Assembly (NCBI RefSeq): GCF_016901955.1
Contig: NZ_JACJLC010000022.1
Location: forward strand, 1-46,515
Direction: 5' to 3'
From: Pseudoflavonifractor phocaeensis
GTDB taxonomy: Bacteria > Bacillota > Clostridia > Oscillospirales > Oscillospiraceae
DNA length: 46,515 nt
Both the position numbers and the translations under genes were made by a program. Of this stretch, positions 1 through 46,515 are shown one piece after another. Under the pieces are notes generated by a model, which was not told where the DNA came from, ran no database searches, and saw only the letters and a program-made list of their open reading frames with translations. Each line of letters starts with the position of its first letter. The first letter of the stretch is position 1.

Positions 1-212
1 GTCGGGGTGGGTGATGGCGTGGGCAAGGGCGTGGGCGAAGGGGTAGCGGCAGCGGTGGCCGCCACGGTGGGGCCGCCCTCCGACGGGCCCCGGCCCAGAG
101 AAGGGATCACCAGCAGCCCCAGGCAGAAAACAGTAGCCGCCAGAATAAGGGGAACCCGCCACCGGGGCCCTCTCGGCTGGCCGGTCACACGGTCATACAG
201 GGATCGTGACAA
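1..212 (-). CDS. N-terminal fragment of a membrane-anchored protein with a Pro/Thr-rich linker
   Basis: The reading frame starts at a TTG at 212, preceded by AGAGGTG with a 6-base gap, and runs open off the left edge of the window (70 codons visible). Residues 1-19 are polar and basic. Residues about 20-36 form one hydrophobic segment (core LILAATVFCLGLLVI), read as a signal anchor. After residue 45 the chain becomes a low-complexity stretch of TPSPTPLPTPSPTP type, typical of an extracellular linker that holds a domain away from the membrane. The functional domain lies outside the window, so no function is assigned. The gene follows the HAD gene on the same strand after a 27-base gap. The start codon is inferred from the ribosome binding site; no ATG fits. 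Confidence 0.6.
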   Translation of the reverse strand, partial: MSRSLYDRVTGQPRGPRWRVPLILAATVFCLGLLVIPSLGRGPSEGGPTVAATAAATPSPTPLPTPSPTP

Positions 213-239
213 GAGAAACACCTCTGTGGAAGGATAGGA

Positions 240-935
240 TCAGGCCTTGGGCAACACCAGGGGAAGCAGCTCTTCCAGCCGGGTCACCTGCCAGGTGGGG
301 ACGATCTCTCCGGTGCGCGGCCGGCCCGCCGGATTGTACCAGGCGGTATCCGTCCCCATGGCCGCTCCGCCGCCAATGTCGGTGGACAGGTTATCCCCCA
401 CCACCAGCACCCTGGCGGGATCGGTGATCCCCAGGGCGTCGAACACCGGCCGGAAGAAGGCGGGGCTGGGCTTGGTAGCTCCCAGCTCCTGGGAGATAAA
501 CAGGCGGTCAATCAGCCCTGCCAGAGGAGACCGGGCCAATCGGCCCCGCTGGGCCACCGCCATGCCGTTGGTGATGATGGCCAGGGTGCAGCGGGGGGCC
601 AGCGCGGTACACACCTCCAGGGCGCCGGGCAGCAGGAAGGCCTGCTCCCCCAGCCGCTCCAGATAGCGGCGGTTGAGGGCGGCGGGGTCGGCCTCCGCCC
701 CCAGCGCGCGGCAGAGGGCGGCAAACCGCTCCACCACCAGCCACTCCTGCTCCACCTCTCCCCGGCCCAACCGGGCCCACAGTTCTCCGTTGATGGACAG
801 GTAGAGCGCCTCAGTCTGGAGGGTACAGGGGATGGAAAACTCCTCCAGTGCCAGGGCCAGGGCGGTATGCTCCGCCCGGTCGAAGTCAAACAGCGTGTTG
901 TCCGCGTCGAACAGCACGAAGTCATATCGTCTCAT
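240..935 (-). CDS. HAD-superfamily hydrolase, YjjG-like (noncanonical nucleotide phosphatase)
   Basis: A 231-residue haloacid-dehalogenase phosphatase. Motif I is FDADNTLFDF (nucleophile Asp10, acid/base Asp12), the motif III lysine lies in GATKPSPAFF, and motif IV is VVGDNLSTDIGG. The helical cap between motifs I and II is that of subfamily IA, and the N-terminal signature resembles YjjG, which removes phosphate from noncanonical pyrimidine nucleotides. Length fits that family. The ATG at 935 is chosen because GGAGGAAAG lies just upstream and because it overlaps the upstream gene's stop in an ATGA junction, which suggests translational coupling with the ThrE-type exporter genes. The substrate cannot be read from sequence; other small phosphomonoesters are possible. 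Confidence 0.85.
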   Translation of the reverse strand: MRRYDFVLFDADNTLFDFDRAEHTALALALEEFSIPCTLQTEALYLSINGELWARLGRGEVEQEWLVVERFAALCRALGAEADPAALNRRYLERLGEQAFLLPGALEVCTALAPRCTLAIITNGMAVAQRGRLARSPLAGLIDRLFISQELGATKPSPAFFRPVFDALGITDPARVLVVGDNLSTDIGGGAAMGTDTAWYNPAGRPRTGEIVPTWQVTRLEELLPLVLPKA

Positions 936-1405
936 TTTCGCTTTCCTCCCGGCACATGCAGACGGCAGTTTTGATAGTTGGTCACTACCCTGGCCAGGGA
1001 GGACACCAGCAGCACCCCAACCGCCAGGGCCCCCGCCAGGCCCAGGGTATGGAGCAGGGAGTCCAGGAAGAGGGCGGAGTCGCCGCTCATGGCGTGCTCC
1101 ATGGTATAATAGATGCCGCCGCCGGGCACCAGAGGGAAGAGGGCAACCAGCAGATAGCTGGTGACGGGACACTTGCGCAGCCGGGCCATAATCTCCGACC
1201 AGGCGGAGATGGCCACGGCGGCAAACAGGGACTGGATGATCTCGCTGTGTACCATGGGGGCGGTCAGCAGGTAGACCAGCCACCCCAGAAAACCGCCGCC
1301 CGCGCAGATGAGCATCCCCACTCCGTGGATGTTAAACAGCATGGAAAAGCCGATACAGGCAAGGAAAGCGTAAAAACAGGGCAGATAATAGCTCAGCGTA
1401 TCCAT
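932..1405 (-). CDS. Threonine/serine exporter family protein, ThrE C-terminal (YjjB-like) half
   Basis: A 157-residue integral membrane protein with about five hydrophobic segments. It corresponds to the small C-terminal module of ThrE transporters (YjjB/DUF3815), with the family's glycine-rich motif PLVPGGGIYYTM at about residues 91-102. In ThrE of Corynebacterium the two modules are fused and export threonine and serine. Here they are separate genes, the larger module lying one base upstream (stop at 1407-1409, this ATG at 1405, preceded by GGAGGGTGAC). The two products probably form one transporter. In E. coli the comparable YjjP/YjjB pair has been linked to succinate export, so the substrate stays open. 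The 3' end overlaps the HAD gene by four bases. Confidence 0.85.
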   Translation of the reverse strand: MDTLSYYLPCFYAFLACIGFSMLFNIHGVGMLICAGGGFLGWLVYLLTAPMVHSEIIQSLFAAVAISAWSEIMARLRKCPVTSYLLVALFPLVPGGGIYYTMEHAMSGDSALFLDSLLHTLGLAGALAVGVLLVSSLARVVTNYQNCRLHVPGGKRK

Positions 1406-1406
1406 G

Positions 1407-2180
1407 TCACCCTCCCATCAGCATCCGGGCCACCCCCAGAGGAAGGGCGGTGCCCATGGCAATGGCCGCGCCGATGAGCAGCGCTTCGGCGGCCTTGCTG
1501 ATGCCGGCCACCATGTCTCCAGCCATAATGTCCCGCATGGCATTGGTAAAGGCGATGCCGGGCACCAGGGCCATCAGGGCGCCGATGATGATGGCCTGGG
1601 TATTTTGTCCCAGCCCCGCGGCGGTAAGCAGCATGGCCACCAGGGCGGAAGCGGCTCCGGCGGCAATGGTCTTGAAGAACAGGTTGGCCCCCAGTACGGA
1701 GGTAATGGCCAGACACAGGCCGATCACCACCCCGCACAGTCCACCGCAGATCCCGTCCCACACCGAGCCTCCGTAAAACAGGGAAAACATACCGCAGCCC
1801 AGGAAATAGGCCAGCAGCTGGACGGGCAGGGAGTAGACCTTGTGGGTGCGGCGGATTTCCTCCATCTGGGCGAAGGCCTGGTCAAAGGAGGGCGTCTCCC
1901 GGCACATACGGCGGCACAGATCGTTGTATTTTTCCAGCAAATAAATATCGGTACCGTGGCTGGGCATCCGGCGGATCTGGGTCATGGGTTCCCCCTGGGG
2001 GGAGGTGAGGCTGACGATGATGCAGTTGGGGATGGCAAATACTTCCCCCCGCTCGGCTCCATAGGCCTTTAACAGCCGGCTCACCGATTCCTCTACCCGG
2101 TAGATCTCGGCCCCGCTGAACATGAGGCGGAACCCCATCTCGCTGACCAGCTCCAGCAGCTTGTTATAGTCCAGCTTCAC
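1407..2180 (-). CDS. Threonine/serine exporter family protein, ThrE N-terminal (YjjP-like) half
   Basis: A 257-residue protein with a soluble N-terminal region of about 110 residues and then five or so membrane segments, matching the ThrE_1/YjjP module. The family feature MFSGAEIYRVEESVSRLL sits near residue 20, and ALVPGIAFTNAMRD lies in the membrane part. The GTG at 2180 is taken as the start because a perfect AGGAGG lies 6 bases upstream. A TTG start at 2201 would place that site inside the gene. It is the first gene of the exporter-HAD run and is transcribed away from a TetR-type regulator 172 bases away, a geometry common for a regulator and its transporter target. Confidence 0.85.
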   Translation of the reverse strand: MKLDYNKLLELVSEMGFRLMFSGAEIYRVEESVSRLLKAYGAERGEVFAIPNCIIVSLTSPQGEPMTQIRRMPSHGTDIYLLEKYNDLCRRMCRETPSFDQAFAQMEEIRRTHKVYSLPVQLLAYFLGCGMFSLFYGGSVWDGICGGLCGVVIGLCLAITSVLGANLFFKTIAAGAASALVAMLLTAAGLGQNTQAIIIGALMALVPGIAFTNAMRDIMAGDMVAGISKAAEALLIGAAIAMGTALPLGVARMLMGG

Positions 2181-2261
2181 AATAGGCCTCCTTTTCCTCA
2201 ACCGGTATCGGGTTACAGCTTATCACATTTTCCCTGGGATATCCATACCTTTTTCCGAAAT

Positions 2262-2275
2262 ATTCCCCCGGGAAT
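2262..2275. promoter_or_regulatory. Candidate operator palindrome in the thrE/tetR divergent region
   Basis: ATTCCC-CC-GGGAAT is a perfect 6-base inverted repeat lying just upstream of the -35 box of the tetR promoter and between the two divergent genes. Placement and symmetry suit a TetR dimer site controlling both genes. This is inference from symmetry only. Confidence 0.35.
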
Positions 2276-2287
2276 TCCGGTAAACTA

Positions 2288-2316
2288 TTGATTCTAATTT
2301 CGGCATTTGGTACAAT
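2288..2316 (+). promoter_or_regulatory. Sigma-A type promoter of the tetR gene
   Basis: TTGATT at 2288-2293 and TACAAT at 2311-2316 are 17 bases apart, each one or two bases from consensus. The predicted start of transcription, near 2323, leaves about 30 bases before the TetR start codon. Confidence 0.65.
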
Positions 2317-2352
2317 AAAGGCAGGGAAAATGACAGCAAAGAAGGTGTTATT

Positions 2353-3015
2353 ATGCCCCCAAAGGAAAAGACACCTGCCGAAAAGGCTGCGGAACGAGCC
2401 CGCATCCTGGACGCCGCCCTGGAGATCCTGGCCACCGACGGTTACCAGGGCCTGACCATGCGTAGACTGGGACAACAGATCGGCGCCTCCGCCACCAAGA
2501 TCTACCTCTACTTTGTCAATAAAGATGAGGTATATCTGTCGGTGATCATCGAGGGTTACCGGCTGCTGCTGGACGATCTGCGGCAGGCTGTGGCCGCCCA
2601 CACCGACCCAGAGGCAAGGCTGGACGCCTTCTTCCAGGCCTATGCGGACTTTGCCCGCACTCACCCCGCCTTTTTCCAGACCATGGTTCAGAAAAAGGCT
2701 CCGCTTCAGGACCACTACACCGGCACCTCCCTGGAGCACACCGCCCGGACCAAGTTTGAAGCCGGGCTGGAGGTACTCCACCTTACCCAGCAGCTGCTGG
2801 ACGCCTGTTTGGCACAGAAGGGCCAGCGCCTCCAGATCCCCAGTGATATGGCTGCCTTCTGCCTTCTGGTCTTTCTCAACGGCCTGCTCAACGCCAGCCA
2901 CACCGGCCTGACCTCAGAGGTCTTCCCCCAGGGAGACCAGCTGCTGTCCGCAAGCATCCAGCTGCTGAAAAACGCCTTTTGCAACTCCTCCCTGCCCCGG
3001 GAGGAGGAGCCGTGA
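2353..3015 (+). CDS. TetR/AcrR family transcriptional regulator
   Basis: A 220-residue regulator. The N-terminal 60 residues hold the TetR helix-turn-helix (helices RILDAALEILATDG, LTMRRLGQQIG, SATKIYLYFVNKDEVY). The remaining 150 residues are a helical ligand-binding and dimerisation domain with no recognisable ligand signature. The start ATG follows AGAAGGTG. It diverges from the ThrE-type exporter and HAD genes, so repression of that transporter, with relief by an effector, is the likeliest job. The gene ends 49 bases before a strong bidirectional terminator. Confidence 0.85.
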   Translation: MPPKEKTPAEKAAERARILDAALEILATDGYQGLTMRRLGQQIGASATKIYLYFVNKDEVYLSVIIEGYRLLLDDLRQAVAAHTDPEARLDAFFQAYADFARTHPAFFQTMVQKKAPLQDHYTGTSLEHTARTKFEAGLEVLHLTQQLLDACLAQKGQRLQIPSDMAAFCLLVFLNGLLNASHTGLTSEVFPQGDQLLSASIQLLKNAFCNSSLPREEEP

Positions 3016-3064
3016 CCCCCATACAGCACCACTTCCGCCGTCGGTTCCCTGCGGCGGCGGAGCA

Positions 3065-3098
3065 AAAAAAGAGTCTGCCGCGCGGCAGACTCTTTTTT
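3065..3098. terminator. Bidirectional intrinsic terminator between tetR and the V-ATPase operon
   Basis: A 16-bp perfect stem (arms 3065-3080 and 3083-3098, GAGTCTGCCG inner part, CG loop) with A and T tracts at its ends. It can end the plus-strand tetR transcript and the minus-strand ATPase operon. Confidence 0.9.
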
Positions 3099-3123
3099 CT
3101 TTGGTTGACAGTGGAGGGACGGC

Positions 3124-3831
3124 TTACACAGAGGCGTCGCCGGATTCGCCAAAGGCCTCCACCACGCGGGCGTCCTCTTCCTGACGCTCCTCGATGGCTT
3201 CCTTCAGCAGCATGTCCTTCACCTTCATCAGGCGGATGGTGTTGGACCGCTCGTTCTCGTCCAGCTTCATGGAGATATACTTGATGGCCTCCTGCATCTG
3301 CGGGATCTTTACATACTCCAGGGCGTTGACCCGGCGGCGGGTCTTTTCGATCTCCTCCGCCAGCAGCTGGGAGGTCTTTTCGATCTCGGCCAGCTTCAGC
3401 ATGTCCTGAAAGACCCCGGACAGGGCGTCCACGGCGCCGTCCAGCTCACCGGAGGTGGCGGCAAAGCCGTAGGGGTAGATCTCCCCGGCGTCCTCGCTCT
3501 TGGTCTTGAAGTGGTACATGGGCACGTTGACGCTCATGATGTTCTGGAAGGTCATGTCCAGCTCCACCGCCTGCTTGGGGTACATGAGGGACTGCTCCAG
3601 CATCTCGGTGGACATGAGGGCGGAGGCCACGGTGAAGGAGCCGTGGGCGCGCATCAGCCCCTCCTCCACCTTTTTCCGCAGGGCCCGGTTCTCCCGCACC
3701 ACGTCCATGAACTGCTTCATCAGCTCGTCCCGCTTGTCCTTGAGCAGCTTGTGGCCCCGGATGGAGGTCTTGAGCCGGCCCTTCAGCCGGGTGAGCTCCT
3801 GCCGGGTGGGGTTTACGTTAATGGCCGGCAT
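3124..3831 (-). CDS. atpD: V-type ATP synthase subunit D (central stalk)
   Basis: A 235-residue subunit D of a bacterial V/A-type ATPase. The conserved N-terminus (INVNPTRQELTRLKGRLK) and long N- and C-terminal coiled-coil helices mark the central rotor shaft that turns inside the A3B3 head. The C-terminal tail after residue 205 is acidic and probably disordered. It is the last gene of the operon, three bases after subunit B, with GGAGGGATAAATC before its ATG, and it is followed by the shared terminator. Assignment is secure. Confidence 0.95.
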   Translation of the reverse strand: MPAINVNPTRQELTRLKGRLKTSIRGHKLLKDKRDELMKQFMDVVRENRALRKKVEEGLMRAHGSFTVASALMSTEMLEQSLMYPKQAVELDMTFQNIMSVNVPMYHFKTKSEDAGEIYPYGFAATSGELDGAVDALSGVFQDMLKLAEIEKTSQLLAEEIEKTRRRVNALEYVKIPQMQEAIKYISMKLDENERSNTIRLMKVKDMLLKEAIEERQEEDARVVEAFGESGDASV

Positions 3832-3834
3832 GAT

Positions 3835-5217
3835 TTATCCCTCCTTTTTCGGGAGGTATTTCTCGATATACTCCGGCTTGATACGCTTCAGCTCGGCCTT
3901 GGGCAGCAGGCTCAGCAGATCCCAGCCCAGGTCCAGGGTCTCGATGACGGAGCGGTTCTCGTCCACGCCCTGGGAGACATAGCGCTTCTCAAACTCGTCG
4001 GCAAATTTGGCGTACTGCAGATCGGTGGGAGACAGGGCGGCCTCGCCCAGGATGCTCATCAGCTCCTTGTTCTCCTTACCGGTAGAATAAGCGGCGAAGA
4101 GCTGGTTCATGGTGCCGGCGTGGTCCTCCCGGGTCTTGCCCACGCCCACGCCCTTATCCTTCAGACGGGACAGGGAGGGCAGCACGTCCACCGGGGGATT
4201 CACGCCCTTGCGGTACAGCTCACGGGACAGGATGATCTGGCCCTCGGTGATATAGCCGGTCAGGTCGGGGATGGGGTGGGTCTTGTCGTCCTCGGGCATG
4301 GTCAGAATGGGAATCATGGTGATGGAGCCCTTCTTGCCCAGCTGACGGCCGGCCCGCTCGTACATGGTGGCAAGGTCGGTGTACAGGTAGCCGGGGTAGC
4401 CACGGCGGCCGGGGACTTCCTTCTTGGCCGCGGACACCTCGCGGAGGGCCTCGGCGTAGTTGGTGATATCGGTGAGAATGACCAGCACGTGCATGTCCTT
4501 CTCAAAGGCCAGGTACTCGGCGGCGGTGAGGGCCATACGGGGGGTGGCGATACGCTCGACGGCGGGGTCGTTGGCCAGGTTGGTGAAGAGCACGGTACGG
4601 TCGATGGCGCCGGTGCGGCGGAACTCCTGGACGAAGAAGTCGGACTCCTCGAAGGTGATGCCGATGGCGGCAAACACCACGGCAAAGTTCGATGCGTCGT
4701 CACCCAGCACCTTGGCCTGACGGGCGATCTGAGCGGCCAGAGCGGCATGGGGCAGACCGGAGCCGGAGAAAATGGGCAGCTTCTGGCCGCGGACCAGGGT
4801 ATTCAGACCGTCAATGGTGGAAATACCGGTCTGAATGAACTCGTTGGGGTAGTCACGGGCGGCGGGGTTCATGGGCAGGCCGTTGATGTCCCGGTACTCG
4901 TCGGCCATGATCTCGGGGCCGCCGTCGATGGGACGGCCCATGCCGTTGAACACCCGGCCCAGCATGTCGCCGGACACGGGCAGCTGCAGGGGATGGCCCA
5001 GGAAGCGGACCTTGGAGTCCTTCAGGTTGATGCCGGCGGAGGACTCGAAGAGCTGGACCACGGCGTTGTCGCCGTTGACCTCCAGCACCTTGCAGCGGCG
5101 GATGGAGCCATCGGACAGCTGGATCTCGGCCAGCTCGTCGTAGGTGACGCCGGACACCTTCCGGACCACCATCAGGGGGCCGTTGATCTCCTGAATGGTA
5201 CGATATTCACGGATCAT
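3835..5217 (-). CDS. atpB: V-type ATP synthase subunit B (non-catalytic)
   Basis: A 460-residue subunit B, the regulatory partner of catalytic subunit A in the hexameric head. The P-loop position reads [14 protein letters not shown], without the Walker A lysine, as usual for B subunits, and the family motif [22 protein letters not shown] is present. The start ATG at 5217 overlaps the stop of atpA by four bases (ATGA), so the two head subunits are translationally coupled, which fits their 1:1 stoichiometry. Length is normal. Confidence 0.97.
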
Positions 5218-6992
5218 GCCTCAGCACCTCCCTTGGCCGCAATGGCCTCGATCTCCTCTTCCATTTCCCGGGCCATGTCGGCGTAGACCGTCTTGAACTG
5301 GTCGTCGGGCACGCTCTTGGCACGGCCCATCTTCTCACGGAAGGGGATATTGAACAGCTCGGACACGGGGGCGCCCTTCTCGATGGCGGCCCGGCAGAGC
5401 TTGTCGTAGTCCAGGATCATCTGGATCATCTTGTCCTGGCGCTCGTAGCTGGAGTACCAGTCCACCTCCATGAAGCCGTTCTGCTGGAGGAAGTCCTCGC
5501 GGAGCATCTTGGCGGTCTCCAGGGTGAGCTGGTCGCCGGCAGACAGGGAGTCCTTACCAACCAGCTGCACGATCTCGTTCAGGCTGGCCTCCTCCTGGAG
5601 GATGGACATGGACTTGTCACGGTTGACCATGAACTGGGGCCCCAGGTTCTCATCGTACCAGGGCTTCAGGGAGTCCAGGTACAGGGAGTAGGAGTTCAGC
5701 CAGTTGATGGCGGGGAAGTGACGGCGGTAGGCCAGGGAGGCGTCCAGAGCCCAGAACACCTTGACGATACGCATGGTGGCCTGGGACACGGGCTCGGACA
5801 GGTCGCCGCCGGGCGGGGAAACAGCGCCTACGGCGGTCAGGGAGCCCCGGCGGTCCTCGTCGGAGCCGATGCACTCCACCATGCCGGCCCGCTCGTAGAA
5901 CTGGGCCAGACGGGAGGACAGGTAGGCGGGGTAGCCTTCCTCGCCGGGCATCTCTTCCAGACGGCCGGACATCTCACGCAGAGCCTCGGCCCAGCGGGAG
6001 GTGGAGTCGGCGATGACGGCCACATGGTAGCCCATGTCGCGGAAGTACTCGGCGATGGTGATGCCGGTGTAGATGGAGGCCTCACGGGCGGCCACGGGCA
6101 TATCGGAGGTGTTGGCGATCAGCACGGTCCGCTTCATCAGGGACTCGCCGGTCCGGGGGTCCACCAGCTCAGGGAACTCCCGCAGCACGTCGGTCATCTC
6201 GTTGCCACGCTCGCCGCAGCCGATGTAGACCACGATGTCCACGTCGGACCACTTGGCCAGCTGGTGCTGCATGACGGTCTTGCCGGAGCCGAAGGGGCCG
6301 GGGATAGCGGCGGTGCCGCCCTTGGCCACGGGGAACATGGCGTCCACGATGCGCTGACCGGACAGCAGGGGGGTGCGAGGGGGATACTTATGCTTGTAGG
6401 GGCGGCCCACACGGACGGGCCACTTCTGCACCATGGTCAGGTTGTGCTTCTCCCCCTTGTCGTCCACCAGCACGGCCACGGTGTCCAGCACGGTGAACTC
6501 ACCGGACTGGATGGACTCGATGGTGCCGCTCATGGTGGGGGGGATCATGATCTTGTGGAGCACCACGCTGGTCTCCTGGACGGTGCCGATCACGTCGCCG
6601 CCGATGACCTTGTCACCCTTCTTGGCGGTGGCGTTGAACTGCCACTTCTTGTCCCGGTCCAGGGCGGGGACCTCCACGCCGCGGGGCAGGTTGTTGGAGC
6701 CCGCCTTCTTCATGATGCCCTCCAGGGGGCGCTGGATACCGTCGTAGATGTTCTCAATGATGCCGGGGCCCAGCTCCACGGACATGGGGGCGCCGGTGGT
6801 CTCCACCACGGCGCCGGGGCCCAGGCCGGAGGTCTCCTCGTACACCTGGATGGAGGCGGCGTCACCGTTCATGGTGAGGATCTCACCGATGAGGCGCTGC
6901 TCGCCCACCCGGACCACGTCGGCCATATTGGCGTCAGCCAGGCCGGTGGCCACCACAAGCGGACCGGAGACTTTCACAATTTTTCCGCTCAA
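5214..6992 (-). CDS. atpA: V-type ATP synthase subunit A (catalytic)
   Basis: A 592-residue catalytic subunit. The Walker A motif [13 protein letters not shown] lies near residue 235, and the Walker B and arginine-bearing region includes [28 protein letters not shown] written here only as parts: [10 protein letters not shown] and [12 protein letters not shown]. The bulge domain typical of V/A-type A subunits (residues about 110-190) is present, which separates it from F-type beta. In this organism it may hydrolyse ATP to pump ions or run in reverse. It is separated from the upstream atpF by a 134-base gap that holds a palindromic repeat, the only real gap in the operon. Confidence 0.97.
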
Positions 6993-7034
6993 AATACTCT
7001 AACCTTCTTTCAGGTTTGAATTTGAAATCAGAGC

Positions 7035-7119
7035 GGGATGGCGGCCGCCAGATATGGCGGCCCTACATTCCGCAATACAAAAGGCCTGCCGCGGGGCCGC
7101 CATACATGGCAGCCATCCC
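7035..7119. repeat. Palindromic repeat between atpF and atpA
   Basis: Two inverted halves run from GGGATGGCGGCC (7035-7046) to its near complement ending GCCATCCC (7112-7119). The inner part carries the CCCTAC end seen in the GTAG-type REP family of this window. In the operon mRNA it would form a long imperfect hairpin between the F and A coding regions. It is noncoding. Confidence 0.7.
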
Positions 7120-7126
7120 GGCTTTG

Positions 7127-7442
7127 TTACAGGATATCCGCACCCACGGCCCGCTCCACGGCGCTCTTGACGTTGGCCATTCCAATGCCCAGGGAGCCGT
7201 CCTTGCCGGGGATGAGAATGATGGCGGGGGTAAGCTCGTCCTTGTACCGGGCCACCTCGGCCGCCATGCCGGCGGCATACTGCTCGGTAAGGTAGATCAC
7301 CGCCACATTTTCCTTGGCCAGCTGGTGAAGGGTGCGCTTGGCCTCCTCCACGTCCTCCGCCGGGTAGACGTCCAGCCCCAGAGCCTTGAAGCCCAACACG
7401 CTGTCCTTGTCTCCCAGCACGGCGATACGATATTTAGACATA
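7127..7442 (-). CDS. atpF: V-type ATP synthase subunit F
   Basis: A 104-residue subunit F, the small Rossmann-like protein bound to the central stalk with subunit D. The family N-terminus is clear (YRIAVLGDKDSVLGFKALGL), as is the C-terminal VKSAVERAVG helix. ATG at 7442 gives the family-typical N-terminus and overlaps the stop of atpC by eight bases. A GTG at 7450, with GGAAAGG four bases upstream, is an alternative that would add three residues. Confidence 0.92.
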
Positions 7443-8432
7443 GGCTTCACGCAACCTTTCCCGGATGGTGTCGCCCTCCAGCCCCGCCATACGGCCGGAC
7501 AGGATGGTGCGGATGGCGGTAAATTCGCTTTCCCTGGCGTACAGGTAGCCGATCACCGCCTGCTCCCCAAAGGGGATCCGCCGGGCCTGGGCCAGATAAC
7601 CCATCACCGCGTTGTCACAGGCCCGCTCGAAGGCTGTGAGCTCCCCGCTGCCGGGGGCGGTGAGAGTGCTGCCCAGGTTGGCGGCCTCGCCCAGGGGGCC
7701 CGCCCGGAACAGGGCGGCCAGGTCGGAGCCCTTACCGGAGGTATAGACGTGGGGCTCCACGTTGCCCCCGGGCAGCAGCACCTGGTTGAGGAAGTCGCCC
7801 CCCTTGCCCATGCGGGCCGCCCGGACGGCGGAACGCAGGTTGGTGGCGTCAATGAACAGCTTTACGTAGCCCTGGAGGAAATCGCTGCCCGTCTCCCTGG
7901 CAAGCTGCCCCATCTCGGCGAAATAGGCCCGGTCCAGAATGAAGTCAGCCAGCTGGGGGTCGTTGCCCGCATTGAGCAGCTCCCGGGCCTGGACGATAGC
8001 CTGGCGGAAGGTATCGGTAAAGTCCCGCAGGCTGTCCCGGTGGTAGGCCTCCTTGATCTGGGCGGCGGTCCACCGTCCGCCCTCCATCAGCAGCCGGTCG
8101 GGGTCGGTTCCCACAGCGGCGGCCTTGATGAGGGTCTTGGCGTTGTGGTAGTCGTACTTCAGCTGGAACACCTCTACCAGCCGGGGGTCGGGCACGGCAC
8201 CCTTCAGATCCTTATACAGGGCGCCCCGGGCGGCGGAGAGCATCTGGTCCAGTCCGGCGTTGGTCAGGCCGTCCAGCTCCCCGTAGCCGCACTCGGACAA
8301 GACCTTGACGGCCTCCTCGTCGCTGCGGGCGTCCAGCATCCGCTCCATCCGCTCCCGGGTAAGGAGACGGTTCTCCATGGCCCGGATGCGGGCGGATATG
8401 CTGAGATAATCGGTATCTTTGATCTTAGCCAA
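7434..8432 (-). CDS. atpC: V-type ATP synthase subunit C
   Basis: A 332-residue all-helical subunit C, the funnel-shaped socket that links the rotor ring (subunit K) to the D/F shaft. It shows the family pattern of repeated arginine- and acid-rich helices (MENRLLTRERMERML; LKYDYHNAKTLIKA), and its length is that of bacterial V-type C subunits. It lies between atpE (30 bases upstream) and atpF (overlapping). No catalytic residues are expected. Confidence 0.93.
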   Translation of the reverse strand: MAKIKDTDYLSISARIRAMENRLLTRERMERMLDARSDEEAVKVLSECGYGELDGLTNAGLDQMLSAARGALYKDLKGAVPDPRLVEVFQLKYDYHNAKTLIKAAAVGTDPDRLLMEGGRWTAAQIKEAYHRDSLRDFTDTFRQAIVQARELLNAGNDPQLADFILDRAYFAEMGQLARETGSDFLQGYVKLFIDATNLRSAVRAARMGKGGDFLNQVLLPGGNVEPHVYTSGKGSDLAALFRAGPLGEAANLGSTLTAPGSGELTAFERACDNAVMGYLAQARRIPFGEQAVIGYLYARESEFTAIRTILSGRMAGLEGDTIRERLREAYV

Positions 8433-8462
8433 AATGTTGCCTCCTTACTTGCAAGGAGCGCA

Positions 8463-9050
8463 TCAGTCGAAGAGCACCTTGGCCACCTCGCGGTCCATCT
8501 CGCCCCGCTGGAGGCGCACCAGAGTCTCGAAGGTGCAGTTGACCTCCACGTCCCCGTCGCTGAGGATGAGCCCTCCCTGGATGGGCCGGGACTGCTCGGA
8601 CATGGTCAGGTGTCCGTCCTTCAGGCGCTCGTTGGCCTGGGTGACCACCTGCTTGCCGTAGCGGGTGCGGTCCTTCTGGGAGAAGATGACCGCCTCCTTG
8701 CCGGTGACGGAAGCCTTGACGGCCAGGTCGGCCAGCAGCTTCACATACTCCTTGTCGGGCAGGTTCACCAGCTGCTCCAGGGCCAGGTCGTAGGCCTTGG
8801 AGAGCATCTCCTGCTTGGCGGCCAGCTCCAGCTTGCGGGCGTCCAGCTGGGCCACGCTGGCCAGCCGCTCCACCCGCTCGTCGGCGTTGCGCCGGCCCCG
8901 GGCGAGGATCTCCTCGCTCTCCCGCTGGGCCTGGGCCTCATAGCGGGCGGTGATGGCCTCCGCCTGGGCCCGGGCCTCGTCCAGGATGGCCTGGGCCTCC
9001 TGGGCGCCGTCGGCGGCGATCCGCCCGGTGATTTTTTCAATTCCGTCCAT
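8463..9050 (-). CDS. atpE: V-type ATP synthase subunit E (peripheral stalk)
   Basis: A 195-residue subunit E. Residues about 15-95 form a continuous alanine/glutamate/arginine-rich helix that pairs with subunit H as the peripheral stalk. The C-terminal globular part (GGLILSDGDVEVNCTFETLV) binds the head. The start follows GAGAGGTAGACT, and 15 bases separate it from atpK. The composition is low-complexity, so homology rests mainly on the C-terminal motif and operon position. Confidence 0.93.
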   Translation of the reverse strand: MDGIEKITGRIAADGAQEAQAILDEARAQAEAITARYEAQAQRESEEILARGRRNADERVERLASVAQLDARKLELAAKQEMLSKAYDLALEQLVNLPDKEYVKLLADLAVKASVTGKEAVIFSQKDRTRYGKQVVTQANERLKDGHLTMSEQSRPIQGGLILSDGDVEVNCTFETLVRLQRGEMDREVAKVLFD

Positions 9051-9065
9051 AGTCTACCTCTCAGC

Positions 9066-11570
<2,505 letters not shown>

Positions 11571-11571
<1 letters not shown>

Positions 11572-11885
11572 CAGTTCTTCACTACCCTTCTCACGATGCT
11601 GGCAGCGGCGTCGGCCAGCCGGCCCTCCGCCTTGGCCCGCAGTGCGTCACAGGCCTTCTGAGTCTGCGCCGTGACCTCCGACGCATGCTTGGCCGCCTGG
11701 TCCTCGGCCTGCTTCATAAAGCCCCGCACCTGGGCTTCCGCCTGGGCCTGGACCTCCGCCAGACGGGCCTTGCCCGCCCGCTCCGCCTCGGTCACCAGCC
11801 GCTTGGCCTCAGCCTGGGCCTCCGCCTTCCGGGTCCGGTTGGTCTGCTCGGCCTGGGTCACCTGCTGGATCGCTTCCAGAGACAT
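11571..11885 (-). CDS. V-type ATP synthase subunit H / G-type stalk protein
   Basis: A 104-residue, almost entirely helical protein rich in Ala, Glu, Lys and Arg (QAEAKRLVTEAERAGKARLA), matching the short peripheral-stalk partner of subunit E, usually called subunit H or G (NtpF in E. hirae). It is the first gene of the operon, about 90 bases after the predicted promoter. ATG at 11885 is chosen because AAAGGCGGTGAG lies before it; an ATG at 11906 would add seven residues but lacks a ribosome site. Coiled-coil composition makes the sequence match weak; the operon position decides the call. Confidence 0.85.
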
Positions 11886-11982
11886 ACTCTCACCGCCTTT
11901 CCCCATCTCATTGCTCTTAACAGTCGCCCTCTCTCTTCCCAGGGAATAACCGTTGAAAACAATCTGATCGATGTTATCAATT

Positions 11983-12011
11983 ATGATACTTCAATTGACC
12001 TAAGATTTCAA
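11983..12011 (-). promoter_or_regulatory. Promoter of the V-ATPase operon
   Basis: On the minus strand TTGAAA (12006-12011) and TATCAT (11983-11988) are 17 bases apart, about 100 bases before the first ATPase gene. The leader between them shows no riboswitch-like element that I can recognise. Confidence 0.5.
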
Positions 12012-12180
12012 GTTTAAAATTGCCAGTTTAGTTTTTTTCCTTCCTTTTTTTCAGCTTGATATATACAATTTTTATCTCCATAAGTCTGAGAAATTTGTCG
12101 TTTTTTCGCACTGAGTCTATATTTTTTGCCAGACATATTTTTTGTTAATTTTTTGACAAAAAATTATTTTTGTGCATCTT
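12012..12180. other. AT-rich upstream region of the V-ATPase operon
   Basis: Together with the flanking promoter this gene-free stretch (11886-12227) is strikingly AT-rich for the window, with A and T tracts (TTTTTTTCC, AAAAAATTA). I see no coding frame. Runs of this kind upstream of a strong promoter can act as UP elements or bent DNA; that role is inference. Confidence 0.5.
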
Positions 12181-12227
12181 ACCATTGTCCGCTCCCCTTA
12201 TCCGGGGCTGGAACTGGCAAAAACAGC

Positions 12228-12257
12228 GGACCCGGAGCGGCATTCCGCTCCGGGTCC
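12228..12257 (-). terminator. Intrinsic terminator of the DEAD-box helicase gene
   Basis: A 13-bp perfect stem (arms 12228-12240 and 12245-12257, loop CATT) is followed on the minus strand by GCTGTTTTTG. It lies 64 bases after the helicase stop codon and ahead of the V-ATPase promoter region. Confidence 0.8.
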
Positions 12258-12321
12258 GGGATACTGTCAAATTGGTAAGTGAGGGCTGTCTGAAAAAGTT
12301 GCAGGCCGACCTCGCCCCGGC

Positions 12322-14079
12322 TCAGTCGTCACTGAGGTAATAGGGCTTCATCAGGCTGGGCTGCTCGGTGGAGTCCTTCTGGCCGTTGGAGCGGATGGTG
12401 ACCTCCGGGGGACGGCTCCCCCGGCCCCGGCTGCCTCCCCGCTTTTTCCGCCCGTTCAGGGGGGCGGGGACCGAGGAGGGGGCCGGCTGGGGCTTGTCCT
12501 GGCCCCGGCGCTCCTTCCGGTTGGGCTTTTCCGGCTTCCGCTCCTTTCCCGGCAGGTTCTTCTCCCGCCGCTGCTCCCGCTCCGGCTGGCGGCTCAGTTT
12601 CCGAGGCGCCAGCAGCCGGGCGGTGGCGTCCATGATGGTGTCGCTGGCGAAGGGGTCGGGCCGGCGGAAGTCGGTGAACTCCGGCTCGGGCATGGCGGGA
12701 TGGGCGGGGGCGGTGGCCGTCAGGGCCTCCTCCAGGGTGGCGCTGTTGCGCACCCCCCGCCTGGACTTCTTCTTCTCCGGCAGGACGGGGGCCGGCTCCG
12801 CCGGGGCGGCCCTGGCCTCCTTTTTGGCCTGGGCGGCCGCCTTGTTGGCGGCGTCCCGCTGGCGGCGCTTCTCCTTGGCCGCCGCCCGGGCCTCCGCGTC
12901 CTCGGGATTGATGACCCGGCCCTTCTTGTCCTTGGGCAGGGGCTCGAAGATCTCCATGGGCCAGGGGTGGCCCTCCACCACCGGGATAGGCCGGCCCAGC
13001 AGCTTGTGGATGGCCTTCAGCTCCTCCTTCTCGTTGGCGTCGCAGAAGGAGATGGCGGTGCCCCCGTGGCCCGCCCGGCCGGTGCGGCCGATGCGGTGGA
13101 CGTAGGTCTCGGGCACATCGGGCAGGTTGTAGTTGAACACATGGGAGAGCTCCTCGATGTCCAGCCCACGGGCGGCGATATCGGTGGCCACCAGCACTTG
13201 GACCTTTCCGCTCTTGAAGTCGGCCAGAGCCTGCTGCCGGGCGGTCTGGCTCTTGTTGCCGTGGATGGCGGCGGCGGAGATCCCGGCCTTGCCCAGGTCC
13301 CCGGCCACCTTGTTGGCCCCGTGCTTGGTACGGGTAAATACCAGGGCGTTCTTCACTCCCAGCTCAAAGATAAGGGAGGCCAGCAGCTTGGATTTGTTGC
13401 CCCGGTCCACGTAGTACAGGCTCTGCTGGATAACCTCCACCGGAGAGGATACCGGATCCACCGCCACCTTCACCGGGTCCACCAGCAGAGAGTCCACCAG
13501 GCCCTGTACCTCCGGGGGCATGGTGGCCGAAAAGAACAGGGTCTGCTTTTTCTTGGGCAGCCAGCCCAGAATGCGGCGGACGTCGTGGATGAAGCCCATG
13601 TCCAGCATCCGGTCGGCCTCGTCCAGCACGAAGATCTCCAGCCGGGACAGGTCTACGAATTTCTGGTTGTACAGGTCCCCCAGCCGGCCGGGCGTGGCCA
13701 CCAGGATGTCCACCCCTTTTTTCAACTGCTCCACCTGGGGGTTCTGACCCACCCCGCCAAAGATGACGGCAGAGCGGAGGGGGAGATGCCTTCCGTAGGC
13801 CTGGAAGCTCTCCTGGATCTGGAGGGCCAGCTCCCGGGTGGGGGTGAGGATGAGGGCCCGAATGGGCCGGCCCTTCACCTGCCGGGCGGCCAGACGCTGG
13901 AGAATGGGGGCGGCGAAGGCGCAGGTCTTGCCGGTGCCGGTTTGGGCGCAGCCCAGCACGTCCTTCCCCGCCAGCGCCGGGGGGATGGCCTTCTCCTGGA
14001 TGGGAGAGGGGCGCTCATAGCCCTGCTGGGCCAGCGCCTTCAGAATGGGCCCTTTCAGGCCCAGCTCCTGGAATGTCAT
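12322..14079 (-). CDS. DEAD-box ATP-dependent RNA helicase (RhlE/CsdA-like)
   Basis: A 585-residue RNA helicase. The Q motif ([11 protein letters not shown]), motif I AQTGTGKT (residues 45-52), Ia [15 protein letters not shown], motif II DEAD in VLDEADRML, motif [20 protein letters not shown] and motif [12 protein letters not shown] are all intact. Residues after about 375 are a long, basic, low-complexity tail ([20 protein letters not shown]-type) that probably binds RNA. Such helicases unwind structured RNA in ribosome assembly, decay and cold adaptation. ATG at 14079 is chosen from AAAGGA upstream and the family N-terminus. The gene is monocistronic, with its own promoter, an unusual hairpin-rich leader and a terminator. 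Confidence 0.93.
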
Positions 14080-14125
14080 GTGGTTCGTTCCTTTCCTGGG
14101 CCGCCCCTTCCGCGCCGGGGGCGGC

Positions 14126-14215
14126 AAAAAGTATCAGCTGCCGCGCGGCGGCAGGAAAAACATAACGAAGCCCGCCGGCCAGCCGGCGGGCATTTCGTGC
14201 AAAAAATTCGTTATG
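14126..14215 (-). promoter_or_regulatory. Attenuator-like 5' leader of the DEAD-box helicase
   Basis: Read on the minus strand, the leader starts CATAACGAA (14207-14215), continues into a perfect 10-bp hairpin (14170-14179 with 14182-14191), then the exact complement TTCGTTATG (14161-14169), directly followed by TTTTT (14156-14160). That is the form of an intrinsic terminator whose stem uses the very 5' end of the transcript. A second 7-bp hairpin (14138-14144 with 14148-14154) is followed by CTGATAC and TTTTT (14126-14130). Both lie before the helicase start. Regulation by structure or by the helicase itself is inferred. Confidence 0.5.
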
Positions 14216-14219
14216 CTAT

Positions 14220-14247
14220 AGTATAGCACCTTTTTCAGAAAATACAA
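14220..14247 (-). promoter_or_regulatory. Promoter of the DEAD-box helicase gene, with overlapping palindrome
   Basis: On the minus strand TTGTAT (14242-14247) and TATACT (14220-14225) are 16 bases apart. The -10 box lies within a perfect 15-base palindrome (TGCTATA-G-TATAGCA, 14214-14228) that could be an operator. The predicted transcript starts about 134 bases before the helicase ATG. Confidence 0.55.
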
Positions 14248-14264
14248 GGGAAACAACGGGCGAC

Positions 14265-14768
14265 CTATCGGAGGCAGGCCACCACCGCCGCCACCGTCTC
14301 CTCCAGAGAGCTCTTTTCCATAACGTCTACCGTCAGATCGGCGTACTTCCGGTACAGGGGCTCCCGGATGGCGTACACGTCGGCCAGGGTCTGGCCGGGC
14401 TCCATGGCGATGCCCCGGGTGGTGATGTTGCTCACCCGGCGCTCCAGCTCCGCCAGGGGCACGTGGAGGTAAACCACCTTGCCCAATTCCTTCAGGCGGC
14501 CAATGGCGCCCGCCCGGCACACGGCGCTGCCGCCGGGGGCCACCACCGTGTCCTCGCAGTCCAGGCCGGCGATGGCGGCCTCCTCCACGTCCAGAAAGCC
14601 CTCCACCCCCAGCTTGTCCAGAATGTCCTGGAGCAGGGCCTCCTCCCGCTGCTGGATCAGCAGGTCGGTATCCAAAAAACGGTAGCCCAGGGTCTTGGCC
14701 AGCAGTACCCCCACGGTACTCTTGCCCGAGCCGGGCATACCGATCAGAGTAATATTGTTCGCCTTCAC
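14265..14768 (-). CDS. aroK: Shikimate kinase
   Basis: A 167-residue P-loop kinase that phosphorylates shikimate at the 3-OH, the fifth step of the chorismate pathway. The Walker A motif is GMPGSGKST (residues 10-18). FLDTDLLI carries the metal- and shikimate-binding aspartate pair. VVAPGGSAV corresponds to the glycine-rich shikimate-binding loop, here GGS rather than the usual GGG. Length fits AroK. The start is a GTG at 14768, with AGAGGAG ten bases upstream and a near-consensus promoter behind it. The gene stands alone. A gluconate-kinase-like function is less likely given the PGGS loop. Confidence 0.85.
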   Translation of the reverse strand: MKANNITLIGMPGSGKSTVGVLLAKTLGYRFLDTDLLIQQREEALLQDILDKLGVEGFLDVEEAAIAGLDCEDTVVAPGGSAVCRAGAIGRLKELGKVVYLHVPLAELERRVSNITTRGIAMEPGQTLADVYAIREPLYRKYADLTVDVMEKSSLEETVAAVVACLR

Positions 14769-14804
14769 GGTAACAGTTCTCCTCTCAAAAAAACCATTTG
14801 GCCC

Positions 14805-14833
14805 AGTATACCAGACCTGGCCCCCGGTGACAA
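14805..14833 (-). promoter_or_regulatory. Promoter of the shikimate kinase gene
   Basis: On the minus strand TTGTCA (14828-14833) and TATACT (14805-14810) are 17 bases apart, about 37 bases before the GTG start. Confidence 0.7.
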
Positions 14834-14894
14834 GTCCTGTCCCATAGCAGGGACTTTCCCCGCCGGCTTTCCAAGGGCGGGTCCTACTTTCCTC

Positions 14895-14923
14895 TTGCGT
14901 TTCTCGAACATATGTTGTATACT
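14895..14923 (+). promoter_or_regulatory. Promoter of the small membrane protein gene at 15036
   Basis: TTGCGT (14895-14900) and TATACT (14918-14923) are 17 bases apart. The predicted leader of about 105 bases holds no feature that I recognise. Confidence 0.55.
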
Positions 14924-15035
14924 TTCATCGAACAAAAGTTTCAGTCAGGCAGACGGGAACTTTTTCCGGCACTGGTGCGTCTCATAGGTACAAGCCATCA
15001 CAGACCCCAGACACCGGAACAAAGGAGGAAACGGT

Positions 15036-15350
15036 ATGGAAACCATGTATCTCACACTGGACGAGGCCAGGGTCGTTCTGCGGAACGGACTGCGGAAGCA
15101 GGCCAGCGGCGGCCAGGGACAGGCCTACTGTACCGTCCTGCCCCGGTGCCATCGGAAGGCCGGCAAGGTGCTGGATTTCGAGGCCTGTCGGAAGGCGCTG
15201 GAGGAACCCCAGACGGTGCCGGAGGAGGGGACCCAGGAGGCGCCCGTCCCCACCCGGCGGTGGAGCCTGGGCCTGGCTCTGGAGCTGGCCCTGTCGGCGG
15301 CTATCTTTGCCATGGTGGCCGTGACGGCGGCGGGATTTTTCCTGGCCTGA
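15036..15350 (+). CDS. Hypothetical small protein with a C-terminal membrane segment
   Basis: A 104-residue protein that I do not recognise. The start is strongly supported by AAAGGAGG seven bases before the ATG. The N-terminal 50 residues are polar with two cysteines (YCTVLPRCHRK). A Glu/Pro-rich stretch follows at residues 55-72. The last 25 residues form one hydrophobic helix (LALSAAIFAMVAVTAAGFFL) that ends at the stop codon, the layout of a tail-anchored protein. It has its own promoter and shares a terminator with tRNA-Gly, so it is probably monocistronic. No function is proposed. Confidence 0.7.
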   Translation: METMYLTLDEARVVLRNGLRKQASGGQGQAYCTVLPRCHRKAGKVLDFEACRKALEEPQTVPEEGTQEAPVPTRRWSLGLALELALSAAIFAMVAVTAAGFFLA

Positions 15351-15407
15351 ACAAAGGCGGACGGGTGCGGGAACCGGTGGGTGAACGGGAACCGACTGCG
15401 ATTTTGC

Positions 15408-15434
15408 CGTAGGGGCGGGTCCCAGACCCGCCCG
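15408..15434. repeat. GTAG-type REP element
   Basis: CGTAGGGGC is followed by the palindrome GGGTC-CCA-GACCC and then GCCCG. It is the window's common REP layout: GTAG on one side, a complementary stem, and a 3-base loop. Confidence 0.75.
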
Positions 15435-15497
15435 CCGGTCACAGTGCGGCCCCCGGTACACGCCAGAAGAAAATTCTAAATTTTCCCATACATCATC

Positions 15498-15534
15498 AAA
15501 AAAAGAGACAGGACTTATGTCCTGTCTCTTTTTT
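15498..15534. terminator. Bidirectional terminator between the small membrane protein gene and tRNA-Gly
   Basis: GAGACAGGAC (15505-15514) and its exact complement (15519-15528) surround a TTAT loop, with an A tract before and a T tract after. On the minus strand it lies just behind the tRNA 3' end. Confidence 0.9.
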
Positions 15535-15535
15535 C

Positions 15536-15611
15536 TGGAGCAGGTGACGAGGCTCGAACTCGCTACCTCCACCTTGGCAAGGTGGCGCTCTACCAGATGA
15601 GCTACACCTGC
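15536..15611 (-). tRNA. tRNA-Gly (anticodon GCC)
   Basis: A 76-base tRNA that folds with a 7-bp acceptor stem (GCAGGTG with CACCTGC), a D arm, the anticodon arm CCACC-TTGCCAA-GGTGG (anticodon GCC) and a T arm containing GTTCGAGC. The discriminator base is T, and the 3' CCA is encoded (15536-15538 as TGG on the plus strand). A perfect consensus promoter and a terminator flank it, so it is transcribed alone. Confidence 0.96.
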
Positions 15612-15625
15612 AAGCGACGGTGGTT

Positions 15626-15654
15626 ATTATAGCAGCACGTCCCGCCGCTGTCAA
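15626..15654 (-). promoter_or_regulatory. Consensus promoter of tRNA-Gly
   Basis: TTGACA (15649-15654) and TATAAT (15626-15631) on the minus strand are exactly 17 bases apart, a full consensus match, 15 bases before the tRNA 5' end. Confidence 0.92.
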
Positions 15655-15681
15655 GGGTTTTTTTAAATTTTTCGCTGTTGG

Positions 15682-16737
15682 TCAGCCAGTCTCCTGCTCC
15701 TCCCACTGGTAGCCCAGTTCGGCAAGCTGAGCCGGGGTCCAGAGCTGGGTAAGGCTGCGGCTCAGATCCACAAACCGGGCGGCTCCGCTGTAGGTAACCT
15801 GGTTCCAGAAGTGCGTCTCGCCCTCCAGAGTGCCCTCCACCAGGGCGCAGTCCAGCTCCAGCGCGTCGCACAGCAGCTGAAAGGCCAGGGCCAGGCCCTC
15901 ATGGTTGGCCCCCTCTCCCAGCAGGGCGTCCCAGGCGGTGACGCCTCCCTGGGGATCCACCTTCACCGCGCCGAGCAGCAGCTCCAGCAGCAGGGAGAGC
16001 TGGCGGCTGTCGATCTGCTGCCCCACCGGCTCCACCAGCTCGTCCGCCTTCTCCCGCAGCTGCTGGCTGCGGCGCTGGAGGACGGCGGGCTCCTGGGGAT
16101 AGGTGAGCAGCAGCTCCACGATCCGCTGGGTGCCGGAGTCGGGGTAGAGATTCACCGTGCACTGGGGCATCCCCAGGGCGGCGGCGGGGTCCTCGTAATA
16201 GGCCCGCCGCAGCTGCCCGAGCACCGTGTCCTCGTCTCCGGTAAAGTAGCCCACCCGCATGGCCAGCTCGGTCTGGAAGGCAGCCAGGGCCTGGGCCACC
16301 TCGGTCTCAATGGCACTGGTGCCGGTAATGTTAATCAGGCTGTTCATCTGCTCCTGGCTGCGGCGATAAGCGATGGTGATGGTAGCCTCATAGGTGGTGA
16401 TGATGGTGGTATACTCGTTTTTGATAAAGTCCACGGCATAGGCCCCCAGAGGGTCGTCCGTGGCCACCTCCAGACAGGCCCGGTTCAAATCCTCCTCCAC
16501 GTCGCCGGTGTAGTCGGTGAGCTGGATGGTCCCCTCCTCAATACCCTGGGACACAAAGAACAGCACTCCGTTTACCAGCTCAGAGTAGGTCCCGGCTTTG
16601 ATGGTGGACGAATCCTCTCCCAGCACTGGCTGCTCCACGTGGGGCTCCACCACGGTATACATGGAGCCGGACAGGGAGGTACAGCCTGACAGCGGCAGCA
16701 CCAGGCACAGGGCCAGAGCCAATATGGATCGTTTCAC
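15682..16737 (-). CDS. Lipoprotein with a degenerate transglutaminase-like domain
   Basis: A 351-residue lipoprotein. Residues 1-18 are a signal peptide, and the lipobox LSGC makes Cys19 the lipidated residue. The middle region (40-250) is helical and not recognised. Residues about 275-325 resemble the core of the transglutaminase/cysteine-protease fold: a GANHEGLALAFQLL helix, His309 in THFWNQV and Asp324 in RFVDLS. The nucleophile position, normally Cys in GVCEGYA-like motifs, is His279, so the classic triad is incomplete and the domain is probably not a thiol enzyme. The GTG start follows GGAGGG. It lies 22 bases after the LUD gene. The domain call is by motif only. Confidence 0.7.
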   Translation of the reverse strand: MKRSILALALCLVLPLSGCTSLSGSMYTVVEPHVEQPVLGEDSSTIKAGTYSELVNGVLFFVSQGIEEGTIQLTDYTGDVEEDLNRACLEVATDDPLGAYAVDFIKNEYTTIITTYEATITIAYRRSQEQMNSLINITGTSAIETEVAQALAAFQTELAMRVGYFTGDEDTVLGQLRRAYYEDPAAALGMPQCTVNLYPDSGTQRIVELLLTYPQEPAVLQRRSQQLREKADELVEPVGQQIDSRQLSLLLELLLGAVKVDPQGGVTAWDALLGEGANHEGLALAFQLLCDALELDCALVEGTLEGETHFWNQVTYSGAARFVDLSRSLTQLWTPAQLAELGYQWEEQETG

Positions 16738-16759
16738 AGGCTGTCCCTCCCTTCAACAC

Positions 16760-17350
16760 TCAATAGCCCAGATCCTGGTCCACCAGCACCACTTCACACC
16801 GGCCCACGCCGTTGGGCTTCTCCCACAGCACCACCAGGGCCCGGCAGATCCGCTCGGGGCTGTTGCAGTCATAGCACTTGTCCCCCTTGGCGGCGCAGGG
16901 CGTCTTGCGCTTGAGCCGCTGGGCGTTCTTGGGGGAGGCAATGTTCCGGGCCCGCCACAGGGCGCCCTCGTAATCGGGAGCCAGCTTATTGCGCCCCACC
17001 ACAAAGTAGACCTCCTCATGGCCGAACACGGTGGAGGCCACCCGGTTACAGGTGCCGTCGATGTTGATGATCTCCCCGGTCTCCGCCAGGCCGTTCACCG
17101 AGGACAGGTACACCGGGGCGGCGGCCGCCTCGGCATGGGTGTGGCCGTTCCAGTGGCTGACCACCGTGGCCCGGCCCGCCAGCTTGTCCAGCAGGCCCAG
17201 CTCCTGGAGGGTCACCGAGCCCCCGTGGCCCACCGTCCTGCCCGCCAGCCTGCCGGCCAGATAGTCCGCCGCCTCCTCCCTGGTGGCAAAGCAGGTCACG
17301 TCAAAGCCCCGCTTCTCCAGGTTTTCCTTCACTTTGGTGAAATCCGCCAT
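16760..17350 (-). CDS. LUD-domain protein (LutC/YkgG-like)
   Basis: A 196-residue protein of the LUD (lactate utilisation, DUF162) family. Visible family features are the HGGSVTLQELGLLDKL loop, the nucleotide-phosphate-like NGLAETGEIINIDGTCNRVAS region broken here as GLAETGEIINIDG, and the GRNKLAPDYEGALWRARNI helix. A late Cys cluster (CAAKGDKCYDCNSPERIC) may bind metal. LutA and LutB partners are absent, so it is not a full lactate-oxidising operon; stand-alone LUD proteins of this kind have no proven role. ATG at 17350 is chosen over one at 17380 because GGAAGGA lies just before it. Confidence 0.85.
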   Translation of the reverse strand: MADFTKVKENLEKRGFDVTCFATREEAADYLAGRLAGRTVGHGGSVTLQELGLLDKLAGRATVVSHWNGHTHAEAAAAPVYLSSVNGLAETGEIINIDGTCNRVASTVFGHEEVYFVVGRNKLAPDYEGALWRARNIASPKNAQRLKRKTPCAAKGDKCYDCNSPERICRALVVLWEKPNGVGRCEVVLVDQDLGY

Positions 17351-17383
17351 ACCGATCCTTCCTTTCTTTCTGTCTGTCATGGC

Positions 17384-18253
17384 TCAGATATCGTTTTCCT
17401 GATAGGCCCGGAAGCCGTCTCCCAGCACCTCGTGGGCGTCGCACACCACCAGGAAGGCATTGGGGTCGATGCCGTTGACCATCCGCTTGATCTCCACGAT
17501 CTGCTTCTGCTTGAAGGCCACCATCAGCACCTTTTTCTCCGCCCCGGTCCAGGCGCCCTGGCCGTGGAGGATGGTGACCCCCCGGTCGATGTCGTGGATG
17601 AGGGCCTGGGTGATGGCCTCGTAGGAATCGCTGATGATATAGGCCACCTTGGCGTTGTCCAGGCCGTAGAGCACCTTGTCCATCACGAAGGAGGACAGGT
17701 AGAGGGCCACGATGCCGTACAGGGCGGAGCTCAGGTTGCCGAACACCGCCGCCACCGCCAGGATCACCGACAGGTCCACCCCCAGCAGGATCTTGCCCAT
17801 AGGCAGCCAGGCAAAGCGCAGCTTGAGCAGCCGGGCCACCAGATCGGTACCCCCGGTAGTGGCCCCCTGGAGGAACACGACGCCCAGGGAGCCCCCCATC
17901 AGCACTCCCCCGAAGATGCAGGCCAGCATGGGGTCCATGGGCTTGAACTGATAGAGCAGGTGGAGCACGTCAATGAACACCGAGGAAATAAACATGGCGT
18001 AGAGGGAGGAGATCAGGATATGCCCCCCCAGGAACTTCCACCCCAGAATAAAGAGGGGTACGTTGAGGATGATGACCACCGTACCAATGGGGGCCCAGGG
18101 CAGCAGGTAGTTGATGATCTGGCCCAGGCCGGTGATTCCGCCGAAGCCGATCTGGTTGGGCTCGTAGCACCAGTTGAAGCCCACGGCGTACACCGCCGAG
18201 GCCAGGGTGATCCACAAATAGGGTACCAGGTGCTGTTTCAACAGGTTTTTCAT
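17384..18253 (-). CDS. YitT family membrane protein (DUF161 plus DUF2179)
   Basis: A 289-residue protein with five or six membrane helices (residues about 10-200), containing the family motif GFGGITGLGQIINYL and GATTGGTDLVARLL. A cytoplasmic C-terminal domain (DUF2179, residues about 205-285) follows, with KKVLMVAFKQKQIVEIKRMV. YitT proteins are widespread in Firmicutes, and a transporter role is suspected but unproven. The ATG at 18253 follows GGAG with a 6-base gap. It lies 30 bases after the topoisomerase A-subunit gene on the same strand. Confidence 0.9.
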   Translation of the reverse strand: MKNLLKQHLVPYLWITLASAVYAVGFNWCYEPNQIGFGGITGLGQIINYLLPWAPIGTVVIILNVPLFILGWKFLGGHILISSLYAMFISSVFIDVLHLLYQFKPMDPMLACIFGGVLMGGSLGVVFLQGATTGGTDLVARLLKLRFAWLPMGKILLGVDLSVILAVAAVFGNLSSALYGIVALYLSSFVMDKVLYGLDNAKVAYIISDSYEAITQALIHDIDRGVTILHGQGAWTGAEKKVLMVAFKQKQIVEIKRMVNGIDPNAFLVVCDAHEVLGDGFRAYQENDI

Positions 18254-18283
18254 AACACACTCCAAATTCTGTTGGGCTTTGGG

Positions 18284-20530
18284 TCAGTCCAGCAGGGTGA
18301 GCTGCTCCTCCCCCCGGTCCTCCTCCTTCAGCAGGGCCCCCGCCGCCGGCAGGGACCGGGCCCGGTACCGGGCCGCGTTGACGATGTGGGTCTCCCCCAG
18401 GGGAAGGATCCGCTCCGCCTTCCACTTGGGCTTCAGGGTCATCACGTTGACTCCCTGGGTGGAGCGGGTGGTCTTGGGGGAGAGCAGGGCGGTGTGGAAC
18501 ACCAGACAGCGGCCCTCGGTGGAGATCGCCGCCGCCTCCAGATCCTCCTTAATGTGGAGGGCCCCCGCCAGGGGGGACTTGTCGGAGTAGGCTCCCGTCA
18601 GCTTCTTCCGCCGGGTCTGGGTCTGGTAGGCGGACAGCTCCACCCGGGCGGCCTTGCCGTTTTCAAAGAAGAACAGCAGGCTGCCGGTGTAGTCGCTGGT
18701 GAGGCAGGCCCACACAAAGCTCTCGCCGGGATCCATGACCAGCTTGGTGGCCAGGAAGTCCCCCAGCACGCTGGCCTTGCTGTCGTCAAAGTCGCTGAGA
18801 CGGGTCTTGTAGCACTGCTGCTTATCGGTAAACACCAGCAGCTCGTCCCGGTTGCTCCCCTCCCAGTACAGGAAGGGGCCGTCCCCCTCCTTATACTTCT
18901 GCTCGCTGCTCATCCGCAGGGACTGGGGGGTGATCTTTTTGAAGTATCCCTCCCGGGAGCAGAACACATGCACCGGGTAGTCCGGGGTCTCGTCGTCCTC
19001 CTCCAGAGCGCCGGCGGGCTGGTAGTCGTAGACGATCTCGGTGCGCCGGGGGACGGCGTACTTCTTCTTCACCGCCGCCAGTTCGGAAATGATGAGCTTC
19101 TTGATCCGGCCGGGGTTGTTGACCAGGTCCTGAAGGTCGGCGATCTCCTCCTCCAGCCCGGCCACCTCCTCGATGCGCTTTAAGATATACTCCTTGTTGA
19201 TGTTGCGCAGCTTGATGTCGGCCACATATTCCGCCTGAATGTTGTCGATGCCGAAGCCGATCATCAGGTTGGGCACCACCTCGGCGTCCTCCTCGGTTTC
19301 CCGGATGATCTTGATGGCCCGGTCGATATCCAGCAGGATCTTTTTCAGCCCCTTCAGCAGATGGAGCTTCTCCTGCTTCTTTTTCATCACATAGTAGGTC
19401 CGGCGGCGCACCCCGTCCATTCGCCAGCCGGTCCACTCCTCCAGGATCTCCCCGATGCCCATGACCTTGGGCATGCCGGCGATGAGGATGTTGAAGTTGC
19501 AGGAGCAGGCGTCCTGGAGGGTGGTGGATTTGAAGAGCTTGGCCATCAGCTTGTCCGGATCGGTACCCCGCTTGAGGTCAATGGTGATCTTCAGGCCGTT
19601 CAGGTCGGTCTCATCCCGCATGTCGGCGATTTCCTTGATCTTCCCCGCCTTGATCAGCTCGGCCACCTTGTCCATGATGGCCTCCACCGTGGTGGTGTAG
19701 GGGATCTCGTACACCTCGATGAGGTTCTCGCTTTTCAGATACCGCCACCGGGCCCGGACCTGGAAGGAGCCCCGGCCGGTGGTATAGATCTGCCGCAGGG
19801 CGCTCTCGTCGTACAGCAGCTGGCCGCCGGTGGGGAAATCGGGGGCCTTCAGGTGCTCCATCAGGTTGATTTTGGGATTTTTCAGATAGGCGGCGGTGAC
19901 GTCGCACACCTCCCCCAGGTTGAACCCGCACAGGTTGGAGGCCATACCCACGGCGATGCCCTGGTTGGCGCTCACCAGCACGTTGGGGAAGGTGGTGGGC
20001 AGCAGGGTGGGCTCCTTCATGGAGCCGTCGTAGTTGTCCACAAAGTCCACCGTGTCCTGGTCGATATCCCGGAAGAGCTCGGCGCAGATGGGGTCCAGCC
20101 GCACCTCGGTGTACCGGCTGGCCGCCCAGGCCATGTCCCGGGAGTATACCTTGCCGAAGTTGCCCTTGGAGTCCACCAGGGGGTGGAGCAGGGCGCCATA
20201 GCCCCGGGAGAGGCGCACCATGGTGTCGTAGATGGCGGCGTCGCCGTGGGGGTTGAGCTTCATGGTCTGGCCCACCACGTTGGCGCTCTTGGTGCGGCTG
20301 CCGCCCAGCAGGTGCATCTGGTACATGGTGTACAGCAGCTTCCGGTGGGAGGGCTTGAAGCCGTCGATCTCCGGGATGGCACGGGAGACGATGACGCTCA
20401 TGGCGTAGGGCATGTAGTTGAGCTCCAGGGTCTGGGTGATGGGCTGCTCCAGCACCTCGGGCCGCAGGCCCATGACGTTGGGGTTGTTGACCTTCTTCGC
20501 CCCCTCCTCGGGGGTTCTTTTCTTAGCCAT
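18284..20530 (-). CDS. Type IIA topoisomerase subunit A (ParC/GyrA-like, divergent)
   Basis: A 748-residue DNA-cleaving subunit. The winged-helix region (SRAIPEIDGFKPSHRKLLYTM broken here as PEIDGFKPSHRKLL) precedes the catalytic Tyr140 in AASRYTEVRL. The tower, coiled-coil gate (LEEEIADLQDLVNN) and a beta-pinwheel-like C-terminal domain follow. The sequence departs from ordinary GyrA/ParC, and the GyrA box QRRGGKG is not seen, which favours a topoisomerase IV-like, decatenating role. It follows its B subunit by 14 bases. The organism presumably has a separate gyrase elsewhere; this is inferred. Confidence 0.92.
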   Translation of the reverse strand: MAKKRTPEEGAKKVNNPNVMGLRPEVLEQPITQTLELNYMPYAMSVIVSRAIPEIDGFKPSHRKLLYTMYQMHLLGGSRTKSANVVGQTMKLNPHGDAAIYDTMVRLSRGYGALLHPLVDSKGNFGKVYSRDMAWAASRYTEVRLDPICAELFRDIDQDTVDFVDNYDGSMKEPTLLPTTFPNVLVSANQGIAVGMASNLCGFNLGEVCDVTAAYLKNPKINLMEHLKAPDFPTGGQLLYDESALRQIYTTGRGSFQVRARWRYLKSENLIEVYEIPYTTTVEAIMDKVAELIKAGKIKEIADMRDETDLNGLKITIDLKRGTDPDKLMAKLFKSTTLQDACSCNFNILIAGMPKVMGIGEILEEWTGWRMDGVRRRTYYVMKKKQEKLHLLKGLKKILLDIDRAIKIIRETEEDAEVVPNLMIGFGIDNIQAEYVADIKLRNINKEYILKRIEEVAGLEEEIADLQDLVNNPGRIKKLIISELAAVKKKYAVPRRTEIVYDYQPAGALEEDDETPDYPVHVFCSREGYFKKITPQSLRMSSEQKYKEGDGPFLYWEGSNRDELLVFTDKQQCYKTRLSDFDDSKASVLGDFLATKLVMDPGESFVWACLTSDYTGSLLFFFENGKAARVELSAYQTQTRRKKLTGAYSDKSPLAGALHIKEDLEAAAISTEGRCLVFHTALLSPKTTRSTQGVNVMTLKPKWKAERILPLGETHIVNAARYRARSLPAAGALLKEEDRGEEQLTLLD

Positions 20531-20544
20531 GTTCTTTCATCCTC

Positions 20545-22536
20545 TTACGAAATATCCGCCAGTTCCAGGTATTTGTACCCGTTTTCGGCGATATGGTCCT
20601 TCCGGCCCTGGAGGTTGTCTCCCAGGAGCAGGTCAAACACAGCAGCGGTGTTGGCCACATCCTCGGGCATGACCTTAATGAGCCGCCGGGTCTCCGGGTT
20701 CATGGTGGTGAGCCACATCATGTCCGGCTCGTTCTCGCCCAGACCCTTGGAGCGGTTGATGGAACACTTCTTCCCCGCCAGCTCCCCGTTGACGATGTCG
20801 TTTTTCTCGGCGTCGGAGTAGGCAAACCAGGTCTTTTCCTTATAGTTGATCTCGTACAGGGGGGACTCGGCAATATACACATAGCCCCGCTGGATGAGGG
20901 TGGGGGTGAGGCGGTAGAGCATGGTCAAAATCAGGGTGCGGATCTGAAACCCGTCCACGTCGGCGTCGGTACAGATGACGATCTTGTTCCAGCGCAGGTT
21001 CATGAGATCGAACTCCGCCAGGTCCTTGGCGTGCTTGTCGTGGACCTCCACCCCGCAGCCCAGCACCTTCAAAAGGTCGGTGATGATCTCACTTTTGAAG
21101 ATCTTGGCATAGTCCGCCTTCAGACAGTTCAAAATTTTGCCCCGCACCGGCATGATACCCTGGAACTCCGCGTCCCGGCTCAGCTTCACACTGCCCAGGG
21201 CCGAGTCGCCCTCCACGATGTAGAGCTCCCGGCGGGTGGTATCCTTGGTGCGGCAGTCCACGAACTTCTGCACCCGGTTGGAGATGTCCACATTGCCCGA
21301 CAGCTTCTTCTTGATGTTCAGCCGGGTGCGCTCGGCGTTCTCCCGGGATCGCTTGTTGATGAGCACCTGCTCGGAGATCTTGGCGGCGTCGAAGGGGTTT
21401 TCGATAAAATAGACCTCCAGCTGAGCCCGCAAAAATTCCGTCATGGCCTCCTGGACGAACTTGTTGGTGATGGCCTTCTTGGTCTGGTTCTCATAGGAGG
21501 TCTGGGTGGAGAAGTTGTTGCTCACCAGCACCAGACAGTCCTCCACGTCGGCCCAGGTGACCTTGCTCTCACTCTTCTGGTACTTGCCCTGAGCCTTCAG
21601 AAAGGCGTCGATGCCATTGACGAAGGCCGATTTCACCGCCTTCTCCGGGGAGCCCCCGTGCTCCAGCCAGGAGGAGTTGTGGTAGTGCTCAATGACCTGC
21701 ACCGTATTGGAGAAGCAGAAGGACACGCTCAGCTTGACCTTGTACTCATCCTTATCCGCCCGATCCCGGCCCCGCCGCTCGGTCTGCCAGAACACCGGCT
21801 GGGTCAGGGGATTTTCCCCCGCCAGCTCCTTCACATAGTCCTCGATGCCGTTTTCATACTTGAAATCAGTGGTCTCAAACTTGCCCCCCACCTGGTTGCG
21901 GAACCGGAAGGTAATACCGGCGTTGACCACCGCCTGCCGTTTGAGCACATCCAGGTAAAAGGCCTCCGGGATATCGATGTCGGTAAATACCTCCAGGTCG
22001 GGGAGCCAACGGAATTTGGAGCCGGTTTTTTTGCCGCTGTAGGGCTCCTTTTTCAGGCCGCCCACATTTTCTCCCTTTTCAAAGTGGAGGGTATACTCGT
22101 ACCCGTCCCGGTGGATCACCGCGTCAAACCAGGCGCTGGCGTACTGGGTGGCGCAGGAGCCCAGGCCGTTGAGACCCAGGGAGTACTCGTAGTTGTCCCC
22201 GGAATTGTTGTTGTACTTGCCGCCGGCGTACAACTCGCAAAACACCAGCTCCCAGTTGTACTTCTGCTCCTTCTCGTTCCAGTCCACCGGGCAGCCCCGC
22301 CCAAAGTCCTCTACCTCAATGGACTTGTCCGCGTACCGAGTGAGGGTGATGAGATTGCCGTGGCCCTCTCTGGCCTCGTCGATGGCGTTGGACAGGATCT
22401 CGAACACCGCGTGCTGGCAGCCCTCCAGCCCGTCGGAGCCAAAGATCACCGCCGGGCGTTTGCGCACCCGGTCCGCTCCCTTGAGGGAGGAAATAGATTC
22501 GTTGCCGTAGCCTTTTTGGGACGTACTCTTTGCCAT
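20545..22536 (-). CDS. Type IIA topoisomerase subunit B (ParE/GyrB-like, divergent)
   Basis: A 663-residue ATPase subunit. The GHKL pocket is present: FEILSNAIDEA (Asn50), VEDFGRGCPV (DxGxG), GLNGLGSCATQ lid. A transducer domain follows. The TOPRIM domain has YIVEGDSALGSVKLSR and CTDADVDGFQIRTL, so the metal-binding Glu and DxD pair are intact. Several positions that are nearly invariant in GyrB/ParE differ, for example EGDSAGGSAKQGR and DADVDGSHI, which marks this as a separate paralogous group. It heads the operon that runs through the A subunit, and it has a strong promoter. Confidence 0.92.
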   Translation of the reverse strand: MAKSTSQKGYGNESISSLKGADRVRKRPAVIFGSDGLEGCQHAVFEILSNAIDEAREGHGNLITLTRYADKSIEVEDFGRGCPVDWNEKEQKYNWELVFCELYAGGKYNNNSGDNYEYSLGLNGLGSCATQYASAWFDAVIHRDGYEYTLHFEKGENVGGLKKEPYSGKKTGSKFRWLPDLEVFTDIDIPEAFYLDVLKRQAVVNAGITFRFRNQVGGKFETTDFKYENGIEDYVKELAGENPLTQPVFWQTERRGRDRADKDEYKVKLSVSFCFSNTVQVIEHYHNSSWLEHGGSPEKAVKSAFVNGIDAFLKAQGKYQKSESKVTWADVEDCLVLVSNNFSTQTSYENQTKKAITNKFVQEAMTEFLRAQLEVYFIENPFDAAKISEQVLINKRSRENAERTRLNIKKKLSGNVDISNRVQKFVDCRTKDTTRRELYIVEGDSALGSVKLSRDAEFQGIMPVRGKILNCLKADYAKIFKSEIITDLLKVLGCGVEVHDKHAKDLAEFDLMNLRWNKIVICTDADVDGFQIRTLILTMLYRLTPTLIQRGYVYIAESPLYEINYKEKTWFAYSDAEKNDIVNGELAGKKCSINRSKGLGENEPDMMWLTTMNPETRRLIKVMPEDVANTAAVFDLLLGDNLQGRKDHIAENGYKYLELADIS

Positions 22537-22593
22537 GGGCCTCTCCTCATATCGTAAAACTGCCGGCCCCCAGGCCGGCGCTCGTATTATATT

Positions 22594-22623
22594 ATATTAC
22601 CCTAAAGGGGCCTAAAGTGTCAA
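22594..22623 (-). promoter_or_regulatory. Promoter of the topoisomerase operon
   Basis: On the minus strand TTGACA (22618-22623) and TAATAT (22594-22599) are 18 bases apart. The -35 box sits directly in the tail of the terminator of the upstream small gene. Confidence 0.75.
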
Positions 22624-22624
22624 G

Positions 22625-22652
22625 AAAGGGACCTGCCGGGGCAGGTCCCTTT
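22625..22652 (-). terminator. Terminator behind the 40-residue protein gene
   Basis: A 13-bp perfect stem (22625-22637 with 22640-22652, 2-base loop) follows the stop codon by three bases. The stem itself ends in TTTCTTG on the minus strand. Confidence 0.75.
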
Positions 22653-22655
22653 CTG

Positions 22656-22778
22656 TTATGCCGCCTGGTCCTCCAGCTCGGCCAGCGCCTCCCCCTGGGA
22701 GTCGGCGGAGAACCGGAATCGTCCGGCGGCGTCGTATACCTCGATGTGACCGTTGACATAGCGAAACTCAAATTCCAT
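22656..22778 (-). CDS. Hypothetical 40-residue protein
   Basis: A short but convincing gene: ATG at 22778 preceded by AAAGGAG with a 9-base gap, and a terminator three bases after the stop. The product has alternating polar and aromatic residues (MEFEFRYVNGHIEVYDAAGR) that suggest a small beta hairpin, then an acidic helix. I do not recognise a named family. A short hairpin (CCTGTA with TACAGG, 22795-22814) lies directly before the ribosome site. It follows the amidase gene by 68 bases and may be read from the same transcript. Confidence 0.6.
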   Translation of the reverse strand: MEFEFRYVNGHIEVYDAAGRFRFSADSQGEALAELEDQAA

Positions 22779-22846
22779 AGGGCTGCGCTCCTTTCCTGTA
22801 TCGTTGGGTACAGGATACCAGAAGAGCTGTCCTATAAACCGGACTA

Positions 22847-23458
22847 TTATCCCAGATCCGCCAGAAAATCTGTCCAGGCCTCCGGATTGCGCACATAGTA
22901 CCGGGGGCACTCCTTGCCTGTGACGTCATAATGGCGGATGACCTGAGTGGCGTCCAGATCGTACTTGTCCATGAGCCACTGCACCAGCTTCACCAGGGAG
23001 TCATAGGTGGCCTGGGTGAATTCCCCGGTGTCGTCGGGGTGGCAGCACTCGATGGAGATGGTGTCGTAATTCCGGGGGCCGGTGCAGTAGGCGATCTCCT
23101 CCAGGGGGACATTGAGGAGCACCTCTCCATCCAAACCAATGAGGAAATGACTGGAGGCGTACGTCTCCCCGGTCTCAGCCAGGTTTTTGAAATAGCTGTT
23201 GTTCTGAGCCGCTGTGGTGCCCGGGTTGCCAACATAGTGGACCACCACCCCGTTGACCTGCTCCAGGGGATCTCCCGGCCGGGAGTACTGGTTGACCGGA
23301 AGGAGCTTTTCCTCCACCCAGTCGGGCAGGCCGGCGGTGTCTTCCGCCGCCGGGGCGGCCAACAGATGCCAGGCGACGGCCCCGCCGCACAGCAGCACCA
23401 GGACCAGCAGCAGAGGGAGCAGGGGAGAGCGGCGGCGTTTTTTCAGTCTGGACGGCAT
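22847..23458 (-). CDS. N-acetylmuramoyl-L-alanine amidase, amidase_2 type, membrane-anchored
   Basis: A 203-residue peptidoglycan hydrolase. A basic N-terminus (KKRRR) is followed by a hydrophobic segment (residues 13-34) that acts as signal peptide or anchor. The catalytic domain spans residues about 45-200. The zinc ligands are seen as His74 in VVVHYVG, a late His in VIRHYDVTGKECPRYY and the conserved Cys/Asp-type position in that motif. SSHFLIGLDG and the YCTGPRNYDTISIECCH core strand are typical. It cleaves the amide between MurNAc and the stem peptide. The ATG at 23458 follows GGAGG with an 8-base gap. Confidence 0.88.
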   Translation of the reverse strand: MPSRLKKRRRSPLLPLLLVLVLLCGGAVAWHLLAAPAAEDTAGLPDWVEEKLLPVNQYSRPGDPLEQVNGVVVHYVGNPGTTAAQNNSYFKNLAETGETYASSHFLIGLDGEVLLNVPLEEIAYCTGPRNYDTISIECCHPDDTGEFTQATYDSLVKLVQWLMDKYDLDATQVIRHYDVTGKECPRYYVRNPEAWTDFLADLG

Positions 23459-23486
23459 GAGCTTGTCCTCCTTTGGGATAAACGCA

Positions 23487-23524
23487 GAAACACAGGCCCG
23501 CCGCCTGTTGCGGGCCTGTGTTTC
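23487..23524 (-). terminator. Hairpin between mrp and the amidase gene
   Basis: A 15-bp perfect stem (23487-23501 with 23510-23524, 8-base loop) lies 29 bases before the amidase start and about 125 bases after the mrp stop. The T tract after it is weak, so it may be a terminator for mrp or a leader structure of the amidase gene. Confidence 0.5.
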
Positions 23525-23649
23525 CAAGATCTGAAAAAGAGAGGAAAGAGAGGGTGGTCTTTGTTGACCACGGTGTTATCCTACTCGCTTCCTGTGAACC
23601 CGTTTTGAACCAAATATGAATCTTTTGTGAAGGATTGGTTTGGATCTCC

Positions 23650-24471
23650 TCACTCCGCCAGGGCCTTGGCCACGTCGGCAAGATAGTTGGGCTCCAGATC
23701 CTCGATCTTGCCCGCGTCGCAGGCGGCGGCCACAGCGGGATCAATGGGCAGCCGGGCCAGCACCTTCAGGCCCAGACCGTCGGCCACCTGCTCGATGTGG
23801 CTCTCCCCAAAGATGGCGTGGCGCTTGCCACAGTCGGGGCACTGGAAGTAGGAATAGTTCTCCACCAGACCCAGCACGGGAATATGCATCAGCTCGGCCA
23901 TCTTCACCGCCTTGGTGACGATCATGCTCACCAGGTCCTGGGGAGAGGTGACCACCACGATGCCGTCCACCGGCAGGGACTGGAACACGGTCAGGGGCAC
24001 GTCGCCGGTGCCGGGGGGCATATCCACGAACATATAGTCCACGTCCCCCCAGATCACGTCGGTCCAGAACTGCTTGACGGTGCCGGCGATGACAGGGCCC
24101 CGCCACACCACCGGATCGGTCTCGTGCTCGGTAAGCAGATTGAGGCTCATGATCTCAATGCCGGTGCGGGTCTGGGCGGGGTAGATGCCCAGCTCGCTGC
24201 CCTCAGCCCGGGTGTGGACGCCGAAGGCGGCGGGGATGGAGGGGCCGGTGATGTCGGCGTCCAGCACGGCCACCTTCTTGCCCATCCGGCGCATGGCCAC
24301 CGCCAGGGATGAGGTCACAAGGCTCTTGCCCACGCCCCCCTTGCCACTGACCACGGCGATGACCTTGCCGATGGAGGACAGGCCGTTGGCGGGCTCGTGG
24401 AGATCCTGGGGCGCGGTGCGCTCCCCGCAGCTCTCGCCGCAGGTGGAGCAGTTGTGGGTACATTCTGACAT
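23650..24471 (-). CDS. mrp: Mrp/NBP35-type Fe-S cluster carrier ATPase
   Basis: A 273-residue P-loop ATPase of the Mrp/ApbC group that carries Fe-S clusters to apoproteins. The N-terminus has four cysteines (C4, C8, C11, C15 in CTHNCSTCGESC). The deviant Walker A is SGKGGVGKSLV, and the DADITGPSIP switch and VDMPPGTGD motifs are clear. The cluster-binding CPDC motif lies near residue 210 (YFQCPDCGK). ATG at 24471 gives the Cys-rich N-terminus seen in clostridial relatives. The gene appears monocistronic, with REP elements upstream. Confidence 0.93.
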   Translation of the reverse strand: MSECTHNCSTCGESCGERTAPQDLHEPANGLSSIGKVIAVVSGKGGVGKSLVTSSLAVAMRRMGKKVAVLDADITGPSIPAAFGVHTRAEGSELGIYPAQTRTGIEIMSLNLLTEHETDPVVWRGPVIAGTVKQFWTDVIWGDVDYMFVDMPPGTGDVPLTVFQSLPVDGIVVVTSPQDLVSMIVTKAVKMAELMHIPVLGLVENYSYFQCPDCGKRHAIFGESHIEQVADGLGLKVLARLPIDPAVAAACDAGKIEDLEPNYLADVAKALAE

Positions 24472-24570
24472 GGTAGTTTTCCTTCTTTCCTATGTTTTTA
24501 CCAGAGATTGGGATGGGGAGCGGGCGGGGGACAAGCCCCCGCCATTCCTCATTTGACTTGCAGATCGACC

Positions 24571-24620
24571 CGTAGGGGCGACCTGTGGTCGCCCGCGGGC
24601 GGTCAAAGACCGCCCCTACG
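24571..24620. repeat. Paired GTAG REP elements (BIME-like) upstream of mrp
   Basis: Two REP hairpins in opposite orientation, with GTAG pointing outward at both ends and a GCCCGCGGGC centre. The stems are GGGCGACC/GGTCGCCC and GGGCGGTC/GACCGCCC. Bases 24572-24620 are identical to 28274-28322. A single related palindrome, GCAGGGGCGGC with GCCGCCC, follows at 24641-24665. The gap of 219 bases between mrp and the kinase gene holds nothing else that I can identify. Confidence 0.85.
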
Positions 24621-24690
24621 GACAGCCCCGGGCATCCTCTGCAGGGGCGGCTATCAGCCGCCCGCCGTGATCGGCCAGGATGCCGTCCCC

Positions 24691-25641
24691 TCAATAGCTA
24701 TAGCTCCCCCCGCCGATGAACTCCCGGATCAGGGACTCGGGGGGCACCAGGTCCAGGTCCACCGGCTCAAAGTACCGGAATGCGTCCACCAGATCATGAA
24801 ATTCCTGATGGCGGGGATTGTCCCGGGGGATCTGGTCCACCGCCTCCCCCAGGGCGGCGGCATAGTGGGCAAACACCGACGGCTCATAGGGCAGGGAGGA
24901 GTCGATGACGATATTCGCCCGGTTTTTAAAGGGAGAGATGTAGGTTTTTTCGCCCCGGCGCACATTATACCACATGAGCAGCGTTTCCAAAAGGTCTGTG
25001 CCCCGGAAATTATAATCCCGCACCGCCCGGCGGGAGATCCGCATCCAGGTGGCCTTGAACCGCATTTCCTCCCCCTCCAGCACGTTGGAGCGGGCGGAGA
25101 TGTACAGGCCGGTGGCCTCGGGGTGGCGGCCGGCGATATCGTCGTTGAGGGCATGGATGCCCTCGAAAATGGCGATCTCGTTTTTGTCCAGCTTCAAAAA
25201 GGTGCCCCGGCTGTCGTTGCGCATCTGCCGGGCGAACTCATACTTGGGCACCACCACCCAATCCCCCCGGGACAGGCGGGTGAAGGTCTCGTCCAGCAGG
25301 TCCAGGTCCAGCAGCTTGGGGGACTCGTAGTCAATATCCCCCTCGGGGGTACGGGGGGCAGTCTTTCGGTTCAGGGTCTTGTAGTAATTGTCCATGGAGA
25401 TGGTGTGGGAGTTCACCCCCCGGCGCTCCAGCTCCTGCTCCAGCTTCATGGCGGTAGTGGTCTTGCCCGAGCCGGAAGGGCCGGACAGCAGTACGATGGG
25501 ACTGTCCTTCATCCGCGCCAGGATCTGGTCCACGGCGGCCTCGATCCGCCCCTGATAGGCGTGGTCACACCGGGCCAGGTAGCCCGCCGGATCGGTCCGC
25601 AGGCCGCGGTTGATGTCTTGCAGCTGATAGGGCACGGTCAT
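24691..25641 (-). CDS. Uridine kinase-like nucleoside kinase
   Basis: A 316-residue P-loop kinase of the uridine kinase/phosphoribulokinase family. Walker A is GPSGSGKTTTAMKL near residue 55. Then come SMDNYYKTL with the conserved DxYY base, DYESPKLLDLDLL, and the Walker B-type strand IAIFEGIHALN. The first 45 residues and the C-terminal 70 extend beyond a minimal Udk (about 210 residues), as in the larger Udk-like proteins of Clostridia, so the exact nucleoside is unsure. The ATG overlaps the hemZ stop by four bases (ATGA), which shows coupling. Confidence 0.85.
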   Translation of the reverse strand: MTVPYQLQDINRGLRTDPAGYLARCDHAYQGRIEAAVDQILARMKDSPIVLLSGPSGSGKTTTAMKLEQELERRGVNSHTISMDNYYKTLNRKTAPRTPEGDIDYESPKLLDLDLLDETFTRLSRGDWVVVPKYEFARQMRNDSRGTFLKLDKNEIAIFEGIHALNDDIAGRHPEATGLYISARSNVLEGEEMRFKATWMRISRRAVRDYNFRGTDLLETLLMWYNVRRGEKTYISPFKNRANIVIDSSLPYEPSVFAHYAAALGEAVDQIPRDNPRHQEFHDLVDAFRYFEPVDLDLVPPESLIREFIGGGSYSY

Positions 25642-27125
25642 TCCTCCTTACTGTGGGCCGTGAACAGAGCCACCTGCTCCTTTCCGGCGCAGACGGCGTC
25701 GATCTTGTCCAGATACTCCTTGGGGTACTTGGGGTTGGCGATGCGCACGATGCGTCCGGCCTTGTGATCCACCAGCTTGGTGATCCCCCCGCCGCCCAGG
25801 GACAGGATAGTGTGGAGCTCCTCCATCATGCAAATGTTGTACAGGTTTTCATAGCCCGGCAAACTCCAGCCCACGTTCTCAAAGGAGCCAGACATATACT
25901 TCTGCCGGTACAGGTAGTAGGGCCGCTGCCCCGCCTGCCGGAGGGCAGCCCAGGCATAGTCCAGCATAGCGGCCACCTCCTCTCCGGAGGGGATGGCAGC
26001 GTTTTCCTCCATCAGCCTGGAGCCCTTTTTCAGAGCCAGGGTGTGGACGGTGATGTTCTCCGGGCCCAGCTCCAGCACCTGGTCCAGGGAGGACCGGAAG
26101 CCGTCCACCGTATCGGCGGGCAGGCCGGCGATCAGATCCATGTTGACGCAGCCGATACCGCTGTCCCGGACCAGTTGATAAGCGGCCAGGATATCCGCCC
26201 CCCGGTGGGCCCGGCCCATGGCGGCCAGCACGTGGTCCTCCATGGACTGGGGGTTTACCGATACCCGGTCACATCCCCGCCGGGCCAGCACCGCCAGCTT
26301 TTCCCGGGTAATGGTGTCCGGCCGTCCGGCCTCCACGGTGTACTCGGTGCAGGCCGACAGATCCAGCTGATCGGCCAGCTCTCCCATGAGCCGGTCCAGC
26401 TGGGAGGCGGACAGGGTGGTGGGGGTGCCGCCTCCAAAGTAAATGGCGCGCACTTTCAGGCCGGTCTCCTCCAGCACCTTGCCGGTGGCCCGGATTTCCC
26501 GGGAAAGGGCCTCCAAAAAGGGTTCGATGAGCTTGAGGGCCCTGCCCACGTCGGCGGACACAAAGGAGCAGTAGGCGCACCGGGTGGGACAGAAGGGGAT
26601 ACCCACGTAAAGGGAAACCTCCCCCGGATGCAAAGCAGCCAGGGCGTCCAGACTGGCCTGGGCACAGTCCATGGCCAGCCGCCGCCGGAGAGGGGTGACG
26701 TGGTAGGTGTGCTGTAGCACCCGTTCTGCCTGGGCGGGGGTGGCCCCGGCCAGAATGGCCTTGGTGGGGATCTTCACAGGGCGCACCCCGGTGAGGGCCC
26801 CCCAGGGGGGCTCACTCCCTCGGGCGGCCACCCCGGCGTCGTAAAAAGCCAGCTTCAAAATCCGTTGGAGGGCCCGGTCGGTGGTGAGGGGATCGGTGAG
26901 CTCTTCCAGTTTACACCGGCGGCTGGCTTTGTATGCCTGTCCGCCGTAACACAGCTTTGCCGTGGCGGTGGCCCAGGCCCTCCCCCGGCTGAGAGACAGG
27001 GTGAGGGCGTCCTCCCCCGGCTCCGGCTCCTCCTCCGGATACTGGGGGCGCTGACCGGGGAAGAGGGTCAGTAACATTTGCTCGGTAGCGTATTTGTAAT
27101 CGTGGCCGTTCAAGTACAGCTTCAT
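25638..27125 (-). CDS. hemZ: Coproporphyrinogen dehydrogenase HemZ (radical SAM)
   Basis: A 495-residue radical SAM protein. The cluster motif CPTRCAYC (CxxxCxxC) follows YVGIPF near residue 175, and FGGGTPTTLSASQLDRL, the GGGTP motif, follows. The N-terminal extension of about 160 residues and the C-terminal HemN-like part identify the HemZ subgroup found in Firmicutes, which is annotated as oxygen-independent coproporphyrinogen III dehydrogenase. Related HemN-like proteins insert or carry heme, so the activity is not certain; other heme genes are not in this window. ATG at 27125 has AAAGGA nine bases upstream. The 3' end overlaps the kinase gene. Confidence 0.88.
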   Translation of the reverse strand: MKLYLNGHDYKYATEQMLLTLFPGQRPQYPEEEPEPGEDALTLSLSRGRAWATATAKLCYGGQAYKASRRCKLEELTDPLTTDRALQRILKLAFYDAGVAARGSEPPWGALTGVRPVKIPTKAILAGATPAQAERVLQHTYHVTPLRRRLAMDCAQASLDALAALHPGEVSLYVGIPFCPTRCAYCSFVSADVGRALKLIEPFLEALSREIRATGKVLEETGLKVRAIYFGGGTPTTLSASQLDRLMGELADQLDLSACTEYTVEAGRPDTITREKLAVLARRGCDRVSVNPQSMEDHVLAAMGRAHRGADILAAYQLVRDSGIGCVNMDLIAGLPADTVDGFRSSLDQVLELGPENITVHTLALKKGSRLMEENAAIPSGEEVAAMLDYAWAALRQAGQRPYYLYRQKYMSGSFENVGWSLPGYENLYNICMMEELHTILSLGGGGITKLVDHKAGRIVRIANPKYPKEYLDKIDAVCAGKEQVALFTAHSKEE

Positions 27126-27164
27126 AGCGGAAAATCCTTTCCGGGGAAATAAACGGGGACCGGC

Positions 27165-27773
27165 TTACTGCCCCAGGGCCTCCCGCATATAGTAGTTGCC
27201 CTGCCGCTCCTTTTCCAGGGTGGAGCCACCCATATGGCCGGGGAGCACCTTGTAGTCCCCCTCCAGCCGTCCCAGCCGGGCCAGGGAGGCCATGATGGTC
27301 TCATAGGACCCGCCGGGCAGGTCAGTGCGGCCCATGGAGCCCTGGAAGAGGGTGTCCCCGGTAAACAGGGCGTCCTCCACCTTCAGGGTAACCCCGCCGG
27401 GGGTGTGGCCGGGGGTGTGGAGCACCTCAATGGTAAGTTCGCCCAGGGCAAGGGTGTCTCCGTTCTTGTACAGGACAGGAGTACAGCCCAGGCCGGGGTA
27501 CACCTGGTTACCCAGCAGGGCGGCGTCGTCGGGGTGGAGGTAGACAGGCACGTCGGGCAGGGCCCTGTGGAGCTCCGGCACCCCGCTGGTGTGGTCAAAG
27601 TGGGCGTGGGTCAGCAGGATCAGCTTGATCTCCACCCCATCCCCATGGGCCACGTCCAGAATACGGCCCGCCTCGTCGCCGGGGTCGATGACGGCTGCGG
27701 TGTTGGTGTGTTCGTCCTCCAGCAGATAACAGTTGGTACCGATGGGGCCCACCTGCAAAACTCGGATCCTCAT
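27165..27773 (-). CDS. MBL-fold metal-dependent hydrolase (glyoxalase II-like)
   Basis: A 202-residue metallo-beta-lactamase-fold hydrolase. The metal site motif THAHFDH is complete. Later ligands are seen in HTPGHTPGG (His) and FTGDTLFQGSMGRTD (bridging Asp), with a final His in VLPGHMGG. Length and motifs match the small YcbL/GloB-like hydrolases that cleave thioesters such as S-lactoylglutathione; the true substrate here is unknown. ATG at 27773 is preferred over a GTG nine bases earlier because AGAGGTG sits 6 bases before it. It lies 16 bases after dtd. Confidence 0.9.
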   Translation of the reverse strand: MRIRVLQVGPIGTNCYLLEDEHTNTAAVIDPGDEAGRILDVAHGDGVEIKLILLTHAHFDHTSGVPELHRALPDVPVYLHPDDAALLGNQVYPGLGCTPVLYKNGDTLALGELTIEVLHTPGHTPGGVTLKVEDALFTGDTLFQGSMGRTDLPGGSYETIMASLARLGRLEGDYKVLPGHMGGSTLEKERQGNYYMREALGQ

Positions 27774-27789
27774 AATTCGCACCTCTTTC

Positions 27790-28233
27790 TCACATGGTAT
27801 CGGTGTCCAGCCAGATGGTCACCGGGCCGTCGTTCTGGCTGTACACCTGCATATCGGCCCCAAATTCGCCGTGCTGCACGTCAAAGCCCTTGGCGGTACA
27901 TTCCGCCATGAATTTCTCGTACAGAGGGATGGCCACGTCCGGCTTGGCGGCTCCGGTGAAGCCGGGGCGGCGGGATTTGGTGTCGGCGTACAGGGTGAAC
28001 TGGCTCACCACCAGCAGGGATCCCCCCACCGCCGCCAGGTTCAGGTTCATTTTTTCGTTCTCGTCTTCAAAGATCCGCAGGCCGCACACCTTGTCGGCCA
28101 TCTTCACCGCCTGAGCCTCGGTGTCGGTGGGGGCCACCCCCAGCAGCACCAGAAAGCCCTGGCCGATCTCTCCGTTCACCTTGCCGTCAATGGTGACGGA
28201 GGCGTTTTTCACTCTGGTCACAACCGCTCGCAT
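27790..28233 (-). CDS. dtd: D-aminoacyl-tRNA deacylase
   Basis: A 147-residue Dtd that hydrolyses D-amino acids (and glycine mischarged on tRNA-Ala) from tRNA. The start MRAVVTRVKNASVTIDG is diagnostic. The two active-site motifs are both intact: VSQFTLYADT (SQxxL) and the cross-subunit GPVTIWLD (GP). The enzyme works as a dimer in the cytoplasm. ATG at 28233 has AAAGGA ten bases upstream. It is first in a run with the MBL hydrolase and hemZ, and it is a usual neighbour of relA/MBL genes in Firmicutes, though relA is not seen here. Confidence 0.95.
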   Translation of the reverse strand: MRAVVTRVKNASVTIDGKVNGEIGQGFLVLLGVAPTDTEAQAVKMADKVCGLRIFEDENEKMNLNLAAVGGSLLVVSQFTLYADTKSRRPGFTGAAKPDVAIPLYEKFMAECTAKGFDVQHGEFGADMQVYSQNDGPVTIWLDTDTM

Positions 28234-28273
28234 AAACAATAATTCCTTTCTTGTGGTGAGTTGCGGGATGGGT

Positions 28274-28322
28274 GTAGGGGCGACCTGTGGTCGCCCGCGG
28301 GCGGTCAAAGACCGCCCCTACG
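28274..28322. repeat. Paired GTAG REP elements (BIME-like) between alr-like gene and dtd
   Basis: An exact 49-base copy of the pair at 24572-24620, with two inverted hairpins and GTAG outward at both ends. It fills most of the gap between the racemase-like gene and dtd. Confidence 0.88.
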
Positions 28323-28339
28323 GAACACTGCCATACCGG

Positions 28340-29407
28340 CTACCGGTACTCCCGGACAAATCCCTTGGCAAAGATGGGGTCGATATCAAACACCGCCTTG
28401 TCCCCGGCGGCGCACTTCAGCTCGGTGACATCCACAATGGTCTCGATGGCCCCCACGCCGCCGATGACCCTGGCCTTCTGGCCGTTGATGCGGACCGTGA
28501 TCTGCCGCTGGGCCAGCCACCGGCGCAGGGCGGCAAAAAAGCCTCCCGCCCAGGGTCTGGCCATGCCAAAGCCGTTCTGATAGCCCACCGGCAGCACCGC
28601 AACCCTGGTATCCTGCTTCACCGGCCCGGGGGTGTTGCCTCCCACGATGTGGCCTTTGGGCACCCAGCGGGTCTCCTCCACGGTCACCTCGCCGTAGCCC
28701 ACCCGACGCAGGCCGTCCCCCCGCACCCGGCGGCACCGGCCCATGAGGACGGTCCCCGCCCGGACGCCGCCCAGCCGGGCGGCGGGGTGGTGCATGAGCA
28801 CGTAAGACCCGGCGGCGTGGACGGTGCCCGTCTCAAATCCGGCGGCGTGGATCGCCGCCACCACCTGGTTGAACTCGGCCAGCTGGGCGGACAAGGCCCT
28901 GCCCTTCCGGCTTTTGGTATACAGTTGGGTACACACGCCAGACACGGCGATATTGGGCAAATTGCGGAAGGTGGACAACAGCTTTTCCGGTTCAGACGCC
29001 AGGAACCCTCCGAAGCCCATGCCGGTATCCACCTGGATGTGGGCTTCCGCCACGGTGGAGCGGGCCTCCGCCACTCCGTTGAGCGCCATGCCGCTGTCCT
29101 GGGAGCCCACAGTACAGATCACGTTCAGATCCAGCAGCTGTTCCAGTTCCTCCCGGTCCACGGTACAGCGGAGCATGAGGATCTCCTCCTCCACAAAGCC
29201 CGCCTTCCGCAGGGCGGCGGCCTCGGACACCTCGGACACAGCGAACCGGCCGATGCCCTGGGACCGCAGGGCCCGGGCCAGCTCCACGGTGCCGGCCCCC
29301 TGGCCGTCCCCGGTGAGCACACCGTAGATCACGGCCCCTCCGGCCCGCTCCTTCACCACTGAAATGTTGTTTTTCAGCGCGTCCCGCTCGATGACCAGCG
29401 TTTTCAT
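28340..29407 (-). CDS. Alanine racemase-like protein lacking the PLP lysine
   Basis: A 355-residue protein with the alanine racemase layout: a TIM-barrel N-terminal domain (IERDALKNNISVV; HIQVDTGMGFGGF) and a beta C-terminal domain (VAVLPVGYQNGFG). The segment that normally reads VVKANAYGHG is here GVLTGDGQGAG, so the Schiff-base lysine is Thr32 (codon ACC, checked on the strand). The catalytic tyrosine of the SYG motif also appears replaced (GHIVGGNTPGPV). It is therefore probably not a racemase, though the barrel may still bind a ligand. Its promoter is near consensus and its frame is intact, so it is not a decayed gene. Homology is clear; function is unknown. Confidence 0.8.
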   Translation of the reverse strand: MKTLVIERDALKNNISVVKERAGGAVIYGVLTGDGQGAGTVELARALRSQGIGRFAVSEVSEAAALRKAGFVEEEILMLRCTVDREELEQLLDLNVICTVGSQDSGMALNGVAEARSTVAEAHIQVDTGMGFGGFLASEPEKLLSTFRNLPNIAVSGVCTQLYTKSRKGRALSAQLAEFNQVVAAIHAAGFETGTVHAAGSYVLMHHPAARLGGVRAGTVLMGRCRRVRGDGLRRVGYGEVTVEETRWVPKGHIVGGNTPGPVKQDTRVAVLPVGYQNGFGMARPWAGGFFAALRRWLAQRQITVRINGQKARVIGGVGAIETIVDVTELKCAAGDKAVFDIDPIFAKGFVREYR

Positions 29408-29440
29408 GGCGCTCCCCGCCTTTCCGCCCGTTATTTTCCC

Positions 29441-29469
29441 ATTATATACTGCCCCTTCTTTGCCGTCAA
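29441..29469 (-). promoter_or_regulatory. Promoter of the alanine racemase-like gene
   Basis: On the minus strand TTGACG (29464-29469) and TATAAT (29441-29446) are 17 bases apart, about 30 bases before the start codon. Confidence 0.85.
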
Positions 29470-29485
29470 TGAAAAGGGACGGGCC

Positions 29486-29514
29486 TTGTGTTTTCCCGGG
29501 AAAAGTGATATCAT
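29486..29514 (+). promoter_or_regulatory. Promoter of the miaB-RAYT-mutS operon with a central palindrome
   Basis: TTGTGT (29486-29491) and TATCAT (29509-29514) are 17 bases apart. The spacer begins with the perfect 14-base palindrome TTTTCCCGGGAAAA (29491-29504), a possible operator. The transcript would start near 29521, which is why the TTG at 29549 rather than the ATG at 29531 is taken as the miaB start. Confidence 0.6.
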
Positions 29515-29548
29515 TTATCGTTGAAACACTATGTTTGGAGGAACCGCC

Positions 29549-30955
29549 TTGAACCGACAGACCACCAGGATCTCCCCCGCCGACGTGGAGCGCCAGCGGG
29601 AGTTCTGCCATAAGATCGCCGAGCGCAACGCCGCCCGGCCCACGCCCCCCCTGGCCTTTGTGGACACCTACGGCTGCCAGCAGAACGAGGCCGACTCGGA
29701 GCGCATCCGGGGCTATCTCCACGAGATGGGTTATGACTTTACCCAAAATGAGGCGGAGGCCGACGTCATCGTCATCAACACCTGCGCCATCCGGGAGCAT
29801 GCCGAGATGCGGGTGCTGGGCAACGTGGGGGCCCTGGTCCACACCAAGCGGGCCAAACCCGGCCAGCTCATCTGTGTGTGCGGCTGCATGGCCCAGGAGC
29901 CCCACCGGGCCCAGAAGATCAAGGAGAGCTACCGCCAGGTGGACCTGGTGTTCGGGCCACACGCCCTGTGGCGGTTCCCCGAGCTCTTCCACCGGCTGGT
30001 CACCCGCCGGGGCCGTATTTTCGACATTGCCGACGAGCCCGGCTCCATTGCCGAGGGCATTCCCCTGGTCCGCCAGGAGGGAGTGAAGGCCTGGGTGTCC
30101 ATTATGTACGGCTGCAACAACTTCTGCACCTACTGTATCGTGCCCTACGTCCGGGGCCGGGAGCGGTCCCGCCAGCCGGAGATCATTCTGGAGGAAATCC
30201 GGGGCCTGGTGGCCGAGGGGTACAAAGACATCACCCTGCTGGGCCAGAACGTCAACTCCTACGGCAAGGATTTGGACGAGCCTATGGATTTTGCCGACCT
30301 GCTGAAGGCGGCCTCGGAAATTGACGGGGACTTCCTGCTGCGCTTCATGACCAGTCACCCCAAGGACGCCTCCCAGAAGCTCTTTGACACCATGGCCGCC
30401 TCCCCCAAAATCGCCCCCTGCTTCCACCTGCCCTTCCAGGCGGGCAGCGACCGGGTGCTCAAGGCCATGAATCGGGTGTACGACCGGGCGGGCTACCTGG
30501 ACAAGGTCCGCCGGCTGCGGGAGGCCATCCCCGACGTGGTCATCACCTCCGACGTGATCGTGGGATTTCCCGGGGAAACCGCTGAGGACTTTGAGCAGAC
30601 CATGACCCTGCTGGACCAGGTGCGCTTTGACGCCCTGTTCACCTTTATCTACTCCCCCCGGGTGGGCACCCCCGCCGCCCAGATGGACGACCCCGTCTCC
30701 AAGGAGGAGAAGGCCGCCTGGTTCCAGCGGCTGGTGGAGCGGCAGGACCAGATCTCCGAGGAAAAGCACAAGGCCTATATCGGGAAAACCGTCCGCTGCC
30801 TGGTGGACGGCAAGGACGACAAGGGCCTCACCGCCCGCACCCCCGGCAACCGGCTGGTGCGGCTGACCGGAGCGGACGCCCTCATCGGGCAGTTCGTGGA
30901 CGTGCACATCACCGGGGCCAACAAGTGGTCTTTGATGGGGGAGCCTGTGGCGTAA
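29549..30955 (+). CDS. miaB: tRNA (N6-isopentenyl adenosine-37-C2)-methylthiotransferase MiaB
   Basis: A 468-residue methylthiotransferase that adds the 2-methylthio group to i6A37 of tRNAs reading UNN codons. The N-terminal UPF0004 domain has its three cluster cysteines (Cys43 in DTYGCQQNEADSE, NTCAIREHAE, CGCMAQEP). The radical SAM motif CNNFCTYC lies near residue 190, followed by PYVRGRERSR. A TRAM domain closes the protein. The TTG start is decided by TTTGGAGG seven bases upstream; the ATG at 29531 lies only about ten bases from the predicted transcript start and would put that site inside the gene. It leads into the RAYT gene and mutS. Confidence 0.93.
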   Translation: MNRQTTRISPADVERQREFCHKIAERNAARPTPPLAFVDTYGCQQNEADSERIRGYLHEMGYDFTQNEAEADVIVINTCAIREHAEMRVLGNVGALVHTKRAKPGQLICVCGCMAQEPHRAQKIKESYRQVDLVFGPHALWRFPELFHRLVTRRGRIFDIADEPGSIAEGIPLVRQEGVKAWVSIMYGCNNFCTYCIVPYVRGRERSRQPEIILEEIRGLVAEGYKDITLLGQNVNSYGKDLDEPMDFADLLKAASEIDGDFLLRFMTSHPKDASQKLFDTMAASPKIAPCFHLPFQAGSDRVLKAMNRVYDRAGYLDKVRRLREAIPDVVITSDVIVGFPGETAEDFEQTMTLLDQVRFDALFTFIYSPRVGTPAAQMDDPVSKEEKAAWFQRLVERQDQISEEKHKAYIGKTVRCLVDGKDDKGLTARTPGNRLVRLTGADALIGQFVDVHITGANKWSLMGEPVA

Positions 30956-30968
30956 AAGAGGACACCCT

Positions 30969-31469
30969 ATGCCCGACCATCCCACACGCAAAAGCCTCCA
31001 CCTCAAAACCTGGGATTATTCCTCCGGAGGGACCTATTTCCTCACGTTTTGTACCACCAACCACCGCTGCCTGCTCTCTACCATTCGTAGGGGCGACCCT
31101 TGTGGTCGCCCGCTCCTGGACCTCACGCCCCTGGGCGAATGTGTATCCCAAGCCATTCGATATGTAATCAGACAGCACAAAATACAGTTGGAGCATTGGG
31201 TCATCATGCCCAACCACGTCCACCTGCTGCTGACGGTAAACCGGGCGACCACAAGGGTCGCCCCTACGCCGGTTGGCGGGGTGGTGGGCGCCATCAAATC
31301 CCGGGCCGTGGTTCTGGCCAAAGAACAGGGGCTGGACGCCGCCCGTCTCTGGCAGCGGGGCTACCACGACCACATTGTCCGGGAGGAAACCGATTTTCTT
31401 TGCATTTGGACCTATATCGACCAGAATCCCCAAAAATGGGAGCTGGACCGCTACTATACACCAACATAG
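30969..31469 (+). CDS. REP-associated tyrosine transposase (RAYT) with REPs inside its own frame
   Basis: A 166-residue Y1 (HUH) transposase-like protein of the TnpA-REP group. The HUH motif is MPNHVHLLL (His83, His85), the catalytic tyrosine is Tyr132 in LWQRGYHDHIVR, and YIDQNP follows as in the family. RAYTs nick single-stranded REP elements next to a GTAG tetranucleotide. Residues 40-48 (RRGDPCGRP) and 92-100 (RATTRVAPT) are each encoded by a complete 27-base REP in exact codon register and in inverted orientation. Without them the protein would be 148 residues. It lies 13 bases after miaB and 15 before mutS, with AGAGGA before its ATG, so it is cotranscribed. Activity is not proven. Confidence 0.9.
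   Translation: MPDHPTRKSLHLKTWDYSSGGTYFLTFCTTNHRCLLSTIRRGDPCGRPLLDLTPLGECVSQAIRYVIRQHKIQLEHWVIMPNHVHLLLTVNRATTRVAPTPVGGVVGAIKSRAVVLAKEQGLDAARLWQRGYHDHIVREETDFLCIWTYIDQNPQKWELDRYYTPT
31086..31112 (+). repeat. GTAG REP element inside the RAYT gene, left copy
   Basis: A 27-base element (CGTAGGGGCGACC, loop CTTGT, GGTCGCCCG) that spans exactly nine codons, 40-48, of the RAYT gene. It is the perfect reverse complement of the element at 31242-31268. Confidence 0.92.
31242..31268 (-). repeat. GTAG REP element inside the RAYT gene, right copy
   Basis: The perfect inverted copy of 31086-31112, covering codons 92-100. The two REPs face outward (GTAG at both far ends), as in the intergenic REP pairs of this window, and bracket 129 bases that encode the HUH motif. 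Confidence 0.92.
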
Positions 31470-31484
31470 AACAGGAGAAACACC

Positions 31485-34079
31485 ATGCCGCCAGCCACCA
31501 CCCCCATGATGCGACAATATTTGAAAATGAAGGAGCTCCACCCGGACTGCATCCTGTTTTTCCGTCTGGGGGATTTCTATGAGATGTTCAATGAGGACGC
31601 CAAGCTGGTGTCCTCTGAGCTGGACCTCACCCTCACCAGCCGGGACCGGGGCAAGCCGGAGGACCAGCGCACCCCCATGTGCGGCGTGCCCTATCACAGC
31701 GCGGACTCCTACATCGCCCGGCTCATCAACAAGGGCTACAAGGTGGCCATCTGTGAGCAGATGGAGGACCCGGCGGCGGCCAAGGGGCTGGTGGACCGGG
31801 ACATCATCCGCATCATCACTCCCGGCACCGTCATGACCGACTCCATGCTGGAGGAGGGCCGCAACAACTATATCTGCGCCCTGTACGCCGACTCCGCCGG
31901 TTGGGGGCTGTGCTTCTGCGACATCTCCACCGGCCAGGTGGGGGCAGCCTCCTTCTCCGGGGTAGAGGAGGAGCACCTGTACAACGAGCTGGGCCGGTTT
32001 GCCCCCCGGGAGGCGGTGCTGTCCGATGGGGCCTACAGCGACCAGCAGCTGCTGGACTTCCTCACCCACCGGCTGAACTGCCGGTGCGAAAACGGGGGAG
32101 AGGCCCGGTTCCGGCCGGACGCCGCCCGGCAGGCGGCGGAGGACCAGTTTTCCGCCGGGCTGGAGCAGCTGCCCCAGGGGGACGACCACGCCCTCCAGGC
32201 GGTGGGTGGCCTGCTGTCCTACCTGTACGAGACCCAAAAGACCGACCTGTCCCACCTGTCCGTCCTGACCTGGTACGCCGGGGGGCAGTTCATGGAGCTG
32301 GACCTTACCGCCCGGCGGAACCTGGAGCTCACCGAGACCCTCCGGTCCCAGGAGAAAAAGGGCTCCCTGCTGTGGGTGCTGGACAAGACCCGCACCCCCA
32401 TGGGCCGCCGGCTCATCCGCGCCTGGCTCCAGCGGCCCCTGCTGTCTCCGGTGGCCATCACCCGCCGGCTGGGTGCGGTGGAGGACCTGGTGACGGACTC
32501 CCTCACCCGGGACGAGGTGGTGAGCACCCTGCGGGCGGTCACCGATCTGGAGCGGCTCATCGGCCGCATCGTCTATGGCACTGCCGGTGGGCGGGATCTG
32601 GTGGCTCTGTCCGCCGGTCTGGGGAAGCTCCCCCGGCTGCGGGAGCTGCTCTCCCCCTGTTCCTCCGCCCTGCTGACCTCCCTCACCGGGGAGCTGGACG
32701 ACCTGCCCGACCTGCGGGCCCTCATCAGCCGGGCCATCGTGGACGAGCCCCCCTTCTCCGTCCGGGAGGGCGGCTTCATCCGGCCGGGCTACGACGCCGA
32801 GGTGGACCGGCTGCGGGACATCCTCACCGGCGGCAAGGACCTGGTGGCGGGGGTGGAGGCCCGGGAAAAGGAGCGCACCGGCATCAAGAGCCTGAAGGTA
32901 GGCTACAACAAGGTATTCGGCTATTACATTGAGGTCTCCAAGTCCTATTATGACCAGGTGCCCGAGGACTACATCCGCAAGCAGACTCTGGTGAACTGCG
33001 AGCGCTACATCACCCAGGAGCTGAAGGACCTGGAGCACGAGATCCTTTCGGCCCAGGACAAGATCACCGCCCTGGAGTTCAACCTGTTCTGTGACCTGCG
33101 GGAAAAGGCCGCCGCCCTGGTTGGAGAGATCCAGCGTTCCGCCGCCGCTGTGGCCCAGGTGGACGTGCTGGCCTCCTTTGCCACCGTGGCCGCCGAAAAC
33201 GGCTACTGCCGGCCGGAGGTAGATCTGTCCGACGCCATCGAAATCACCGAGGGCCGCCACCCGGTGGTGGAAAAGATGCTCAGGGACAGTCTCTTTGTCC
33301 CAAACGATACCCATATGGACGGCAGGGCCCACACCGTGGCCATCATCACCGGCCCCAACATGGCGGGCAAGTCCACCTATATGCGCCAGGTGACCCTCAT
33401 TGTCCTGATGGCTCAGATGGGCTCCTTTGTCCCCGCCAGATCCGCCCGCATCGGGGTGGTGGACCGGGTGTTTACCCGGATCGGGGCCAGCGATGATCTG
33501 GCCGCCGGCCAGTCCACCTTTATGGTGGAGATGACCGAGGTGGCGGAGCTGCTGAAAAACGCCACCAGCAAGAGCCTGCTCATCCTGGACGAGATCGGCC
33601 GGGGCACCTCCACCTACGACGGTATGTCTATCGCCCGGGCGGTGCTGGAATACTGCGCCGACAAGAAAAAGCTGGGGGCCAAGACCCTTTTCGCCACCCA
33701 CTACCACGAAATCACCGCCCTGGAGGGAGTCATCCCCGGGGTGGAGAACTACAACATCGCCGCCAAGAAGAAAAAGGACGACATCCTCTTTTTGCGGAAG
33801 ATCGTCCGGGGGGGCGCCGACCAGAGCTACGGCATCGAGGTGGCCAAGCTGGCCGGGGTGCCCGATAAGGTCATCGCCCGGGCCAGGCAGATCCTGGCCG
33901 AGCTGGAGGCCGGGGGCATCCAGGCCCCCGGGCCGGTGGAAAAGCCGGCGGCGGACCAGGTCTCCCTGCTGGATATGGGGGGCAACGAGGTGGCCCGGCG
34001 GCTGCGGCTGGCGGATCTGAACACTCTCACCCCCATTGAGGCCATGAATTTGTTATTTGAGTTGAAAAAGCTGGTGTGA
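31485..34079 (+). CDS. mutS: DNA mismatch repair protein MutS
   Basis: An 864-residue MutS1 that recognises base mismatches and small loops. The mismatch-binding domain I carries the Phe-x-Glu motif in GDFYEMFNEDA. The connector, lever and clamp domains follow. The ATPase domain has Walker A GPNMAGKST near residue 622, LLILDEIGRGTSTYDG, and the ATHYHEI motif. Length is typical, and the frame is intact. ATG at 31485 has AGGAG eight bases upstream. It stands in the canonical miaB-mutS-mutL order of Clostridia, here interrupted by the RAYT and a CPBP protease gene. Confidence 0.97.
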   Translation: MPPATTPMMRQYLKMKELHPDCILFFRLGDFYEMFNEDAKLVSSELDLTLTSRDRGKPEDQRTPMCGVPYHSADSYIARLINKGYKVAICEQMEDPAAAKGLVDRDIIRIITPGTVMTDSMLEEGRNNYICALYADSAGWGLCFCDISTGQVGAASFSGVEEEHLYNELGRFAPREAVLSDGAYSDQQLLDFLTHRLNCRCENGGEARFRPDAARQAAEDQFSAGLEQLPQGDDHALQAVGGLLSYLYETQKTDLSHLSVLTWYAGGQFMELDLTARRNLELTETLRSQEKKGSLLWVLDKTRTPMGRRLIRAWLQRPLLSPVAITRRLGAVEDLVTDSLTRDEVVSTLRAVTDLERLIGRIVYGTAGGRDLVALSAGLGKLPRLRELLSPCSSALLTSLTGELDDLPDLRALISRAIVDEPPFSVREGGFIRPGYDAEVDRLRDILTGGKDLVAGVEAREKERTGIKSLKVGYNKVFGYYIEVSKSYYDQVPEDYIRKQTLVNCERYITQELKDLEHEILSAQDKITALEFNLFCDLREKAAALVGEIQRSAAAVAQVDVLASFATVAAENGYCRPEVDLSDAIEITEGRHPVVEKMLRDSLFVPNDTHMDGRAHTVAIITGPNMAGKSTYMRQVTLIVLMAQMGSFVPARSARIGVVDRVFTRIGASDDLAAGQSTFMVEMTEVAELLKNATSKSLLILDEIGRGTSTYDGMSIARAVLEYCADKKKLGAKTLFATHYHEITALEGVIPGVENYNIAAKKKKDDILFLRKIVRGGADQSYGIEVAKLAGVPDKVIARARQILAELEAGGIQAPGPVEKPAADQVSLLDMGGNEVARRLRLADLNTLTPIEAMNLLFELKKLV

Positions 34080-34160
34080 GGGGGCCGCCGGTCCCAATGG
34101 CCCAGCCAACCAGACTCCCTCACTGATCTTCTATTTTTCTCGCGCGAAGGAGGAACCTCC

Positions 34161-34868
34161 ATGCCAACCCCGCAACGCCGCATCTGGCAGCCCCAGCTCA
34201 AACGGGCCGAGCTCTGCCGGGGGTGGGTGTTTTTTGCCCTGTACGTCTTTTTCTTTCCCTGGCTCATGGGCTGGGTACAGCGTTCCTATGAGGGCGAGTT
34301 CCCGGTAGCCCACGCCAACGTGGTATACTATCTGCTGATCGGCGTCCTTACCTTTCTGGTGCTGTGGTCCTTTCTGAAAAACGGGTTTATCCTGCTGCTG
34401 GACTGGTTGCCGGAAAATCTCTTCGCCTTCTTTACCGGCCTGGTAGGAGCGGTAGCCCTCCACAGCCTGACCATGCTCATCCCCCTGCCGGTGGAAAACC
34501 CCAATCTGTACAGCTATCCCCAGCAGTACCTGCTGGACCCGGCCTCCACCCTGCTGGTGCTGGTGGTGCTCATGCCCCTGGTGGAGGAGCCCCTGTTCCG
34601 GGGGCTGCTCTTCGGCACCGTCCGGCGCTATAGCCGGGTCCTGGCTTACGTGCTGTCCACTCTGATATACGCTTTGTACTGTGTGTGGCAGTTCGTGTTC
34701 GGCTATGGCGGGGTTGACCCCCGGTATCTGCTGGTGATGCTCCAGTATCTGCCCATGTCCCTGGCCCTCACCTGGTGCTACGACCGGGGGGGCTCCATCT
34801 GGAGCCCTATCTTCCTCCATATGGTCCTCAACGGGGTCCACCTTATGTTGGCCCTGGGCCGGTGGTAA
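34161..34868 (+). CDS. CPBP family intramembrane glutamic endopeptidase
   Basis: A 235-residue membrane protein with six or seven hydrophobic segments. The CPBP (Abi/Rce1-like) motifs are present: the Glu pair in VEEPLFRGLLFG near residue 140, and the late HMVLNG motif with the metal- or substrate-coordinating His and Asn. Family members cleave prenylated or peptide substrates in the membrane or give bacteriocin self-immunity; the substrate here is unknown. ATG follows GAAGGAGG. It sits between mutS and mutL without any obvious link to repair, which suggests an inserted gene. Confidence 0.88.
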   Translation: MPTPQRRIWQPQLKRAELCRGWVFFALYVFFFPWLMGWVQRSYEGEFPVAHANVVYYLLIGVLTFLVLWSFLKNGFILLLDWLPENLFAFFTGLVGAVALHSLTMLIPLPVENPNLYSYPQQYLLDPASTLLVLVVLMPLVEEPLFRGLLFGTVRRYSRVLAYVLSTLIYALYCVWQFVFGYGGVDPRYLLVMLQYLPMSLALTWCYDRGGSIWSPIFLHMVLNGVHLMLALGRW

Positions 34869-34891
34869 GCCCCCCTGCTGTTTGGCCGGAA

Positions 34892-34948
34892 AACCTTCCC
34901 CCTCTGGGGGGAAGGTGGCTGGCCGAAGGCCAGACGGATGAGGGGGCG
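34892..34948. repeat. Intergenic repeat family 2, copy 1
   Basis: A two-hairpin element: CCTTCCCCC with GGGGGAAGG, then TGGCTGGCC with GGCCAGA, ending CGGATGAGGGGGC. It recurs in opposite orientation at 44807-44862 and in shortened form at 41799-41847. Confidence 0.75.
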
Positions 34949-34969
34949 TCCCGTCAGACAAGCTCCAAC

Positions 34970-34995
34970 GGGTGGGGACAGAGCCCCGCCCCTAC
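34970..34995. repeat. GTAG REP-like element before mutL
   Basis: GGGTGGGGACAGAGCCCCGCCCCTAC: a short stem (GGGG with CCCC) and the CCCCTAC end of the REP family. It lies 21 bases before the mutL start codon. Confidence 0.55.
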
Positions 34996-35016
34996 ACTTT
35001 GAAAGCAGGTGCTCCC

Positions 35017-37131
35017 ATGCCCCATATCCAACAACTTGACCCCCACGTAGCCGACCTGATCGCCGCCGGCGAGGTGGTGGAGCGGCCCGCCTCCGTGGTG
35101 AAGGAGCTGATGGAAAACGCCATCGACGCCGGAGCGGACAAGCTGACGGTGGAGATCCAGCACGGGGGCATGACCCTCATCCGGGTCACCGACAACGGCT
35201 GCGGCATTGCCGCCGGGGAAGCGGAGACCGCCTTCCTCCGTCACGCCACCAGCAAGCTGCGCACCGAGTACGATCTGGAGGCCATCGGCACTCTGGGCTT
35301 CCGGGGGGAGGCCCTGGCCGCCATCTCCGCCGTCTCCCGCATCCAGTTGCTCACCCGCACCAACCGGGAGGAGCTGGGCACCGCTCTCTCCCTGGAGGGT
35401 GGGCTGGTGGTGGACCACGAGGAGGCCGGCTGTCCCCAGGGCACCACCATGGTGGTGAAGGACCTGTTCTACAATACCCCCGCCCGGCTGAAGTTTATGA
35501 AAAAGGACGCCTACGAGGGGGCGGCCTGCTTCGCCATGGCCCAGCGGGTGGCTCTGTCCCACCCGGAGGTCAGCGTGAAATTCCTCCGGGACGGCAGGCA
35601 GGAACTGCTCACCCCCGGAGACGGCCAGCTGAAGTCCGCCCTGTACGCCGTGCTGGGCCGGGACCTGGCCCTGGGCTTCACCCCGGTACGGGGCTCCGGA
35701 GAGGACATGAGCGTGTCCGGCTTCGTGTCCCTGCCCACCTGCTGCCGGGGCAGCCGGGGCTATCAGCACTTCTTCGTCAACGGGCGGTATGTGAAAAGCC
35801 GCACCATGATGGCCGCCCTGGAGGAGGCCTACGCCAACCAGAAGATGGTGGGCAAGTTTCCCGGCTGCGTCCTCCACCTCACCACCAGGCTCAACGCCGT
35901 GGACGTGAATGTCCACCCCACCAAGCAGGAGGTGAAGTTCGGCAGCGAGAAAAAGGTGTTTGACGCGGTGTATTACGCGGTCAAGTCCACTCTGGAGGCC
36001 GACCGCTCCCGGCCCGCCGCCCTGGGTGAGGAGCCCCCCCGGCGGGCGATCCGGCAGGCGGATACCGTCACCCCCAATCAGACCGCCTTCCGGACCATGA
36101 CGGCAGAGCAGTTCCGCAAAGCGGCGGACAGGGGCGGCGGGTCGTTGCCCCTCCACGATTTTACCGCTCCAGGGGCCGGACGCCAGACGACTCAAGCCGC
36201 CCTGTTCCCGGAACGCGCCGGGCACACACTGTGCGCCCCTACGGAGGGGCCGGACAAGCCCGACCGATCCGAGCCCCTGCACCCACGGGCGGGTCTGAGA
36301 CCCGCCCCCACGGAGGAGCAGCTCTCCGCTTCGCCCGTAGGGGCCGGACACCGTCCGGCCCAATCTCCCCCGCTCCCGGCGGACGGCGGGCGGCCACAGG
36401 CCGCCCCTACGGCGGGGCCGAACAAGCCCGACCAATCCGCCCCCCTGCACCCACGGGCGGGTCTGGGACCCGCCCCTACGGAGGGGCAGCCTTCCGTCTC
36501 GCCCGTAGAGGCCGGCGTCCCCGACGGCCCGTGCAACCCCGCCTCCGCCGATCCGGTCCCGGAGGAAATCCCCTGGCGACTGGCGGGAGAGGTGCTCAAC
36601 ACCTACATCATTGTAGAGCAGGGGGACAAGGTGCTCCTCATTGACAAGCACGCCGCCCATGAGCGGATGAACTTCGACCGGCTGAAGGCGGCGGGGTACC
36701 GGCCCATGGTCCAGACCCTGCTTACCCCGGTGGTGTTCACCCCCCCGGCGGAGGAGGGGGCCGCCCTGCTGGCCCGGCTCCCCCTGCTGGAGCGGTTCGG
36801 GTTTGAGGCGGAGGACTTCGGCGGCGGGGCCCTCATCGTCCGCACCGCCCCCGACGACGTGGCGGCGGGGGCCATCCCCGACCTGCTGCTGGAGCTGGCG
36901 GGTAAGCTGCTCACCTGCGGTACCGCCGATCCGGAGGCCGCCCGGGACGCCCTGCTCCACACCATGGCCTGCAAGGCGGCCATCAAGGGGGGGCAGAAAA
37001 ACGGGGAGGCTGAGCTACGGAAGGTAGCGGAGGCCGTGATGGCCGGTACGGTCAAGTACTGCCCCCATGGCCGCCCGGTGGCGATAGAATTGACCCGCCA
37101 GCAGATTGAAAAGCGGTTCGGGAGAGCGTAA
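35017..37131 (+). CDS. mutL: DNA mismatch repair protein MutL with a REP-derived linker
   Basis: A 704-residue MutL. The N-terminal GHKL ATPase (residues 1-330) has ELMENAIDAGA, DNGCGI and GFRGEALAAISAV. The C-terminal dimerisation/endonuclease domain (about 510-704) has DKHAAHERMNFDRL, a variant of the DQHA(X)2E(X)4E metal motif, plus ACKAAIKGG and CPHGRP, so a nicking MutL is likely, with Lys in place of Gln. The linker, residues about 401-488, is made of five REP palindromes in frame and contains a 56-residue tandem duplication. ATG at 35017 follows CAGGTG. It is followed directly by hfq; the usual miaA between them is missing here. Confidence 0.95.
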   Translation: MPHIQQLDPHVADLIAAGEVVERPASVVKELMENAIDAGADKLTVEIQHGGMTLIRVTDNGCGIAAGEAETAFLRHATSKLRTEYDLEAIGTLGFRGEALAAISAVSRIQLLTRTNREELGTALSLEGGLVVDHEEAGCPQGTTMVVKDLFYNTPARLKFMKKDAYEGAACFAMAQRVALSHPEVSVKFLRDGRQELLTPGDGQLKSALYAVLGRDLALGFTPVRGSGEDMSVSGFVSLPTCCRGSRGYQHFFVNGRYVKSRTMMAALEEAYANQKMVGKFPGCVLHLTTRLNAVDVNVHPTKQEVKFGSEKKVFDAVYYAVKSTLEADRSRPAALGEEPPRRAIRQADTVTPNQTAFRTMTAEQFRKAADRGGGSLPLHDFTAPGAGRQTTQAALFPERAGHTLCAPTEGPDKPDRSEPLHPRAGLRPAPTEEQLSASPVGAGHRPAQSPPLPADGGRPQAAPTAGPNKPDQSAPLHPRAGLGPAPTEGQPSVSPVEAGVPDGPCNPASADPVPEEIPWRLAGEVLNTYIIVEQGDKVLLIDKHAAHERMNFDRLKAAGYRPMVQTLLTPVVFTPPAEEGAALLARLPLLERFGFEAEDFGGGALIVRTAPDDVAAGAIPDLLLELAGKLLTCGTADPEAARDALLHTMACKAAIKGGQKNGEAELRKVAEAVMAGTVKYCPHGRPVAIELTRQQIEKRFGRA
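36217..36515 (+). repeat. In-frame REP cluster and 168-base tandem duplication in mutL
   Basis: Five palindromes of the REP family lie at 36217-36242, 36285-36311, 36336-36360, 36386-36410 and 36453-36480, most with CCCCTAC or GTAGGGGC at one end. Unit 1 (36236-36403) and unit 2 (36404 to about 36515, truncated) are a tandem duplication with a period of 168 bases, which keeps the frame. The peptide repeats as APTEGPDKPDRSEPLHPRAG and APTAGPNKPDQSAPLHPRAG. It forms the disordered linker of MutL. Confidence 0.88.
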
Positions 37132-37200
37132 GGACGGGGCAGGGGGCAGCGGAATGGCGCGCCGGGGTCGTCGCGCCCCACAGGGCCGGACAATCACCGG

Positions 37201-37224
37201 CGGGCGGCCACAGGCCGCCCCTAC
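37201..37224. repeat. GTAG REP element between mutL and hfq
   Basis: CGGGCGGCC-ACA-GGCCGCCCCTAC: a perfect stem with a 3-base loop and CTAC at the right end. The gap 37132-37353 holds otherwise only the hfq promoter. Confidence 0.8.
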
Positions 37225-37309
37225 AGATCTGAACCTCATCTCCCCTGCATAGGCTTGTCCCGGGAAATGTAATTCCTTCTCCGGGATTCGACCAAAGCCG
37301 CCCCGGATT

Positions 37310-37320
37310 TGGTATATATT
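37310..37320 (+). promoter_or_regulatory. Extended -10 promoter of hfq
   Basis: TGGTATATA (37310-37318) is an extended -10 box; no good -35 box lies at the right distance. The start codon is about 35 bases further. Confidence 0.45.
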
Positions 37321-37353
37321 GGATGCATCTCAGAGAAAAAGGAGTGCATCCGC

Positions 37354-37590
37354 ATGCAAAAGACACCCAACCTGCAAGACCTCTTTCTGCTTCGGGCCCG
37401 GCGGACCCGGGCCAATGTTACCGCCTTTCTTATGAACGGCTACCAGCTCAAGGGCCAGATCGTGGGGTACGACGCCTTTGTAGTGGTACTTATGACAGGG
37501 GACAGGCAGCAGGTCATTTACAAGCACGCCATCTCCACCATCGTGCCCGAGCGGGCCATTTCTCTGGAGCGGGAGGAGCGTGCCGACTGA
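37354..37590 (+). CDS. hfq: RNA chaperone Hfq
   Basis: A 78-residue Sm-like protein that forms a hexameric ring and binds small RNAs and mRNAs. Sm1 is visible as NVTAFLMNGYQLKGQIVGYD with the conserved fold residues, and Sm2 as QVIYKHAISTIVP, where YKHA replaces the more common YKHAIS-type motif exactly. The N-terminal QxxxL binding residues appear as NLQDLFLL. ATG at 37354 has AAGGAG nine bases upstream; an earlier in-frame start would lie before the ribosome site. It is the first of a close run with the HlyD-like gene, 13 bases apart. Confidence 0.94.
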   Translation: MQKTPNLQDLFLLRARRTRANVTAFLMNGYQLKGQIVGYDAFVVVLMTGDRQQVIYKHAISTIVPERAISLEREERAD

Positions 37591-37603
37591 CAAAGGAGAA
37601 CCT

Positions 37604-38890
37604 ATGAAACAAGGCAACCTGACCGCCCGTATCATCATGCTGCTGGTGCTGGCCGCTGTGCTCATCACCCTGGGAATGAGCGCCTGGAGTCAGTTCCGGG
37701 TCCTCTACCCCACGGTGGTGGCCTATTCCTATACGGTGGACGACAGCGTGGAGGCCACCGGCTTTGTGGTACGGGACGAGCTGGTGCTCACCGGCGTGGG
37801 GGGCACTGTGGAGATGCTGCCGGACGAGGGAGAAAAGGTGAGCCAGGGAGGCACCGTGGCCCTGCTCTACCAGAGCGAGGCTGGTATCTCCCAGCGGGAG
37901 ACCCTGGAGCAGCTCAACCTGGAGAAGGAGCAGCTGGAGTACGCCCTGTCCACCCTGGGCGGCGGCGGAGGCGAGTCGGTCCAGCTCAGCAACCAGGTGG
38001 CAGACGCCATGGCCTCCCTCCGGGGGGCGGCGGCCTCCGGGGATCTGACCGGACTGGAGCGGCAGGCCCTGGAGCTGAAGAGCCTGATCTACAAGCGCAG
38101 CTATAACCTGGAGGATGGGACGGATACCGCCGCCACCCTCCAGGCCTCCCTGGACAGCGTCAACGCCCAGATCGAGGCCCTGACCCTCCAGGCCTCCCAG
38201 AGCACCAGCCGGGTCACCGCCCCCCAGCCGGGGACCTTCTCCGGCCTGGTGGACGGGTATGAGGCCGTGCTCACCCCGGCGTCCCTGGACACCATGACCC
38301 TGGCCCAGTTCCGCCAGCTGGAGAGACAAGCCTTGTCGGAAAACACCGCCGCCATCGGCAAGCTCATCACCGACTCCAGCTGGTACTTCGTCTGTCCCCT
38401 GACAGAGGAGGACGCCGGCCGGCTGGTGGAGGGCCGCACCATCACCGTCCGTTTCTCCCGGGACTGGTCCGGGGAGGTGGACATGACGGTGGAGCGGCTG
38501 GGCGCGGCGGAGGACGGCCAGGTGCTGGCGGTGCTGTCCACCGATAAGTTCCTGTCGGACACCACCCTCCTCCGCCGCCAGACAGTGGAGCTGGTCTTTG
38601 ACTCGGTCAACGGCATCCGGGTGCCCAAGGAGGCCCTGCGGGTGGAGCAGAAAACGGTCACCGATGAGGAGACCGGAGAGGAGTCCACCGTGAGCATCAC
38701 CTGCGTCTACGCCCTGGTGGGTCAGCAGGCTGAGCTCAAACAGGTGGAGGTGGTGGCAGAGGAGGAAAACTACCTCCTGGTCACCCCGGTCACCGGCACG
38801 GCCGCGTCCCAGTCTAAAAAAGCCCTGCGGTCGGGCGATCAGATCATTATTTCCTCCGGCGAGCTGTACGACGGCAAGGTCATCAACTGA
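37604..38890 (+). CDS. HlyD-like membrane-anchored adaptor protein
   Basis: A 428-residue protein with one N-terminal membrane segment (residues 8-26) and a large outer domain. GFVVRDELVLTGVGGTVEML and a second half-motif near VTAPQPGTFSGLVDGYE form the split lipoyl/barrel-sandwich hybrid of HlyD/RND adaptors, with a coiled coil between them (residues about 105-200). No transporter gene is nearby. Proteins of this type lie next to ylmE and sepF in many Clostridia, and a role in envelope assembly or division is possible but unproven. ATG follows AAAGGAG. The broken motifs here are given only in part. Confidence 0.8.
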   Translation: MKQGNLTARIIMLLVLAAVLITLGMSAWSQFRVLYPTVVAYSYTVDDSVEATGFVVRDELVLTGVGGTVEMLPDEGEKVSQGGTVALLYQSEAGISQRETLEQLNLEKEQLEYALSTLGGGGGESVQLSNQVADAMASLRGAAASGDLTGLERQALELKSLIYKRSYNLEDGTDTAATLQASLDSVNAQIEALTLQASQSTSRVTAPQPGTFSGLVDGYEAVLTPASLDTMTLAQFRQLERQALSENTAAIGKLITDSSWYFVCPLTEEDAGRLVEGRTITVRFSRDWSGEVDMTVERLGAAEDGQVLAVLSTDKFLSDTTLLRRQTVELVFDSVNGIRVPKEALRVEQKTVTDEETGEESTVSITCVYALVGQQAELKQVEVVAEEENYLLVTPVTGTAASQSKKALRSGDQIIISSGELYDGKVIN

Positions 38891-38940
38891 CCTGCCGTCC
38901 CAACCGCCTAGTCTGTGTGTATTTTTTGGAGGTGCTTTCC

Positions 38941-39648
38941 ATGTCTCTGGCAGAGAATATTGCTCAGGTCAAAGCCAACATTGCCGCCGCCGCAAAAGAG
39001 GTGGGGCGGGATCCATCCGAAATCACCCTGGTGGCCGCCACCAAGGTCCAGACCTCGGACACCATCCGTCAGGCCATCGCCGCCGGCATCACCGTGTGCG
39101 GGGAAAACCGGGTGCAGGAGATGACCGCCCATCTGGACGACGACGCCTACGCCGGGGCCGCCCTCCACTTTATCGGTCACCTCCAGACCAACAAGGTACG
39201 CCAGGTGGTGGGCCGGGTGGACCTGATCGAGTCGGTGGGCTCCGCCCATCTGCTGGAGGCCATTCAGGCCCAGGCAGCCAAGCTGGACCTGGTGCAGGAC
39301 ATCCTGCTGGAGGTGAACATCGGGGACGAGGACTCCAAGAGCGGAGTTGCTCCGTCGGAGGTGCTGGAGCTGGCCAGAAAGGCCGCCGCCTGCCCCAATG
39401 TGCGTCTGCGGGGCCTGATGGCCATCCCCCCGGTGGCTGAGGGTCCTCAGGGCAACCGGCCATTTTTTGCAAAAATGCGCCAGCTTTATGTTGACATAAG
39501 CACCAAGATGTCGGATAATGATACCATCATTGACTGTCTTTCCATGGGAATGAGCGGCGATTATCAGGACGCCGTTCGGGAGGGCGCCACTTTGGTCCGG
39601 GTGGGCACCGCGCTGTTTGGCCCCCGCCCGCCCATCCATCATATTTGA
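38941..39648 (+). CDS. ylmE: YggS/YlmE family PLP-homeostasis protein
   Basis: A 235-residue single-domain PLP protein with an alanine racemase N-terminal barrel. The PLP lysine is in LVAATKVQTSD, and CGENRVQEM and FIGHLQTNKVR are family signatures, as is the C-terminal SMGMSGDYQDAVREGATLVR. It keeps free PLP and amino-acid pools balanced and has no known racemase activity. ATG at 38941 follows GGAGGT by seven bases. It lies just before sepF, as in Firmicutes division clusters (ylmD-ylmE-sepF). Confidence 0.95.
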   Translation: MSLAENIAQVKANIAAAAKEVGRDPSEITLVAATKVQTSDTIRQAIAAGITVCGENRVQEMTAHLDDDAYAGAALHFIGHLQTNKVRQVVGRVDLIESVGSAHLLEAIQAQAAKLDLVQDILLEVNIGDEDSKSGVAPSEVLELARKAAACPNVRLRGLMAIPPVAEGPQGNRPFFAKMRQLYVDISTKMSDNDTIIDCLSMGMSGDYQDAVREGATLVRVGTALFGPRPPIHHI

Positions 39649-39670
39649 AGTTGTGCAGGAGGTACCGATT

Positions 39671-40183
39671 ATGGGATTGTTTGACGAACTGCGGCGGCTG
39701 GCCCGCCCCTACGAGGACGAGGCAGTAGAGGACGAGTACGAGGACGAGTTTGAGCCCGTCTCCCGCAGCGAGCGGATGGACCGCACCGGCGGCGACCGGA
39801 TCGAGCGCAAGGCCGTCAAGAGCCAATCCACCCAGGAATCCACCGGCAGCTTCTATTCCGCCGACAGCGAGCGCCGCAGCAACAAGGTGGTCAACATCCA
39901 CACCACCACCCAGCTCCAGGTGGTGCTGGTAAAGCCCGAGCGGTTTGAGAACGCCAGTGAGATCGCCGACCACCTGCGCGAGAAACGCACCGTGGTCCTC
40001 AATCTGGAATCCACCAACAAGGATATCGCCCGCCGCCTGCTGGATTTCCTGTCCGGCGTGGCCTACGCCAACGAGGGCAAGATCAAGAAGGTGGCCATCT
40101 CTACTTACATCATCACGCCCTACAACGTAGATATCCTGGGCGATCTCATCGACGAGCTGGAGAACAACGGCCTGTATTTCTAA
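39671..40183 (+). CDS. sepF: Cell division protein SepF
   Basis: A 170-residue SepF. The N-terminal 15 residues (GLFDELRRLARPY) are the amphipathic membrane-binding helix. An acidic, disordered linker follows (residues 16-75), and the folded SepF domain spans about 78-170 (VVLVKPERFENASEIADHLR; TNKDIARRLLDFLSG). It tethers FtsZ to the membrane and shapes the septum. ATG follows AGGAGG by eight bases. The last 54 bases (40130-40183, DILGDLIDELENNGLYF) recur twice downstream; the complete gene itself is intact. Confidence 0.95.
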   Translation: MGLFDELRRLARPYEDEAVEDEYEDEFEPVSRSERMDRTGGDRIERKAVKSQSTQESTGSFYSADSERRSNKVVNIHTTTQLQVVLVKPERFENASEIADHLREKRTVVLNLESTNKDIARRLLDFLSGVAYANEGKIKKVAISTYIITPYNVDILGDLIDELENNGLYF

Positions 40184-40230
40184 CATGGCCACCGGGCCCC
40201 GCCGCAGGCGGGGCGGCGGTTACGCCGTTC

Positions 40231-40387
40231 AAGCGTTTTTGCGCAGCAAAAACCTTGATGCCGGGCGAATTCACTTCGCCCGCGCAGATATAAAACCGGG
40301 GCCCCCGCACGATGCACAGCATCGGGTGGGGCGGACATCCTGGGCGATCTCATCGACGAACTGGAAAACAACGGGCTGTATTTCTAA
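40231..40387 (+). repeat. 103-base palindromic element fused to a copy of the sepF 3' end (unit 1)
   Basis: Bases 40231-40333 form a palindrome-rich element: TTTTTGC-GCA-GCAAAAA, GGGCGAA-TTCAC-TTCGCCC, and CACGATGC-ACA-GCATCG. Bases 40334-40387 then repeat the last 17 codons and stop of sepF, with only synonymous changes (GAC, GAA, GAA, GGG). The frame is open back to a stop at 40256-40258 but has no ATG, GTG or TTG start, so it is not a normal gene. The 47 bases before it hold a GC-rich hairpin. Confidence 0.9.
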
Positions 40388-40441
40388 AAGTACGTTCAGA
40401 AGAGCACCGTCCACGTTGTTTCGCCGGGAGTCCGGCGTCCC

Positions 40442-40598
40442 AAGCGTTTTGGCGGAGCCAAAACCTTGATGCCGGGCGAATTCACTTCGCCCGTGCAGAT
40501 CAAATCCCGGGGTCCCCGCACGATGCCCGGCATCGGGTGGGGCGGACATTCTGGGCGATCTCATCGACGAACTGGAGAACAACGGGCTGTATTTCTGA
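40442..40598 (+). repeat. 103-base palindromic element fused to a copy of the sepF 3' end (unit 2)
   Basis: The same layout as 40231-40387 and the same length: a 103-base element (40442-40544), about 90 % identical by eye, with the left hairpin changed to GTTTTGGC-GGA-GCCAAAAC so that pairing is kept. It is joined at the same codon to the sepF 3' end (40545-40598). Differences from copy 1 are synonymous, and the stop is TGA instead of TAA. Confidence 0.9.
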
Positions 40599-40636
40599 CG
40601 GCAACCGGGGCGTCGGGGATGCCGCCCCCTACACGA

Positions 40637-40664
40637 CGTAGGGGCGGGCCTCCCGGACCGCCCG
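40637..40664. repeat. GTAG REP element before divIVA
   Basis: CGTAGGGGCGG, a short imperfect stem (GGGCGG with CCGCCC) and CCCG. It lies 40 bases before the divIVA start. Confidence 0.65.
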
Positions 40665-40704
40665 TCATACTGGAAAAGATATATACAAATCGGGGGAATA
40701 ACAT

Positions 40705-41436
40705 ATGCTGACACCGCAGGAAGTCTCTGAACACGCCTTTACCAAGGCATTCAACGGATACAACATGACAATGGTGGACGAATTTCTGGATATCCTGACG
40801 GCGGACTATACCTCCCTCTACAAGGAAAACGCCACCCTGAAGGCCAAGATGAAGGTGTTGGTGGACAAGGTGGAGGAGTACCGCTCCACCGAGGACGCCA
40901 TGCGCAAGGCCCTGATGACCGCCCAGAAGATGGCCGACGACATGGTGGCCGAGGCCGAGAGCAAGCGGGATCAGCTGATGCAGAACGCCGAGGCCGACGC
41001 CAAATCCCGTATGGCCCAGCTCCAGCAGTCCGTCCGGGACGAGGAGCTGCGCCTGGCCGCCGCCCAGCAGGCCACCGCTTCCTACGTGGACAAGCTGAAG
41101 GAGCTCTATCAGCACGAGATGGACTATCTCACCGGCCTGTCCAAGCTGACCGCGCCCGCCGTCCCCGTCTCCGCCGACCCGGTGGGGGATACCGCCCGGG
41201 CCATCGAGGAGAACGTGGAAAAGCTGATCCAGTCCGAGGAGGCCGAGAACGCCCCCGCCCAGCCCTCGGAAGAGTCCTCCAGCCTGTATGCCGAGCTGAT
41301 GGAGCTGAGCAACAAGAGTGAGCCCGAGCCCCAGCCGAAGCCCCAGCCCGCGGAAGAGGATCCGGTGCTGTCCGAGCCCACCCGGCGTATTGATTTCTCC
41401 AACCTCCAGTTTGGGAAGGATTACGAAATCCGCTGA
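40705..41436 (+). CDS. divIVA: DivIVA domain-containing protein
   Basis: A 243-residue DivIVA. The N-terminal lipid-binding motif (MLTPQEVSEHAFTKAFNGYN) and the first coiled coil (MVDEFLDILTADYTSLYKEN) are typical, followed by a long coiled coil to about residue 140. The C-terminal 100 residues are acidic, Pro-rich and variable (EPEPQPKPQPAEED), ending DFSNLQFGKDYEIR. DivIVA marks negatively curved membrane at poles and septa and recruits division or cell-wall proteins. It follows sepF, as in most Firmicutes. ATG has GGGGGAA upstream. The last 20 coding bases plus stop are duplicated directly behind the gene. Confidence 0.93.
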   Translation: MLTPQEVSEHAFTKAFNGYNMTMVDEFLDILTADYTSLYKENATLKAKMKVLVDKVEEYRSTEDAMRKALMTAQKMADDMVAEAESKRDQLMQNAEADAKSRMAQLQQSVRDEELRLAAAQQATASYVDKLKELYQHEMDYLTGLSKLTAPAVPVSADPVGDTARAIEENVEKLIQSEEAENAPAQPSEESSSLYAELMELSNKSEPEPQPKPQPAEEDPVLSEPTRRIDFSNLQFGKDYEIR

Positions 41437-41465
41437 CCTGGGAAGGATTACGAAATCCGCTGACC
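41412..41465 (+). repeat. Perfect 27-base tandem duplication of the divIVA 3' end
   Basis: Bases 41412-41438 and 41439-41465 are identical and contain GGGAAGGATTACGAAATCCG, stop codon TGA and CC. The first copy ends the divIVA gene (GKDYEIR, stop); the second is noncoding. Confidence 0.95.
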
Positions 41466-41469
41466 CCCC

Positions 41470-41498
41470 TTGACAGGAGCCTTTGGAACAGGTAAGAT
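41470..41498 (+). promoter_or_regulatory. ileS: Promoter of the ileS T-box transcript
   Basis: TTGACA (41470-41475) and TAAGAT (41493-41498) are 17 bases apart. It lies between the duplicated divIVA tail and the divIVA terminator, so the T-box RNA would start inside the terminator hairpin. Confidence 0.8.
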
Positions 41499-41536
41499 AC
41501 TGGGAGACGCCGGAACCGGCGTCTCCCAGTGTTTTT
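41499..41536 (+). terminator. Terminator of divIVA
   Basis: A 15-bp perfect stem (41499-41513 with 41516-41530, AA loop) followed by GTTTTT. The predicted ileS transcript would start within its left arm and keep a shorter hairpin. Confidence 0.9.
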
Positions 41537-41548
41537 CATACGCAAAAT

Positions 41549-41779
41549 GCTGTGACGGGGACGAGTAGCCATCCCACCCCTGCCCAGAGAGCCGCCGATC
41601 GGTGCGAGGCGGTCAGGGCGGCTGGCGAAGATCACCCCGGAGCGGCCCGCTGAACCCACAGTAGGCGGGCACGGCTGGCCCCGTTACCGGCTATTGAGGG
41701 GTCCCGGTCTGCCCGGGACAACGAGAGTGGTACCGCAGAGGTGTGCGCCTTTGTCTCTTGGGAGACAGGGGCGCTTTTT
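41549..41779 (+). promoter_or_regulatory. Isoleucine T-box leader of ileS
   Basis: A T-box riboswitch that senses uncharged tRNA-Ile. Stem I is seen from GACGGGGACGAGTAG on, with AGAGAG (41585-41590) and the GGTGCGA distal loop motif (41601-41607). The likely specifier is ATC (41631-41633) in GAAGATCACC. The T-box core AACGAGAGTGGTACCGC is at 41720-41736. The terminator is a 13-bp stem (41745-41757 with 41762-41774) and TTTTT. Uncharged tRNA-Ile should favour the antiterminator and ileS expression. Confidence 0.93.
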
Positions 41780-41798
41780 GTTTGTTCTGTTTTACCAC

Positions 41799-41847
41799 GC
41801 CCCCTCATCCGGCCCTGTGGGCCACCTTCCCCTTGAGGGGGAAGGTC
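41799..41847. repeat. Intergenic repeat family 2, shortened copy
   Basis: GCCCCCTCATCCGG, GGCCC-TGT-GGGCC and ACCTTCCCC-TTGA-GGGGGAAGGT. It lies between the T-box terminator and ileS, in opposite orientation to 34892-34948. Confidence 0.75.
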
Positions 41848-41894
41848 TATCCCATCGTTTTCTATTGATTTCAAAATAAAAAGGAGAACCACCC

Positions 41895-44690
41895 ATGGAT
41901 TACAACCAGACCGTCCACCTGCCCCAGACCGACTTCCCCATGCGGGCTGGACTGCCCAAACGGGAGCCGGACATGCTCCAGGAGATGTACGACCACGACC
42001 TGTACAACAAAATGGTCAAGCGCAACGAGGGCAAGCCCAGCTATGTCCTCCATGACGGCCCCCCCTACGCCAACGGCAACATCCACATCGGCACCGCCCT
42101 GAACAAGATCCTCAAGGACATCATCGTCAAGCACAAGAACATGACCGGCCACTACGCCCCCTATGTGCCCGGCTGGGACACCCACGGCCTGCCCATCGAG
42201 TCCGCCGTTCTGAAGGACAAGAAGGTACGCCGGGACGAGATGACCACCGCTCAGTTCCGCACCAAGTGCCGGGAATACGCCGAGGGCTATATTGCCAAGA
42301 TGACCGAGCAGTTCAAGCGCCTGGGCGTGCTGGGCGAGTGGGACAACCCCTATATCACCCTGCTGCCTGAGTTCGAGGCCAGGCAGATCGAGGTCTTTGG
42401 CAAAATGGCCGAGAAGGGCCTGATCTACAAGGGCATGAAGCCGGTGTACTGGTGCCCCGCCGACCAGACCGCCCTGGCCGAGGCCGAGATCGAGTACGCC
42501 GACGACCCCTGTACCACCATCTTTGTCAAGTTCCCCGTCCGGGACGACAAGGGCAAGCTGGGCCAGTACACCGACCTGTCCAAGACCTACTTCGTGATCT
42601 GGACCACCACCCCCTGGACCATCCCCGGCAACTTTGCCATCTGCCTCAACGCCGAGTTCGACTACGTGCTGCTCCAGGTGCCTAACGGCGACGTGTACGT
42701 GCTGGCCAAGGATCTGGCGGAGAGCGTGTGCAAGGCCGCCCACATCGACTATGAGGCCTGCAAGGTGCTGGCCGAGCTGAAGGGCTCTGAGTTTGAGCTG
42801 ATGACCGCCACCCACCCCCTGTTCGACCGGGAGTCCGTCATCCTCAACGGCGAGCATGTCACCCTGGACGCCGGCTCCGGCTGCGTCCACACCGCCCCCG
42901 GCTTCGGCGCCGAGGACTTCCAGATCTGCCAGCAGTACGACAAGGCCGGCCTGACCAACATCGGGGTGCCCGTGCCCGTCAACGCCAAGGGCGTTATGAC
43001 CGACAGCCGCTACAACGGCCAGTTCTACGCCAAGGGCAACGACATGGTGGTGGAGGACCTGGAGAAGGAAGGCTTCCTGGTGGCCAAGGAGAACATCACC
43101 CACTCCTACCCCCACTGCTGGCGCTGCAAGAACCCCATCATCTACCGTGCCACCGAGCAGTGGTTCTGCTCCGTGGACGCCATCAAGGACACCGCCGTCA
43201 AGGCCTGCGACGACATCCAGTGGCACCCCGGCTGGGGCAAGGAGCGGATGATCTCCATGATCTCCGAGCGCTCCGACTGGTGCATCAGCCGTCAGCGCGT
43301 GTGGGGCGTGCCCATCCCCATCTTCTACTGCGACGACTGCGGCGCCGACATCGTCACCCCCGAGACCATCGCCCATGTGGCCGCTCTCTTCCGGGAGCAC
43401 GGCTCCAACGTGTGGTTCGACCGTGAGCCCAAGGACCTGCTGCCCGAGGGCTTCGTGTGCCCCAAGTGCGGCAAGGCCCACTTCTCCAAGGAGTCCGACA
43501 TCATGGACGTGTGGTTCGACTCCGGCTCCACCTGGGCCGCCGTGGCTGCCGAGCGTCCCTACCTGAAGTATCCCGCCGACCTGTACCTGGAGGGCGGCGA
43601 CCAGTACCGCGGCTGGTTCCAGTCCTCCATGCTGACCTCCATCGCCGTCAACGGCGTGGCTCCCTACCACCAGATCGCCACCCACGGCTGGACCGTGGAC
43701 GGCGAGGGCAAGGCCATGCACAAGTCCCTGGGCAACGCCGTCTCTCCCGACGAGGTCATCAAGGAGTACGGCGCCGACATGCTCCGGCTGTGGGTGGCCT
43801 CCGCCGACTATACCCAGGACATGCGCATTTCCAAGGACATTATGAAGCAGCTCTCCCAGGCCTACCTGAAGATCCGCAACACCGCCCGCTACATGCTGGG
43901 CAACCTGTGCGACTTTGATCCCGATACCAACCTGGTGCCGGTGGAGGAGCTGATGGATCTGGACCGGTTCGCCCTGTCCTCCTTCAACGAGCTGGTGAAG
44001 GCCGCCCGGGTCGCCTATGACAAGTACGAGTTCCACGGCGTCTATCGCGCTGTGTACAACTTCTGCGTGGTGGATATGTCCAACTTCTACCTGGACATCA
44101 TCAAGGACCGCCTGTACTGCGGCGGCGAGGAAGAGCGCCGCTCCGCCCAGACCGCCCTGTACCACATCCTGGACGGCATGACCCGGCTCATCGCCCCCAT
44201 CCTGGCCTTCACCTCCGACGAGATCTGGCACGCCATGCGCCACGCCAAGGGCGTGGACGCCGAGAGCGTGCTGCTCAACGACATGCCCGCCGACAACGCC
44301 GCCTTCACCTTGGACGAGGCCGCCCAGGAGCGCTGGAACAGGCTGGTCAGCCTGCGGGACGCTGTCAACAAGGCCCTGGAGAACGCCCGCAGCGCCGGCG
44401 TGTTCAAGAAGGCCCAGGACACCGAGGTCACCATCTCCGTGTCCGCTGAGGACGCCGCCGCCCTGGCCGCCGAGGATCTGGCTACCCTGTGCATCGTCTC
44501 CAAGGTCACCGTCACCACTGAGACCGTAGAGGGCGAGAAGAACGAGGATTGTCTCATCCCCTGCACCATCGCCGTCAAGCTGTCCGAGGCCCCCAAGTGC
44601 CCCCGCTGCTGGAACCACAACGAGCACATCGGCACCGACGGCCATCATGCCGAGCTGTGCCCCCGCTGCGCCGCCGTTGTCGGGGAATAA
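41895..44690 (+). CDS. ileS: Isoleucyl-tRNA synthetase
   Basis: A 931-residue class I synthetase that charges tRNA-Ile and edits valine. The HIGH motif is PYANGNIHIGTALN near residue 65, and the KMSKS motif reads GKAMHKSLGN near residue 607, with Met-His in place of Met-Ser. The CP1 editing domain lies in between (IWTTTPWTIPGN). The anticodon-binding region is followed by a C-terminal zinc finger (CPRCWNHNEH and CPRC). Length and zinc finger mark the bacterial type 1 enzyme. ATG follows AAGGAG. Codons are strongly biased to C-ending forms, as expected of a highly expressed gene. Controlled by the T-box upstream. Confidence 0.97.
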   Translation: MDYNQTVHLPQTDFPMRAGLPKREPDMLQEMYDHDLYNKMVKRNEGKPSYVLHDGPPYANGNIHIGTALNKILKDIIVKHKNMTGHYAPYVPGWDTHGLPIESAVLKDKKVRRDEMTTAQFRTKCREYAEGYIAKMTEQFKRLGVLGEWDNPYITLLPEFEARQIEVFGKMAEKGLIYKGMKPVYWCPADQTALAEAEIEYADDPCTTIFVKFPVRDDKGKLGQYTDLSKTYFVIWTTTPWTIPGNFAICLNAEFDYVLLQVPNGDVYVLAKDLAESVCKAAHIDYEACKVLAELKGSEFELMTATHPLFDRESVILNGEHVTLDAGSGCVHTAPGFGAEDFQICQQYDKAGLTNIGVPVPVNAKGVMTDSRYNGQFYAKGNDMVVEDLEKEGFLVAKENITHSYPHCWRCKNPIIYRATEQWFCSVDAIKDTAVKACDDIQWHPGWGKERMISMISERSDWCISRQRVWGVPIPIFYCDDCGADIVTPETIAHVAALFREHGSNVWFDREPKDLLPEGFVCPKCGKAHFSKESDIMDVWFDSGSTWAAVAAERPYLKYPADLYLEGGDQYRGWFQSSMLTSIAVNGVAPYHQIATHGWTVDGEGKAMHKSLGNAVSPDEVIKEYGADMLRLWVASADYTQDMRISKDIMKQLSQAYLKIRNTARYMLGNLCDFDPDTNLVPVEELMDLDRFALSSFNELVKAARVAYDKYEFHGVYRAVYNFCVVDMSNFYLDIIKDRLYCGGEEERRSAQTALYHILDGMTRLIAPILAFTSDEIWHAMRHAKGVDAESVLLNDMPADNAAFTLDEAAQERWNRLVSLRDAVNKALENARSAGVFKKAQDTEVTISVSAEDAAALAAEDLATLCIVSKVTVTTETVEGEKNEDCLIPCTIAVKLSEAPKCPRCWNHNEHIGTDGHHAELCPRCAAVVGE

Positions 44691-44701
44691 CCCATATTGT
44701 C

Positions 44702-44735
44702 AAAAAAGGACGCCGCAGTTGCGGCGTCCTTTTTT
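44702..44735 (+). terminator. Terminator of ileS
   Basis: A 16-bp perfect stem (44702-44717 with 44720-44735) that ends in TTTTTT, 12 bases after the ileS stop codon. Confidence 0.92.
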
Positions 44736-44806
44736 GATTGCGCGTGAGGATTTCGTGGGGGCACCTGGGGGCGCCCGTCGTAACGGGATGGGAAACGGTA
44801 CGCCGG

Positions 44807-44862
44807 GCCCCCTCATCCGTCTGGCCTGCGGCCAGCCACCTTCCCCCCTGAGGGAGGAAGGT
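44807..44862. repeat. Intergenic repeat family 2, full copy
   Basis: The reverse orientation of 34892-34948: CCCCCTCATCCG, TCTGGCC-TGC-GGCCAG, then CCTTCCCCC with a paired GGAAGG. The gene-free region 44736-45161 consists of this and the family 3 element. Confidence 0.78.
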
Positions 44863-44953
44863 TACGGCCGCCTCCTGCGGACGAGCGGCGGGGCCGTTAC
44901 GAAGTAAGGCCCTGCCGCCGGTAACCTTGCGGCAGAACAGCCTGGGGAAGATT

Positions 44954-45089
44954 CCAAAGAGGGGGAACCGCGGTTCCCTCTCTTTGGTCGTTTTAAGGGG
45001 TGGATCATTAAGGCGGGGGAAATCGAAATCCCCCGCCTTAATTGGCCTTTGCCCACTTTCGGCCAGTCGAAAGTGGGCCGCCGGAGGCA
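44954..45089 (+). repeat. Three-hairpin repeat family 3, left copy
   Basis: Three successive hairpins: 44954-44987 (CCAAAGAG with CTCTTTGG), 45008-45041 (TTAAGGCGGGGG with CCCCCGCCTTAA) and 45051-45078 (GCCCACTTTCG with CGAAAGTGGGC). The linkers GGTCGTTTTAAGGGG and TTGGCCTTTGCC also recur in the inverted right copy at 45683-45819. I see no coding frame. Confidence 0.85.
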
Positions 45090-45161
45090 TGACCACCTCC
45101 GGGACACCCCTCCGTAACGTATTTGCTCCACGAACCGGCGGGCGGATATGGGCATCCGGCC

Positions 45162-45359
45162 CTACGGATGCGTCACACCGGTTTTTTCCTTTGGAATGGG
45201 GCCGTGTTCTCCCTCAAACGTTCGGATTTGAACCACCAGCAGCTGGCGCACATAGGCGGACAGGCTGCGGCAGGACTGTCTGGCCAGCCAGGCGGATTTT
45301 TCTTTTATTTCCGGGGAAACCTGAATGGAAATGGTGCAGGTGTTCTGTTTTTGTGCCAT
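45162..45359 (-). CDS. Small ribbon-helix-helix (Arc/CopG-like) protein A
   Basis: A 65-residue protein with the ribbon-helix-helix layout: strand CTISIQVS, helix 1 EIKEKSAWLARQS, turn SLSAY, helix 2 VRQLLVVQIRTF. It ends EGEHGPIPKEKTG, a tail shared in part with the divergent gene at 45502 (EKEHGEIP). Such proteins bind DNA as dimers and often repress their own promoter or serve as antitoxins. No toxin gene is beside it. ATG at 45359 follows AAAGGAG; a GTG at 45368 would place that site inside. The region is more AT-rich than its surroundings. Confidence 0.75.
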   Translation of the reverse strand: MAQKQNTCTISIQVSPEIKEKSAWLARQSCRSLSAYVRQLLVVQIRTFEGEHGPIPKEKTGVTHP

Positions 45360-45372
45360 ACCATCCACTCCT

Positions 45373-45427
45373 TTTGTATCTATATCATATCATTTAGATA
45401 CAAATAGTCAATATCTTTTTGTATCTA
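45373..45427. promoter_or_regulatory. Operator repeats and promoter of the ribbon-helix-helix gene A
   Basis: TTTGTATCTA occurs at 45373-45382, inverted at 45395-45404 and direct again at 45418-45427. On the minus strand TTGACT (45406-45411) and TATGAT (45384-45389), 16 bases apart, form a promoter. The first inverted pair brackets its -10 box, the expected site for autorepression. Confidence 0.7.
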
Positions 45428-45448
45428 TTAGAACTATTGTGCGGGTAA

Positions 45449-45478
45449 TTGACACAAGATATGATGAAAGCATCTATT
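45449..45478 (+). promoter_or_regulatory. Candidate promoter of ribbon-helix-helix gene B
   Basis: TTGACA (45449-45454) with a weak TCTATT (45473-45478) 18 bases on. The start codon lies 24 bases further. Confidence 0.5.
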
Positions 45479-45501
45479 AGAGTCATTAGGAGTGACGGTT
45501 T

Positions 45502-45681
45502 ATGTCTGTTCAGTCCAATCCATATCCGCTGCGCCTGGAAAAACCGCACATGGATAAAATTCGTGCGCTTGCCAAAGAGGGCAGACGCTCCATCAACATG
45601 CAGCTGTGCATCGCCGTGGAGTCCTATCTGGAACAATATGAAAAAGAGCATGGGGAGATCCCCGTCCCCGGAGAGGATTGA
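45502..45681 (+). CDS. Small ribbon-helix-helix (Arc-like) protein B
   Basis: A 59-residue protein: YPLRLEKP strand, helix HMDKIRALAKEG, turn RRSINM, helix QLCIAVESYLEQYEKEHGEI. The RSIN and LR elements resemble the Arc repressor group, which binds DNA as a dimer of ribbon-helix-helix units. GGAGTGAC lies before the ATG. It diverges from gene A across a 142-base AT-rich control region, and both products end with a similar EHGxIP tail, so they may be paralogues or partners. The stop falls directly at the start of the right family 3 repeat. Confidence 0.72.
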   Translation: MSVQSNPYPLRLEKPHMDKIRALAKEGRRSINMQLCIAVESYLEQYEKEHGEIPVPGED

Positions 45682-45682
45682 C

Positions 45683-45819
45683 CCTCCGGGGGCCTACTTT
45701 CGTCTGGCCGAAAGTAGGCAAAGGCCAGTCGGGAAGGGGGGATTTCGATTTCCCCCCTTCCCGACACCCATCCCCCTTGAAACGACCAATCAGGGGGGCC
45801 TGCGGGCCCCCCTATTGGA
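45683..45819 (-). repeat. Three-hairpin repeat family 3, right (inverted) copy
   Basis: The inverted counterpart of 44954-45089, with hairpins at 45691-45719 (GCCTACTTTCG with CGAAAGTAGGC), 45728-45765 (GTCGGGAAGGGGGG with its complement) and 45786-45819 (AGGGGGGCC with GGCCCCCCT inside CCAAT/ATTGG). The order mirrors the left copy, and the stems differ from it in compensating pairs. Confidence 0.85.
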
Positions 45820-45852
45820 TGTACCCCCCGGGGAACGGCCGCCCTTCGGGGC

Positions 45853-45881
45853 TTGCCCAATGGACCGGGTCGTGGTAGAAT
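45853..45881 (+). promoter_or_regulatory. Promoter of lspA
   Basis: TTGCCC (45853-45858) and TAGAAT (45876-45881) are 17 bases apart, with an extended TGG just before the -10 box. The lspA start lies 33 bases further. Confidence 0.7.
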
Positions 45882-45914
45882 AAAGGGGACTTTGTGAAAA
45901 AGGAGCCCTACCCT

Positions 45915-46370
45915 ATGCTCTACGTCATCCTCGCCGCCGTCCTGGTGGGGCTGGACCAGCTGGTCAAGGTGCTGGTGCGTCTCAACATCCCCGAGGGCGG
46001 TAGCGTCCCCTTTCTGCCTCACGTGCTCCAGCTCACCTTCTGGAAGAACACCGGGGCGGCCTTCTCCATCCTCACCGAACACACCTGGATTTTAGCTCTG
46101 GTGTCGGCGGCGGCCTCCATACTGCTGCTGGTCCTGCTGCTGAAGCGGGTATTCCCCCACCCCTTTGCCATGGTCTCCCTGGCGGTGGTGCTGGCCGGGG
46201 CGGTGGGCAACCTCATCGACCGGGTTTTCCTGGGCTACGTCACCGATATGTTCCAAACCCTGTTTATGAGCTTCCCCATCTTCAACGTGGCCGATATCTG
46301 CATCGTTTGCGGCGGCATCGCCTTCTGCGTCTACTTCCTGCTCTTCCAGGGCAAGGAGGAAAAAGCATGA
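45915..46370 (+). CDS. lspA: Lipoprotein signal peptidase (signal peptidase II)
   Basis: A 151-residue membrane protease with four membrane helices that removes signal peptides from prolipoproteins such as the one at 15682. The family motifs are in place: LDQLVKVLV, FWKNTGAAFSI, and the two catalytic aspartates in GNLIDRV and FNVADICI. ATG at 45915 has AAGGAG nine bases upstream; a GTG at 45894 would precede that site. The stop overlaps the start of the next gene (ATGA), the usual lspA-rluD coupling in Firmicutes. Confidence 0.95.
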   Translation: MLYVILAAVLVGLDQLVKVLVRLNIPEGGSVPFLPHVLQLTFWKNTGAAFSILTEHTWILALVSAAASILLLVLLLKRVFPHPFAMVSLAVVLAGAVGNLIDRVFLGYVTDMFQTLFMSFPIFNVADICIVCGGIAFCVYFLLFQGKEEKA

Positions 46371-46515
46371 CCCCCCTGCACCTCACCGCCGACCGGGCGG
46401 GGGAGCGGGCCGACCAGTTTCTGGCCCGGATGCTGCCCGAGCTCACCCGCTCGGCGGCCCAGAAGCTGCTGGAGGAGGGGGCGGTGACCAAGGACGGCCT
46501 GCCGGTGAAAAAAAA
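46367..46515 (+). CDS. RluD-type 23S rRNA pseudouridine synthase, N-terminal fragment
   Basis: Forty-nine codons are visible before the window ends. The fragment LTADRAGERADQFLARMLP, ELTRSAAQKLLEEGAVTKDG is split here, and it is the S4-like RNA-binding domain that begins RluD-family synthases. The catalytic domain is beyond the edge. The ATGA overlap with lspA and the conserved lspA-rluD order support the call. AGGAGG lies before the ATG. Confidence 0.8.
   Translation, partial: MTPLHLTADRAGERADQFLARMLPELTRSAAQKLLEEGAVTKDGLPVKK

What the first reader, a model, noticed from the sequence alone, without database searches (positions are those of the whole stretch)
40130..40598. Serial copies of the sepF 3' end, each fused to a 103-base palindromic element
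Seen: the last 54 bases of sepF (40130-40183) recur at 40334-40387 and 40545-40598. Both copies follow a 103-base element joined at the same codon (before DILGD). Across 17 codons all differences are synonymous, including TAA to TGA. The displaced tails have no start codon now. Inference: purifying selection acted on each tail while it was the true gene end. A simple model is an element that inserts near the 3' end of sepF and supplies a fresh, recoded 3' end, pushing the old one downstream, as integrases do at tRNA genes. Inserted lengths would be 204 and 211 bases. I know of no such small element at a division gene.
Basis: partly seen in the sequence, partly recalled or inferred. Interest (0 to 1): 0.85.

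Follow-up and report, generated by a model that had tools for sequence, protein, structure and literature searches.

The report
Guide-bearing element with spare gene end
A short non-coding DNA element in gut bacteria sits inside the ends of many genes together with a spare copy of each gene's end, so the gene keeps working, and it often carries a short stretch that matches the exact point where it sits; it appears to be a previously undescribed kind of mobile element.

Summary
The 104-base unit is a structured non-coding core with no Rfam match; 24 copies were found in this genome. In 19 of 22 testable copies a second copy of the neighbouring gene's end starts at the core's end; so too in 60 of 72 copies from nine other genera, one genome closed. 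Before the core lies a 'guide', the reverse complement of the junction: 10 of 19 own-genome copies, 50 of 61 genus copies and 33 of 60 hold-out copies, controls 1-2%. Guide and junction co-vary (49/54 own, 5/54 swapped). Displaced ends stay coding (129 synonymous, 22 nonsynonymous). Three copy-bearing genomes lack RVT_1, Y1 and IS110-type transposase hits. Mechanism unproven: intron-like RNA pairing favoured, plain recombination the main rival. In the window, unit 1 fails the guide test at its own junction and looks chimeric.

The parts
40090..40099 (+). second sepF target site J' (GGTGGCCATC), at the junction used in Pseudoflavonifractor phocaeensis (L174, L183); 9 of its 10 bases match the unit-1 guide-like stretch. 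The same 10-mer also occurs at 31742, so by itself the match is weak
40122..40132 (+). junction site J spanning the upstream exon and tail start (ACAACGTAGAT here; the unit-2 guide pairs with ACAACGTGGAC, so 9 of 11 match)
40130..40183 (+). tail 0: gene end now in use
40184..40193 (+). guide-like stretch of unit 1 (CATGGCCACC); matches J', not J (score against J only 10.5)
40194..40229 (+). GC-rich stretch of unit 1 that can form 5' hairpins (read by eye; not folded separately)
40230..40333 (+). structured core of unit 1, covariance model 94.6 bits
40334..40387 (+). tail 1: displaced sepF end, 4 synonymous differences
40388..40408 (+). spacer of unit 2 (21 nt)
40409..40419 (+). guide of unit 2 (GTCCACGTTGT), 75 nt after the start of tail 1
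40420..40440 (+). 5' hairpin-like stretch of unit 2 (read by eye)
40441..40544 (+). structured core of unit 2, covariance model 97.5 bits
40545..40598 (+). tail 2: displaced sepF end, 5 differences, stop TGA

Best explanation
This is a non-coding 'spare-end' mobile element. One block, [copy of the gene's end with its stop - short spacer - guide - structured core], sits at a point (motif GA|GG) inside the last coding codons of a gene. The gene reads into the block's own copy of its end and stops there, so it is not broken; the native end lies unused or rarely used behind the core. The guide is complementary to the junction on both sides of the insertion point. Most likely it acts as RNA, like the internal guide of an intron: it pairs with the upstream exon end and with the start of the downstream tail, and so directs insertion into, and perhaps removal from, alleles of the same gene. 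Because the block rebuilds its own target, it could insert again, which would give tandem arrays such as the two units in the window. SHOWN: anatomy, generality, guide-junction complementarity in most sampled genus copies and about half of the less selected ones, covariation, block-wise difference between occupied and empty alleles at three genes, coding conservation of both tails, gene-specific lineages. INFERRED: that the guide directs movement, that RNA is the active form, that splicing or reverse splicing occurs. UNKNOWN: the enzyme, if any.
For: Tail duplication starting at the core's end in 19/22 own-genome copies and 60/72 hold-out copies (control pairings 6/332). Guide score 22 or more in 50/61 genus copies against 1.1% of 610 mismatched pairings, in 10 of the 19 own-genome copies with a repeat, and in 33/60 against 2% of 600 in the hold-out. 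Covariation at internal positions: own 49/54 Watson-Crick, swapped 5/54, from nine double changes in seven gene groups. Junction motif over 28 junctions: G at -2 in 23, A at -1 in 17, G at +1 and +2 in 19 each. Block-wise difference from empty alleles at gdhA, fhs, gpmI. Core: 17 of 31 pairs with double compensatory changes, one position where G-U is the commonest pair. RNA fold of one infB block forms the junction-guide helix, z = -7.5. Guide starts 72-88 nt after the junction in 30/50 and 21/33 guide-bearing copies, at infB 74-78 although spacer sequences differ. Displaced tails: 129 synonymous against 22 nonsynonymous codon differences, 0.59 nonsynonymous expected if the displaced copy drifted. 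Tandem arrays.
Against: Some blocks lie antisense at gene starts (L005, L036, the group L044/L051/L052/L070, L088), where splicing of the host mRNA cannot matter. Eleven of 61 genus copies, 9 of 19 own-genome copies and 27 of 60 hold-out copies miss the guide threshold, the window's unit 1 among them (10.5). The 5' junction residue is not conserved as group I introns require, and no known intron family matches. Some displaced tails are lost or decayed: gpmI of G015 lost its stop codon. Cores in one genome are no more alike than cores of different genomes (0.721 against 0.718), so no recent jumping to new genes is seen. Presence and absence could reflect precise loss by recombination between the tails. 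No transcript data exist here. Where the tails differ under the guide, it matches the first tail 14 times and the second 4 times of 21, so pairing with the second tail is not specially kept.
Confidence: 0.5

Rival explanations
1. The block spreads only by ordinary homologous recombination of transferred DNA. The gene body is the left arm and the displaced tail is the right arm, so the block loops in or out at the junction. The guide-junction helix then has only a cis role in the mRNA or none in movement.
For: Genomes with 10-23 core matches can lack RVT_1, Y1_Tnp and Transposase_20 hits together (G029, G080, G110). Tails are conserved coding sequence, good homology arms. At infB first and second tails share genome-specific residues and codons. 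Arrays that look like unequal crossing-over. Cores cluster by gene.
Against: Does not explain why the guide spans the junction and tracks its changes, nor the recurring junction-guide distance, nor how blocks for many different genes arose.
Confidence: 0.3
2. Classical transposition of the core with a long target-site duplication (about 75 nt); gene-end bias arises by selection.
For: Exact direct repeats flank many copies; both gene ends and gene starts are hit.
Against: In the informative cases the spacer after the first tail is not repeated after the second and the flank after the second tail is the native one. Duplicated coding length varies from 22 to 139 nt while the junction-guide distance is often near 76. 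No burst of similar copies in a genome.
Confidence: 0.08
3. Simple tandem duplication or unequal crossing-over of a gene end plus a terminator-like repeat.
For: Arrays with units 91-99.5% identical exist.
Against: One core between two tails is common, at many unrelated genes, with the same core end at the junction and a gene-specific guide.
Confidence: 0.06
4. A cis-regulatory 3' RNA element kept for its effect on mRNA stability or termination; the second tail is a by-product.
For: Core and guide helix are conserved as RNA; most copies lie sense to the gene (48 of 59 assigned pairs).
Against: Antisense copies at gene starts; patchy presence among congeners: fhs 3 of 20, gpmI 6 of 16 with the block.
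Confidence: 0.06

Closest known systems
Mobile ORFs of fungal mitochondria that carry a foreign gene carboxy-terminus (Glomus atp6, atp9, cox2, nad3; Allomyces atp6 as cited there), PMC3630166, passages read
   Same: An insert near the gene's 3' end brings a diverged copy of that end; the native end is displaced downstream.
   Different: Those inserts encode a homing endonuclease (mORFs of roughly 0.4-1.0 kb in its Table 2) and sit in mitochondria. Here there is no ORF of its own, about 200-260 nt, a guide, and many bacterial genes.
Group I introns (internal guide sequence pairing with both exons); PMC3984707 seen in search listing and start of abstract, details recalled
   Same: A guide complementary to the sequence on both sides of the insertion point, close to a folded core.
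   Different: No conserved U at the 5' site, core only about 100 nt, no Rfam match, and the insert carries its own gene end with a stop.
IS110 elements with bridge RNA (PMC11208160, PMC11208158; search listing and start of abstracts)
   Same: A non-coding RNA with target-matching sequence beside a mobile element.
   Different: No recombinase in the block; Transposase_20 hits are absent from several core-rich genomes; the inserted block contains a gene-end copy.
Phages and islands integrating at gene 3' ends with restoration of the end (for example e14 at icd; recalled, from no call)
   Same: A fresh, synonymously different gene end replaces the native one.
   Different: No integrase in the block, no single attachment site; each block is specific to its gene.
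Bacterial MITEs and REP elements (PMC10969869, one passage and start of abstract; PMC2817692, listing and start of abstract)
   Same: Short, hairpin-rich, non-coding, dispersed.
   Different: Gene-end copy, gene-specific guide, no within-genome burst.

Membership tests
Group I intron | Match to the group I covariance model in Rfam | tested here: not met
   No hit at E up to 1 on the cores of the window region and six further loci
Group I intron | 5' exon ends in U paired with G of the guide | tested here: not met
   Last exon base is A in 17 of 28, T in 5 of 28; the exact junction can shift by a base or two
Group I intron | Self-splicing | not testable with these tools
   Needs transcript or in vitro data
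Group II intron / retroelement | Rfam match and resident reverse transcriptase | tested here: not met
   No Rfam hit; no RVT_1 match at E 1e-6 in G000 (24 copies) and five other core-bearing genomes of the 20 searched; ten of the 20 have one
IS200/IS605 (Y1) type element | Y1 transposase available in the genome | tested here: not met
   No Y1_Tnp match in G000 and nine other core-bearing genomes of the 20 searched; seven of the 20 have one
IS110 bridge-RNA element | Recombinase in the element or genome | tested here: not met
   No recombinase in the block; Transposase_20 present in G000 (2) and eight others, absent from core-bearing G119, G130, G127, G128, G110, G029, G080
Integrase-type insertion with gene-end restoration | Native end displaced, fresh end supplied | tested here: met
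   gdhA, fhs, gpmI; polarity at sepF not shown
Integrase-type insertion with gene-end restoration | Integrase gene and a common attachment site | tested here: not met
   Blocks of about 200-260 nt are too short for one; junctions differ by gene beyond GA|GG. Integrases elsewhere in the genome were not searched
MITE | Terminal inverted repeats shared by copies | not tested
   No dedicated test; the inverted match found is guide to junction, specific to each gene
Mitochondrial mORF gene-end hybrid | Endonuclease ORF | tested here: not met
   The block is about 200-260 nt; no family search of its short chance ORFs was run

The most novel reading that the evidence does not exclude
A new class of RNA-guided, intron-like mobile element about 200 nt long. 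Its guide pairs with both exon edges of its host gene. The gene makes the same protein whether the block is left in (its own end is used) or removed (the native end is used), and this is why both ends stay under coding selection.
Probability: 0.3. Interest if true: 0.95.

Novelty: categorically new. Interest (0 to 1): 0.86.

Why it matters
An element without a protein of its own that brings a spare gene end and a matching guide would be a new solution to a problem every mobile element has: how to sit in an important gene without breaking it. The guide-junction covariation makes target choice directly testable, and a guide of 11-15 nt could in principle be re-aimed. It also confounds annotation and phylogeny of gene ends in a whole family of gut bacteria.

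Tried and rejected
Rfam search for a known RNA family: nothing on the cores in the window region and six loci; only T-box leaders and weak microRNA-family hits away from the cores. A resident enzyme: RVT_1, Y1_Tnp and Transposase_20 are each missing from several core-bearing genomes of the 20 searched, so none is required for carriage; other recombinases and integrases were not searched. Simple mRNA splicing as the whole story: weakened by antisense copies at gene starts. Intermediates with an unrelated first tail were sought among the five repeat-less copies and the three: L067, L069, L082, L086 (one gene) and L092 keep the first tail and lack a displaced one; L229, L233 and L235 were not resolved; none was found. 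The first automatic frame choice put most genes on the wrong strand and was replaced. There, 11 of 59 pairs are assigned antisense (20 synonymous, 20 nonsynonymous); about four (L009, L041, L050, L094) look wrongly assigned and one pair (L047) got no frame, so I use the sense group for counts. The first guide control let same-gene junctions in and was replaced. The first covariation count (own 84/140, swapped 20/140 Watson-Crick) included edge positions chosen for matching, so it was repeated on internal positions. Flank comparison at infB is muddied by another element family: after the last tail G015, G006, G002 and G016 score 89-104, but to G010, which itself carries that family; G013 scores 55 after the first tail and 48 after the last. 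Literature: eight answered searches showed no description of this element in the papers listed; the library lacks most subscription journals and all preprints.

Full report
CHECK OF THE OBSERVATION. The sepF gene ends at 40183. Its last 54 bases recur at 40334-40387 and 40545-40598 with 4 and 5 differences, all synonymous. The stretch before each copy is a 104-base core (40230-40333, 40441-40544), and both cores meet the tail at the same codon.

GENERALITY. A BLAST search with the first unit found it in all 20 genomes of the genus (own included) and in one other, 21 of 60 genomes searched. I read 69 loci taken from those hits; some were chosen because they were paired, so they are not a random sample. 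In 73 of 78 element copies the flanks hold direct repeats with score 40 or more; dropping one place read twice (L010 = L053) and one run of N (L055) leaves 71 of 76. Control pairings have median 19 and 95th percentile 31.5; their top 1% is high because the same genes recur. The repeated piece is in most cases the 3' end of the gene upstream; by my reading of C-termini these include infB, gdhA, gpmI, fhs, rnc, nusA, lepA, uvrA, rubrerythrin and response regulators (names not tested against a family library). For a less biased sample I aligned 44 cores, built a covariance model and scanned the window's genome: 24 copies, with 150 of 1380 candidates scored, so a lower bound. Of 22 with enough flank, 19 have the repeat, and in all 19 the downstream copy starts between -4 and +3 of the core's end; the search began at -4. 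As a hold-out I took 60 loci from nine genomes of nine other genera, among the best matches listed and including a closed 4.3 Mb genome. Of 72 copies, 60 have the repeat starting at the core's end; 12 do not, two of which have a repeat starting elsewhere; control pairings reach 40 in 6 of 332. Some of these copies are inner members of arrays. Draft-assembly error is therefore not the explanation of the pattern. The core was found in 52 of 150 genomes of the family (44 of 106 genera; strict filters). In a class-wide draw of 291 genomes it was found in 3: the window's own, one more of the family, and one weak match outside it. Named records with similar sepF are Flavonifractor, Pseudoflavonifractor, Intestinimonas and other Oscillospiraceae.

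THE GUIDE. Between the first tail and the core many copies hold a stretch that is the reverse complement of the junction, reaching several bases into the gene upstream of the duplicated end and several into it. Scored against its own junction it reaches 22 or more in 50 of 61 genus copies; against junctions of other genes, in 1.1% of 610 pairings. In the own-genome set it does so in 10 of the 19 copies with a repeat, in the hold-out in 33 of 60 against 2% of 600. So about half of the less selected copies pass this threshold. Where the junction differs between genomes carrying the block at the same gene, the guide has changed with it. At internal positions 49 of 54 comparisons pair with their own guide and 5 of 54 with the other genome's; these comparisons are not independent, but they come from nine double changes in seven gene groups: infB, nfo, gpmI, fhs, one further gene, rubrerythrin (two) and an ABC-transporter gene (two). 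Two positions fail in some genomes (gpmI in L085; the group L044/L051/L052). Where first and second tail differ, the guide matches the first tail 14 times and the second 4 times of 21. The junction motif is GA|GG: over 28 junctions G at -2 in 23, A at -1 in 17, G at +1 and +2 in 19 each. Among guide-bearing copies the guide starts 72-88 nt after the junction in 30 of 50 and 21 of 33; gdhA (about 100) and gpmI (about 50) are examples of other distances. At infB the spacer sequence differs strongly between genomes while the distance stays at 74-78. Folded as RNA, one infB block forms the junction-guide helix and the core hairpins, z = -7.5. In the core, 17 of 31 pairs show double compensatory changes; at one pair G-U is the commonest type, which favours RNA over DNA hairpins.

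WHAT IS INSERTED. At gdhA the empty genomes G018 and G002 have one tail followed by a terminator-like hairpin. In G004 and G015 that hairpin follows the second tail, and the first tail is followed by a spacer hairpin, guide and core. At fhs (G015) and gpmI (G006, G015, G011, G005) the same holds. Local alignment of the flank after the last tail to empty alleles gives 62-115 in gdhA G004, fhs G015 and these four gpmI cases, against 20-22 after the first tail. Scores the other way are gdhA G000 (78 after the first tail, 29 after the last) and G003 (95, 24), both to G009, and sepF G015 (68, 20) to G011; G009 keeps spacer and guide and G011 a truncated unit, so I count them as degenerate, not empty. 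Uninformative: gdhA G001, G007, G008, G014, G016; fhs G017, G019; gpmI G012; sepF G000 (24, 36). infB is muddied by another element family (see Tried and rejected). So at three genes occupied and empty alleles differ by [first tail - spacer - guide - core] at the junction. Insertion is the natural reading, but an empty allele could also be produced by recombination between the two tails.

SELECTION ON THE TAILS. Over 48 sense pairs there are 129 synonymous and 22 nonsynonymous codon differences; 11 pairs are identical and 25 of the 37 others differ only synonymously. If the displaced copy drifted neutrally, 0.59 of differences should be nonsynonymous; 22 of 151 has binomial P about 1e-29, treating differences as independent although several genes recur in several genomes. 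Of 49 rows read, 33 encode exactly the same peptide up to the same stop, 11 the same length, 5 differ. In the hold-out there are 80 synonymous and 27 nonsynonymous differences over 39 ungapped sense pairs, 23 with identical peptides. Against continuous use of the displaced tail: it is missing at several loci and has lost its stop at gpmI of G015. Some antisense blocks at gene starts also differ mainly synonymously (L005: 3 to 0), others do not (L088: 5 to 4); splicing cannot explain conservation there. Recent exchange between strains and ongoing use both remain possible.

HOW IT SPREADS. Cores at the same gene in different genomes are alike (0.855, 80 pairs). Cores in the same genome are no more alike than any others (0.721 over 113 pairs, against 0.718 over 1460). 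The nearest relative is at the same gene for 37 of 51. So blocks are gene-specific lineages passed or transferred at their gene; no burst within a genome is seen. None of three enzymes is needed for carriage: RVT_1, Y1_Tnp and Transposase_20 are each missing from core-bearing genomes, and all three from G029, G080 and G110; G110 is 86% complete. Other recombinases were not searched.

THE WINDOW. Unit 2 has the standard layout: tail 1, 21-nt spacer, guide GTCCACGTTGT 75 nt after the tail start. The same guide (one base different in Intestinimonas) and junction occur in Intestinimonas, Galloscillospira and other Flavonifractor records. Today's window junction matches it at 9 of 11 positions. Unit 1 does not match its own junction (10.5). 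Its guide-like stretch matches 9 bases of another sepF site at 40090, used with its own junction in Pseudoflavonifractor phocaeensis (L174, L183), yet its 3' end joins at the unit-2 junction. The simplest account is a chimera of two sepF element types; a 9-base match alone is weak evidence. Among the 19 congeners with a readable sepF end (both G015 tails are), G000 has two units, G015 one, G004 a core without displaced tail, G011 a truncated unit, G013 a unit with unread bases, G007 and G014 a short tail remnant, and 12 none.

COMPARISON AND VERDICT. The closest concept in print that I saw is the mitochondrial mobile ORF that brings a foreign carboxy-terminus and displaces the native one (PMC3630166, passages read); those encode endonucleases. 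The guide resembles the internal guide of group I introns (recalled), but membership tests fail (no Rfam match, no U at the 5' site). Eight answered searches of an open-access library listed no description of this element, which is not proof of absence. The anatomy is strongly supported, the guide well supported as a common feature, the block model supported at three genes, the chemistry unknown. After checking every field against the calls I lowered several claims (guide rate in less selected copies, flank comparison, window unit 1) and left the odds as they were.

Noticed in passing
window 41412-41465: The end of the gene after sepF is also repeated, 27 bases twice head to tail, with no core between; perhaps a remnant after loss of a block.
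   Followed up: no
L099, L100, L101, L102, L103, L104 (infB 3' ends): A second, different hairpin element (TTCTGCTTCTTGCGGAGTGCC...CTTCTTAACGCTGCGG and variants) is also followed by a further copy of the infB end, so other families may behave alike.
   Followed up: partly
L104, L105, L112 (infB), L191 (sepF): A third repeat (GAAGCCCAGCGAAGCGGGTTCGG...GACGAGG and variants) also precedes short copies of gene ends.
   Followed up: no
L005, L036, L044, L051, L052, L070, L088: Blocks lie antisense at gene starts and carry a spare gene start instead of a spare end.
   Followed up: partly
window 41543-41761: T-box leader (124 bits) upstream of a large ORF that reads like isoleucyl-tRNA synthetase (name not tested).
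   Followed up: no
L026 and L025 (G014, G007 sepF): Short sepF tail remnants directly after the stop without any core, likely scars of lost blocks.
   Followed up: partly
L260, L271 (closed genome G119): Arrays of three cores close together.
   Followed up: no
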